Of a stretch of DNA of 64,000 nucleotides, positions 1-64,000 are shown piece by piece. The DNA is taken from positions 4,231,899-4,295,898 of the forward strand of contig JAGGNK010011003.1 of assembly GCA_017590115.1 (NCBI GenBank). The letters run 5' to 3'. Made by a program: the position numbers and the translations under genes. The notes beneath the pieces were generated by a model. That model saw only the letters and a list, made by a program, of their open reading frames with translations. It was not told the DNA's origin and did no database searches. This DNA is from Montifringilla adamsi (Eukaryota > Chordata > Aves > Passeriformes > Passeridae). Numbering within the stretch: position 1 is the first letter of the stretch; each line of letters starts with the position of its first letter.

Positions 1-2227
1 CAGAACCAAAACAGAATCCAGAATGCAGCTGCCCAACCTTGCTCCATCTGCAAGGGTGAAAGGGAATCCTTTCTTTTCAGATGGGATTTTTCCTCCAAGT
101 GTGGCAGGAAAGGCAGAGTCTCATGGCTTGTTCTGGGGACTCTCAGGGAAATGTGAAGGAATCAAAGCAGTGGCTCAGTGAAGAAATGCAATATTGCAAT
201 ATTGCTCAGTGAATAAATGCAATATTGTGGTGCAATAACCCCAAATGCCCCAGGTTAGAGCACTGAAACCTCCAGCACCAGATTCAACATTCAGCACAAC
301 AACAACCATTGTGTTTTCTTCTGCCTCTGAGACAACAAATGCACCTTAGAGGCTGAAAATGACAATTTAACCACACAAACACAAGCTATCTTGAGGAACT
401 GCACTGCGTTCCTTGGAACAATGTGATCCAGAACTCTGGAATTTCTAGGAGGGAAAAAAAAAAACACCTTCTCCTGCCAAGATGCTCTTCAGGCAGCTGC
501 AATTCCACCTTGATCCCTTGTCAAATTCCTGCCACTGAGGGGACACTGAGGAGTTGTCTTAAAAACATTTCAAAGGACAAAGCAAATGTGCTGCTCTTTA
601 AATGTACACAGGACATCTGAGATGGGTTTGGACAGGCTGCCTGAAAATTTATGGCCAGAATTGTTAAAGCCAGGGGTTGACACTATTGGGGGAGTAGTCC
701 TATTGCTATTGCTCTGTGTGGAAGCTGAGAGACTCCTTAACAAATATGTCAAGAAAAATAGGAATAGACATATATTTTCTTTTAGATATATATATATATA
801 TATAATTATTTATATATGTTATATATATATAATCCTTATTTAGCAATATATACTATATATAAATATACATTGCTATATATAAAAATAGTAAAATATATAT
901 ATATTATGTGTAATATAATGAAATAGCTGGGGTAGAATTCCTCCTAAACCATGAGGACAGGCTAAATTATTTCATGCCTCTGCTCTCAGATGAGGTGCTG
1001 GGACTTGCCCTGCAGTATTGATCCCTTCCCTGCAGAACCTGTTCTCTCAGTCCTGGCAGACAGCAATCCATCCTAACCTCAGTCAGCCAAAATAAAAGGG
1101 GCACACAAACAAACTAGAGGACCTGACCTGGCTCTCAAGTGTGGCTACTAAAACAGTGGTTGGGCTAACTGGAGTTCTGCATCCAAAAGCAGGAGTTACC
1201 CCCTAAAATGAGGAGGATGGAAATATTTATCCTTTGCTTGAGCCTCAGCTTGTTTGGCCAAGCCTTTTGTAAAGCCCTCAGCTGCTGATGGCAGCTTGTT
1301 TATAACCTGAATATTCACTCTGCTGCAGCACGTTAAAAGCTTTATTTATTACCAATAAAGGGGAATAATGAGAAATCCATTTGAGGCAAATACTTCTAAT
1401 GGAGTTTTCTTCATTGACCTCCATGAACCTAAAAATGATGTGGCTCTTTCAGCCTTCTCTATTTTCTTGTTGTTGTTTTTCCCTTCAGATGAGGGCAGAG
1501 AGTTCAAATTTAAAAAAAGATTAACAATTAGCAAAGCCACCAGTTGGCCTTTTTTTTTTTTTTTTCCTACAGCTTAGGTAAGGTCCAGTAGAGACAAAAA
1601 ATTCATTTTTAGCACTTGCATTTGTGGGGCAGCACCTGGGGATGTTGGTCCAGGCAGCTTTTTATCCACCATTTCTAAGGAATTTAAACAAATTCAGAAG
1701 AAATTCTGTGCAGAAACAAAGTACTCCTGGAGCTCCTGAGATAACAGCAAGTGAGCAGTGAGCCAAGAGTTTTATGTCTTGGTAATATCATAAGATTGAA
1801 TAGATGGAAAAAAAAGGACAAAGAGACCTAATCCAGGAATCCAGGGATCCACTCATGGCCCTTTCTAGGTGGCACCTGAATTATTTCATTCTGGAAGCCA
1901 AAATCAAACTTTTAGTGACAAGCTGCACTCCAGTTCCCCTGGAATGCACTCCAAGGTTTTTCCTGCTCTTCCAGGTCACCTGCAATGAGGCTGATGACAA
2001 AAATGCTTCTCCAAGGCCACGTGCAGGGAGCAGCTGAACTCTTATCTGTATGCAAAAACACACCAATTATTGTTTCTCCAGCTAGATGCAATTCCAACAT
2101 TTGATAAAACAACTAACATTTCTTAGTGTCTGTGTGTATGACCAATCCAGACTAGATATTCCCCTATTTTTTCCCCTTCATTACATGGATTTTCCCCTTT
2201 ATAACATGGATTACTCTGTCCCCACAG
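1..2227. other. Noncoding DNA upstream of the last TTC34 exon
   Basis: I see no exon with both a plausible splice context and TPR-like coding here. Because the next exon is the 3' end of TTC34 on the plus strand, this stretch is probably the final TTC34 intron, with earlier exons lying outside the window. It holds a TA-rich microsatellite near 786-905 and otherwise unremarkable AT-rich DNA. Short ORFs are present but look random. Confidence 0.6.
786..905. repeat. TA-rich simple repeat
   Basis: Imperfect TATATA runs interrupted by short non-TA words. Confidence 0.85.
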
Positions 2228-2746
2228 GCAGCAGCCCAGGAAGGGAAGGTGCTGATGAAAAGCCATGACCACCAGCAGGCTCTGGGCTACCACAGCCTGG
2301 CTGTGCTGGCCAGCAGGGCCAGCCCCAGGTACCTGAGGCACAGAGCTGCCTGCCTGATGCACCTGAAAAAATACGAAAAAGCTCTGAAAGACATGGAAAA
2401 AGTGATCCAGGGGCATGGGTGTAACAGCCCAAAAACTCAGGCTGGGGACCACTGCTGCCAGGGCTTCCTGCTGCTGGCCCTGGCTCGGGAGGAGGCAGCA
2501 GTGCAGCACTACATGCAAGCCCTGCAGCTGGATGAGCCCCTGGCCCTGGGCACCATCACTGAGTGCCCTGGCAGGGAATGTTTAACCAAAATATTTCACA
2601 AAATTGCACAATATAACTTTGAAAAGCAGCGTTATGAAGAGGCCTGGAAAATCACAGACTATGGGCTTAAAATTGATAAAAGTTCTGAGCTCCAGAAGCT
2701 GAAAGCAAGACTCAAAAGAGAGGCATCGAGCTGTAGCATACATTGA
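2228..2746 (+). CDS. TTC34: TTC34 (tetratricopeptide repeat protein 34), last coding exon, partial
   Basis: A CAG acceptor at 2225-2227 opens a 172-codon frame that ends in TGA at 2744-2746. The translation is TPR-like: helix pairs with the small/large residue pattern of TPR units, such as QQALGYHSLAVLASRASPRY, then YLRHRAACLMHLKKYEKAL, and near the C-terminus YEEAWKITDYGLKIDKSS. TPR proteins act as helical scaffolds; the specific role of TTC34 is poorly defined. Only the 3' end of the gene is in the window; 5' exons would lie to the left. The gene name rests on TPR content plus position just upstream of, and co-oriented with, MMEL1, as in other vertebrates. The frame at the acceptor was chosen because it is open throughout and TPR-like. 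Confidence 0.8.
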   Translation, partial: AAAQEGKVLMKSHDHQQALGYHSLAVLASRASPRYLRHRAACLMHLKKYEKALKDMEKVIQGHGCNSPKTQAGDHCCQGFLLLALAREEAAVQHYMQALQLDEPLALGTITECPGRECLTKIFHKIAQYNFEKQRYEEAWKITDYGLKIDKSSELQKLKARLKREASSCSIH

Positions 2747-2820
2747 TTTCTCTGTTTGGGGATTTTCCAGTCTGATTGCTTTCTGGGAGGCTGCAAGAAT
2801 GAAGGAAAGATGAAAAAGAT

Positions 2821-2826
2821 AATAAA
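2821..2826 (+). terminator. TTC34: Probable TTC34 poly(A) signal
   Basis: AATAAA lies 75 bases after the TTC34 stop codon and is the first canonical hexamer downstream. It would give a very short 3' UTR. Confidence 0.55.
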
Positions 2827-3218
2827 GATGAGAAGCTGATGATAAATATGCAGCAGACGTGACACTGAACATGGAGTAGAAAGTTTAAGGCAGCAAAACA
2901 AAACTTACCAAGAGAGCAATGAAGAAAAAAAGCAAATTGCAGCATTCAGGATTCCTTAAAATTATTGTGGATTATGTAAACTCCCCATTGTGAAAAAAGC
3001 CCTTTTTTCTGGCTAAACAACAAATTCTAACACAGGGGTTCCAGTCCTAATGAAAGAAAACATTCAAAACACTTGCAGCTCATGAATAATAATCATGTAT
3101 TTCCTAGCTAGCATTTGATGAGCTTTAACACATACTGTTCAATCAATTCACCTTATTTTTTAAGGGCCAGTTAAAAGGATCAGTCAAAAGTAACTCCTGT
3201 AAGGTGTTTGTGAAGGCT

Positions 3219-3392
3219 CTGTCTGTTGGTTACTACTGGAAGGAAAACATGATCCAATTTTTTTTTTCCAGCTTGCAAATGGAGCCAACAGTTGTTTAAG
3301 GATATAATTTCATGCTTGGAAAGAAGCTCTCCCACAGCATCTTCATGCCCATTATGGGGAAAAAGCCTCATCAGTGTCACTAGGATTAAAAT
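3219..3392 (+). repeat. Left arm of a ~175-bp inverted duplication
   Basis: This arm is nearly the exact reverse complement of 4472-4648. They differ mainly in the length of a T/A run and a base or two near it. The arms enclose about 1.08 kb of unrelated sequence. Both encode the same chance peptide, so the match is easy to verify by translation. Confidence 0.9.
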
Positions 3393-3514
3393 TTAATTTG
3401 AAGGGGTGTGTTACACCCCTCTCCTGCCCCACTCCTGCATGAAGGATCTGCCCTGGTGGGAATGCAGTGGATTTGCCAGGATCAGCACCAATGTCTGGGA
3501 TGGGGCAGCACAAA

Positions 3515-3655
3515 CCCCAGATAAACTGTTCTACTGCCCCAAGGAATAGTGAAATAACAGATAAAACTGTTCTACTGCCCCAGGGGACAGTGAAATAACA
3601 GATAAACTGTTCTACTGCCCCAGGGGACAGTGAAATAACAGATAAACTGAAAGGT
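3515..3655 (+). repeat. Tandem repeat, ~50-bp unit, about 2.7 copies
   Basis: The unit contains AGATAAACTGTTCTACTGCC followed by a run around CAGTGAAATAAC. Units two and three are almost identical; the first has small differences. Confidence 0.85.
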
Positions 3656-4471
3656 GAGACTCAACAGAGATCAAACATCCACTCAGGAACTCCTGCCCTG
3701 ATATCCACTCCAGGCTTCACCTCCGTGTCTCCCTTGGCCAGCAGATAACAGGGATCATCTCCCCACGGACTGATCATCTCTGGTGTCTGCCAGAGCTGCT
3801 GAATCCCATCCCTCACATTCCTGGGTGTTCAAGCCCCAGAGGCAGCCCTGCAGTTCATCCATGCACAAGAGGAGGCAGCATCCAGAGTGGGATCACTCCC
3901 AGAGCTGCAGCATTCCTTCCTTCCTCCTCCTCCCTGCTGAAAAAGGTGGAATCAGCCCCTGGCAGGCCCAGGAGGGCTTGTCCTGCTGTCCTTTTCCTTT
4001 TTCCAGCTTTCAGGTGGACTTGGGGCAGTGCTGGGACATCCCTGGGGGTTCACCTGTGTGATGGGAGCCCTCAGCTCATCCCAGAAGCAGAAAGGACCCG
4101 AGGTGGGGCCCAGAGCAGCAGCTCCTTCCTTTGTTTTGGCTGCTCCAAAAGAGTTGTCCCAGTGTTTTTGGAGTGTGGTAATAGAACCATGGAGAAAAAT
4201 AGAAGCTACTGCTGAAAACAAAGATTAAAGCAATGCTGAGGAGTGCTCTGCTGCTTTGATTAGGATGAAAGAGAAGAGGGAGCATTGTCTTTTTTTGTTG
4301 AGCTGTTATCTCAAAGGCAACATTCCAGGGTGGGACTTCATTCAGCAGCCATGGGATCAGCCCATAGCAATGATACCACCTGGAACCTTCCACCTTCTCC
4401 TCTTCCCTGCATGCTCCTTTTTTCTGCCCTAAGAGCACAGGTAAGACAGGGCTTCTTGCCTTTCAAACTCC

Positions 4472-4648
4472 ATTTTAATCCTAGTGACACTGATGAGGCT
4501 TTTTCCCCATAATGGGCATGAAGATGCTGTGGGAGAGCTTCTTTCCAAGCATGAAATTATATCCTTAAACAACTGTTGGCTCCATTTGCAAGCTGGGAAA
4601 AAAAAAAAAATTGATCATGTTTTCCTTCCAGTAGTAACCAACAGACAG
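4472..4648 (-). repeat. Right arm of the inverted duplication
   Basis: This is the reverse-complement partner of 3219-3392. Similarity fades just beyond both ends: the outer side of the left arm has AATTTGAAGGGG where this copy has a related GAGTTTGAAAGG on the opposite strand, so the original duplicated tract may have been slightly longer. Confidence 0.9.
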
Positions 4649-5179
4649 GAAATTCTATCTCAAGAAAATATTTGAGAAGTGGTTGTTTAAGGCTTTGTAA
4701 TTTTTTCTGGAAGTCTTTCCATTATGTAAAAACAAGATATCCCAAATTTTTCAGACCATGGAAAGCACTGGGAAGACAATCCAGTTGTTCTGTCCCCCAG
4801 AGGAATATTCCCTCCAGTAGTCTGTAAGATTGGGGCATTTTGGCCTTGGTTTTTTTGTTAAGCAATGTATTCTCCTGGACAGAATGCATTTATTGCCCCA
4901 AAAGAATTTTTTTTCTTTAAAAATAAGGACCACAGGCATCCCTTCAAGACTGCTAGAGAGTTGTCCTGAGGAAAAATTCCTTCTCAGGTGACTGCCTATT
5001 CCTCATGGCCTTGAGGAATGGCTGCTTCTCCCAGCACCTTCTGACTCTTACCATTATTTTCATTGGTTTCTTTTATTTTCCTAGTCCTCTGTCTGTGCCC
5101 ACTAAATTCCTTTGCCTGTACCCAAGCTGCTGATTTATTTTTTAATTCTCTGCTATGTTCTTATTCTTCCAGCCCATTT

Positions 5180-5305
5180 CTAGGAGAGGGCTTGGAGCAA
5201 CCTGGGACAGTGGGAGGTGTCCCTGCCCATGGCAGGGCTGGAACCAGGTGAGCTTTGAGGTCCTTCCCAACTCAAACAAGTCCATAATTCTGTGATTAGA
5301 TAAAA
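5180..5305 (+). mobile_element. CR1 LINE 3' fragment, plus orientation
   Basis: It carries the typical CR1 3' end vocabulary: GGTGTCCCTGCCCATGGCAG, then GAGGTCCTTCCCAACTCAAA, ending in a short ATTCTGTGATTAGAT tail. A run of more than 30 A follows at about 5317-5349; CR1 ends in short octamer-like repeats rather than poly(A), so that run is probably a separate microsatellite. Confidence 0.85.
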
Positions 5306-5311
5306 GCCATT

Positions 5312-5350
<39 letters not shown>

Positions 5351-6987
5351 ACCGCAACAACAACAACAAAAACTGGTTCTGCTTCTTCCAGACTGAAGAA
5401 TCTAGCAGAAAAACCTGCAATGATAATTTCTGTACCTTTTTTTTAATGTTAAGCTGCAATTCCTGGGGATTGAGGAGCTCTTTCACACTGCTTTGAAACC
5501 CGTCCCTCACCCTGTGCAAGCAGCCCAAGGCTGAATACTTAGAAAAGGAACTTTATTGCTGCTTGTACAATGTGCTGTAGGACATATCCTCAATGAATTC
5601 TGCTGGAAATGTCACACAATTGTGAAGAATTCAAATATACTTATATTAATCAAGATTAATGTAATCAAGAAGAAAATACTGCCTAATAAAAGATGAAACC
5701 AGATATCTGTTTGTAATCCAGCTTGAAGCTGCAGTCATTAATTAATTACAGCTTAAATATCTGTAGTTTATTCAGCTCTGAGCTCTGTACAGACACTACC
5801 AACTATTTCTTTGCTCTCCATAAATTTTGTTCCTTTAAAATATTCTGCACCCTCAATAACTGCGTTGCACATCATCACCAGGTAATGAATGGTGAAAGAA
5901 AACTGTGAAATCATGGTTGAGAATGTTCCTGCACAAACAGCACCCTGCCAGGCTTGCCCCTCTGAAGTATTCAACATTCCTTCTGAGCATGTGAAAGGAA
6001 AATCAGATGTGAGAATATTTGCATCACAAATCGAGTTAGACAAGGGAAGTTTCCTGACCTCGTGCTCTGCAGTCCAGCAGGCAAAGAACAGCTTAGAAAT
6101 GATGGCAAAGTGTTTGGAATTAAATATTCCACTGGAAGCTTTTCCTCAGAGTTCAGGCAGAGCTAAACTTTGAGCTTTTGTGATCTCAGAAGGTTTCATT
6201 TCCTTTTAAACCCCATCACTCCCATTAATTTTTCCTATTTCACTTCGCTGTGTGCTCCCAGGTACTGAGGGAACCCAAACACAGGAACCAACTTCTGCAG
6301 CTGCTTTGGAAGCTGACACATCTCCAGGGAATTCTTCTTCCTGCCTTTGAGCCCAAGTCATTGTGCTTCCCAGCTCCAGAGCGTGGTGGAAGTGTGCCTC
6401 TGGCCCAGAGCCATGCAAACCCAGGAATTTAATGAGCTTCCTTGTGCCCAAGTGAGGACAGTCCCCTTGGCTTGCAGGGGCAGATGTTTCACTCTAACGA
6501 CAGCTAATCTAAAAGCTATTTCTTTCACCATCATGCCCCTGCAGAAGATTAACTGTTATCATTGTGCTGCTGCTGCATCCAGCAGTTTCCAATTTGCCAG
6601 GGCTCCGAGGAGTCGCTGTCACCAGAAATTGAATGTGGTGCATGAAATGATCACTGGCACCGGAGCCTGCCTTTGGAGCCTTGGCTGCTTCCCTTGGATT
6701 TCAGCCACTCTGCTCCGTGCTGGGATCTGCTGCTTCACTCAGCCATTACTCAGTGGCACCTTAAGAAAATTAGTTCATTATTTAGGAGGCACAGCATTCC
6801 AAAGCTGTGGGATTCAGGAGACTCCTCCTGCTCCTGCTGTGCATTTCAGGAATGACTTTTCCATATCCACTTGTTCTGTCAGTGCTGCAGAGGCTGCACC
6901 TGCCCACAGGTGTGTACAGACAACCCTGAGCACAGGAGCAGGGGTTTATTGGCTCCCAGAAGTGCCTGGAGGGCAGAAAACAAACAC

Positions 6988-7020
6988 AGCTGATATTGCT
7001 GATATTGCTGATATTGCTGG
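6988..7020 (+). repeat. 9-bp microsatellite (GCTGATATT)n
   Basis: Three to four exact copies of a 9-base unit in otherwise unique sequence. Confidence 0.85.
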
Positions 7021-8581
7021 TTGTAGCTCTCAGCAGCTGAGGATGTCTGAGAGCGGGTGGGGAGCAAATTTCCACCCCAAATGGGAGGCTGGAGAACATG
7101 AGCCGGTCCCAAAGATGTCAACAGAGAGTGGAAACCACTGGTGATCACAGTGATGCTGTTTTTAGTGCCTCACTAATGAACCAGCAATTGAGAAAAGTGA
7201 GAAAGTGAGAAAACAGCTCCTGTCCTGGCCCTCCCTGAAGTCACTGCCTGGTGCCACTAACCCTTGGATCCCACACCTCAACACAGCTGTGGAACCTTCA
7301 CCTCTAAGGTGTGCAACCAGGTAATTTTCAATTAATTCACTTCCAAGGTCTACCTTGGGCACAACATGCATGGCCAAGACCTCCTGGAAACCTTGGCAAG
7401 CCTCCCTTGCATCCCTGAGAGCCACTGGGGACTTGTTCTGTGCCAGAGCAGCTGTGGCTTTAGGTGTGTCACCAGCCAACCTGATCATTTTTGTGTTTCA
7501 GTGTTCCCTACACAACCCCAAAGAGTCAGGAGCTGCAGAGAATGAACGAGAATAAGAATTTCCCCCTGGACTCTAAAGGAAATTAAGAGCAGTAGCTCAT
7601 AATCAGTTTGCATGCCTCATTCCTGAACTGCATCAGTAAATGAGAAAATTTAGCTGTAAAGCCGGGGGGGGATTGTAGGAGGGAGCAGGAAGCACAGGAG
7701 GATGCTAATGATTCCATCCCACCCTGGTTTGCATTTTGTTATCCCCCTCATTTGTGCTTTCATCTCCAGGTGGGTGCTGCCACACCAAAACCTTCCTTGG
7801 GGTAACCCAGAGTGAGGGACCTGGAGTCCCCACGGAGCTCCAGCCTCAGATCCAGATCAGTAGTGGATGAAATGGAAAACTGACAGGAATTAGCATTTCC
7901 CCACATGAAATGACCACCTCAGAGAGCTTCTTGATTGCTTAGAAAGCTCAGATGTGCTGTTAGAAGACATTCCAGCACTGGTAATGTGCTCCATCTGTTC
8001 TCTGGAAGTCACATTCAAATCTGAAATTATTGGGAACACCTCTGAGTGCCTGTCACGGTGCAGGGTTTGTTCTCTCACTGTAGACTTTAACAATGGGAAC
8101 AATTATACCTTGCCATGTGCTAATTTTTGCGGCCTTGCCAAGAGGATTTTTGCAATGTTGTTTCTTTTCTTCTCGTGCATCATTTGGCCATTCTTGATCT
8201 GCCTCCTGAAGTAAACAGGTAATTAGCCATCTACAGAAGTTGCCCTGTGTCCACACCATTAATGTGCCTGGATGTCTTAATTGATTGCATTCTCAAATGG
8301 CTTGGATGGCTTAAATGCCAGCTAATGCAATCCAATTAAGACTCCTAATAAACCTGCCTGATGAACTGCAGGATAATCACACATCAAGCACAGATGTAGA
8401 GGAAAATGCCACGGAAGTGACAGTTCAGAATAGACTGTGTCATTTGGAAAGATCCAAACCATTCTCAGCAGGGAAACTGGGAACATTCACTCTGACTGGT
8501 GCTGGATGTGGGCCCCAGGACCTGATCCAACACAACTTTTAAGCACACACTTACATCAGTTCCTATGCACAAAACCTTTTA

Positions 8582-8860
8582 CACAGATTCATGGAATAGC
8601 CCATGTTGGAAGGGACACCAAAAGGTCATGTGAGCCAAGTTCCAGTGGGAAAGGGGTCCTAGATAAGATTATCCAGCACCCTGCCCAGCCTGGGAAATCT
8701 CATAAACTTCCAGTGAGGGGAACCTTATCATGTCCCTGGAGAGGCTCTTCCAGTGATTGATTATTATCACTGGAAAAAAAAGGATTCTTTTATCAAGATT
8801 GAACTTTTCCCACCCCAACATCCTTTTGGCCCTTGTCTCCCTCATGAAAAGAACAACTCA
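8582..8860 (-). mobile_element. CR1 LINE 3' fragment, minus orientation
   Basis: The plus strand reads as the complement of a CR1 3' end: TTCATGGAATAGCCCATGTT, then GGAAGGGACACC, then CACCCTGCCCAGCCTGGGAA, CCTGGAGAGGCTCTTCCAGTG and a terminal GGCCCTTGTCTCC. It is diverged and therefore old. Confidence 0.85.
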
Positions 8861-9194
8861 ATAATCACCTCGAGGGAGCACAAATGCAAATGAGATTTCA
8901 GGTGATATGGAGGGGGGAGGCTCTTAAAAATATTATTCAAACAAAATTAGCTGAGGCAGCAGGAAGTTAAATAAACTCCTACTGGGATAGGATGTGAACT
9001 TCCAGTAGTGCCCCACAAGTAACTCATTTGAAGATGGTGCAGTGTCTTTGTGGCAGCTCTGGAGGTCTTTCCTCAGCCCAAACAGAGATTATGGATTTAA
9101 TGGAGCAATCTGTGTGAAATTCTCTGCTCTGTTCTGCCAGATGCCAGACAAGACATAATAGCTCCTCTGGCATCAATGTCTATTAATCTAATCT

Positions 9195-9330
9195 TGACTT
9201 TGATTCTCTGTGTGACTCCCTTTCATCTGTAAAATGGGGATAATTCTCTCTTTCAGATGCTTGTCAGTACCTCTTCGTTCCGGGTACACGGCGCTTTGAA
9301 GATGACATTATTTGTACATTTTCCATTATT
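9195..9330. mobile_element. MIR / CORE-SINE-like relic
   Basis: The string TTTCATCTGTAAAATGGGGA and the following GGCGCTTTGAAGATGACATT resemble the conserved core and flank of MIR-type tRNA SINEs. Such elements are ancient in amniotes. The assignment is by recall of the consensus. Confidence 0.5.
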
Positions 9331-9347
9331 GTCACAGAGCTGCACGT

Positions 9348-9935
9348 TGTCCCTGGCCCCTGTCCCTGGCCCTGTCCCTGTCCCCTGTCCCTGTCCCCAG
9401 CCCTTGTCCCTAGCCCCTGGCCCTGTCCCCAACCCCAGCCCCTGTCCCTGTCCCCAGCCCCTGTCCCTGTCCCCAGTCCCTGTTCCTTGTCCCTGTCCCT
9501 GTCCCCAGCCCCTGTTCCCTATCCCCATCCCCTGTCCCTGTCCCCTGTCCCCAGCCCCTGTCCCTGTCTCCAGCCCCTGTCCCCAGTCCCTGTCCCCAGC
9601 CCCTGTCCCTGTCCCCAGTCCCTGTCCCTGTCCCTGTCCCCAGCCCCTGTCCCTGTCCCCAGCCAGGGCTGCTGCTGGGGGTCACCCCCTGCCCTGTGCC
9701 CGGCTGTTGGCACAGCTGCCCTGGCACAGACCCTCAGCAGGGACGAGGAGATCTCACCCAGCCTGGGGCAGGCTCTGTGTTTGCCTTTGGCAATGGCAAA
9801 GCCTGGGAAATAATGAAGATATTCAGATCCCCAGTGCAGGTCTGACTGAGCCCCAGAGGCCCACCCCTGTCCCTGTCCCCAGCCCCTGTCCCTAGTCCCT
9901 GTCCCTGTCCCCAGCCCCAGTCCCTGTCCCCAGCC
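9348..9935 (+). repeat. CCCTGT-based GC-rich minisatellite (two blocks)
   Basis: Long runs of CCCTGTCCCTGTCCCCAGCC and variants fill 9348-9665, and a shorter block fills about 9866-9935. They flank the first copy of a duplicated unique block. The repeat creates long proline-rich or glycine-rich open frames on both strands, which are artefacts of composition. Confidence 0.9.
9655..9868 (+). repeat. First copy of a ~200-bp duplicated block
   Basis: From CCCCAGCCAGGGCTGCTGCT through CTGAGCCCCAGAGGC this block repeats with apparent identity at about 9925-10131. The minisatellite lies before each copy, so the duplication unit is minisatellite plus unique block. Confidence 0.9.
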
Positions 9936-10131
9936 AGGGCTGCTGCTGGGGGTCACCCCCTGCCCTGTGCCCGGCTGTTGGCACAGCTGCCCTGGCACAG
10001 ACCCTCAGCAGGGACGAGGAGATCTCACCCAGCCTGGGGCAGGCTCTGTGTTTGCCTTTGGCAATGGCAAAGCCTGGGAAATAATGAAGATATTCAGATC
10101 CCCAGTGCAGGTCTGACTGAGCCCCAGAGGC
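9925..10131 (+). repeat. Second copy of the ~200-bp duplicated block
   Basis: By eye I see no mismatch to the first copy across the unique part, so the duplication is recent or is an assembly artefact at a GC-rich repeat. Confidence 0.9.
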
Positions 10132-10284
10132 TTTGCTGCACAAGGAACCACCCAAAGCTGCCCATCCCAAAGGGAACCCACTGTCCCTGATGGGAAATTC
10201 CAACCTGAGTGCACCTGGAACCCAACCCCTCCTCTGAGGGCACCCAGGCACCTCTCTGCACCCCCAGAGCCCATTCCTAATCCT

Positions 10285-10510
10285 AAATGCAAGGAGTGAT
10301 GGCCACAAACTACAACACAGCAAGTTCCACCTCAGCCTGAGGAACAACTTTTTCCCATGGAGGTGGCAGAGCTCTGGAGCAGCTTCCAGAGGGTGTGGAG
10401 TCTCCCTGTCTGGAGAATTCCAAACCCACTGGATGCTCTCCTGTGCCAGCTGCTCCAGGTGACCCTGCCTTGGTGCTCTCCACAGGGCCCTTCCAACGAA
10501 AATCCCAATC
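10285..10510 (+). mobile_element. CR1-like fragment, plus orientation
   Basis: It shows the CR1 3' pattern: GTGATGGCCACAAACTACAA, CAAGTTCCACCTCAGCCTGA, GGTGGCAGAGCTCTGGAGCA, then GGAGAATTCCAAACCCACTGG. It lacks the terminal octamer end and is diverged. Confidence 0.75.
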
Positions 10511-13500
10511 CCATCCTGGGATTCTGGGATTTGAGGCACCTTCAGCAGCTGTTACAGGACAGAGCTGACCAGACTCTGCCTCCTCCTGTCCTGCAGCTCC
10601 TGCCACAGCCACCCCTCACACTCACTGTCCATGCTGGGCTAAGTTCAGCCCTCATGCTGAAGGATACCAAGCCCCTGATTTCCCCCACAGCATCCTAACT
10701 GCCAGTGGGAACACAAGGGAAAGGTAAGGGCTGGGTGAAAATGGGAATTTTGCTGAAAATTAAGCATATTTACAAGGGTTTTGATAATGCAGCATTTCAC
10801 AGTCTTGCTGAAACCAAGTGTTATAATTTATTGGAGAGGATTTGATGGCTTGGACTTCTGTGCTGCATTAAATAAAGTGCCTGGTGTTTAAATACAGGAC
10901 TAGGGTTAGATACTCTAACTTTTCAACTGGTCTGAACAGCTTTCCTTGGAAACAGGAATCATCTCCTTGTAATTTTTTTAAAGCAGTACATTTAATGGAA
11001 CAGCTGAAACTTGCATGTGCTCTGTAACAGAAAATAATTTAAGATAAAATATCTGAGATTTATTTTGTTTGGAATCTGGCTTCCTATACAGCAAAGCAAG
11101 GCAAAAAAAATATACCTTTATACCTTTCAAGCCATGTGCATGGAATTTTGAAGTGTTTCTTTTCATTAAGAATATAATTGCAATACTGAAATAATTACAA
11201 TACTGAAATTGGGTGTGAAAATCAGACACTGCATGCCAGAAGTCTTGAAAAACCTCTTGGGGAAAAAGGTAAAGCACCTCATGGGAAACAAGAACTTTCC
11301 TAAGAATTAATTACTGTAATAGAAGAGAATTCTCCAAATGCTGAGAAGCCAGGAAATCACCTTGTCCTCTTAAAGGCAGCCCTGCTACACAACCTAATTT
11401 CCAGTCTAGGCATAAAACCAAGTGATTTCAGACGTGTTGGAAGGGGTTAAATCCCTGAGAAGTCTCAGAGCATTTAATTCGTTGGGCATTGGGAGCCACC
11501 TGAGTGTGAGTGAGGGGGAGAGAGGGAGATTTGGGCACAGCACTTTGCAAGGACCATTCCTGGGGAGAGCCTGCGAGGGGCTCAGTGCTGGGAACATGAA
11601 TAAACATTTCTTCCTGACTGCCAGAAAACACAAACAGCCCAGTTCCAAGCCAGAAACTGCTCGAGGCACCTCTGCCGCTGAAAAACCTCCTCCACAAGAG
11701 CCAGGTAAGACACTTCACCTTTTTACCGGCTTGTCTCTGCAGTGAATGCATCCAGAAACTCAGGGCAGGAGCTGCCGTACCTTTCCTGCATAACAACACT
11801 GATGTCTGGCCATTTTTAATTCTGGGGGTGCTCCAAGGATGCTCATCTCTAAAGGGAGAGCAAGAGAAGAGTTTTGAAACAGCACTTAAACTTTGAGGTT
11901 TCCCCAATTCTAAGCTGCTTGAGCTGTGCCTCTATCAGGACTTATTTCCACCACACACAGCTGGCAGCCAACCTGCTCCAAGAAGATATGTCAATGCTGA
12001 GCTTTATTTCTTTTCTGCTGGCTGACAGATGACAGGGTTCTGCTGGCTCTCAGAGACAAACCCATTATTTGTGAGCACAATGAGTTCTCCTCTGTGGGCA
12101 GCATCCCTGCCACAATAAATCACAGGCTACATCCAGCCATTGTCCTGGAGCCAGGCATCTGCTGATTCACCAGGGAGAGGCTGCTGGGTTGGGCTTTTTT
12201 GTTTTAATGTCACCCTATAGCTTCAGATTTTGTTCTGGATTTAAGTGAAAAGTGTATAATATAGTAATCTCGTTTGCTGGCATTTTGACTGGAATAATGG
12301 ACACTGTTCTGGTTACTAAACTGACCATTTTACACATGCATTATAAATCCTGGTTCAGGTCAGTTTTCCTGTTTAGATTAATTTATTTACACAGAAGAAA
12401 TAGATTTTGTACCTATGTAGCCTGAACATTGAAACTCAGATGACACCAGGTAACAGCTCTCTTTCCAGACTCATAGTTTTTTATTGCACTAAAACCAGAA
12501 AGGTAAAAAATAGAAGAGATTTTAAGCAGTCTTGGAGGAGTTTTGGAGCTGCTCCCACACCTCTGCCAGGTGAGGTGTGATCACAGAGGAGCTGATCATG
12601 TTTAACCTGCACTTCACACACAGGTGATTCCAGATCTGGAATTGCACTTCCACTGACACAGAACTGCCTCAAATCTTTTTATTTTTTATGCATAGGCAAA
12701 GGATTCAGGGCAAACTCCAAACCCTGACAGCCAGAGGGAAGAGAATTTCCCTCACACCTCAGATAGATGTGGATATATATATATATGGTTATCTATAAGG
12801 ATGTACCAGATAGAGATGGAGACCTTGTTTCCATGGCAACAACTCAAGACAAATCCCACTAAAGATGCTGCCACGTCCTGCTTGGCTCAGATTGCTTTAG
12901 GACATGGAGTTGTTTTCACATTTGGTGGAGCTGTTTAATTCCTGCAGGAGAGCCCCAGAGCTCCAGCTGGGAAATCACTGCTCTACTGCACATCCACTCC
13001 CTGGATTTCTGGGAGCAGCAACCATGGGATCATCTATTCAGGTGACCCAGAGCATTCAATCCCATCAATATTAACACTAATTAACACTGCAAAAATAGGG
13101 CAGGCAACTAAAGTAGGTAATATGTTCTCATATAATAATATCAGGTGAATATATATATAATTTTAGGTTATATATTCTCATGTATTCTTATAAACAGTAA
13201 GTTTCTGAGGTTCACATCACCAGGAGCAAAACAAACACAGGCAGAGGGGGAAAAAACCAATACACAAATCCCAACAATTTCTATCTTCAGAATCAATTCC
13301 TTCCAAAGGAGGAGTTAAGGTCAAGTTGACATTGTGGCAACTGTGACACAGCAACCAAACTTCTAAGCAAGGTAAAAATACCCTTGAATAGTCTCATCCC
13401 AGCTCAGTGTCCCAGGTATAGCTGTAATTATTCCAGATTCTCCAGGGGAAATATGAAGAAAAAAATATTCAAGTACTGTCTCCCAGACAGCTGAAGCACC

Positions 13501-14544
13501 AGCTCAAATATTTGCTGTCCAGGGCTGGAGTCTCTGACCTAAACTCCCCCCAGACTTGAGAACTTTTCCCAAGAAGAAAAGTGCTGCATAAAAGCCCAGA
13601 GCTGTTCCCTCTCTGTATTCAGTAGTTCTGTGCAGGGATGCCTGAGGAAGGACCTTTGGAGTAAATATTCACATGTGGGGTCTCTGAGTTCCCACTAAAC
13701 ACACCCCACAAAAGGCTTGGCTGCACAAATCCCATCCCTGCAGGATCCAAGGGTAAAAATCCCTGATTTTGGGTTTTTTTTCAAGCTGTAACCCTGCCAC
13801 ACTGTGAGCTCTTTACACTTCCAAGTTCCAGTAACGGGAGAACCTCCTGTGCAAAGTTCCAAAGTAAGCAAAAAGGGAAAAATCCTTTCAAAGTGGCCCA
13901 ACCTAAACAGCAAATGCCTCATTGCTTCATATGGTTTGTGTCTACATTGCTTGGGGAGAGAGGATATTTTCCAAGAACTGAAAACCCCCACAGTTCCTCA
14001 ATGTCTGCAAGAAGAAATCCCCAGAGCAGTGTTCACCTTCCCAGGATTGCAAAGAGGGATTTGAAGCTTTTAAAAACTCTTTTGTAAAATGAAGGGTTAG
14101 TGGATGGTGGGGAGGACCAGCAGATGAGAATTTCTGCAGGCAGTGATTAAATGATGAAGAATTTAATTAAATGTGAGATTTAGGGGGAAACAAATAACAG
14201 AGCAACCCCATCCCACTTCCCAGCATGGAGCTGCCTTTGCCACAGAGGCTCCAAGGTGAGAGTGAGACTGTCAGAAATCAAAGCAGCTCTGTCTCCTTCA
14301 AAGCAATGACCAGAACAGGGCCCTTGCTGCACTGCCAGGATGATGGATGGCTCCATTCCAGTGACCACTCAAAGCTGCTCAAGACAATCAAAATTAATGA
14401 TTCTGCAAATATGTCCTTTACCATTGCTGGTGCTCCTCACACAGAAAAGGGGTTTCTTGAGTTTTGTTGTGTTGTTTGTTTGAGTTGGGTTAGGATTTTT
14501 TTTTTTTCCACTTAGCACAGCAGAAGGAATAAAACTCTTAGATT

Positions 14545-14640
14545 TTTGGCATCTTGGTTCTCCACCTCTAAAATGGGAAAAATAATACCCTGCAGTGTCT
14601 TATAACCATGGTGTAAGAATAAATACATTAAATCTATGAG
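14545..14640. mobile_element. MIR-like relic
   Basis: TCTCCACCTCTAAAATGGGA followed by AATAATACCCTGCAGTGTC resembles the MIR core. It runs directly into the AT-rich minisatellite that follows, which may have grown from its tail. Confidence 0.4.
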
Positions 14641-14885
14641 AAAAACTACCTTAAATCTATGAGAATAACCACATTAAATGTACAAAAAGAGTTACATTAA
14701 ATCTACGAGAATAACCACATTAAATCTACAAAATTAGCTAATTAAATCTATGAGAATAACCACATTAAATCTACAAAGACAACTACATTAAATCTACAAA
14801 AGTTGCCACATTAACTCTATTAGAATAACCACATTAAATCTACAAAATTAACTACATTACATTTACAAAAATTGCCACATTAAGT
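14620..14885 (+). repeat. AT-rich minisatellite, ~22-bp unit
   Basis: About 12 imperfect copies of a unit like AATAACCACATTAAATCTAC. Units alternate between CTATGAG and CTACAAA variants. Confidence 0.9.
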
Positions 14886-15774
14886 CCTGTGAGGCACCAG
14901 CCTGTTGCAGTTTTATGGATGTCAACCAGATAGATCCTACTTGGAGCCAGCTTAGTTGTAAAATAAAACTGCTCAACAACAAGGAAGATTCCCATAAACA
15001 CAGGAAACCAATCTTTGTCAGCTGTAAAAATTCCTGCAAACAGAAAGAAGAGATCACTTAAATCCTAATTAAATGCATAGATTTGTCCTTAGAAGTGACC
15101 CTGCCTTCTGCAGCCCTTTTTGCCATATGGACACCCCGGATCTGCTCGAGCCCTGTGCGTTTCCCATCCCTGTGTTCTCCTCCTCCTCCTCCTCAGCTGC
15201 TGGGATGAGAATTGCTGCCTCCACACCTGCCAGGAGCCTGAGTTAACATGACTCTGGAGAGAAAAAAGTGAAAGGGAAGTCCTCCCAGGGATTTTGAGGC
15301 ACAATGCTGACTGGGAGAGGAGACCTGGGCTCCTGGCAGAAGGAGCTGGTGTTTATTGCTCCCAATTCTTAGAACATGGAGTGTCCATTGCCAGAAAGGA
15401 ACCGCTGCTCTGCCCCCTGCACCTCCTCCTGAACTCACACACAAAACTTGGAGTGCAGAGGCACAACCTGGCATTTCTGGGGTGTGAAATCCTGCAGTGA
15501 GGGGAAAACACCCCCAGCCTGCCCCTCGCTCCTCCCAGGGTCCATCTGGAGTGGGCTGAAACAAAACCCACGGGAAACCCACCCTGCCCTTGCTTTTACT
15601 GCCTGTCACAGCTGTTCCCAGCCAGATTTCCATGCAGGAATTGTGTGCAGTGCCTGCACCAGCCCATAAATCAGCCTGTTTGCTCACACTTCTCCCTTCA
15701 TCCCACCCCAAAGCTGCCGGAGGGCTCCAGCAGGTTCCCACCTCCCGTCGAGCACAGAGGCCGAATAACGGGAT

Positions 15775-16185
15775 GGCTCCAGGGGTAACAGAGTCCTGGG
15801 TGGAAATCCAGGGATAACAGAATCCCGGGTGGCATCCCAGGGTAACAGAATCCCAGGTGGCATTCAGGGATAACAGAGTCCAGAGTGGATAAGAGAATCC
15901 CAGGTGGAATTCCGAGGATAACAGAATCCCGGGGGATAAAAGAATCCCGGGAGGCAATCAGGGGTAACGGAATCCCGGGAATAACAGAATCCCGAGTGGC
16001 ATTCAGGGGTAACAGAACTCCAGGTGGCATTCAGGGATAACAGAATCCCAGGCATAACAGAATCCTAGGTGGCATTCCAGGCTAACACAATCCCGGGTGA
16101 CATCCCGGACTAACACAATCCCGGGCAGCATCCCGGGCTAACACAATCCCGGGCAGCATCCCGGGCTAACACAATCCCGGGGAGC
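15775..16185 (+). repeat. GC-rich minisatellite just upstream of the MMEL1 promoter
   Basis: Around 15 imperfect copies, about 27 bp each, of a unit containing GATAACAGAATCCCGGG and GTGGCATCC. Toward the right end units become CCCGGGCTAACACAATCCCG and CpG content rises. The tract runs straight into the CpG-rich promoter. Confidence 0.9.
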
Positions 16186-16189
16186 TCGG

Positions 16190-16740
16190 GAGAAGCCGCC
16201 GCGGCGCGGAGCGCCTCCAGCCCATCCCACTCCCTCCTCCCCCGGAGCATCTCCCTGGAGCTGGGAAGGGCTCGGGGCTGAGCTCCCAAGCCTGAGCATG
16301 GCTCGGAGAAGCCTGGCAGAGCCGCAGCCTCCCGGAGCTGCCCGCTGTGCCAGGAGTCGCTGCAGGGCACCTGCGAGGATCGCAGCCCGTGTCCCCTGGC
16401 AGTGACAGAGCCCTGCGAGGATCGCATCCCGTGTCCCCTGGCAGTGACAGAGCCCTGCGGAGCTGCCCAGCGCCACGGAGGGGTTTTGCAGGCAGCAGGA
16501 ATACTTTGGAAGCGGGCAGTGCAAGGCGGCACTTTGCCCCCCTCCTTCGGTGCCTGGGAGAAAGGAGTTGCCCAACCTGGTCATGAGACTTTTCCAGACT
16601 TCCCAAAGAGGCTCCTGAAGTTGTGACACTGCTCCACGGAGAGCCCGGGGCAGCACAGCCCCCCCAGAGCAGACACGCAGGCACGGGAGATGGAGAATGA
16701 GCTTGGCAAATCTGTGGACAATCAAATGGACAAATACATG
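16190..16740 (+). promoter_or_regulatory. MMEL1: CpG-rich MMEL1 promoter and 5' UTR region
   Basis: CpG density is clearly higher than in the flanks, with runs such as GCCGCCGCGGCGCGGAGCGC. The segment directly precedes the first MMEL1 exons. A 42-bp unit is duplicated in tandem inside it, near 16374-16457, containing GTGTCCCCTGGCAGTGACAG. No TATA box is evident, consistent with a CpG-island promoter. The start site cannot be fixed from sequence alone. Confidence 0.6.
16690..16739 (+). CDS. MMEL1: Possible alternative first coding exon of MMEL1
   Basis: ATG at 16690 opens 16 codons plus two bases and meets a GTAATA donor at 16740. Splicing to an AG acceptor at 16860-16861 puts it exactly in frame with the main MMEL1 start at 16872, adding 20 residues. 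The peptide MENELGKSVDNQMDKY resembles the start of the main protein ([13 protein letters not shown]), as if the exon start had been duplicated. If the splice is not used, the frame hits TAA at once and this is 5' UTR. Confidence 0.3.
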
Positions 16741-16871
16741 TAATAATTCGGAAGTTTTCTTTCTCTCTTTGCTTTTATTCTGCCTCTTTTTTTTTTTTTT
16801 TCTCCCAGTCCTGATGCAGCCGCGCTGTTAACCCTTTCTCGCCCTCCCCTCCCCGATTTAGAGTTACAATA

Positions 16872-17025
16872 ATGGGGAAATCAGAAAGTCAAATGGATAT
16901 TGTGGAAAAATCGACCAAATCTGGGAAGAAGCCCTGGAGCTTTGTGGCCATCGGGCTGGCTGTCCTGCTGCTCCTCATGACTTGTGCTGCCGTCGCCCTG
17001 GTGATCCTCTATGCCAGCAGCAGAG
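16872..17025 (+). CDS. MMEL1: MMEL1 coding exon 1: cytoplasmic tail and signal anchor
   Basis: It encodes residues 1-51. The start [10 protein letters not shown] is the conserved neprilysin-type N-terminus, followed by a lysine-rich stretch and a 24-residue hydrophobic anchor rich in Leu, Ala and Val. An AG acceptor at 16860-16861 lies 10 bases before the ATG, so a 5' noncoding or alternative coding exon is spliced on. The exon ends in phase 1 at a GTAAGA donor. Confidence 0.88.
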
Positions 17026-18734
17026 GTAAGAACCTGGGAATAATCTTCCCCTTCCTTCTGCAAACAGCAGAAAAAGTCCTTTTTTCTCAGAGCTAAATGA
17101 AAACAAAAATACAGGGAGACCACGAGGTCACTTCTGTGGGGGACTGAGCTCTCTCTGCCTTGCTCCCAGCTTGTGCTGGGATTAAATTTTTAATTATGCT
17201 CTGTAAGATTCTATGCTTTTATTTCATTCCATGCAATTTGTTGGATTCAGAGCTGTTTTGACAAAGCTGATGTGCTGTTTTAGAGGCAAGGTGTGTGTCT
17301 GTGTGTGAGGACTGACATTTCCTTATTTAATCCAAGCACAAGCCAAGATTCATTATTGCCAGGGTTTTTAAAGCAACAGCTGCTTTAAAACACTTCTAAA
17401 AACAATCTCCCTGTAGGGGAAATTGCTTATTACAATGTGAAAGCTTAAAAAAAAAAAAAAAAAAAAAAGAAAAAAAAAAGAAAATAAAAAAGCCACTTGC
17501 TGCTGAGGAAAAGGAGACTTTTTAAATATTCCATCAGGCAGTTGGATCTCTAAGTGTGATTTGCTTCAGTGACTTGAATGCAAATGTCTTGCCAGAAACC
17601 TGACATTGAGGCACGTTATTTTGAAGTGTTTTGCCTAAATATTTTAACTGCAGAGCACACTTGGTAAAAGCAAAGTTTTCCCACTGGCACAGCAAGTGTA
17701 AAGTCCCACTTTAAAACCATCAAATGCTCGGGAGCAGCTCTGCCTCATGTTTGTCACTTCCATTAAAATCTCTTGGATTGGGAGCTTTGTTAAAACACTG
17801 GAGAATGAAATTAAAGTGGGAACAGCAGAACTGGAGCAAAACACAGCAGCAAAACACACTAACTCTGTCTCCCCTGCAGCAGGGAGCTGCATTTTCAGCA
17901 CTTGTGAGTGAAACACTGCACAATCCTGAGCAAAAATTCATGAAAAAGCCTTGTTATTGTTCACTCCTTTTGCTACCAGCAGTTGAACACCAGGCAAAAT
18001 CTGAGTGTTTAGAACTCACAAAGTTCATCAGAAAGTTTATTCCATTAGCTCAGGAGATGAGAGGAAAGAAATTCCCCAGAGCCAGGTCCTGCAGGAGGAG
18101 TTTCTGTATCGAACATTGAGCTTGGCAGGGTTTTCTGCCTGCATGCAGAAAGGATTTGAGAAATCTGCCCTAGATCCTTTGCTGGCTCCAGACAATGCAG
18201 AATTCAGGTATTAATAACATTTGCCCAAGTGTTGGTCTCATCCAAATCCAGAGGCAGAGTCTGTGCTCACTACTGTGCTTAAGGAAGGCTTAGCTGTGAG
18301 AAAACAGGTCTAAAACATAAATATTTTTCTCAGGTTCACATCTACAATTAAACTTTCCCTGGAAATGTTCCCCAGACTGAGCCCTGAGTGCAGGGCTGAT
18401 GTTCTGCTGCCCTGTGCTCCTCACACCCCACCAGGTGTGTCCAGCTCTGCCCTGGAGCCACTTTGTGCCTCTGTCCCCATCCCAGCTCCCAGCTGGAGCA
18501 GCCACCAGCTTCAGGTGATTCCAGGTGGGAAATGAGATTGCAGGTGGGAAAGGAAATTCCAGGTGGGAAAGGAGATTCCAAGTGGGAAAGGAAATTCCAG
18601 GTGGGAAAGGAGATTCCAAGTGGGAAAGGAAATTCCAAGTGGGAAACGAGCAGCAGGAGCTCCATCCCCCCGAGCACTGTCCACGTGCACTGCCTGGGTC
18701 AAGAGCTCTTTAGACTCTTCCTGCAGCAAAAACA

Positions 18735-18783
<49 letters not shown>

Positions 18784-21700
18784 TGAAAAGTTTTGTCCCA
18801 GGGCCCCCCTTAGCTCTGTTTTGCTGTCACACTTCAGCCCATTCCCAGTGCTCAGGCAAAAGCCTCAAATCCCTTTTCCCCATGGGAAAGGCACCTCTGG
18901 CTCAAAGCTGTGCCCCATAAATCCCACAGAACAACAGGAAAAAAACAATGTGGCTGAGCACCCTTCATGTGATACAACAAACAGTCTTATCCTGGGATTC
19001 TTCTATTGCTAATTTCACTGAAATGCTAATTTTGGAATGTGTATGGGACACTGGATTGCTCACCAAGAGCAGATCCAGATTTCTCACTTCACCTTGATAC
19101 ACCCTTGATCAGAATGACACTACCCAGGCTTCTAAAAATAATTTTGTTTAGCTTGTAATTAGGAATTAAATTAGAAAATTAAAGCATTGCTTGTCGTACG
19201 TTGCATTCACTTTTTACTTTTTTTTTTTTTTAATTTCTAAAGGCATATTTAGGCTTTGTGGTTCAGGGAGAATATTTTTCTGCTTGTATATATCTTTAAA
19301 TTAGAAAATTAAATTGCTTGTCGTACGTTGCATTCACTTTTTACCTTTTTTTTTTTTTTTTTAATTTCTAAAGGCATGTTTAGGCTTTGTGGTTCAGGGA
19401 GAATATTTTTCTGCTTGTATATATCTTGATATCTTGCAGAAGAGCACTGTGGTGCATGAAATAAGCCTGTGGGCACAGCAATAATTCCTGGAGTTCTGTT
19501 AATGCTGACTGGGATTTTTATCTCTATTCCCAGCCAACAAAAACACTCAAGCTCTCACAGCAGTGCAGTTACAGAGTTCTGGACACAATTTGGGGGATTT
19601 TTGACATCCAAGGAACTTTTCAGACCCAAAAAACCTCCTCATCTAAATAAGCTGAAAGAAAACATAGGAAGAATAAAGTAATATTTGGGTGACATGCTCT
19701 CAATCCTTCCCTCCCACCCACAGCCCCATCTCAGCAGCCTTTTCACAGCTCCCTCTGAGCATTTCCTGAACCCAAACCTCCTCCCTTGCTGGAAAGTCAC
19801 AGCCTGAGGAACACCTCAAACCTCTCTGTAGCTGACACATCAAATCACTCAGCAGCTCCTCCAGCAACTTCCAGCCTCACCCAACTGCTGCTCCCGTAAT
19901 TCTGGTTATTTCCTTGACTTTCTGGCTCTGGGGAGGGAGATCCACTGGTGTTTTTGCTGTTGTCACTGCTGGCTGTCAGGAAGCCGAAGGTCACTGCCCT
20001 CTGCTCCCCTCTTAGGCAGGCTCCAAACAAACAGAAACACAAACCAAGCAGCACCTTGTTCTGAGGGTGGATTTTAAAAAAACAAAAAAAAACCAAAAAA
20101 AAACAAAAAAAACCACAAAAAACAAAAACAAAAACAAAAACAAAAACAAATTTTCCTCCTGCATTTTCTGTGCTGAATGTGATTGTTGTGCACTTAAATA
20201 ACAGATTTACACGAGCCTGCTGAGCAGGAGCAGGATCTAAACTAAAAACTGAGCTCTGGCTCCTCTCCTTCACTGCTGCTCAAATGTCCTCTGACGTCAG
20301 GAGCCTTCCCTAACGAGCCAGCTATTCAGGGGAGATGCAGAATTTCAACAAGTGGCAGCTGACACACAAGTCATGATGACATTTGGGTGGCAAGGCTCTG
20401 CTCAGTCCTGGTCAGGTGGAGCCACATGGGTGCAGAGCAGCAATGGCGAGTGACAGGCCATGCAGGGCGGAAAAACGGGCAAATAAACACAATAAACTCA
20501 CAATTTACTGATTCTCACACCAAATTCTGGCTCAGACACGGTTATAGGTAAGAAATCTTAGGAAAGGTGGAATAAAACCAAAGACTTGTGAAGACACTGC
20601 CACCTGGCACAGGCAGCTCTGTCTGAGACAGAAAACCTGAATTTGGCAATTCCCTTGTTTGCTGCGAGCAAATTTCTGTTCTAACAGCAACAAGGGCAGC
20701 TTGCAGTGCCAACAGCACTTGTGCAGAGGAGATCTGAGAAAAGGGAAGGTGCTGAGAGGTAAAAGCTCCCACGTCAGTGCCTGGTGACAACTGTGGCTCT
20801 AATTGTCTCCACGTGTGCCATCCCCAGCCATCTGTGCTCCTCCAAAGGCACAGTGGGGGGACACCAAACACAAGCTGTGTCCTCCAGAGCCCTGCAGGAG
20901 GCTTGGCTTGGCTTTTGTTCTCTTAAAAAGGAGCTGCAGTAAGGCTCTGGGAGAGCAATTTGGGTTTGAAGAGCACCATCACTCCGAAGGTGAGCTGCAG
21001 AAATGCCACAAAAGTGATTTTCTGCTCCTGCTGCTGGCCAGGAAATGGGACAGGGCTCAGTGGCTCCTCTGCAGTGACCACAGGGGGGTTGAAGCCTGTC
21101 CCAGCTCTGCCAGCTCTCAGGTGAGCAGTTCACCTCTGCAGTGCTTCATTTCCCTCATTTTCTTCCATTTGGAGCAGTCCCACAGCTCAGGTCATTTCAT
21201 TTATCTGCATTAAAGTTCTCTTGCCTGATCAATTCCCTGCTGCTGCTGTGTCAGACTGAGATGGATGCCAAAGCAGGAGCCTCTCTATCACTGTAACTCA
21301 ACCTGTCAGCAATGCTTAACCAGGGAGGAAAATAAATAGAGAAATACCTGTGTTTCTGCTGAAAACTTGGGCTGTTCTTCTGGAAAAGTAATTCAGATAA
21401 ATAGAGACATACCTGTGTTTCTGCTGAAAACTTGGGCTGGGGTTCTAGAAAAGTAATTGAAATAAATAGAGGAAATACCTGTGATTCTGCTGAAAACTTG
21501 GGCTGTTCTTCTGGAAAAGTAATTCAGATAAATAGGGACATACCTGTGTTTCTGCTGAAAAGTTGGGTGTGGTTCTAGAAAAGTAATTGAAATAAACAGA
21601 GGAAATACCTGTGTTTCTGCTGAAAACTTGGGCTGTGGTTCTAGAAAACAAAAGGCAGAATTGTTGAGAATTCAGAAGGTGCATTTGAAGTTCATTTCTA

Positions 21701-22085
21701 GTTTTTGGGAGGTGCAGGTGACAAAGTTCCAGTCGAGTGAGCAAAGATCTGGGATTGTAAAGCCAAAGAGGGCAGAGCTGGTCATGCCCAGAGCCTGTGG
21801 CAGGACAGGTCCTGAGGAATAAAAGAACAGAACTGACAGAGAAACAAAGGAGACACTTTTCGAGGTAAACTGAGATCTCTTCCCCAGCCATTTCCCATGA
21901 TCTGGTTTTGGGGCAGAGTTTCAGAGCCCTGAGTGTGCCCTGGAATTCCAAACTCTGGCTCCCCTGCTCATCCTGCTCAGTTACAGCATCACAACCACGA
22001 GGAAGGGAGGGGAGTTAAACCTCACTCAGAACAGAAATTGAAGTGAGACATTGTCAGGTTATACTAAAGAGAGAAGCTTTGATTT

Positions 22086-22121
<36 letters not shown>

Positions 22122-25100
22122 AGGATCCATTTCAATCCTGCCTGGTCCCTGGGAAACAATGAGAAATTGTTTGCACAAAATTTAAGAGACTGTGCTACAA
22201 AATTCTTGTAGTACAATTATTTCTTCCTCACCTTGCTCTTTGCTATTGCTCCTGTCCTTTTGCCCTTGAACTATTAATCTCATTTCCTCCAAGTATTTTA
22301 TTTCTCCCTTGGAGTTTCCCTGGACTTTTAGGTTTGATTTTTGCCAATTGTTTAATTATGAGAGGGTTTGAGAAACTCCAAAAATTGGGCTTGGCTTCAT
22401 CCAGCGTACAAAAAAAATCCCAACAGATGCTGAAACAAACACCAANNNNNNNNNNNNNNNNNNNNNNNNNAAAACTATCTCTATGAAGCTTCTCATTGTT
22501 CCAGGCATTTTGCTCCTCCCCTCTTCAGGTTGCCAGGCACAGAATTTGGGTAGGACAGCCCAAATTCAGGGCAGGACACAGAATTTTTCTCTTGCAGATG
22601 TGCTCCCACCCAGCACGGCCACGCTCAGCTGAACCCTGAACATTCCCCAGCACAGTGGGGGATTTTTATGTCACTTCCACTGATGAACTTCAAAGCCCTC
22701 TTTTCTCCCCCACTGTTTTATTTCTCTCTGAATTACTGTAATCTTGTTTGCTCTCATGTAAAGCACTTACTTGCATTGAAAGTGATTTTTTAGTAACTCT
22801 TTTCTGCAAACAAGGATCAAAAACAAAGCTTAAAAATGGCTAAATCTGCTGGAAAGGACCAAGATTTTGTTTTTCAGAGTGGGACCACATCGTGGCCTAT
22901 TTGATATAAGTGGGTAGTAAAGCAAGACATCCTGTTTTTCAAATGGGAAATTAAAGAAGCAAAATTAATTTCCTTCTCCCAGGGTCAGAGCCCTCAGATC
23001 CCTCCCAGTTCAGCCCTGCAGGAAGAGCTCCTGGAGGGACCTGACACCTGCCCAGCATCACCAGAACCTTCACTTGAATACTCAGCATCAAAAATGATGT
23101 GTGCATGGCTTTCTGGGCATCTTCTGCACCGGGAGAGCTTCACAAACCAAGCACTCAAAGACAGAAAATGAGCAGCCAAGAGCAGGACTTCAGTGGCCTT
23201 TTCCTCGCTGAACTCAAGGCAGAACAAATTTGAACTCAGGTCCACAGTGTAGGAATCTCCTGATTACTGCACTGAAAATTCCAGCTGAGGGACAACCTCC
23301 CAGAGGAGCAGCAAGGCCACAGGAAACTGTGGCCAAACGAGAGGCTGCCCCTCCCCAGCACACAAATACCTGGAGAAATTAAAGCCATTTCTTTTCCTAA
23401 GTTGGATCCTGGTCACTCAGCAGTGTGGCAGCACTAACCCAGCTCTGGGGTTTTTTGCCCCCTGTTTAAACCTCTCAGTCTCAGTGACTTTGAAGATGCT
23501 CAGATTAATTAATAGATTGCACAAAAAAGGATCCCACACTTTGAGTAGACTGTGGAGGCAGTTAGCAGGTAGAAAATATGGTCTTATTCTCCTTCCAGGA
23601 GAGATAAAACTCACTGTCAAGACTGTTGGATGCTGCTGCCAATAAATTTTCCTCAAAAATCCCCAGATTTCTTCACGGTTGTCATCTGATGTCTTTGACA
23701 GGCACCAACATTCCCTCTCCTGCTCTCAAACCAAGCAGAGCTGTCACTGGGATTGGGCTCTGGTGAGTGACTTTGGGAGGAATTCCCTTCCAAAACAAGT
23801 AATTCCATCTGCTTTTCTCCTCTCCCTGCAGGCTCCCACTATGGCACCAACTCAGGCAACATCTGCACCACCCCTGGGTGTGTGACAGCAGGTAATGGGG
23901 TAATGGGAATTACTGCTGCAGAGGGGAGGCTTTATGGGCTGTTACTGAGCCTGAAAAAGAGATAATTCAGACCTTAAGGCTGCAGTAGATGAAAGGAATG
24001 AGATTTCCCCTTGGGTAAGGAATATCATTCATAAGAGGCACAGGAAAATTGCCAGTGTGGCCAAGAGCTCTGGCTCTGAGCCACAAGGCCACGGACTGAC
24101 CAACACAATCTGTATCTAAAAGCAGAATAAAATTCCCTTTAGACTGAATTTTCTCTCTCATGGGGCATTCGCCTTCTTGTTTGTGGGATCTACACCTCAA
24201 GGGGGGTGAGGCTCCAGCACAGATGTTCCCAAGAGCCCCCTGGGAACACTGGTTTCTTGGGCAGTGCCTAAACTGGAGCCCAGGGGAGCACTGTGCACTC
24301 TTCCCTGCAAGGTCTCGTGCTCTGGGACAACTCTTCTGCCATTCAGATCTGCCATTCTTCATCTGCCATTCTACACCAGCCATTCAGATCCATTTCTAAG
24401 CAGAAAATAGGATTCCTCAAGTCATAATATGTGGGAATGAGTCCTGCCAAGCAGCTCCCTGAGTGTCTTCAGCAGCCCCAGAGGTTCCTGGGCAGTCTGT
24501 AGAATTCAGCTCTCCAATTTTGCTGCCCAGCTGCCAGAATCATCCAGAACATGGACCCCACTGCTGACCCGTGCCAGGATTTCTACCAGTATGCCTGTGG
24601 GGGCTGGCTGAACAGGCATGTGATCCCAGAGACCAGCTCCAGATACAGCATCTTTGACATCCTGAGGGACGAGCTGGAGATCATCCTCAAAGGTAGGGAT
24701 GAGCTGCTCCACCCCCAGAAACCTGTATTTATTTCAGAGGTTCCTCACTGCACATCTGACAGAGAAATAAACTTGCACAGAAGTGTTGATTGGGATTTTT
24801 TTTTTTTTCTCTCTCTCTGGTCCTTTAATCTCTACATCTCTCACTACACCCATTTTGTGGGAACATCCTGTTCCCACTAAAAGTTAGCCAGAGTTGGTTG
24901 GGTACTAACTCCAAAAGGAGCAGGACAAGCTGTCTGCAGCTCCTTCCTCCTGACACTTTTTTTTCATTAATAGCATGAAGGTCTCTTTAGTTTGACAGTA
25001 ATTGCAGCCTACAAGTGCTTCTCACTGCCCTGGATCCTCAGGGATTTCTGTAAAATGATCAAAGGTCTCCAGGGCAAAAATCTCATTGCAATGGTTCCTT

Positions 25101-28100
25101 CCCCAGGTGTGCTGGAGACTTCATACCAAGGGGACAGAGAAGCATTTCAGAAAGCCAAAATCCTTTACAAGTCCTGCATGAATGAGAGTGAGTGTCTTCT
25201 TGTTCCATTGATTCCTCTGTTCAAAACTAGGGGTACAGAAAAAACAAAGTTCTGTTAAGCAAAATCCAATCAATATCTGTCTAATCCATGGGGCTGTGCC
25301 TGGAAAATTCATCTTCAGATGGATGAAGATGCCTTGATATTTCATCAAAACTCAAAATATGGGATTGGGATTTCATTAAACCTCAAAATTTGGATGTGGA
25401 ATCATCATGGGATTTCATTAAATCTCAAAATTGGGATGTGCAAAGGATGGATGCTGGGTACCCACCCCTGGTGTGGATGCAAAGCCTTTCCTTCAGAAGG
25501 CACAAACCTGGCCCAGCTCATCTTTCCCAAACCAACCCAAATCATCCCTGGAGACACAGAAGTATTTTCATTCCTTTTCTGAAGACTAACATAGGATGGT
25601 TTCAGGATATCTCTTATTTTTCATTATGGCACATTCATTTGCAAATTTAATCTGTTAGGCCCGTTACCTATTTTTCCTAATTTTGTTTTTGCATGAAAAC
25701 AATACAAAATTTGTCTTTGATCCCTCAGGTCTTATAGAGGAACGAGATTCCCTGCCTCTGCTGGAGGCTTTGAGGATGGTTGGAGATTGGCCAGTGGCTT
25801 CTGCAGACTGGAGTAAGACCAAAGGTAATGCTGGGCCTGGAAGGGTTCAGTCAGAATTATTTCCTGATAATCTCCATAAGAATACTGATGATCTGTATCA
25901 GAATTATTTACTGATAATCTGATTATCTCACTGTCACCAAATTAAACCCTCCATTTTCAGTCTCTCTTCCCAAACAGAACTCAGGGTATCACACATTTAA
26001 CACTCATTGATCCCTTTAAATAAATCTCCAAAATTTCAGCAGCCAGCTTGTGAACTGCACAACTTCAATCAGTCTGACACAGACTGACAAATTAAGTCTA
26101 TTTTCCCTTTTATCTCCCAGAGCCAAGCTGGAGCATGGAGGAAACCCTTTCCATAATGAACTCCAGGTTTAACAAACGTGTCCTCATCGACATGTTCGTG
26201 TGGAATGATGACCGGGATTCCAGCAGACACATCATTTATGTAAGGAAAAAAAAAGAACAGGGAATTATTTATATGCCAGAAATCATAATGGATCATTATT
26301 TACACTGCAGACAGATGAGCTTCCCATTGAACAATAGTGGTAAAATGTAGGCAAGTAAAATAGGTAGTTCTGTACCCCAAGTGTCAGATCTGTCTCAAAG
26401 ACATATTGGGAAATGTTTTATGGCAGCATAATTTTTGTTTCAGCAAAAGAAATAAGAATCAATGGGACTTTTGATGATTTACAGCATTTAAGGGCTACAA
26501 ATTCTTGTGACTTAAAAAACTGAGGATGAGGTTTAGTATATAGTAGGAAACCATGGGTTTAAAATAGATAAAGAGTATTTCAGAGTTTGTTCATGAATGG
26601 TTGTGCAACAAGTCCAGCCCTGAAGTCAAGCAATGTAGAAAAGCTACTTAAATTTATTCTTGGGTCCCCATGATTACTGAAAGATTTTGCTTTGTAACCC
26701 ACACTAAGATCCACCCTGTCCTTACCTGGAAGCCCAGAGATAAGAGCTGCACCTTCCACCTCCCCCCAGACCCAGGAGAGCCCAAATTCTCTGGGTGTGT
26801 GGCCGTGGTGTCACCCCAGCCCTGACAGGGGGGCACTCACAGCATCTCCTGCTGCCTTTCAAGGTTTCCTTTGGGCAGCCCCAGCTCCTGTTCATCACTA
26901 ACCAGAGAAATGCATTTTCCTTCAGATTGACCAGCCAAGTTTGGGAATGCCATCCAGAGACTACTACTTTAATGGGGGCAACTATCAAAGAGTAAGTATT
27001 CCTGTATTGATTTACTCTGTGCCACTAAAACAACTTTATTCCTTATCCCTGTGCTTTCAAAAACCCCAATACATGAATTTTCACACTATGCAATTATCAC
27101 AACTAGACTGTGTCATTCATTGCTACGTTTTTTCCTAATTAAGCCAATATTTTGTAAAGTTTACAAAAGGAGTGAACAACAGTATAAATATCAAGCCTGC
27201 CCAGAACTGGCCAACTCATGAAGAAGGTTATGAGAAAATAAAATTGTGTTTTATAGCTTAGATAGTGCCTCATTTTGAAGGACAGCTTCACATTTTCAGT
27301 GCAGGGGATTTGCTTGTATCTTCCTCTGAATCCCTGATGCTCAGCAAGTAGGAATCTGCTGCCAGTTACCCTCCCCTTCCCCCAAAATTATATGAAATCA
27401 TGAAAGATTATTTCCTAGCTGCTTTCCTCTGCCAATGCTCAGGGCAAAACCACTGATTCTGCAAAAACACTGTTTCTGTAAATACACAGAAAGCTGTTGC
27501 AAACTGAGCCAGATAATTTGTCTGTTTCCAAGATGAAAATACTGCTTTAGTACATTTTATTTTCCTCAATTATGCCTTGCTAACAAAGAGCATTTGCAGC
27601 CCAACATCAAACCAATTTTCCTAACAAGAATGGAAGGGAATACAGAGGGACAACAATCAGCATTTGAGACTCTTTTGTCTCGTGGTTGTAAAGGCAGATG
27701 AAAACATCAGTGGGAAGAGTTTTCTTCTCACTTCAGTGTATTTCACTACACTTTATAGATAATTTAGCTAAAATATAGCCCTGTGAGATTTATAGGGGAC
27801 TGTCCCCACACCTTCTGGGCACCTTTAGGAGCTGCCAGGTTCTGGGACAAAACAATCTCCTGGAAATGGAAAAATATGGAAAGCTGGTGACCTGGGAATC
27901 TCCCCTGCAAGTGTCACATCCACAGCAGCATCCACAACAGAAAAGAGGAGTATTTATGCATTGGGGCATGAAGGTCAGACATAGATTGACTTAGAGGAGG
28001 TAGGAAATCAGGTACAGTGCAGAGACAATCCCAAATTAGAGAAAGAAAACCAGTTCTGCTCAATACAGCTTTAATTTGAAGGCACAAAGCAGGGGGGCTG

Positions 28101-31100
28101 AGGCTGTGCTTTTAATCCTAATGACCAAGGAGGAGACACAACCCCTTTTTATTTGTATTTACCAGCTCGCTGCCCCCAGACAATGAGCACAACTCTGATG
28201 ACCCAAACTCCCCCTGTGCTTAGTCCAGCATCCTTTGGCAAAACTCCTCCTGAGGCCTGGGGGAGTCTGGCCTGATTAAGGCTCAGCATTCAGCCTAAAA
28301 CCACAAATCGTCATCTGTAAGTGCCCAGACTCAATTTCACCACAGTCACTGTGTTTGTCTGGCTTCCAGGGTCTACAGAGGGAGAAAAGTATGTGAGGAG
28401 AACAGGTAGCATCAAGTTTTCCTGTATCAGGGACCAGCACTCCCTCAGCAGCCAAATGTCTTTTCAAGGCCCTTTCTGAGGCATAAATCAGTCAGAGCCT
28501 CCCATCAGGGATAGAGCAAAGGTGTCACTGGGAGCTGTCTGAAACAGAGCTTTTCTTTCAGACACTAAAACCAGACCTGAGAAGATTTATGGTATTACTT
28601 TCAGAGAACTCAAACCTTCCCTGTTCACTCTGGAATTTTGGACCACTGTTCCCACAGTGTAACTCAAAGCACTGAGCCTCCTCTTTGCCCAAGCAGTAAT
28701 TCTAACTCAGAATGCCAGGCTGGGATGGCACAGAGAAGCAAAATTTTTGTTTTGAGGCTGGCAAGTGCCCTGTAAGGTATTCATGACAAAGAGAATGCTT
28801 TGCTGAATGGGAAACGTGAAGATGAACCACAGAAACAGAGAAGAGAGACTCTTTACAAGGGCCTGGAGTGACAGGACAAGGGGGAATGGGCTCAAACTGA
28901 CAGAGGGCAGGGTTAGAGGGGATATTGGGAAGAAATTCTTTCCTGTGAGGGTGGTGGGGCCTTGGCACAGAGTGCCCAGAGAAGCTGTGGCTGCTCCTGG
29001 ATCCCTGGAAGTGTCCCAGGCTGGGTTGGACAGGGCTGGGAGCCACCTGGGACAAAGTGTGGAAGGTGTCCCTGCCATGGCAGGGGTGGCACTGGATGGG
29101 CTTTAAGGTCCTTCCAACCCCACCCACTCTGGGATTCTAGGAAACGATGGACAGCAAACTTTTTCTACCTGTTCTGTGTCCGAGTGCAGGTGAGAGAAGC
29201 TTATCTGCAGTTCATGATCACCATCGCCAAAATGATCCGGGAAGACAAGAATGCGTCCAAAGATGATTCCTTTGTCCAAGAGGAAATGGCAAAGGTCATG
29301 GAGCTTGAAACAGAGATTGCAAACGTGAGTAGACAGGTCAAGGACTCCTCAGGAAGCTGTGGGGGGCAAGGGGTGAGGGGGAAGAGTCTCTTGCTGGTTT
29401 GCGCAGCAGTTTTCAATGCACCAGAAAACCCAGAGTCCAGAACAAGTGGGGGAAGAAGAATTTTTGTGCCATGAGCAGCCCAAAAATCAGAGCCTCTGTG
29501 TCTCTAATTCTGCCTGCTGTGTACACTGCTGCTGTGCTGCTCCAATCCCAGCCTTATTTCTATTTGGAACCCTTCTAAAGCAGGATAATTCACCCTCTGC
29601 TAATCATGCACTGGGAGAACACCAGGGCAGGCTCTCTTGCATCTCTAATAACCTACAGCACCCTAAAAATCTCCCAGAAATCCTTCCATTCTAAAGAGGA
29701 CACAAGGAACCACTTGACTCAACATATCCCTGAAACATTATTGAAAAGGGGGGACCCAGATTCCTGCACTGAATTTTTGGAAGCAGCACTGGGCACAACC
29801 AAATGATTTTCCTTTTCCCAAACAAACTGGTAAATCTGAATATTATTGGAGTGTGTGTATGTGCACCTGCATGTGATTTCAGCCATTGATATTTCTGTCA
29901 GTTGATTCCAGTAATAACCTTGTGAATGTCTTCAGGCCACCACTCCAGCAGAGGAAAGGCACGATGTGACCTTGTTGTACAACAAAATGACCTTAGCAGA
30001 GCTGCAGGAAAAGTTTGCATTCAATGTAAGTGTTTCATGAGCAGCCTCATACTTCAGGTCTTTTAATTACAAAATGGCTTTGTGAATTGATCAGTGCTTC
30101 AACAAAGGTATAAAATCATTCCCATTCCTGATTTTATCTTCAGAATCTCTTTAAAGGCTTTGTCCTACTGAACAGCTGCATTCAAGGTCATAGGACTGTC
30201 AAAAGTCCAGTTACTGAGGCATTTCATCATCCAACTCTGGAATGTGTCTCTGTCTGCCTAGGAATTTAACTGGACCTTCTTCATCCAACGTGTCATGTCT
30301 TCAGTGAGTGTTCAGGTGGACCCAGAGGAAGAGGTGGTTGTGTATGGGATGCCTTATCTGCAAGAGCTGAAAGCAATTATCTCCAAGTACTCAGCCAGGT
30401 AAAGAAATCACAGGATAGGTAGGACAAAAGTCACAGAAGGATTGCTGAAATGTTGATTATTGGACTCCCTTGCTAGTTCTGAGTTTCTGAGGGAAAATGA
30501 GACCCCTGTGAAATACAGGAAATGTCTTTGGAGGTTTCAAATTCCAAATACTGCAGTACAAGCTGTCTCACTTGCTGCTTGCTTAGAAAAGGTTAAATGG
30601 GAAGAAAAAAAATACATGACAGGCTTAGCTCTTGTTACATTCTAGAAGGAAGAAAAATAAGAAATGAATCCCAGAACAGACATGACAGCCCAGTCCTCAG
30701 GCTGGATGACTCTGCAGTTAAATGAGATGCTGTGAAACGCAGCACTGGCAGCAATGATTTCCTTCCTTGTCTCCATCCAAAATTAAGATTCCCCTCTGAC
30801 TGCCTGCCCTAGTGCTGGTTTTTACAGGGGGCTAAGCTCAGCTTTGCTTTCCCACACAGCACCATCCAGAACTACCTCATCTGGCGGCTGGTGATCGACC
30901 GGGTCAGCAGCTTGAGCCGGCGCTTCAAGGACGCTCGGGCCAGCTACAGGAAGGTATTTCCTCTCTTCATAAAGAGGAGAGCACAACTGCCACCAAACCC
31001 AACACAACCACCTCTCAGGCACTGGGAAAGAGATGAGCTTTAAGCTCCCTCCCAGCCCAAACCATTCTAGATTCCGTGATTGCATCACGGAATCCTCAAA

Positions 31101-34100
31101 CAAGCCCAATCCCAGCAGTGGGAACCTTTGGGTTAATTCAGGCAGTGGTTTGAAACCTTCGAGTTAATCTAGGCCATGTAACCTTTGGGTTAATTCAGGC
31201 GGTGGTTTGAGAGCTTTGGGTTAATTTAGGCAGTGTATGAAAGCTTTGGGTTAATTTAGGCAGTGGTTTGAAATCTTTGGGTTAATTTATGCAGTGGTTT
31301 GAAACCTTTGGGTTCATTTAGGCAGCAGTTTGAAACCTTTGGGTTAATTTAGGTGGTGGTTTGAAACCCTTGGGTTCATTTAGGCAGCAGTTTGAAACCT
31401 TTGGGTTAATTTCGGCTGTGGCTTGAAACCTTCTGGTTAATTCAGGCAGTGGTTTCAGAGCTTTGGGTTAGTTTAGAGCGGTGTATGAAACCTTTGGGTT
31501 AATTTAGGTGATGGTTTGAAACCTTTGGGTTCATTTAGGCAGTGTATGAAACCTTTGGGTTAATTTAGAGTGGTTTGAAACTTTTGGGTTAATTTAGGTG
31601 GTGGTTTGAAACCTTTGGGTTCATTTAGGCAGTGTATGAAACCCTTGGGTTAATTTAGGTGCTGGTTTGAAACCTTTGGGTTAATTTAGGCGTTGGTTTG
31701 AAACCCTTGGGTTAATTTAGGCAGTGTATGAAACCTTTGGGTTAATTTTGGTGCAGGTTTGAAACCCTTGGGTTAATTTAGGTGGTGGTTTGAAACCTTT
31801 GGGTTAATTTAAGCAGTAGTTTGAAACCTTTGGGTTAATTTCGGCTGTGGCTTGAAACCTTCTGGTTAATTCAGGCAGTGGTTTCAGAGCTTTGGGTTAA
31901 TTTAGAGCGGTGTTTTGAAACCTTTGGGTTCATTAATTTAAGCAGCAGTTTGAAACCCTTGGGTTAATTTAAGCAGCGGCTTGAAACCTTTGGGTTAATT
32001 TAGAGCGGTGGGAAGGCTGCGGGGGCAGGGCTAACGCTGGGCCCTGGTGCTGCAGGCCCTGTACGGGACGACGCTGGAGGAGGCGCGCTGGAGGGAGTGC
32101 GTCAGTTACGTCAACAACAACATGGAGAACGCGGTGGGAGCCATGTATGTCCGGGAGACTTTTGCTGGTGAGAGCAAGAGGATGGTATGTAGTTTACCCT
32201 TCATACTACTGTACATCCGCTGTGGTGGCAGCTCTCTGGTCAGAGAGAGGGAGGAAGCTAGATAAGCTTTGCCGTGAGTCGGCCTGGGAAGCTTTAGGGA
32301 GCTGGAGAGAAAGAATTCTGAGCAATCTGCGCCTGGTGTTTTGTAATAAGCTGTTTACAGCCCATAAGGTTGATTACAAATGGGTGTCTTCTTAATTAGC
32401 CAATGGTGATGGTGTTTTAAGGGGCCAATCAGGCCCACCTGTAGTGAACTGGAATATAAAAAGGAATGGGTTTTCTAATAAAGTGAGTTAGCCTTCTGAA
32501 TGCCTTGGGAGGCTGTGTCGCCCATGATTCAACAGCCACACATCCACAATGCCCATAGTGCCCATTCCCTCTGGTGCCTGGGAGAGTTATCCACCAGTCA
32601 GGAAGGTGCAAGGACTTGTTTGTGATGCTCTTTTATGTCATTGTTGCATGAAGAACGGCGAGAAGCAAATGACATTTGACTCTAAAACTCAGAAGGCATA
32701 AAGCGAAACCTTTTTGCCAAACTCCCCATATTCATAGGCTGGATCGTTCACCCAGAACTTGATTGGTTCTCAAACAACATTTCTCATACCATTGGATAGT
32801 TAGGAACAACACTTTCCTGTACATCTCTCTCTATAAAAATCACCTACAACATTCCACATGTTCATAAATACCAGGTGCAGAGACCAAGATAAGAATTGTT
32901 TTAATTCTTTTCTCTGAGCTTCTCACAGCTTTTCCCAGAACGATGCCTGGAAAAGTTATCTGTTTCACTCCCTGACCAAACTGTCACTTCCACACTTTTA
33001 GATGCTCAGTACCATGGTTTAGAGCACAGAATTTGGAGACATGGCCTTCCAGCAAGAAGCTCTTCATCCCTCCTTAGCTGTGCCTGGGAATAGGGCGTGG
33101 GAATGATGAGTGTCTCCCTGGCTCTCTTTCAGGTCCGAGATTTAATAGAGAAGATCCGTGAAGTGTTCGTGGAGACCTTGGATGAGTTACAGTGGATGGA
33201 TGAGGCATCCAAGGAGAAAGCTCGTGAGAAGGTCAGACATAACAAAGAACTTCAGTTTTCCCTTATGAACATGAAATATTTGGAATTTTGTAGTATCATC
33301 ATATCCAGTTTCTCCACAAAAAAAAAGAGGAAAAGAGAACATTATGATCCTGTTACATTGTCCTTTCCTTTCAATCCTTTGTTAGCCCACATCAATAAAA
33401 ATGCCAACTGAATATGACGCAATTCCCAAAAAAAAAAAATATTTCCAACTTCTAATTGACCTCAGGACCATCAGCACCATTCCAAAGCCAACAAAAAACC
33501 CCAAACATTTCACTGTTTTTTGTATTGAAACTTTAGTAAAAACAACCCAACAACAGCACACCAACAAAAATCACAATTAAGAGGAAACATTCAACTCTTT
33601 TCTTCCAGGCAATGGCAATCAAAGAACAAATTGGCTACCCAGATTACATTTTGGAAGATCACAATGAGAAACTGGACCTTGAATATGCCAATGTAAGTGT
33701 TTAGTGCATATCTCACTAAATTCCTCAAAATAAACCCCTGCATTTTCTTTCTTGCCACTGGAATATTTGTACCTGTGCAACTGCCCTTTCCAAGGACATT
33801 AAAATGAACATATTAATAAATAATTGGTGCAAAGAACCAACTATTCAGTGAAACCATGCAACCAAAACATTCTTTAGAGGACATTCAGTGGGACGAGGAG
33901 TTCCTCTTCCTGCTCAGCTGACCAATGTGCTTGGATCCCTGTTTGTGCAGTTAAACTTCAGTGAACACAGCTACTTTGAAAACATCCTGGAAAACCTGCG
34001 AGCTGGAGCCCAAAAGAGCCTGAAAAAGCTTCGAGAGAGAGTTGACCAAGATATGTGAGTTTCCAGACAGAGCCACAGACACAACCTAAATTCTGGGTTA

Positions 34101-37100
34101 ATGGTGGGGGTGTTCAACTCATGCTGTGGGTACCTAGGAATGCCCGTGGCTGAGATAATCAAGGAATTAAACAATTCTAAGGTAAAGTGAAAAATGTTTT
34201 TCCCCTTGAATTTTGTGTGTTTGGGATGAAAGCTGCCCATAAAGAAGCCACCAGCTATTTCCTGGTATCAGGAATTCAGGAATTCTTCACAGCTGTGATC
34301 AATGCACCCTTTTTCCTACATCAATTCTTGCCTTATATAATCTCTTTATAAGGATTTCCCTTCTTGTTACAAGGTTCTTCCTTCTCCTAATAAGGAAATT
34401 ATATTTCTTTATATATCCATATATAAATTCCTGATAATATATATATTACATATATATATATAGATATATAGTACATATATGTGTGTATATATGTATACAC
34501 ATATATACATATACATACATATATATATACACACATATATTTACATACATATATATATATATATAAAATCCCTGAAAGGATTATATCCTTACCATCCTTT
34601 CCTACATACCTTGCACTTTTTAACCAGAATTAAATTTAAAAAATATCAGGGAAAAAAAAAAAAAACATAATGACTAACTGTGTTCAACATTTATTTTTAG
34701 ATGGATAATTGGAGCTGCAGTGGTCAACGCATTCTATTCCCCCAACAGGAACCAGATAGGTAGGTTTAAACACTTTTAACCAGCTGATTTTATCCACACA
34801 ACAGTGCAGCTCTGCATCCAGAGGCAAACCTGCCTCTGGAATTGTGGGCAAGGCTGCCTGGCTGTTCAGCTCAAGCACTTTGGTGATGAATATTCAGCTC
34901 CCCTGTTTATTCCTGAACAGCCCTGGGTTTGAAAGCCTGGGACAGCACCAATGCCAGCACCCAGAGAACACCCCCAGCGTGCCCTGGGCTGCTCCTGCTC
35001 CTGAGTTTATGGCACAAGGGGCAGCTCTCCAGCTTGCTCTGTGCAATTACACTGCCAAGAGCCACCCAGAGTGCAGAAAGTGCCTCTGCCCCCAGAGCAC
35101 CAGCTGTGGGAGCTCTGCAGAGCTGCTGGGCTGCTCTTCCTCCTTCTTGGCACAGACCTTCAGAGCCTGCCTGGCTCCCTGTGCTCCCTGAGCTCACACT
35201 TCAAACATGAGCTCAGGTCAGAACTGCTGAGCCTCTGCTGAATTCTGAGCACCCCAAGCAGGAGAGGCAATAGATAATTCCCTCCAGGAGTGCTTATTCA
35301 AATTCCCAGGCTGCCAGGAAGATCTGCTATCAACTGCTGATACCACAGAAGGACAAATCCATGGGGTTTTAGGCCAGACAGTAACTGCATCCTGCTCCCA
35401 GGGCAAAGGCAAACAGCCCAATCTACCAACAGGCACAACAGAAAACTTCTGTAACTGCTAAGAGCAGAAACATCCAAATTGCTGATAATTTAGCCCTCCG
35501 CTCTCACCCAAAATCTGATTTCCTTTGTGCAGCTTCCACCCACCTCCACCCTGCAGGTACAGCAGCAGCAGCACCTTCAGCCACAGCAGAGCCCTCCTGG
35601 GGGATTTACTGGTGGCCAACCTCACCTCCCAGTTTATCCCCAGTGGTTTTGCACAGACTGGAATCAGCTTTCCAGGCAGGCAACTCAGGTCCTGAAGCCC
35701 ACCTGGTTCCTCTCGAGCTTTGTCCTTATAAATCATACAAAAGTAACTCACTGAAGCAACTTGGAGATGAATATGGCTGTGTAAAAATCCAAGCACAGCC
35801 ACCCACAATAGTGTGTATGCTATTTCTTCATGTCTCTAGCTTGAGAAAAAAATTCTCCACACTGCTCTGTCTTACTGCAGTCTGGATTATGCATTTCTCC
35901 ACAAAATTGTGTGGATAAAACCTGTGTAGCCAAAAGGGTTTTGTCTCTGAATTAACTTCTTGCAATATAATTTCAATACCTCCCTTCATAGAAACTATCT
36001 CATTAGAGTGAATTACTGCCAGTCTGAATTCCTCTAGAAGCATTTATGCTTTTCAGCTTGTGTAGAAGGGGTGAAAAGCAAACCCCATGGTTCTGGATAA
36101 GGTTTTTCCCAGCAGACTGGGGCAGAACAGATCTCATTGCCCCTCTCAGCTGGCATCGAGTGCCCTTGGTGGTCTGTAGGAATCACTCCTGTGCATGTTT
36201 TACACTCCAAGTGTTGGTGGTATCAGCAGATGATCTCTAACCTCTCCTTAACCCAAATAAAGCAATAAAACCCCCATTAGTTCCCCTATAAAATGGCTCT
36301 GGCACACAAACTGTGCCTGTCTCCAAAGGACAGCTCCTAAACATTCTGTTCTTGACTCACTGCAGCAAACATTGTGGACCAAATTAGGCTAAGCTTAATG
36401 TAAATGCTGCTCGGGTCTCAAACAGGGAGATATTGTAGCTGCAGATGTGCTAAATTAAACCTTTATTAACTTGTCATTTTCCATTTATCAAGAGAGAAAC
36501 AATTTCACATGAGGCATGAGCTTGTTTCTCATCATTTTATATTTTCTGTTCCTTCCTGACCCTTACACCAAGCAAACAACCTGTCTGCCAAGGATGCAAA
36601 ATTAATCCACTTTACAGCATTTCCCTCTTTCTCCCTGTTTTTGCAGTTTTTCCTGCTGGGATTCTCCAGCCCCCCTTCTTCAGCAAACACCAGCCCCAGG
36701 CCCTGAACTTTGGAGGGATTGGGATGGTTATTGGGCATGAGATCACTCATGGGTTCGATGACAACGGTGAGGAGACGACGGAAAAAAATGTTATTATGTC
36801 TAAATAACCCAAATGTTATTATTTCTAAATAATGCCATGAGCTAAAACTCATGGCATGGCAGGAATTAAAGTGCACTGGGACTGAAGATCCCTGCACAGT
36901 CACATCCAGCTCAGCAGCAATAGGAGCACACTGGGAACACTCTGTGGAAAGTTTTGCAGGGAGGGTTTCCTGAACACAGCACAAGAAATAAGCAGATGTT
37001 AAAAAAAAAAAAAAATTGAGGCAATGACAATTCTCAGTCAGAAAATGTTATTTTTACAGCATCATCGGGTCAGAAACACAAAACAAGCAGATCCATGGGC

Positions 37101-40100
37101 TCCTGAATACAGTGAAATCTGTGAACAACATTTTTGGGATAGAACAAATGTCAGTAGTGTCTTGAAATCCCAGGAGACTTTGTTTTTCAACACAAATGCT
37201 TGAAATAAGTTGACTTTTTTACGTTTCTCAAATGCCATGTAAAAGAATTTGGGGGAAAAGCTCACTTCTGACTCTACAAGTCAGGAGTTTCTTCCATGTG
37301 TTTTTTCCCATGCTAATAAATTTTGTGCAGATGGCACATAAACACACAACACAGCCTCAGAAACTGAGTTCCAGAGCAAAGAAAAGCCTTCTTCTAGCCA
37401 GAATGCCAAGAACACAAACTCCAGAACTGCAATTCCAGCTTTAAATTCTCTATAAACCTCAGTTCTGTCATGTGGCCACACAGAAAAAGCACCTCAGACA
37501 CCTCAGGGCTGAGGGAAGGTTTTGTTACATGATATCTGAAAAACACACTTGGAAATAAAACCAGGCCTTGGAGCTATAGGTGAAGTCAGGGCTGCAGACT
37601 GAACAGGAAATCAGGGAATAACAGGGTCCACAGTTCCATTGCCTTGTGACAGAGAGAATAAACTGTGCCCAAAATATTTCTGAGCATCCAAATTCAAGGA
37701 GGAAAGAGGAAGGGAGTGCAGCTCCAGCATCCCGGCTGCTTAACTGCAAGAGCAGCAGTTTTAAAATCTTGCTCAGGACTTTCCTCTTATCCCTGGGTTT
37801 TCCTGCAGGTAGGAATTTTGACAAGGATGGGAACATGCTGGACTGGTGGAGCAACTTCTCAGCGCTGCATTTCAAGGAGCAGTCCCTGTGCATGGTGCAC
37901 CAGTATGGGAATTACACCTGGGAGCTGGCAGGGGGACAGAACGTGAGTAACAACCACGGCCACAGCTCTGGCTTTGCACAAATAATGATTTCTGCAGGGG
38001 ATCCCCGTGGGGGATAAGCACAAACCCCAGCTGCTACAGGCTGTGATGAACTGGGGACACTGGTGTGGCCCAGAAAGCCCAGGGTTTGTGTGCAGTGATG
38101 TTCTGTCCAGCAGCAGCCCAAGTTCTGTCCATGTTGTATTTGTGTGTGTTTTGTTCCAATCTACAGCTCTTGCCCTGTGATTTGTTTAATTTCATTCTCT
38201 CCTTTAGTTACTGCCAGAAAGATCAAGCTCCTCTGGCGGAGAGGCTAGTGTATTATTCAAGGCTAAAACAATTTGACACTGCCAGCATCCTTTCTTGTCC
38301 CAGCACAAAGTCACAGCTTCCCTCTGCTCCAGGCATGTCAGGCTGTTGTATGACTGGCCTGTGGTTCTTAGAGTTGCTGATTTTACTGACAGCAGGGTAA
38401 ATAAATAATTATTTTTACAGGTCAGTGGCATAAGCACTTTAGGAGAAAATATTGCAGATAACGGAGGAGTCCGACAGGCCTATAAGGTAATCCTCAAACA
38501 CCTTGTGAGTTAACTTTACCTGTTCTGTGACCTATTCTATGCTAAAAAAAAATTACAATTAACATGTTATTAGCATATTCCAAAAGCTAAAGCCTCAGCT
38601 GCACACCTGGAAGTTCATGTGGCCAGGGCTTGCTGCCATTCTTGCCCCCAGGAGCAGCCCAAAGGTGGAGCTCAGTGTGAGCAGGGAATGTTCTTCCCTA
38701 CAAAGAACCCTAGCTGATGTGACAGTAAAACCTTTTCTCTTTGGTGGTTTGAGTATGGTGTTACGGGTGTTTATAGAACACCCTGAATTTGAAATCTAAA
38801 TTCCAACCCTAAGGGACACCATTCCAAGTAATTGCTTCATTAGGGAGGGGTGACACAAAGTCCCTGCACACGGAATCCATGGATGTCCTGTGGTGCTGGA
38901 TCTGTTTTTACCCTCAGCTCTCCCTTTTGTTTCATGCTTTGGGACGGTCTCAGCACCTGAGAGGCTGCAGAAACAGAATGCTGGGAATTAACCAGCATGA
39001 GGGCACATTAACTTGTCTCCATCAAGTCAATATACCTGAAAAAAGCAAATTGGCCAATTAAAGTGCAACAATAACAGGCAATGGATTTAACATTGAGCAA
39101 GGTTATTATCTGCTATTTAATGAGCAGTTACCTGAAGAGAGAAAAATCATCACTACAGAGAAGCAGAGGAGATTTAACACTTTATTTACAGGTACAAATT
39201 CCTGTAGAAAGAATCCATGAAGTCAACAGTGCTCATGCTGACAGCTTTTTCATAAAATTCTCTGTACTGTTTGTATTGGAGAGAGAAAATGAATACAAAT
39301 ACAGAAGGGAAGCATGCTGGTTAATGCATGTGGTGACTAAAATCCCTCCACCCATTCAAAATCCTCCTGCTGCTCCTCTGAGTTGATCTGTGATCATTTC
39401 CAGGCCTACTTGAAGTGGCTGGAACAGGAAGGGAAGGAGCCAAAGCTGCCTGGACTGAACATGTCCCACAAACAGCTTTTCTTCCTCAACTTTGCCCAGG
39501 TGAGAACACACAGGGTTGTGCCTCAGGCCCTTGGACTTTGCTGGAGCAAACACCTGGGGGAACTCAAGGGCAGGTAGATCTTTCCCAGAGCACCAGATCT
39601 TGATAAAACAAAAGCTAATTAATAAATAATTGCATCTATTCTGCCTCTCTATAAAAATACCCCAATGATATCATAGCAAACTGGGATGGTTCTTAGGAGA
39701 GCCACTGAGGGATTCCCAACATGAATTCCCAATACTGACCCACCAATGATGAATCTCCCTGTGCAGGTTTGGTGTGGTTCCTACAGACCAGAATATGCCA
39801 GTCAGTCCATAAAGACAGATGTCCACAGCCCTCTGAAGTACAGGTGGGTTTTACTCATTTACTAACTCACAACTCACTTCATTCAACCCCTTGCACCCCG
39901 ACAGCACGGGAGGGTCTGATAACACACAAGATAACTCCCAAGTGATTTCCAGATTTTCTCCTATGGCTTGTAGGACACTGCTGGAGAGCACTTACCTATA
40001 CCTGACCTGCAGGTGAATTTGCCAATCCACAGGGGATGGAGCAGACCAAACCCCCTCTGTTCTGGCATTTCATTGCTCATATCACCTACATTTCCTAAAT

Positions 40101-40304
40101 CATCCCCTATCCTGAACTGCAATCATGTTCTGAGGCTCCAAACCACTTTCTGCTCCCCACAACAACAATCTCCATGTAAATGAGTCCTTTCTCTTTTTAT
40201 TTAGGGTGATGGGCTCGCTGCAGAACTTTGAAGCCTTCTCCGAGGTGTTCCACTGCAAGAAGGGCACGGCCATGCATCCCGCAGGGAAGTGCCGCGTGTG
40301 GTAG
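16872..40304 (+). CDS. MMEL1: MMEL1, neprilysin-like zinc metallopeptidase (M13), 22 coding exons
   Basis: Coding exons: 16872-17025, 23832-23891, 24531-24692, 25107-25187, 25729-25824, 26121-26239, 26926-26991, 29190-29324, 29936-30025, 30262-30398, 30860-30953, 32056-32184, 33133-33231, 33609-33692, 33951-34054, 34701-34759, 36647-36766, 37809-37942, 38421-38486, 39404-39499, 39767-39843, 40205-40304. All junctions are GT-AG and keep frame, giving 2262 nt (753 residues plus stop), close to the usual 750-780 of the family. The protein is a type II membrane or secreted ectopeptidase that cleaves small bioactive peptides. Seen: short basic cytoplasmic tail, one membrane segment (about 24-47), N-terminal M13 domain, NAF substrate motif (546-548), HEITH zinc site (H587, E588, H591), third ligand E650 in [10 protein letters not shown]715 and R721, terminal CRVW with the conserved cysteine. 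Sequon-type glycosylation sites occur in NWT, NFS and NYT. The name MMEL1 rather than MME rests on synteny with TTC34 and HES5; the start [10 protein letters not shown] is shared with MME. The GTCAGA donor after exon 13 is weak. Confidence 0.93.
18520..18650 (+). repeat. 19-bp minisatellite in MMEL1 intron 1
   Basis: About seven copies of GTGGGAAAGGAAATTCCAG and the alternate GGAGATTCCAA form, arranged as 38-bp pairs. Each unit carries GTGGGAAA. Confidence 0.9.
18737..18782 (+). repeat. Poly(T) tract of about 45 bases
   Basis: An uninterrupted T run. Length in the assembly is likely approximate. Confidence 0.9.
19165..19440 (+). repeat. 127-bp tandem duplication in MMEL1 intron 1
   Basis: The block with TTGTCGTACGTTGCATTCAC, a T run, then GGCTTTGTGGTTCAGGGAGA occurs twice with a 127-base offset. 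The copies differ by a few bases and by T-run length. Confidence 0.9.
20074..20152 (+). repeat. A-rich simple repeat ending in (AAAAAC)n
   Basis: Runs of A interrupted by single C, ending in five AAAAAC units. Confidence 0.9.
21325..21655 (+). repeat. ~65-bp minisatellite with two-unit higher-order structure
   Basis: Five copies containing AAATACCTGTGTTTCTGCTG and AAAACTTGGGCTG. Units alternate between a TTCTTCTGGAAAAGTAATTC end and a GGTTCTAGAAAAGTAATTGA end, so the true repeating block is about 130 bp. Confidence 0.9.
22087..22124 (+). repeat. (AAAT)n microsatellite
   Basis: Nine to ten exact tetramer copies. Confidence 0.95.
22446..22470. other. Assembly gap (25 N)
   Basis: The gap is in MMEL1 intron 1. 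Its real size is unknown. A small exon could be missing here: human MMEL1 carries extra residues between the membrane anchor and the first ectodomain cysteine that I do not find in this window. Confidence 0.99.
28838..29142 (+). mobile_element. CR1 LINE 3' end in MMEL1 intron 7
   Basis: It has clear CR1 hallmarks: GAGAGACTCTTTACAAGGGC, GGGAATGGGCTCAAACTGAC, AGAAATTCTTTCCTGTGAGG, CCCTGCCATGGCAGGGGTGG, AAGGTCCTTCCAACCC and a terminal GGGATTCTAGG. It is in sense with MMEL1 and ends 47 bases before exon 8. Confidence 0.93.
31085..32015 (+). repeat. ~31-bp VNTR in MMEL1 intron 11, about 30 copies
   Basis: Imperfect units built on TTTGAAACCTTTGGGTTAAT followed by a variable TAGGCAGTGG-like linker (GGTGGT, GCAGCA, GAGCGG variants). 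The array is nearly 0.93 kb, almost fills intron 11, and stops about 40 bases before exon 12. Some unit groups recur in the same order, which suggests amplification of larger blocks. Confidence 0.95.
32205..32550 (+). mobile_element. Probable solo LTR in MMEL1 intron 12
   Basis: The segment has LTR-like architecture: GC-moderate U3, CCAATCAGG, a TATA-like GAATATAAAAAGG near 32452, and AATAAA about 25 bases later, followed by a short R-U5-like region. I see no coding sequence, so it would be a solo LTR. Boundaries are approximate and no convincing target-site duplication was found. Confidence 0.5.
32618..32996 (+). mobile_element. Second LTR-like element in MMEL1 intron 12
   Basis: It starts with TG, ends with CA, and contains GAAGAACGGCGAGAAGCAAA, TAAAGCGAAACC, a GATTGG box and a CTATAAAAATC TATA-like site. 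This looks like an avian ERV LTR of a different family from the preceding one. The ends are inferred. Confidence 0.4.
34430..34566 (+). repeat. TA/CATA microsatellite in MMEL1 intron 15
   Basis: Mixed ATAT, ACAT and GTAT dinucleotide runs. Confidence 0.9.
36647..36766 (+). CDS. MMEL1: MMEL1 coding exon 17: catalytic zinc-binding exon
   Basis: It encodes residues 557-596. It runs from [12 protein letters not shown] to the [11 protein letters not shown] motif. In M13 peptidases the two histidines hold zinc and the glutamate activates water. All catalytic residues are intact, so the enzyme is predicted active. Phase 1 at both ends. Confidence 0.93.
38421..38486 (+). CDS. MMEL1: MMEL1 coding exon 19: third zinc ligand
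   Basis: It encodes residues 642-663 with [16 protein letters not shown]650 is the third zinc ligand and D654 is the aspartate that orients the catalytic histidine in this family. Confidence 0.92.
40205..40304 (+). CDS. MMEL1: MMEL1 last coding exon
   Basis: It encodes residues 721-753 and ends CRVW then TAG. The CxxW-type terminus with a disulfide cysteine is invariant in neprilysin-family ectopeptidases. Confidence 0.93.
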
Positions 40305-41172
40305 CCAAGGATGGGACACTGGTGACACCACAAACAGCTGGTGGCAGGGATGTGCCCGGTGTTGTGCTCAGCCCCAGCCAGCGCTGCCAGGGCAGCTGCT
40401 GCAGTGAGAGCCAGGGAAGCACTCAGCTGTCCCAGAGGCACTGGGAAGCGCGCAGGGATCACGGGGATGGAGCCCGCGGCCGGTGCCGGAGGCCACGCGG
40501 CGTTCCCGGCCTCAACGACTGTTCCCAATGACATCCTGACTGTTACTAAGACACTGCTTCAGGGTTACAAGGACTAATTCTTACACACAAAAAAAAAACC
40601 AACAAGCAGCCACAAATCTATTTTTCAGAAAGGAATAATAATTTTAATACGCCAGCTCCGCTTTCTGGGGCTCAGCGATGCTATCTGAGACGTTCCACTG
40701 CTCCGTTTCCACTGCTCTGGTTCCGTTTCTGGTGCATTTTTTCCCCAGATCAGGTTAGAGCTGGTGTAAACTCTCGTGCTGTCTGTGCCCCTGCACTTTG
40801 GTCACTGCTTTGTTGTTCATGGATTGCTATTTGTTGTGACAGTGAGCTCTATGTCAAGATGTCTGTCGCACTCTCCTCCTGCACTTGAGTTCCTCTTCTC
40901 CAAAGAACCCCCTTCAAGTGAGGCATCACTACAATTATCGCATTTTAGGAGTACAAATTTTGTCTTTATGGTTAAATTACAGGGTCCCACCCTTCAGAGA
41001 TATATTTAAAATGATGCTTATTCTTGTAGAAAGTGTATAAAACACCTTTTGCCAAATAGCAGACATGTATCCATGGAAACAATTAAGCTGGTTTTAATCC
41101 TGTGCCTTTTTATTTTGCCATAGGCTATTTTTCAGTATTTACACTTGAAAAATGTAACATGTATTAATTTTT

Positions 41173-41178
41173 AATAAA
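41173..41178 (+). terminator. MMEL1: Probable MMEL1 poly(A) signal
   Basis: AATAAA lies about 870 bases after the stop codon. Earlier downstream sequence has no perfect hexamer that I can see. Confidence 0.55.
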
Positions 41179-41179
41179 A

Positions 41180-43517
41180 TTTAAAAGAAAAAAATCATGG
41201 TGGTGAATTCAGCAATTCAGGAGAATGTGGGGGGCTTTCCTTGGTAAGCATCCTAGGATAATGAGAATATCTTAAACTTCCAACATTTAATAGTGAGTTT
41301 TGAATATTATTCCAGCAAATGCTTTTCTTTCTAGCACAGGAATCACTCGACAGCAAGGCAGTAACTGCCTGTGTGACTCTGCAAAATCACTGAGCCCTGG
41401 AGATGGGCCACTAAAGGCTCTGGCACATGCAGCTGTCAAAGGGATAACTAAAATGTGCCTGGCAGGGTTAATTCCAAGTGACCACCACAGCACATGGAAG
41501 TTCCTCTATTTTTTTCCCTGTAAGTTTATCCCATCTCCCACCTGCAGAACACTTCCCAGTTTGTGTCAGTGCCAAGGGCTCCAACCTCCCCTTACAGCCC
41601 CCCTGACCCTGGTGCTGTGCCCACACAAAACTGGAGATGAGAGACCAGCTCCACACCCCCAGGAAAGGGCCCTGAATTCCTGCTGACCACTGTGCTACCT
41701 TTCCACAAGGACAAAATGCTTCAGCCCTGCGGGGAGTTCTGCACCCAGGGGTGTTCTGCTGAGCTTTAGACTCGTAGACAAGCTTTATTACATGCTTAGG
41801 AAAAGAAGATCCTGATGTTTCCCAGGAGGAATCCGAAGCCTTTCCCTCTCCCATGCTGCCACCTGGTGACAAATCCTGCTCCAGCGCCTAAAAGACCAAA
41901 ATTCACATCCAACAGGAGCAGCTTTCAGGCTCCATCGAACCACAGCTGGTGTAGACATCAAATCCTGAAAAAAAAAAAAATCATTTTTAGTTGGCAGATT
42001 GCTGGTCCTGGTTGATGCTGCACCTGGCTGTGCAGAGCTCCCAGCTCCCCTACAGCAGCTGTGGTTTTGCACAACCCTTCCTGTAAACCACAGAGTTTCT
42101 GAAATGTCACCTTGCTCTGCAAAAACACCCAGAACTAATTCTGCCAAAAAAACCAACACAGTAAAAAAATCTTTCATATTTTCCTTAAGAAAAAAGCCAA
42201 CATTTCCCATTTTTTCCATTCCTCATGATCATGTGGATGTCACCTCCCAGATGTCCCAGCAGCACACCCATTCAGGGCCTTCTCTGTGCCTCTCCAGATT
42301 CTTTCACATCTCATTTTATAGACAATTCTGATAACTAAAGCATTTCTATCCTCAGCAAATTCTTGCTTAAAAACATTCACAGGGATGCTCTTCCAGAATA
42401 ATCCTTTTCCTTAAGATACAGCCAAGAGTCACATAACTCAGAGTTTTCCCTTCTGCAGGTATCAGGAGAGTTCTTCCACAAAGAGAATGTGTTTTCTTCA
42501 GGAAAAACTTTATTTTTAGACACAGTGGACACAGAGGATATTAACTTTCTTTACTAAAAGATACATGGCTCTTGTTATGCACAATTCCTTTTCCCAGCAA
42601 TATCTCCTTTTCTCCTAAAAACTGAAAAATCTGTACAAAAATGCATTTGGAAACTGCATTGTGTATTATACAGAATGTTTAAATTTAAAAAAAAAAAAAA
42701 GAAAAGAAAAAAAAAAAAAGCCAGTTTTTTCCCACCAACAAGCAACAGCAGAATAATTAATGCATACCAAATGTCAACTGTCCATGGGGCAAGAAGAAAA
42801 GTCCAGGCATTCCACACAGCCCAGTGCTCCTGAAGGGGATGTAAAAGGGAAGAGTTTGCAGCCCCTGTGACACTCCCAGTGCCTTGATCATTCAGCTATT
42901 GCCGACTTTGATGCTTCACAAGATGCCACTGGGCTATTTCATTAACTCCTTTGCAAACCCTCCTTTTCATTTTCAAGCTGCCTTTCTCTTCATGATGATT
43001 TAGAGGGGGGAAAAAAAAAAAAAAGGGGTTGTGCTTGGGTTTTTTAACCATCCCCATTGTGTGTCACAGCTCAAACAATGCCCAATTCAGGCCTGGTTTC
43101 TTTGGGGTAGGCACCAAGTTCCTGCACAGGAGCAGTTTTTGATCCCCTTTCTCCTTGTTAACATCAAAACCTGCCCGTGCTGTTCATGCTTTATGACATG
43201 TTAAAGGAAAACACAGAGTTTGAACAGTCAGCTTTTATCAGCTTTTATCAGCAAATCCTACTCTTTGGTTGAGAAATCTCAAAATTGGGGAAATCTTAAA
43301 TTGGCGAACCAAAACCACTACGCCACTCTAACAGCCAGGCTTCTACTGCTCTCTTAAGAGCAAGAATCACTGCTGGGTCACTCTCAAATCAGATTTTAAT
43401 GTATTACCCAAAAAGATGCTGACTCCTGCGCTGCTGCAAAGGAAAGGAAACAGCCCCACCAACGAGCAGTGAGGGGAATTTTCAGCTGAAGAGCTAAGAC
43501 CATTCTTCAGGATGCTA
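41180..43517. other. Noncoding stretch downstream of MMEL1
   Basis: No exon recognised. In mammals PRXL2B and TNFRSF14 lie between MMEL1 and HES5; I find no recognisable part of PRXL2B and no cysteine-rich TNFR repeat here. A minus-strand AATAAA near 42500 could end a minus-strand transcript. There are A/T homopolymers at 41967, 42690-42720 and 43011. Confidence 0.5.
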
Positions 43518-43663
43518 TTACAAAACTACCCCTTTACAGTGATGTTCTTCATACTTGTGGGGCACATAACTTTTCCTCCTTTGCCAGATATTTGTGAGGG
43601 CAGCTGCACCAGCCAGCAGAACCACAGAGACAAGGATTTCCATGATTGCTGTCAGAGGTGGAG
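43518..43663 (-). CDS. Candidate last exon of an unidentified single-pass membrane protein
   Basis: On the minus strand a CCCCAG acceptor at about 43664 precedes an open frame ending in TAA at 43518. It encodes a hydrophobic segment (MEILVSVVLLAGAAALTNIW), a basic stop-transfer group (QRRK) and a short tail ending CKGVVL. That is the shape of a type I membrane-protein C-terminus. A minus-strand gene between MMEL1 and HES5 is expected from mammalian synteny (TNFRSF14), but the tail is short and no upstream exon was found; a minisatellite lies where the preceding intron would be. It could also be a chance ORF. Confidence 0.25.
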
Positions 43664-43694
43664 CTGGGGAAGAGTTCTGCTCCTCAGGTGTGAT

Positions 43695-44365
43695 GTGAGA
43701 AAACCCCTCAAAACCTGACAAAGCCCTCGAATCCTGGCAAGCCAACCCCTCAAAGCCTGGCACAAACCCACCCCTCAAAATCTGGCAAACCAAGCCCTCA
43801 AATCCTGGTAAAAACCCCACTAAATGTGACACAAGCCCACCCCTCAAAACCTGGCAAACCAAGCCCTCAAATCCTGGTACAGACCCCTCAAAACCTGACA
43901 CAAGCCCACCCCTCAAAACCTGGCAAACCGAGCCCTCAAATCCTGGTAAAAACCCCACTCAACTTGACACAAACCCACCCCTCAAAACCTGGCAAAAACC
44001 CACCCCTCAAAACCTGGCAAACCAAGCCCTTAAATCCTGGTGCAAACCCCACTAAACCTAACACAAACCCACCCCTCAAAACCTGGCAAACCAAGCCTTC
44101 AAATTCTAGTACAAACCCCTCTAAACTTGGCACAAACCAATCCTTCAAAGTCTGGCAAACCAAGTCCTAAAATTATAGTACAAGCCCCTCTAAACGTGGC
44201 ACAAACCCACCCCTCAAAGCCCAGAAAACCAAGCCCTCAAATCCTGGTACAAACCCCTCTCATCCTAACACAACCCACCCCTCAAAACCTGGCAAACCAA
44301 GCCCTAAAATTATAGTACAAGCCCCTCTAAACCTGGCACAAACCCACCCCTCAAAACTCGGCTTA
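43695..44365 (+). repeat. ~45-bp minisatellite
   Basis: Many imperfect copies built from CCTCAAAACCTGGCAAACC, AAGCCCTCAAATCCTGGTA and ACACAAACCCACCC modules. The order and number of modules vary. It creates open frames on both strands that are not genes. Confidence 0.93.
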
Positions 44366-44702
44366 GGGGGCTAAGTTTGTGAACAAATGGTGTGGAAATA
44401 GTCAGGTTCTGGGCAGGTGCAGGGCATTGCTGCCCAGGTGGGGGATTTTGGGACAGGAGGGGCTGTGACTGAGGAAATGCTCAGCAGGATTCTGCAGGAA
44501 TCTGTGTGACAGGAGCACTCCTTGAGGTTTGGGGTGACTCACGCGGTGGGATTCACGAGAATATACAGAGTAAACATGAACGGGAGTTCCTTGAGCTTTA
44601 TGAAAAATCCATTTCTTCACAATTAAAACCTTTCTCAGGGATGCAAGAGGCTGCAAATCCTTCAGATGGAGAGACCCACACAGAAGTTGCACACAAATGC
44701 AT

Positions 44703-44708
44703 TTTATT
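44703..44708 (-). terminator. Probable poly(A) signal of the minus-strand HES5 gene
   Basis: TTTATT on the plus strand is AATAAA on the minus strand. It lies about 830 bases after the minus gene's stop, similar to the ~775-base spacing in the plus HES5 gene. Confidence 0.6.
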
Positions 44709-45534
44709 GCTCTCTACACACACAGAGATGCATACACAGTATGCAGGTGAGCCATAGGGCAGTCCCAGCATTGGGAGAAACATCATCCACCAGGAATTCA
44801 ACCACTCAATACAGATAAAAAATCATTATTATAATGAAAATGCTAAAAAAAGCATAGCTTACACCCAAAATGTATAACATTGACAAATTCAAGCCTGTTA
44901 CCTACTACTTTTCTTTAACATAAAGCAATAACATACTCTTTTTCTAAATTGAAAAAAGCATCAAATAGTAGAAATATTCCACATAGTTTCCTAACTCCTG
45001 GTCATCCCTCACACTGTATATACAGGACTATGAAAGGGCCATGGGGGAGAAATCCAAACCAAAACCAAACCCATTCTCGGTGCTGCACAGCTGATAAGCA
45101 AACAGAGGGAAATACTTTAACCAAGTGTGCATGAACCAAAGGGAATAAATTTATCCTCACGGTGTGACTGAGCCAACCAGGGTTGTCAGTCAAGCCAGAG
45201 CAAAGCTGATGGCTCTTACAGGGAATATTAGAGAAAATCTCCTACAGCAAGTCCTGTCCATCACAAGTGTAACATTTACAAACACCCTCCTTCATTCTGA
45301 AGGTGTTGCCCCTGCCTGGGCAGCACTGCACCAGTGCCTACACAGCTTCAACACTCAGCTTTTGCCAGGGGATCCCAAAAAAGTCAAAAGCATGGCATTC
45401 TCTCATACATAAATAAAACAAGGGGGGGGTGAAATAATATTCCCTACGGGGGAGAGGATCAGAGCTGGACTATCAGATGCAGTCAGGTCCTTCCTCTGGA
45501 CTGTCACAGGTCCCTGCAGTGAGGACTCCCCTGA

Positions 45535-46291
45535 CTACCAGGGCCTCCAGAGAGGGCTGCTGTCCTTTGGAGACACTTGTTTCAGGGCACCGGCATTCCC
45601 AGGGGAGAAGGAGACCTCTGGAGCAGCTGACTGGCTCTTCTGGAAGTGGCTTAAAAGTTTGGTCTGTGTTTCAGTTCGGACTTTGTGGAGAGAGAGGAAA
45701 TAGAAAGCTTCTTGCAAACACCTGGAATAGCCCTCTCTGAAGTCAAACTGGGAGCTTTTGTGGAAGGATCCTGCAGCTGGAGAAGGGAAGAAAAGAGGGA
45801 GAGGGAAGGAAGAATAGTTTAGAACAGCTGTCCATGGCTCGAGATTCATACAACAGTCACAGATTTGCAGTAAAACGGAGACTGAAAGAAAACTCAATAC
45901 TTACTCTTCATCTGCAGCTGGCTCTGCTGCTTCAGGTAGCTGACAGCCACTTCCAGGATGTCGGCTTTCTCCAGCTTGGAGTTGGGCTGGTGCCTCTGGA
46001 ACTCCTTCTCCAGGAGCAGTTTCAGCTGCTCGATGCTGCTGTTAATCCGGTCCCGGCGCATTTTCTCCACCACCGGCTTCCTCAGCTGTAAAAAGCAAAG
46101 GAAAAGGAACCTGTTATTAAAGGATGCTCTCCCTGACACTCCGCAGGGCTGTTTGTCACCCACCACTGCTCCTCAACAGAGCGAGGCAAGGTCTCAGCTG
46201 GTATAAACTCTGCTGTGCCTGCACTTACTTTGTTTTTCTCCTTTGCTGTCAGCAGGTTGTCGGGCTCCAAGAAAACAGCGCTGGGAGCCAT
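45535..46291 (-). CDS. HES5-like bHLH-WRPW repressor, inverted paralogue
   Basis: Exons on the minus strand: 46291-46229, 46085-45905, 45776-45535. All have GT-AG borders; total 486 nt, 161 residues. Exon 1 gives MAPSAVFLEPDNLLTAKEKN. Exon 2 is the bHLH with the HES proline-containing basic region (RKPVVEKMRRDRINSS) and helix-loop-helix. Exon 3 has an Orange-like region (SRCLQEAFYFLSLHKV) that is rather diverged, and ends in WRPW, the Groucho/TLE-recruiting tetrapeptide. It should be a nuclear repressor driven by Notch. It is in the opposite orientation to the HES5 copy at 57.7 kb. The acceptor of exon 3 could also be six bases later (45770). Several hes5 paralogues are known in chicken; which one this is cannot be decided here. 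Confidence 0.9.
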
Positions 46292-46363
46292 CCGTCCTGA
46301 GCAGAGAGGTCTGGGGGTGGAATCCAGGAGAAGCGTGTTGCTGGAAGCTGCCTGCAGCCGACA

Positions 46364-46436
46364 TTTATACCATCCGAGCTGGGCGAGAGCGTGTGGGTCT
46401 GCGGCTCGGTGGTGTTTCCCACACTCTCCAGCCAAT
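46364..46436 (-). promoter_or_regulatory. Notch-responsive promoter of the minus HES5 paralogue
   Basis: Reading on the minus strand: a CCAAT-box complement (ATTGGCT, 46432-46436 core), then an RBPJ/CSL site TGTGGGAA (46416-46423) extended as TGTGGGAAACACCA, then TATAAA (46364-46369), about 73 bases before the ATG. The same order and near-identical words are found upstream of the plus gene. Confidence 0.8.
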
Positions 46437-46449
46437 CCTGGCCACGGGC

Positions 46450-49400
46450 AGCACAATGGGAGAAGCAGCTATTCCTGCATGCTCCAGTGGCACTGAATAG
46501 CCGGCGGATAATGACCTTCTCCCAGAGGAGCAGGTGGGGAGTGCGCGCTCCCTGGAAGGCTGGCATCAGAGTTACGTGTCAGGAGCTGGGAAAGAGCTGC
46601 CCTTCCACGGGAAAGGCTGCTGACTAATGCCCAGGATCAATAGCATTCCGGGGGCAGCCCGGGGTTCACAGGCGGGAGGAAGGAGGAGGAGGAGGAGGAG
46701 GAGGAGGTCAGCTGCCCATGGCGGGAAGGATGCTCCAGGAGCGCGCCCAGGCACACGCTGCACAGGAGCAGGGCACACGCCAGCAGCCCCTGGCTGTGAA
46801 AAATTACTGGCTTTTCCCAAATATTAAAATGAATGTTGTATGTGTTATGTTAGAATGTGTTATATGTGTTATGTGAAAGTGTGTGGTTTGTGATTGGCTT
46901 TTCGCAAATATTAAAATTAACGTTATACGTTAGAATGTGTTATATGTGTTATGTTAAAATGTGTATTTTATGATTGGCTCTTCGCAAATATTAAAATTAA
47001 CGTTATATGTTAGAATGTGTTATATGTGTTATGTCAAAATGAGTATTTTATGATTGGCTTTTCCCAAATATTAAAATGAATGTTGTATGTGTTATGTTAG
47101 AATATGTTATATGTGTTATGTTAAAATGTGTGGTTTATGATTGGCTTTTCCCAAATATTAAAATTAATGTTATATGTTAGAATGTGTTATATGTGTTATG
47201 TTAAAATGAGTATTTTATGATAGGCTTTTCACAAATATTAAAATCAATGTTGTGTGTGTTATGTTAGAATGTGTTATATGTGTTAGGTTAAAATGTGTGG
47301 TTTATGATTGGCTTTTCACAAATATTAAAATCAATGTTGTGTGTGTTATGTTAGAATGTGTTATATGTGTTATGTTAAAATGAGTATTTTATGGTTGGGT
47401 TTTGGCCAATATTAAAATTAGTGTTATATGTAGAATGTGTTATATGTGTTATGTTAAAATGTGTGTTTTATGACTGGCTTTTCCAAAATATTAAAATTAA
47501 TATTATATAATGTGTTAAATATTATATGTGTTATGTTAGAATGTGTTATGTTAAAATGCCTATTTTGTGATTGGCTTTTTGCAAATATTAAAATGAATAT
47601 TATATAATGGGTTATATGTGTTATGTTAAAATGCGTGTTTTATGATTGGCTTTTGGCAAATATTAAAATGAATATTATATGTGCTATGTTAGAATGTGTT
47701 ATATGTGTTCTGTTATACATTAGAGGGAAATCTTTGGTATCAGGTCTATCAGGGAGTCTGTACCTCTCAAGTACCTCAGCCAATGGGGAAGGAGAGAAGG
47801 GAAATGTGGCTGGGAAATTGGGATAAAAAGGAGGCTGGGTCCTCCAAAAATTTGAGAGACCCCAGGGGAATGCTCCATGGCCTCTCCTTTTATTGGAATC
47901 AAGTAAAAGGACTCCTCTGTCTCCTTTTTGGACATAAACCTCTGATGTTTGTGGACTAATATTCCTAACATTCCCTTCCCTCAGAACCTTACGCAGCCCT
48001 TTAGAAAACTCTCATTAGCGCTTTATGTTTCTGTTTCCAGACACCTGCAAGACAAACACTTGTGGAGAAGGGTCTTGGGATTGTTTCAGAATCAGTTCAG
48101 TATCACATGCTGCCTCTTACTTCATCCCCAAAACACATTTCACTCTATTTTCATTTGGTCTATAAACAAAGGAAAACTGGGTGCAGCAGAGATTTATATC
48201 CTCATAAACGTATCAGAAACCAAATTCCTGAATCCTCATTATTCTCCCCTGTGCCAGTTGCTGTGTTTGATGCACAGCCTCTGCTCAGGAGGTGCCTGAG
48301 CTGACAGTCTGATAAAAACACAGCCAGGGCTTCCTGCTGGAAAACCTGAACCAGACCTGCCAGCAATTTATCCACCAAGGAATGTCAGGGCTTATGTTTG
48401 TGGAGCTCTTACTCTAGTGAGTAAATACCAGTTGTATTCACATTAATACATGTGTAGGTGTGTTCACCTTTACATTAACGTGTGTGTGTGGTCACACAGG
48501 ACCTTTAATGTGCCCACACACACCCAGGGCACAGGGACACGTTTCTCCCTCACTCTGCAGCTCATTATTGGTGCAGCAGGTAAGGCTCCAATGACCTCTT
48601 CCAGGCTCTGCTTTTCCATCCCTATTGTGCTGCCCTGAATGGGCTCCCTTCTCTCGGCACAGAGCAGCAGCTGTTGAGCTCCGGCTCTTTTATGTCAGGT
48701 TGTGGGAAAGCTTTTGTGACACCGTTTCACATGTTCTCCTCAAAGCCTGTGGATTATCTCTGAGCCCATGTAACGCCACCTCTGAAACCAATCTGTGCAT
48801 CCCTCTCGGGGACGTTCCCTGAAACAGAAACTCCGGAGCTGGGACTTGTTTCTCCAGCTCGTTAATTGAGCACAGGAAGAAGAAAAGTGCCAGTCCTGTG
48901 ATGGGCAGGGAAGTTTTGCTAGAGACAATTGCTGCTTCCCTCTTGCTGCTTTCCTCTGATTCTCCACTCAACACCCAGATAAAAACTGCATTAATTCCAT
49001 GGGAACAGTCATGTCAACCTCACCCTCCTTGCTCTTGGCACAGTCAAGGGGTCAGTGCCCAGAATTTCCTCTCCACCAGCATCCAAACTGACCCAGAGCC
49101 TGCACCTGAGGAGTCTGAATGCAAAATAATCATCTGTGGCATTCCACTTTGGCTGGAGAGGCTGGAAGCCTCTGTGGGTGTGATAAGAATTACAATATTC
49201 CATGTATTATTGGGAGGTGAACATAGCAAAATCTCCCCTGGGTGGGAAACCCATTGAGGTTCCTACATCCTTGCTCTGTGTCACACACAAATTTTAAGGA
49301 ATTGGAAATACAAACATGTATTTAAGACAGCTTTTTCTTTTCTCTTTGGTTGCACAAGATCTGAGGGGAAAAAATTAGTCAATTACTGACCTAGTTGGAG

Positions 49401-49780
49401 GAGTTACTCAAATTAGATGCTCAGTAACCAAAAACAGATACTCTGCTTTGGCTGGAAATCCTAAAAAAAAAAAAAAAAAAAAAAAAAAAAGTGGTAACAA
49501 AAATTTCTCCCTATTATAAAGTTTGCAGACTCTGTGGACTTTACACTAAGAAGAATGAATTTGGAATTACACATCTCCTACTCCAAACACACACACTGCT
49601 GGACAGAAAGCTCATTGGGATCCCAAAATACTGGATCTGGATGTTTGAAACAGGTCATCAACAACAGCCTTGCCCCAGAATCCCTGCCAGATGTTAGCCC
49701 TTTAGAAAACCTTGAGGATGCTGCTGCTTTCCCAGGTCTGGAGAGATGCTCCCTGCTCCCACTGCTTCCCTCCCAGCCCA
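46450..49780. other. Spacer between the minus HES5 gene and element A
   Basis: No coding exon seen. It holds a GGA-rich run at 46677-46706, a large AT-rich VNTR, and a lone RBPJ-type TGTGGGAAAG at 48701-48710 near a CATGTAACG word. A poly(A) run of about 28 bases lies at 49464-49491. Confidence 0.5.
46805..47715 (+). repeat. AT-rich VNTR, 80-88-bp unit, about 11 copies
   Basis: Each unit starts with a word like TGATTGGCTTTTCGCAAAT, continues TATTAAAATTAATG, then several TTAGAATGTG and TTATATGTGTTATG segments. Unit spacing alternates between about 80 and 88 bases, so there is sub-repeat structure. Confidence 0.93.
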
Positions 49781-49784
49781 TGCT

Positions 49785-49920
49785 GCCCAGATGGCCTTTT
49801 GGGAGCAGGGTTTCCCTCTGAACACAAAGCAGAGCCAAGCACCGTTGCTAATGTGGTTTGTAGTCGGGCACACTTCCTTTGTGACAGGAGGGAATGTGGT
49901 TAAGGAATGGTGTGGGACAC
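49785..49920 (-). promoter_or_regulatory. HES5-locus noncoding element, copy A (inverted)
   Basis: On the minus strand it reads: TGTCCCACACC (RBPJ-like on the complement, 49911-49918), ACAAAGGAAGTGTGCC, then CACATTAGCAACGGTGCTTG, then GGCCATCTGG with a CATCTG E-box (49789-49794). The order and spacing match copies B, C and D. Function as an enhancer is inferred from conservation and motif content. Confidence 0.7.
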
Positions 49921-50614
49921 TCCGGAGCAGGCAAACTTCCCCAGCCCTGTGTTAGTAAGGCATTCAGAAAGGGGAGCAGGGGCAGGGATGAACTGGGGAC
50001 AGGAAAGACAGCAAAATGTGGGATTTTTAGCCAGTGCTGAGTCCTGCAGAGCATCCTGAGGTGGAAAATAAAATGGGTCCAATCCCAAAGGCCTTACTGG
50101 GATCCACACTGAAGCCAACAGAGAATTTGGAGTCCAAGATTTGCTCTGCTGATGTCGCACCTCTGGAGCTGTTTCCTGATCTCTGTAAACTTTAAATACA
50201 AATTACCTCCACACCTACCAGAGAATGTATCAAGACCTAATCAAAATTTTAATTTTCTCCTGCCAAATATCAAAACAATAATCAGATCTGTTGTTTCCCA
50301 TTTCTTTTCTCCACCTGGTATTGCTGGTATAAAACTTGACTGAGTTTTCTCAGCTCTCATAGCTCCACATGGACCATACAAAACTCTCACAATACCCTCA
50401 TGGTCCACAGGAGCTGCTGCGTTTTCTGGGACATATTAAACAGATTGGGGATTTAAAGAGGCAAACAGGGGATGTGGCTCAGAATTCTCAGTGCAAGCTG
50501 ACCCACCTCTGCCACCTCCAGTGGGACAATTGGCTGTGGCCTGACTGGTGGATGAGCAAGACTCTGCTCTGCAGCTCCTTTCCGTGTCATTTCCTCCCAG
50601 CCCTTCCCTGCTTT

Positions 50615-50695
50615 TCCTCCTAACCCTTCCCTACATTTCCTCCTAACCCTTCCCTACATTTCCTCCTAACCCTTCCCTACATTTCCTCCCTGTCC
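50615..50695 (+). repeat. Short tandem repeat, ~24-bp unit
   Basis: Three to four copies of CTAACCCTTCCCTACATTTC with a CTC linker. Confidence 0.9.
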
Positions 50696-50929
50696 TTCCC
50701 TATCCTGCTGCTTGGCTGGTGCAATTTCTGTCTGCCTTCACAGCTTCCTTCCTTTTTTTTTTTTTTTTTTTTCCTTTTTCCTCGTGGTTTACTTTCCCTC
50801 CGTGCAGGTTTTATAATCTGGTTTTTCAATCTGTCACTCCTTTCCCCCCCTGCCTGTCACAGGCAGATGTGGTTTGAGGACAGGGGTGTCTCAGAGCCCC
50901 ACAGCCCTGGTGAGTGTGGAGTTCCCTCC

Positions 50930-51072
50930 AGTTTCCCACACCGCTCTCCCATTCAGGGCATTCAGGCTCAGGATAAAGGAAGTGTGCCATGCTACAAGCT
51001 GAATTAGAAATGGTGTTTGACTTCCCTTTGTACTGCACAGAAACCTTGCTCTGGGCAGACCATCTGCATAGC
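50930..51072 (+). promoter_or_regulatory. HES5-locus noncoding element, copy B
   Basis: TTCCCACA (RBPJ complement, 50933-50940), then GGGCATTCAGG, ATAAAGGAAGTGTGCC, GAATTAGAAATGGTGTTTG, then ACCATCTG E-box at 51061-51066. The GGGCATTCAG word is shared with copy D. Confidence 0.7.
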
Positions 51073-51284
51073 CCTCACCGTGGAGAAAACCATTGATCAA
51101 GGCCTGTCAGCCCAGCTGGGGGAACTTGGGAAAGTAATTCCTTGTGCCACTTCAGTTCTTTAGGGCTTAACATCTGGCTGGAGGGGGAGGCGACAGTTGA
51201 TGGTTTAACAGTCTTGCTTCCTTTCAAGTTTGGGATGCTGTTTTGATCCCAGATAAGCCTTTCTGAAATCCTGATTTTAATAAC

Positions 51285-51470
51285 ATGGAAAGCATCCAGA
51301 AGAGTAGGAATAATGCACTGGCTTTGCATTTTCAAAGTGCTTTACAAATACCAGCTAATGAATTCTCAGCGACCTCCTCCGTGGGTGAGGATGTATTATT
51401 AGCAGTGGTTTACAAAGGCGGGAAAACGAGGCTGAGAGGAGAAAACCAAGATTTCAAGATTTCAAACAGC
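51285..51470 (+). mobile_element. MIR-like relic near element B
   Basis: AAGTGCTTTACAAATACCAG, then a GGTGAGGATGTATTATTAGC word, then GGGAAAACGAGGCTGAGAGG match the order of the MIR core (cell-count region, then the GAAACTGAGGC region). It is old. Its place next to a conserved element makes exaptation possible. Confidence 0.5.
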
Positions 51471-51479
51471 CTACAGGTC

Positions 51480-54060
51480 GCAGGCTTCTACGGCCAAGAG
51501 GTTGTTTGAGACATCTGGTTTGCAAAAATGCTCAGCACCCACTTTTGTTTTAATTAGCTTTGGCATCTCTGAATGGGGCCAGCTCCTTTGCTTGTGGGAG
51601 GACTTGGATTTCCAGGCTGGACCACACTCACAGCCATGCACCACCCAGATAAGCAGATACCAAAGTTCTCCTTTGCCCTCAAGTGCAGCAGTGGAGCTTT
51701 AAAATGTCATTTAGTATAATTTTTCTAAGCCCATGAAACAGCTGGAAAGGAAGATAAACTCAAATCCCCAATCAGGAAATACTTATTGTTGTGTTCAACA
51801 GAAAATAACTCCATCTCTCCAGAAAGTAAACTAAGTTTTCATTTGCTTATTCATACCCCTGCAGACCTTCAGCTGTGCTTAGTCCCTGGGCAAGTCTGTC
51901 TGTCAGCACCAAGGAATTCTGCTCAGCTGCCTCCCAGCAGGTATGGTTATCCTGGGATTGGAGCTCCTCAGGGAGGGGCTGCAGTGTGCCCTGGATGACC
52001 TGGACTCCTGAGGGAATACGAGGAAATCTGACAACGTGCCTTGCCCTGTGGATGGAGATGAGGGCACCCAGCCCTGCCCATGACCTGGCAGCTCTTGTGT
52101 GTGCCCCTCTGCCAGTCCTTTGCCTGGCTCAGGGCCAGGTTACCCACCTCCTGAAAAACCCTTCTTGCTTTTATCAGACACCCTCTCTTCATTCTGCTGC
52201 CAGCTGAGCGTGGCAAAGATGTCTCCAAACCCCACCTGCCTGTCAGGGCAGGACCTCACAGGAGCCCTGGGACACTTTCCCCAGACGTGGGGAAAAAAAA
52301 ACATGTCCATTGTGCTCTGCAGCTGGTGACTGATGGCTGCCAAGCACAAGAAAATGGGTTCCAGTGGGAGCTTACACCCCAAAACTCACCTCAGAACTCG
52401 GGCTGAGCTCAAGGGAAAAGGAGCAATCCACTGGGCCATAAGGGAGAGTCAGCTTCAGGTTATAGACTTGTTCCCAAGGCAGGGACAATCAAAGGAGGCT
52501 CAGGGGACACCAGGAAGCCTGTGGCTCTTATCTCCCACCACTACCCTCGCTGCCTCTGAGTGATTAAATATCTGCCCCATGCAGATGGGATTAATTGCTG
52601 ATCCTGTCAGGATCCTGCCCTCCTGCCTGGCACAGACACACCATTCCCCTCTCATTAATGACAGTAAGTGGCTGCTGGGGCCAGACTTCAGGAGCCACAT
52701 TCCCTATTCCCAACCTGCTCTGCTGAAATATCCTCTCTGCAGGATACCTGCTCCCTGCCAAAAGCCTGGCAGCACTGTTTGCTGAGTCTTGTGACTTTTA
52801 TCAGGAGACTCATAATACTTAGGGCCTTCAGCAGGACTTCATGGCCAAGCCTCATAATTCTATAAAGAGAGAAAACTAATTCTATCAATCCAAAGTCCTA
52901 ATGCTCAGTTAAAAAAAAAAAAAAAAAATCAAAATGCTTTTATTTTTATGGGAAACATCAAATTGTTTTTGTTAAACCTCTGTGATGCTCAGTCAATTTC
53001 TTGGTTCCTCAGAGCCCAAATTTTGGTATTTGAAAGGTTGGCAGCACTGTCAGACCCACAGAGGTGTGGAAAAGCTGGGTGCCACCACCTCCCAAAAAAC
53101 CCACCCAAAACCAAACAATGATGGAAGTGCATGAACCCAGCAGCTCCTGTTTGCTGCCCCCATTGCACTGTCACTGACAGGCTGCTCCTTTCCTTGGCCA
53201 GGCCAGGGGAGGTGACTGATGGGGAGTTCCAGAGGACTTTCAGGGAGCCCCCAGTGAACTCAGCACCATCCAGGATGGCTGGGAGAAACCTCAAACCCAG
53301 CTGGCAGCACGTGGGAGATCCCTCAGCCCCATCCCAGAGATGGGGAGCAGCAGCATTTCCAAACTCCCTCTTAATTCAGCCCTGAGAGCCCCGGGAAGGA
53401 GCAGGAGGACAGGATCCATCCTGTCCTCCCGCTCCTTCCCAGAGCTGTTTTCTCTGCGGGTTTGGAAGGAGGAGGGTGGTAAACACAGAACATGGTGGCT
53501 CCCGCCAAGCCTGCTCCCAGGGCAATGTGTTCCTTTGAGACATAATTGATTCCTGCCATCAGGCACCAGCCTGCTCTCCCCCAGGGTCAGCGCTTTCCCA
53601 CATCCAACCCCATTATCCCACAGACCATGCCTTTTGTACAACACACTCCAGCTATTCATGTGCAAAGCAGCTGTAATCCCCAGACCTTTCAGAGTCAATA
53701 TACCAGGAAATAATAAATCCCTCTTGTGCACTCTTGAATATGCCGAGAGGTGACTTGTGGGAATTTCAGCTGGGCAGAAAAATAATAAATTCTCCTTAAT
53801 TTTTAATTATTTGTGATACTCGCTGTAGAAGGACTATGTCATTGGGGCATGGCTACTTGGGGGTCACCACACAAGCAGCTATAGAAATTGCTTTTGCCTC
53901 TAACAACCCTAAAAATGCAGATCAAGTTGTCTCACATGTTTCTTAATGATCAAAGTCCACTTTCCTTCACTCATGCACCGGGGAATGGCAGTATATTAAA
54001 CATCCTGGATCTGAAGAAAAACTAATTAAAAAAGGTTAAATCTGTGAAGAATGTACTTTA
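51480..54060. other. Noncoding spacer
   Basis: I recognise no gene, mobile element or strong motif cluster here. Open frames on both strands look random, and an A run sits at 52910-52928. Confidence 0.5.
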
Positions 54061-54063
54061 CAG

Positions 54064-54256
54064 TATTAAGACCCCTTTTTGAGTGGGTTCTGATGTCTCA
54101 AGGAGGCAAGATAATGCCATGTTAATGACATTTAATGGAATATTTCATACAACAGTTCTAATAACAACATAACCTTTTCCCCTGGAAGAGGCAGATTTCC
54201 CTCGACTCCCACTCCACTGGTTCACATGCAGAGTTCCCTGTGGGAACAGAAGCCAG
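54064..54256 (+). repeat. Duplicated RBPJ-bearing block, copy 1
   Basis: This 193-base block matches 56854-57053 with one substitution and one 7-base indel. It contains TGTGGGAA, the high-affinity RBPJ word, at 54239-54246 and an AACAGTTCTAATAACAAC stretch. It lies about 3.4 kb upstream of the plus HES5 gene. Confidence 0.92.
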
Positions 54257-54381
54257 TCCTGAATAACAAGTTTTTATATGGTTATTTCTTTATATATTGC
54301 CTTCCAGCCAGACCATTTTTATACTACTTTCTGTGTGAAATGTCATGTCACTGAAAGACCCTGAGTAGAGCATGATAGGCA

Positions 54382-54601
54382 GGATTAGGGTTAGGGCTGG
54401 GGTTAAGGGCAGGGGCAGGGTTAGGGCTGGGAGAAGGGATCTTCATCTGAGACACCAAAGGAAGCAGGGGCAGGGTTAGGGGCAGGGTTAGGGCTGGGAG
54501 AAGGGATCTTCATCTGAGACACCAAAGGAAGCAGAGGCAGGGTTAGGGGCAGAGTCAGGGCTGGGAGAAGGGATCTTCATCTGAGACACCAAAGGAAGCA
54601 G
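54382..54601 (+). repeat. ~68-bp tandem repeat with TTAGGG words, three copies
   Basis: The unit carries GGGATCTTCATCTGAGACAC and AAAGGAAGCAG with GGGTTAGGG-type words between. Only two adjacent TTAGGG units occur at the start. Confidence 0.9.
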
Positions 54602-55475
54602 TGGCTCCTCAATTAAGAGCTGTCAGAGGGTCATTAGGGGTCACCTCAAACAGGTAGTTCCTCGTCTTGTCACACGTTGGCCAAGAACCTCCAGGGAGGA
54701 AGTTGTGGGAATATGAGGGTGATGAAGGGATGTGCTAACACTGCAGGGATTTGTGGTGCTGAAATCTGTGAATCTTAACCTTTAGATCAGGTCCACCCAG
54801 CAGTGACATACAGACCCAGTAGTTTACCAGGGTTCATCATTTTGAACAGCACTCAAAGATAACATTTCCCACCCAGGTGTGTCTGCCTGGGACACTGGCA
54901 GTGTTATTGCTGCCACCAGCAATTCCCCATTCAGCTGAGATCAGAGCTGGCTTCATCCTGACCTCCCCCCATTTCCCTGGCTGTAAAAGCTTTCCCAGCA
55001 CTGCTCCCAACACACAGGGAGAAGAGGCTCTCTCAGCACCCCCAGCACTGCTGCTCCTCCACTCTGCTCCCTGAGGTGCTCCCAGGTGATGCCAGAAAAG
55101 CACAGGGGCCAGGTGAGCCCCATCCCTGCCTCTTACCACAGGCACAGGTCAGCTCCCAGCTCCCACAGGGCTCTGTGGAAGAGCTCAGCACCACTCTCCC
55201 ATTTCCCAGAACAGCAAACTGAGGCACAGTAGCACAAACCAGAGCCCCAGGACAGCCCAAGCTGCAGCTCAGCTCAGCACTCCTGCAGCCACCCCTGCAT
55301 GAACCGCTGTCCCTGCCCTTGTCACCCCTTTCTCCCCTGGAGAAGCCCCTGGATGGTGAAACGTGCCCATTTCAGCCTTCCTGGGTGAAAAAGCCAAGAG
55401 TTCATGGTGCCCCAACAGAAGCACAGCTCCACAAAGGGGTTATTAGCGCCAGGCTGTGTGGGTTTGGATTTCTCT

Positions 55476-55622
55476 GCCTTTCCCATACTCTTCCCCCATT
55501 GATAACATTTCTTGCAGGGACAATAGAAGTGTGCCTTGCAACTACTCCCGACATTAGTGACGGTGCTTGAGCCTGAATGATTTAAAGGGAAGGAATCCAA
55601 CTCCCAAAAGACCATCTGGCTA
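55476..55622 (+). promoter_or_regulatory. HES5-locus noncoding element, copy C
   Basis: TTCCCATA (weaker RBPJ-like, 55480-55487), then ACAATAGAAGTGTGCC, CGACATTAGTGACGGTGCTT, then GACCATCTGG at about 55611-55619. It is the best match to copy A in the GACGGTGCTT core although it is in the other orientation. It lies about 2 kb upstream of the plus HES5 gene. Confidence 0.72.
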
Positions 55623-56329
55623 TCAGTTCTAATACAGCAATAAAGGTCAGGGCTTCTCAGGAGTTGGGAAAAAGATGGTTTTTGACACTGAAGGGTCTTC
55701 AACCAGCTTGTTCCATGCCTACCTGTCTGCCAGCACGGCTCCCCTGCTAGGAAAGGGATAACCCAGGACAGCAGCTCCAGGAGGAAGGCCAGCCAGAGAG
55801 CACAGGAAAACAGGCAACACCTCATTAAAGCTGGCAGAAGCTGGGGCTTGGTCTCTGAGCTGTGTCTTATTTTGTATCATAATCCTTTGACTGCTTCAAA
55901 GTGCTCATGAGATGTCTTGTCTCCTGGCTTTCCCACAACGCAGGGAATAAAGGGCTCCAAGGACAACATCTGCCCTTCACAAAGAGCTGGGTCCATTCAG
56001 GCTGCTACAATGAGTCCCACGTCACTGCCCATAGCAGTGACACCTCCTTCCTTCCTGTCAACTGCCCATTACCCCTTCGCTTCATTGCAGCATTTCCAAG
56101 CAAGAAATTCTTTGGTTTTCTTACCTCACTGCACACTTCCGTCCTCCCTTGCCATGCCCGGATGCTCAGAGGAGGAGCACACCTCTGCCTGGGGCACCCT
56201 GAGCTGGACCCACACATGGCAGGATGCAGCACAGCTTTCCCCAGGTAGCTTATGTTAGGTTATTTTTGGTGCTGTCTCAAGGGCTGTACCCAAGCAGATA
56301 TTTTACTCACAACGCAAGATCAGAGCTGA

Positions 56330-56500
56330 CCTCCAGTGCCCTCACAGCTTCATTCTTTATCTCGCCCTTATCACAAAATAAAGGGTTGCTTAATTCATCC
56401 TGACGTTTCCGTGCAGATACAAGCAAGCAGCACATTTTCCGTATAAAAAAATGGAGTGGGGATGACATGCTGAAGGTTACACAGCGAGGTGTCTGAGATC
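56330..56500 (+). mobile_element. MIR-like relic near element C
   Basis: CATTTTCCGTATAAAAAAAT, then GGGGATGACATGCTGAAGG, then TTACACAGCGAGGTGTC resemble the MIR core's 3' half. Divergence is high, so this is tentative. Confidence 0.35.
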
Positions 56501-56853
56501 TGACATTCAGAACACTCACCAGGGCCAGGCTGCAGCGAGGCCAGGCCAGAACCAGGCACACCTGAAACCTCAGCAAGAAGCAGAACCAACCTTACTGAGG
56601 GCCAAAGATGGGCCTCGGCTGCTAAATCCCATTCATGGCCCACCCCTGGTTCCCTGAGACTTCCCAGGACTGTGGGTTGAGCCTCGTGCTGTCCTTTAGC
56701 CCATCTTAACCATCATTCCTGAAAAGGTCTGTGTGGAAGAGATAGATGAGAAAAAGAGCTACAGGGGTGACTCTGCATGGCCCAGCTCTGCTGGGAGGTG
56801 TGGGCTGTCCTTGGTGGGAACAGTGGTGCATCAGGCTCACAGACTCTGGTGTG

Positions 56854-57053
56854 TATTAAGACCCCTTTTTGAGTGGGTTCTGGTGTCTCAAGGAGGCAAG
56901 ATAATGCCATGTTAATGACATTTAATGGAATATTTCATACAACAGTTCTAATAACAACATAACCTTTTCCCCTGGAAGAGGCAGATTTCCCTCGACTCCC
57001 ACTCCACTGGTTCACATGCAGAGTTATGATTCCCCTGTGGGAACAGAAGCCAG
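56854..57053 (+). repeat. Duplicated RBPJ-bearing block, copy 2
   Basis: This 200-base block is the partner of 54064-54256, with TGTGGGAA at 57036-57043. It lies about 600 bases upstream of the plus HES5 start codon, so it is a proximal enhancer candidate. The intact 7-base segment ATGATTC distinguishes it. Confidence 0.92.
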
Positions 57054-57501
57054 AAGAGAGAAAGTGGGGTTACAATTCTCTAGTTATTCTCGCTGTTGAT
57101 CCACCAACCATTTAGAAACGTCCTGCGAAGAAACCTGTGGTCACTCTTCGGGTCACCCATTAAAGTGCAACGACTGGATGGACACACACACACACAGAGC
57201 TCCCCCAGGCTCTGGGAAGTGCAGAGATGTCCCTGGGGCTGTTGATTTCAACTCTAGCAGGGCTGCCCTCCCTTTCCCACCTTCCCCCAAAAGTGTGCCT
57301 CCTCCATGCCCGGGCACATGCGAGGCTCAGGAATGCCATTGATCCCAGCCCAACCAGCTGGAGGCTCGGTGCTTTCCCAGCTCCCCACGCCCCGCACACT
57401 CCACCAGCAGCGTGGGCAGAAGGTTATTCTCCCCGGGGCATTGGCAATCAATGTACCATGCACTAATGGATGCTTCCTCTATTGTCCCTCTGCGGGCCTG
57501 G

Positions 57502-57575
57502 ATTGGCTGCGGGGCTGTGGGAAACACCAGCCATCCCAACACTCACGTATCTGCCCCTGCTCCCCGGGTATAAAT
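57502..57575 (+). promoter_or_regulatory. HES5: Notch-responsive HES5 promoter
   Basis: ATTGGCT (CCAAT complement, 57502-57506 core), then RBPJ site TGTGGGAA (57516-57523) in the context TGTGGGAAACACCA, then TATAAAT (57569-57575). The start of transcription should be near 57600 and the ATG is at 57661. Paired CCAAT and CSL sites near a TATA box are typical of Hes1/Hes5 promoters. Confidence 0.85.
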
Positions 57576-57660
57576 AGAGGCACTTGGGAGCTGCCAAAGC
57601 ATCTCCTCACACTCGGCACAGCAGCTGCCTGGGGTCTGTGCCCAGGGCTCAGTGCTTAGG

Positions 57661-58657
57661 ATGGCTCCCAGCAATGCTCTCATGATCCACATGGAGGAGA
57701 AGCTGCTGCCAAAGGAAAAGAATAAAGTAAGTAGAGCCCCAGAGGGGACTGAAAGGCTGGCCTGCCCCTAGCAAATAAATATTACGTGGGAGAAGAGGGG
57801 GAAGTGGTCTGGGGGAAAACAAATATGTTAAAGAGAGATAAGAGGGATTTTATAGATTTTTAAAAATTAAAATGAGTGGGGAATGGGTAGGCAGCATCAC
57901 ACAGCTATCCTGACAAAAAAAAAAAAAAAAGGGTCTTTGAAGATGGGTGTATCAGGGCATCAGAGGGGAAATTGCGTCAGGTCTCACCAAATCCCTGATG
58001 ATCTGCTCCCTCTCTCACAGCTGAGGAAGCCGGTGGTGGAGAAAATGCGCCGGGACCGGATTAACAGCAGCATCGAGCAGCTGAAACTGCTCCTGGAGAA
58101 GGAGTTCCAGAGGCACCAGCCCAACTCCAAGCTGGAGAAAGCCGACATCCTGGAAGTGGCTGTCAGCTACCTGAAGCAGCAGAGCCAGCTGCAGGACCAA
58201 AAAAGTGAGTGCAGAGCAGGTATTGCACACCTGGACCTGCTCCCAGGGCTGTGCCCTCCCAGACACCCCAAGGAGAGCAGGGGCTGGAGCACCCCAGCCC
58301 CAGGCACATGAAAGTCACCGCACAAATCATCACTGCCCCATGTTTTGGTCATGATTTTAACCCTCTGCATTTGCTTTTCTTTCTCTTTCAGCATTCGTCC
58401 ACAAGAACCCAGAGCAGGACTTTAACAGCGGGTACCTGCGGTGCCTCAAGGAAGCAATGCACTTTCTGTCCTACTACGAGCCCAAGAAGGAGACCCAGGT
58501 CCAGCTGATCAAGCACTTCTGCAAGGCTCAGCTGGGTGCAGATGCCTCGTACTCTGCAGCTCTGCGTGGCTCCCCCCTGTCTCCCTGTGTTTTTCCCAGA
58601 AAACAGCCTGCCCAGAAGAGCGTGGCTGCTGCTCCCACCATCTGGAGACCCTGGTAG
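57661..58657 (+). CDS. HES5: HES5, bHLH-WRPW transcriptional repressor
   Basis: Exons: 57661-57726, 58021-58204, 58392-58657. Total 516 nt, 171 residues; mammalian HES5 has 166. Exon 1 gives MAPSNALMIHMEEKLLPKEK. Exon 2 is the bHLH domain, with basic region RKPVVEKMRRDRIN and helices through YLKQQSQLQ. Exon 3 carries a well-kept Orange domain (GYLRCLKEAMHFLSYYEP) and the terminal WRPW motif that binds Groucho/TLE. HES5 is a direct Notch target that represses proneural genes to keep neural progenitors undifferentiated. The orientation relative to MMEL1 is the same as in human, so this is the positional orthologue. Better Orange-domain conservation than in the minus copy also favours it as the ancestral gene. 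Confidence 0.95.
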
Positions 58658-59431
58658 ACCTGCTGAACTTTATTCCCACGTTTTGCTCCAAAAACTAGAG
58701 GGACCTGTGGTTTGTTAGTTCCTCTTTGAAGTAGGAAACATTGCTTTCCAAAGGTGGGAGGAGGGGGCGGTTATTGTTTTTCTGTCACCAGAAATGAGGG
58801 TCGCTGGGTGGTTTCCCTTCATAGTGAAGGACTCCGGGTATATCTTGCAGCAAATTTGTTGCTTTTATTGGTGGCTCCTGGCCAAAGACAGGACCAAGTT
58901 CTGTGGTGATTTAGAGAGCAAATGACCTTTGGTTTCCATCACAGGCTGCTGAGCCTGTGGCTGTCAGTTGAAATCTTTCTGCTGACTGCCTGGGTCATAG
59001 GTTCAAGTGCTCCATTGTCTCCAGATAATGTATTGACCTTCCTCAAGAAGGAGCCCTTTGGAGAATGTATTTTGTATCATAAAGAGAGGATTCAGCCTTT
59101 CCCTTTGGAGTGAAAGATGTTATTAAGAAATGCTGATTCCTCTGAAGCTCCTCTGCTATTTTTAGTATCCTTCTTACAGAAAGTTGTGATGAGAGAGCTC
59201 TAGGGACAATTCCCTTCAAGTCACTTTGTGCTGCTCTCATGTGAGGGATAATTGGTGCCTTTTGTAAAGGAAATACCTCTGCTATACCTTAAGGAAAAGG
59301 GGGAGGAAGGGAGGCAATAAGTACTTTATAATCATCCACTGAGCATGCTAAGGAGCTTAAAAAGCTTTTATAAAGTTGTGATGTATTCATCCTGTGTGAT
59401 GTTCAGCTTGCATGTCTTCACTGTACAGTAC

Positions 59432-59437
59432 AATAAA
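59432..59437 (+). terminator. HES5: HES5 poly(A) signal
   Basis: AATAAA follows the stop by about 775 bases and is preceded by a TGTACAGTAC context. No earlier hexamer is evident. Confidence 0.7.
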
Positions 59438-59439
59438 AA

Positions 59440-61360
59440 TGGTTTTAGTCATTAATGCTTTGCTTTGGAATGATTAAAAGGGTGCCTGCAGCCTCTCCTG
59501 TGGTGGGGAAGCATCAGGAGGTGTCAGTTCTGAGCCCTTCACTCCAATACATGAATTACATCTGTGAAATCCCTTTGGCAGAGCTGGGTTTCAGATCCTG
59601 TAAGGAAGCAACCTCTGGAAAAATGAGCAAAAATCAAAATGGAAATGAATCTGAAGTGAGGTGCTGAGAAGTGGCAACCTTTCAGATTTAACAGCGACCT
59701 ATTCAGCCTCCCAACAAATCACTCATTCCACAGCCACTTCATTTCCCCCACTAATTTTTCCACCAAGCTGAGATCAGCCTTGTGCTTTCTGCCTGTTTGC
59801 AAGGGAGTGTTGTGCAAATTTCCCAATAACTTCCAAAGAGTTTGGCACCTGCCTCAGCTTAGGGATCTTTAAAACTACCTGCAATGGGGTGAACTAATTT
59901 TTGGTGTCTTAATTTTATGACACAAATTCTGCTAGGCTCCCTTTACTGAAGTGAAATTAGCCCACATATGGCTAAAGGATAATTAGATAAGAGAGGCTGA
60001 GAAAGCATTTCCTCTCCTAAATTATTTCCTTTTATTTTACCTCCCCTTCAAAACAAATCTGCACAAATAATCATTTCACAAAGCTATTCTCTAACCACAG
60101 TAATTCACTGGTTTGGGTTTATGGCAGGGGACACTCTCCTTCTTCCAGAGATACAGGAACAGCACAAAACACATTTGGTCAACAATCCAACTTTCCTCAC
60201 ACTCCCTGGGAGAGGTGCCCTTGAAAATCTGCATTTCAAGCACTCAGGGTTTGCTCCCAAACAAAAGGAAACACTGAATACCTGATCTTGTCAAAAGCAC
60301 AGAGCAACCTGAGATCTGCTCAGCTGACAGATCAAACTGCATCCAGCACTGAACCTGCCTAGTGCTCCTTGGGTTTGCGGTGAAATCCTCTGTTAACCAC
60401 ACAGAAAATCCCCAAAAGCCAAACAAGGATGTGCTGCTCTGCCTTATTTTGGGCCGTGGATCATTTTGGTTTTATTTGTGCACAGACTGGTTGGGTGCTC
60501 TTCTCTGCCAGTGCAGTGCAAGGGGGGTTTGGTACAGGTCTCTACCAGTGCTCCAAATTTATTCTTCCTAATGAACTGCTAAATAATTCACAAGAGATAT
60601 TTTTGGGCTTTATGGTTGCTTAGCAAGCTTGAAGAACTCACTTCAACCTCGCTGTGCTCAACTTGTCCTTGCCAATTAGCACAGGCTTCTGAATCCCAGC
60701 AAAACTCCAGCTGTTGTCCGTGCCTGTGGGGTTTTAAATCAAGCCTAATTAGGGCGGTTTGGGGGAGTTCAGGCTCAGCTGGAGTGCCATGTGCCCCAAA
60801 GCCCAGCCCAGCCTGATGTGCAGCGCTGGGAGCACAGCCACACGTGGCAAGGAGCGGGCTGCTGCTCTTCTGGGAATGGGATTCCTCCCAAGGAACCAGG
60901 CTCGGGGGTCACAGCTGGCAGCACCTCTGCAGGTTGTGTAAAAAAAAAATGAGTGTAAGGGAGAGAAACAGTGAATTCCTCCTCCCTGGGCTCTGGGAAG
61001 GGACCAAACCCCACGGGAAAAGCTGCTTTTTGTGGTGCAAGTACTCCCTTTCTGCTTTCCACCAAGCCCAGCCTTGCCCCTCTGGGCTTTAATTAACCAA
61101 TTAGCCCAGAGCTAAAAGCCAGACCTCCAGCCTGCCCGGCCCTGCGCAGCAAAGGTTATGTTTACAATTTATTAATTATTATCACTTCTCATAATTGAAC
61201 TCAAAGCTTCTTAGGGCTCCTCCGGCCCCTGGGGTGAGTCTCCCCTGCTCCCAACACATTCCCACCCTTAGGGAAGATGTTGTTGATTATGCTGATCCCA
61301 CAGCTCAGGAATACTCTCCTGACAAAGCCGCTATTAACCTCAGAGTGTGGGCCTGAGTTT
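59440..61360. other. Noncoding DNA downstream of HES5
   Basis: No gene recognised. AT-rich homeodomain-like words such as CTAATTAGGG (60746) and TTTAATTAACCAATTAGC (61088) stand out in 60.7-61.2 kb, just before element D, and may belong to a wider conserved block. Confidence 0.5.
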
Positions 61361-61365
61361 CTCGG

Positions 61366-61508
61366 AGTTTCCCACACTTTCTTCCCTATTTAGGGCATTC
61401 AGAAGCCCACAAAGGAAGCGTGCCTCACAACAGCCCACATTAGTGACGCTTTTTGGCTCCGCATTGTGACGAGCAGCAATTCCTGTCCCGATGGACCATC
61501 TGGAGAGC
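61366..61508 (+). promoter_or_regulatory. HES5-locus noncoding element, copy D
   Basis: TTCCCACA (RBPJ complement, 61369-61376), GGGCATTCAG, ACAAAGGAAGCGTGCC, CACATTAGTGACGC, then GACCATCTGG with the E-box at 61497-61502. It lies about 2.8 kb downstream of the HES5 stop. It has both the GGGCATTCAG word of B and the CACATTAG core of A. Confidence 0.72.
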
Positions 61509-61509
61509 T

Positions 61510-62980
61510 ATTTTCCCAAGGAGCACATTGATCGATCAGTATTATTCGAAGCCCCTTTTAAAACTTGGGAACGTTATGCTCTTTGACACTAAATAGGTGT
61601 CTCAAGAGGGGTTGTCAGAAAGATTTTAAACCATTTAAGGAAGGCACAAGGAAGGGAAAAAACATTAAAAATCGTAATTATTTCTTTAAAAACGCCATCA
61701 ATGGCACCTGGGAGACAGGCTGGCATGAATGTAGGAAATGGCCTGAAATAAGAACGCTCTAAAATTAGTGCAAGCCATCAAGTTGTGTGCTGGAAGCACA
61801 GCCACAGAGGTACAGGGCCCTGCTTTTTAAACCTGTGTGACACAGACAAGGAAATTCTGGGCTTCCACCCTCCTCCAGACCTGTTGCTCCATTGCAGCAC
61901 ACTGAGCTCCCCTCCATGGAAAATGATGGGCTAAGAAAGCTGCCAATTGGTGTTACGAGCAGTAGCAGCTTTTGTGCAAACTGCGTGTGGAGTAAATGAC
62001 ACCTGGGCTGAAACCACCACCCGTAAACCAGGAGCAGAAAGGCTCAGCAGCAATTCTTCAGGGAGGAGATCCTCCAGCTGCTCTGGTTTATGGATTGTCA
62101 TGGACACCAGCCTAAAATGACAGTCTTGGGGTGGCTGGATCCTTTCCTGGATCCCTGGGGCTGTTTCTCAGCTCACAGCAATCCCCCCACAGCTCAGGGT
62201 CAGCGGGGAGCAGCTCCAGTTGATGGTGATGAAGATGGGAAAAGCTCCTGCCTGGCATTGCTGGGCTCTGAGGACAGACAGGGACAGCCCCTGGAAGGCT
62301 GTGATGATGGGAACAGCGCCTTCATGATGCAGCTGAGGGTTTGGTGGGATTTACAGAGGAGCAGCCTCTGCCCACAGCATCTCCAGATCTCACACCCCGC
62401 TCCAAAAAAGGGAATTATTGCGTCCTGTTGTTCAGTCAGCTCCATGTTTGGCAGTTTTGGGGATTTGTCTCTTTTAATCCTTCATTCCCAAACCAGGAAA
62501 AATTGTGTCTCTGAGCCTCAGACAGTCCAATTTTCTGGCTCTGCAGCAACAGTCCAAGGCACAAACTCCTCCCAGGGACAAGGATTTGGATCACAAACAC
62601 GTTTCAGGGGGACAGACTGCTGCACCAACAGTGGGATTTTTAAAAAAGACCAAACTGAGCAAACTAATTACAGAGTTTTAACAAGGACTAAATGGACTTC
62701 CTGCAGCAGAGGATGATTTTTCTTTACTGAAGTCCTTGCAGGGAGGGCATTCTGCACTCCATATATACAGCAATATACTGTAAGGACAGCCCAAGTCTGG
62801 ACAATTTCTTATTCACAACCACCAAGACAATTTATTATTCACAACCACCAGTTAGGAAATGCTGTTGCCATTAAATTTTCAGGTCTTAATAACCAAACCA
62901 GCCAGGGGGAATATTTGCTTCTCTCACCCCACAGCAGCACACAGAGGGTGCAGATGAGGCAGGCACGGGGGAGTGGAACG
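61510..62980. other. Noncoding spacer
   Basis: I see no gene or repeat of note. A 208-codon open frame at 62090-62716 (+) has no recognisable domain and no start or splice context that supports it. Confidence 0.45.
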
Positions 62981-63103
62981 TTATGAGTAAAAAGTTATCT
63001 ATTTTTTTTAAGGTTGCAGAGTTAAAACAAGTTGAACCAGTTGCTGTTAAGTTAACTTCATGTTGCAGCCACCTATTGTTGAGAGTCCTTCTTCAATTAC
63101 CTG

Positions 63104-63731
63104 TTAATGGTTGGTGACTAGCCATTGTCCCCCTGGTGCTTGCCAGGGAGTGACACCAGACCCCGCAGGTAGCAGGGCAGGGGAGTGGCATCAGAGCTAG
63201 TATGCAGATGAGAATGCATTTCACCAACTTTGTAACTTTCCAGGGAAAAAAAAAACCTAAAATCAATGAGCCAACATAGAATGTCTAAAGTGATGTCTAA
63301 AGATGAGGAACTTAATCCAGCACCTGCTAGGATCCTTTTTACTTCCCACCCTAACCTAAAAAGATGTTAACTAGAGAGAGGACCTGAAATGTTAGACCAA
63401 AAAAGCGGAATCTCCTAATCTTTAATGGTTGGTGACTAGCCATTGTCCCCCTGGTGCTTGCCAGGGAGTGACACCAGACCCCGCAGGTAGCAGGGCAGGG
63501 GAGTGGCATCAGAGCTAGTATGCAGATGAGAATGCATTTCACCAATTTTGTAACTTTCCAGGAAAAAAAAACCCTAAAATCAATGAGCCAACATAGAATA
63601 GACCTAAGTGATGTCTAAAGATGAACTAAATCCAGTACCTGCTAGGATCCTTTTTACTTCCCACCCTAACCTAAAAAGATGTTAACTAGAGAGAGGACCT
63701 GAAATGTTAGACCAAAAAAGCGTAATCTCCT
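63104..63731 (+). repeat. 318-bp tandem duplication inside the LTR-like element
   Basis: The block beginning TTAATGGTTGGTGACTAGCC and ending near GGAATCTCCTAATC starts at 63104 and again at 63422. The copies differ by a handful of substitutions and small deletions, for example loss of GGAACT near 63625. Confidence 0.93.
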
Positions 63732-63778
63732 GTGAGGATGGAAGCCCCAGCTCTGCCTGCAGACCAGCGGACACAGCT

Positions 63779-63820
63779 GCATCATCATCATCATCATCAT
63801 CATCATCCTCCTCCTCCTCC
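63779..63820 (+). repeat. (ATC)n followed by (CTC)n microsatellite
   Basis: Nine ATC units run directly into four or five CTC units. Confidence 0.95.
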
Positions 63821-64000
63821 GTGCCACTCCTGGGAGCAGCGGCAGCGTGGGCGCGACCCGTCGGTTTCTCCCCACCTGAACTGATCCTTTTTAATAAAGG
63901 CATTAAAAAGGAGAAAGATCTCCTGCCCCATTTATCTATTTCACGGAAGATTTGTGGGCAGGGAGGTTTGGGAGCAGAGGGCTGTTGTGTGCCTGGTTCA

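What the first reader, a model, noticed from the sequence alone, without database searches (positions are those of the whole stretch)
49785..61508. Four diverged copies of a ~140-bp RBPJ/E-box element spread through a two-gene HES5 cluster
Elements A (49785-49920, minus), B (50930-51072), C (55476-55622) and D (61366-61508) share four blocks in the same order at near-constant spacing: an RBPJ-like TTCCCACA, GGAAGTGTGCC, a CATTAGTGACGGTGCTT-type core and an ACCATCTGG E-box. The RBPJ-to-E-box distance is about 120-128 bases in all four. Sequence between blocks has diverged, so the blocks appear to be under constraint. RBPJ sites paired with proneural E-boxes are a known logic for E(spl)/Hes genes, so this may be an enhancer that duplicated with the HES5 genes and was retained as several shadow enhancers. 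I do not know of a description of it.
Basis: partly seen in the sequence, partly recalled or inferred. Interest (0 to 1): 0.88.

Follow-up and report, generated by a model that had tools for sequence, protein, structure and literature searches.

The report
Four copies of Hes5(e1) enhancer
A bird's HES5 gene cluster carries four diverged copies of a DNA switch, one of which matches an enhancer already tested in chick and mouse spinal cord, and some of the copies appear to sit beside HES5 genes that have since decayed.

Summary
Profiles built from three copies find the fourth in the window at E = 1.9e-25 (A), 2.8e-18 (B), 2.1e-19 (C) and 3.9e-24 (D). A gapped pattern taken from the copies matches four places in the 1.03 Gb genome, all at this locus, so it is not a dispersed repeat. 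"No description" is wrong for copy C: it matches Hes5(e1), an Olig2/Ngn2-bound element overlapping RBPJ binding, published for chick, mouse and human (PMC5811045). The passages I read there name one such element; I found no description of A, B or D. All four keep the E-box; a consensus RBPJ site is in B, C (relaxed) and D, not A. Past the window end lie a decayed fifth copy E and a HES5 relic; a promoter-like relic lies at 53.7 kb. Best reading: a unit of e1 enhancer, promoter and HES5 gene duplicated several times, two genes decayed, and four enhancers stayed under constraint, probably as redundant Notch plus bHLH enhancers. Activity, and conservation in other birds, were not testable here.

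The parts
49765..49935 (-). Copy A of the e1-type element; RBPJ-like GTCCCACA (non-consensus), ACAAAGGAAGTGTGCC, CATTAG core, GCCATCTGG E-box; 3.5 kb upstream of the gene 1 promoter RBPJ site
   Evidence: leave-one-out nhmmer E=1.9e-25; motifs
50915..51090 (+). Copy B; strict RBPJ site, ATAAAGGAAGTGTGCC, AATTAG core, ACCATCTGC E-box; 2.8 kb upstream of the promoter-like relic at 53.7 kb
   Evidence: leave-one-out nhmmer E=2.8e-18; motifs
55460..55640 (+). Copy C, candidate orthologue of Hes5(e1); RBPJ-like TTCCCATA, ACAATAGAAGTGTGCC, CATTAGTGACGGTGCTT, ACCATCTGG E-box; 2.0 kb upstream of the gene 2 promoter RBPJ site
   Evidence: leave-one-out nhmmer E=2.1e-19; matches to published mouse and chick Hes5(e1) oligonucleotides
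61350..61525 (+). Copy D; strict RBPJ site, ACAAAGGAAGCGTGCC, CATTAGTGACG core, ACCATCTGG E-box; 5.1 kb upstream of the relic gene's promoter beyond the window
   Evidence: leave-one-out nhmmer E=3.9e-24; motifs
45535..46291 (-). HES5 gene 1 coding span, 3 exons, ends WRPW; HLH and Hairy_orange domains
   Evidence: Pfam
46350..46580 (-). HES5 gene 1 promoter with an RBPJ site (46418) and a TATA-like box, homologous to the gene 2 promoter
   Evidence: leave-one-out profile of promoter plus exon 1, E=6e-32; BLAST 63.5%
57661..58657 (+). HES5 gene 2 coding span, 3 exons, ends WRPW; HLH domain (no Hairy_orange match at E 0.001)
   Evidence: Pfam
57385..57580 (+). HES5 gene 2 promoter with an RBPJ site (57521) and a TATA-like box
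   Evidence: leave-one-out profile of promoter plus exon 1, E=6.5e-34
53638..53773 (+). Promoter-like relic with an RBPJ site, no recognisable HES5 exons nearby; possible trace of a lost HES5 gene
   Evidence: promoter profile E=4.3e-5, 0.0042 with exon 1 included, leave-one-out 5.7e-5, 0.0019, 0.028; scores above all 126 background CCCAYA sites

Best explanation
A-D are paralogous copies of one enhancer, the Hes5(e1) element. An ancestral unit (e1 element, then a promoter 2-3.5 kb downstream, then a HES5 gene, all in one direction) was duplicated, once in inverted orientation, giving A with gene 1, B with a promoter whose gene is gone, C with gene 2, and E (with D nearby) with a third gene that is now a relic. 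Each intact copy most likely works as Hes5(e1) does: Notch/RBPJ input together with proneural bHLH/E-protein activation at the E-box, and Olig2 repression through the same E-box in motor neuron progenitors, so that HES5 is on in Notch-active progenitors and off where Olig2 is high. Shown here: homology, clustered conserved blocks, uniqueness in this genome at the pattern level, orientation and spacing, a relic gene and a decayed fifth copy. Shown by others for Hes5(e1): E-box binding and reporter activity. Inferred: the history, the activity of A, B and D, RBPJ use at each site, which promoters they serve, and redundancy.
For: Leave-one-out recovery of each copy. Strict pattern: all 4 genome matches are A-D, reversed control 0; loose pattern: 4 of 5 are A-D, control 0. 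Copy C against published oligonucleotides: mouse EMSA probe score 44 (A 34, D 24, B 20; null max 25); chick forward primer 32 (D 24, A and B 18; null max 22), sharing the CCCATAC variant; mouse ChIP reverse primer 24 (A 20, B and D 15; null max 22). Hes5(e1) lies in the middle of the chick HES5 cluster, coincides with Olig2 and RBPJ binding, and its E-box is needed for full activity and for exclusion from Olig2 cells. A, B, C and E face the same way as a promoter 2.0-3.5 kb downstream. Core columns invariant in the other three copies are kept at 79-89% in A-D but at 46-58% in E beside the relic gene.
Against: A has no YRTGDGAD RBPJ match and C only a relaxed one. C exceeds the null maximum for 3 of 7 published oligonucleotides only; D and B do not exceed it for the EMSA probe, and the mouse forward primer fits D (24, equal to the null max) better than C (16). 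The tree of the four copies is weakly resolved (C with D, 67% bootstrap), so the order of duplications is unknown. D is 5.1 kb from its promoter and does not fit the unit as neatly. No HES5 exon trace was found beside the 53.7 kb relic. No functional data and no other bird genome was available.
Confidence: 0.74

Rival explanations
1. Only C is a working enhancer; A, B and D are leftovers of segmental duplication that are slowly decaying and do nothing.
For: A lacks the RBPJ consensus; a decayed copy E exists, so decay happens.
Against: B and D keep strict RBPJ words and all four keep the E-box and spacing, while the upstream and downstream flanks alone give no significant leave-one-out match; invariant columns cluster in blocks; E shows what loss of constraint looks like.
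Confidence: 0.13
2. The copies are regulatory but their shared blocks serve other factors than RBPJ and proneural bHLH proteins, for example a homeodomain or SOX-type core, with Notch input coming only from the promoters.
For: GAAGYGTGCC and ATTAG are shared by all four copies, and an ACAAWRG word is in A, C and D; the RBPJ word varies between copies, the E-box core does not.
Against: Hes5(e1) coincides with RBPJ binding and depends on its E-box; B and D keep strict RBPJ words.
Confidence: 0.1
3. A dispersed repeat family member inserted four times near HES5.
For: Four copies in 12 kb.
Against: No other genome-wide match to the strict pattern and one unrelated match to the loose one; BLAST with C finds only itself (insensitive: it also misses A, B and D); C matches mouse and chick Hes5(e1).
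Confidence: 0.02

Closest known systems
Hes5(e1) of chick, mouse and human (Sagner et al. 2018, PMC5811045)
   Same: Position in the HES5 cluster, RBPJ-type word in the primers, the CTCCCAAAAGACCATCTGGCT block in C, E-box, about 200 bp.
   Different: The sections and passages read name one such element; here there are four copies plus a decayed fifth, in two orientations.
Multi-gene HES5 (hes5.1) cluster next to PANK4 (Kuretani et al. 2021, PMC8320183)
   Same: HES5 genes beside PANK4, three in chicken.
   Different: That paper compares genes; here two intact genes, one relic and a promoter-like relic, with enhancers. The word 'enhancer' occurs 3 times in its text, 'regulatory' once (12 of 30 places shown).
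Drosophila E(spl) complex Su(H) plus proneural enhancers (recalled)
   Same: Notch effector genes in a cluster, with Su(H)/RBPJ and E-box input.
   Different: Independent lineage; no sequence relation tested here.

Membership tests
Hes5(e1) enhancer | Lies within or upstream of the HES5 gene(s) | tested here: met
   A-C between the two HES5 genes, D after gene 2 and before the relic gene
Hes5(e1) enhancer | Sequence match to published chick/mouse element (oligonucleotides only), copy C | tested here: met
   3 of 7 oligonucleotides above the null maximum: EMSA probe 44 vs 25, chick forward primer 32 vs 22, mouse ChIP reverse primer 24 vs 22; the other 4 are below their 95% null points for C
Hes5(e1) enhancer | Direct sequence match to published element, copies A, B, D | tested here: inconclusive
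   EMSA probe A 34, D 24, B 20 vs null max 25; homology to C is shown by profiles instead
Hes5(e1) enhancer | CATCTG E-box | tested here: met
   4 of 4 copies
Hes5(e1) enhancer | RBPJ-type site (recalled consensus YRTGDGAD) | tested here: inconclusive
   3 of 4 copies (B, C, D); not met in A. So A is filed as a paralogue of the element, not as a Notch-responsive member
Hes5(e1) enhancer | Olig2/Ngn2/RBPJ binding in neural progenitors | not testable with these tools
   needs ChIP; reported for mouse Hes5(e1)
Hes5(e1) enhancer | Reporter activity in intermediate spinal cord, excluded from Olig2 cells | not testable with these tools
   reported for chick and mouse Hes5(e1)
Dispersed repeat | Many copies elsewhere in the genome | tested here: not met
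   strict pattern: 4 matches, 4 at the locus; loose pattern: 5 matches, 4 at the locus

The most novel reading that the evidence does not exclude
Enhancers outlived their genes: copies B and D belonged to HES5 genes that are now lost or relic, yet stayed intact and were taken over by the surviving HES5 genes, while E decayed. In addition the enhancers and the HES5 promoters may descend from, or share, one module (an RBPJ site followed about 34-38 bp later by ACAA-type and GAAG words), so the distal enhancers could be promoter-derived.
Probability: 0.33. Interest if true: 0.68.

Novelty: new member of a known kind. Interest (0 to 1): 0.5.

Why it matters
It turns a single known Notch-linked enhancer into a natural series of diverged copies in one locus, with a decaying copy as an internal control. 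That makes it possible to read which bases of Hes5(e1) matter, and to test directly whether an enhancer can persist after its own gene has died.

Tried and rejected
Dispersed repeat: rejected by genome-wide patterns. Both patterns were derived from the four copies, so finding these four is by construction and only the absence of others is informative. A sensitive profile search of the genome was not possible: the sequence model R1 is not accepted for it. BLAST of C over the genome found only itself and is too insensitive to find A, B or D. Rfam: 0 matches at gathering thresholds in the window. Extension of the element: upstream and downstream parts alone are not significant, although two pairwise BLAST alignments run longer.

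Promoter-enhancer relation: over window plus flank the enhancer profile's best hit outside A-D is the relic gene's promoter (E=2.6e-4), ahead of copy E (0.0015) and the gene 1 promoter (0.087). It scores promoter p3 at 15.9 bits, above 2983 windows with a planted RBPJ word (max 12.1), p1 at 7.8 (99% point 6.0), p2 at 2.2 (below the 95% point 3.4), and the 53.7 kb relic not at all; with the RBPJ word masked p3 keeps 6.8 (unplanted max 2.5) and p1 and p2 give no hit. The promoter profile scores D 5.1 and B 3.4 against a planted-null 95% point of 3.8 (max 14.7), with no hit for A, C or E. Anchored profile comparison: observed 10.8, 600 column shuffles max 8.7; without p3 12.8, none of 300 shuffles as high. 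Among 126 background CCCAYA sites (10 of 136 set aside as belonging to A-D, the promoters or the relic), 0, 0 and 2 score as high as p3, p2 and p1 on the enhancer profile, and 2, 8, 2 and 2 as high as A, B, C and D on the promoter profile; the relic is unremarkable on the enhancer profile (60 of 126 as high); one background site, 66308, lies at the edge of p3. Taken as suggestive only.

HES5 exon trace near the 53.7 kb relic: none. Tree of copies: unresolved. An earlier count of retained columns in E was unfair to E, whose fetched stretch ends early; the core-only count is used. A viral-contig scan for a 17-base core gave 5 matches, taken as chance and not followed.

Papers: Sagner 2018: outline, sections 13, 14, 30, 31, 33, 34 (part 1 of 2) and passages; figures are not held, so its Fig 7A could show more copies. 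Kuretani 2021, PMC3396596 and PMC12212003: passages only. PMC3793872 and PMC6597611 came up and PMC3663255; seen as listings only. Li 2012 (PMC3734558) is not held. Searches that bear on a prior description.
Full report
The window comes from a 1.03 Gb assembly of 846 contigs and is G000:C528:4231899-4295898. It is read here as a bird from genome size, gene content and the HES5-PANK4 order reported for chicken; that is inference, as no name was given. M13 peptidase exons lie to the left (MMEL1 by recalled synteny; Pfam), two HES5 genes at 45535-46291 (minus) and 57661-58657 (plus), both ending in WRPW, and a reading frame that looks like the PANK4 start (name recalled) at about 69.4 kb in extended coordinates. 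Of the 83 HLH matches that the genome search lists, two lie on this contig, at the two HES5 genes.

The four elements are real and homologous. Each is recovered by a profile of the other three with E between 2.8e-18 and 1.9e-25; the best other hit has E=0.033. Identity is 54-61% and the invariant columns are clustered into blocks more than chance. For comparison, chick and mouse Hes5(e1) are reported as 53% identical, so the duplications look old; this is inference. The order is RBPJ-type word, then (40-44 bp on) GAAGYGTGCC, then ATTAG, then CCATCTG. Across the genome the strict gapped pattern matches only these four places; without the RBPJ part one unrelated place appears as well.

Copy C is very probably the published Hes5(e1). 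That element is about 200 bp, conserved between chick, mouse and human, lies in the middle of the chick HES5 cluster, coincides with Olig2 and RBPJ binding in mouse progenitors, and carries one E-box bound by Olig2, E12 and Ngn2. It drives reporters in the intermediate spinal cord; E-box mutation lowers activity and lets expression into the Olig2 domain. The mouse probe's first 21 bases are identical to copy C, and C is the best match among the copies to the chick forward primer and the mouse ChIP reverse primer. The mouse forward primer fits D better, and for it and three more oligonucleotides C stays below the 95% null point: 3 of 7 support C. The sections and passages I read do not mention A, B or D; the figures are not held.

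The motif picture is uneven. Strict YGTGGGAA (recalled) is in B and D, the relaxed consensus also in C, neither in A; CATCTG is in all four; ACAAWRG is in A, C and D, with ATAAAGG in B. SOX-, homeodomain- and RBPJ-type labels are recalled, not from a motif library.

Outside the window, 40 kb of flank holds a HES5 relic: a bHLH exon trace (BLAST to the gene 2 exon, 78.7% over 94 columns, E=4e-14; protein-level match only E=0.04) without an intact frame, and a promoter 68% identical to that of gene 2. No exon 3 trace was found there. At 64005-64125 lies a shortened copy E (profile E=0.0015 for its best part) with the GAAGCGTGCC and CATCTG words but no RBPJ match and no ATTAG core. Core columns invariant in three of A-D are kept at 79-89% by the fourth and at 46-58% by E. 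At 53.7 kb a promoter-like stretch with an RBPJ site matches the HES5 promoter profile (E=4.3e-5; leave-one-out 5.7e-5, 0.0019 and 0.028).

Taken together, enhancer and promoter pairs run in the same direction: A to gene 1, 3.5 kb; B to the 53.7 kb relic, 2.8 kb; C to gene 2, 2.0 kb; E to the relic gene, 2.4 kb (from an approximate point, as E has no RBPJ word); D is 5.1 kb from that promoter. This fits repeated duplication of an enhancer-promoter-gene unit followed by gene loss. If right, B and D are enhancers whose own gene is gone or relic.

Promoters and enhancers may also be related to each other, facing in opposite directions: in both an RBPJ word is followed by ACAA-type and GAAG words at similar spacing (alignment). 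The tests are suggestive but post hoc, and not every copy or promoter passes (details in Tried and rejected).

Noticed in passing
45912-46088 and 58018-58194: The bHLH exons of the two HES5 genes are identical over 177 of 177 bases while introns differ, exon 3 is about 38% identical in protein and the promoter plus exon 1 stretch 63.5% in DNA: gene conversion, or an assembly artefact. A genome search for further copies did not complete.
   Followed up: partly
54063-54256 and 56853-57053: A 200-bp direct duplicate, 96% identical, one copy between B and C, the other between C and gene 2; both carry a CCTGTGGGAACAG word.
   Followed up: no
63104-63416 and 63422-63731: Tandem duplicate of about 310 bp, 95.9% identical.
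   Followed up: no
46803-47715: AT-rich minisatellite array upstream of HES5 gene 1.
   Followed up: no
43703-44362: Tandem array with a 69-bp unit; self-alignments 77-88% identical.
   Followed up: no
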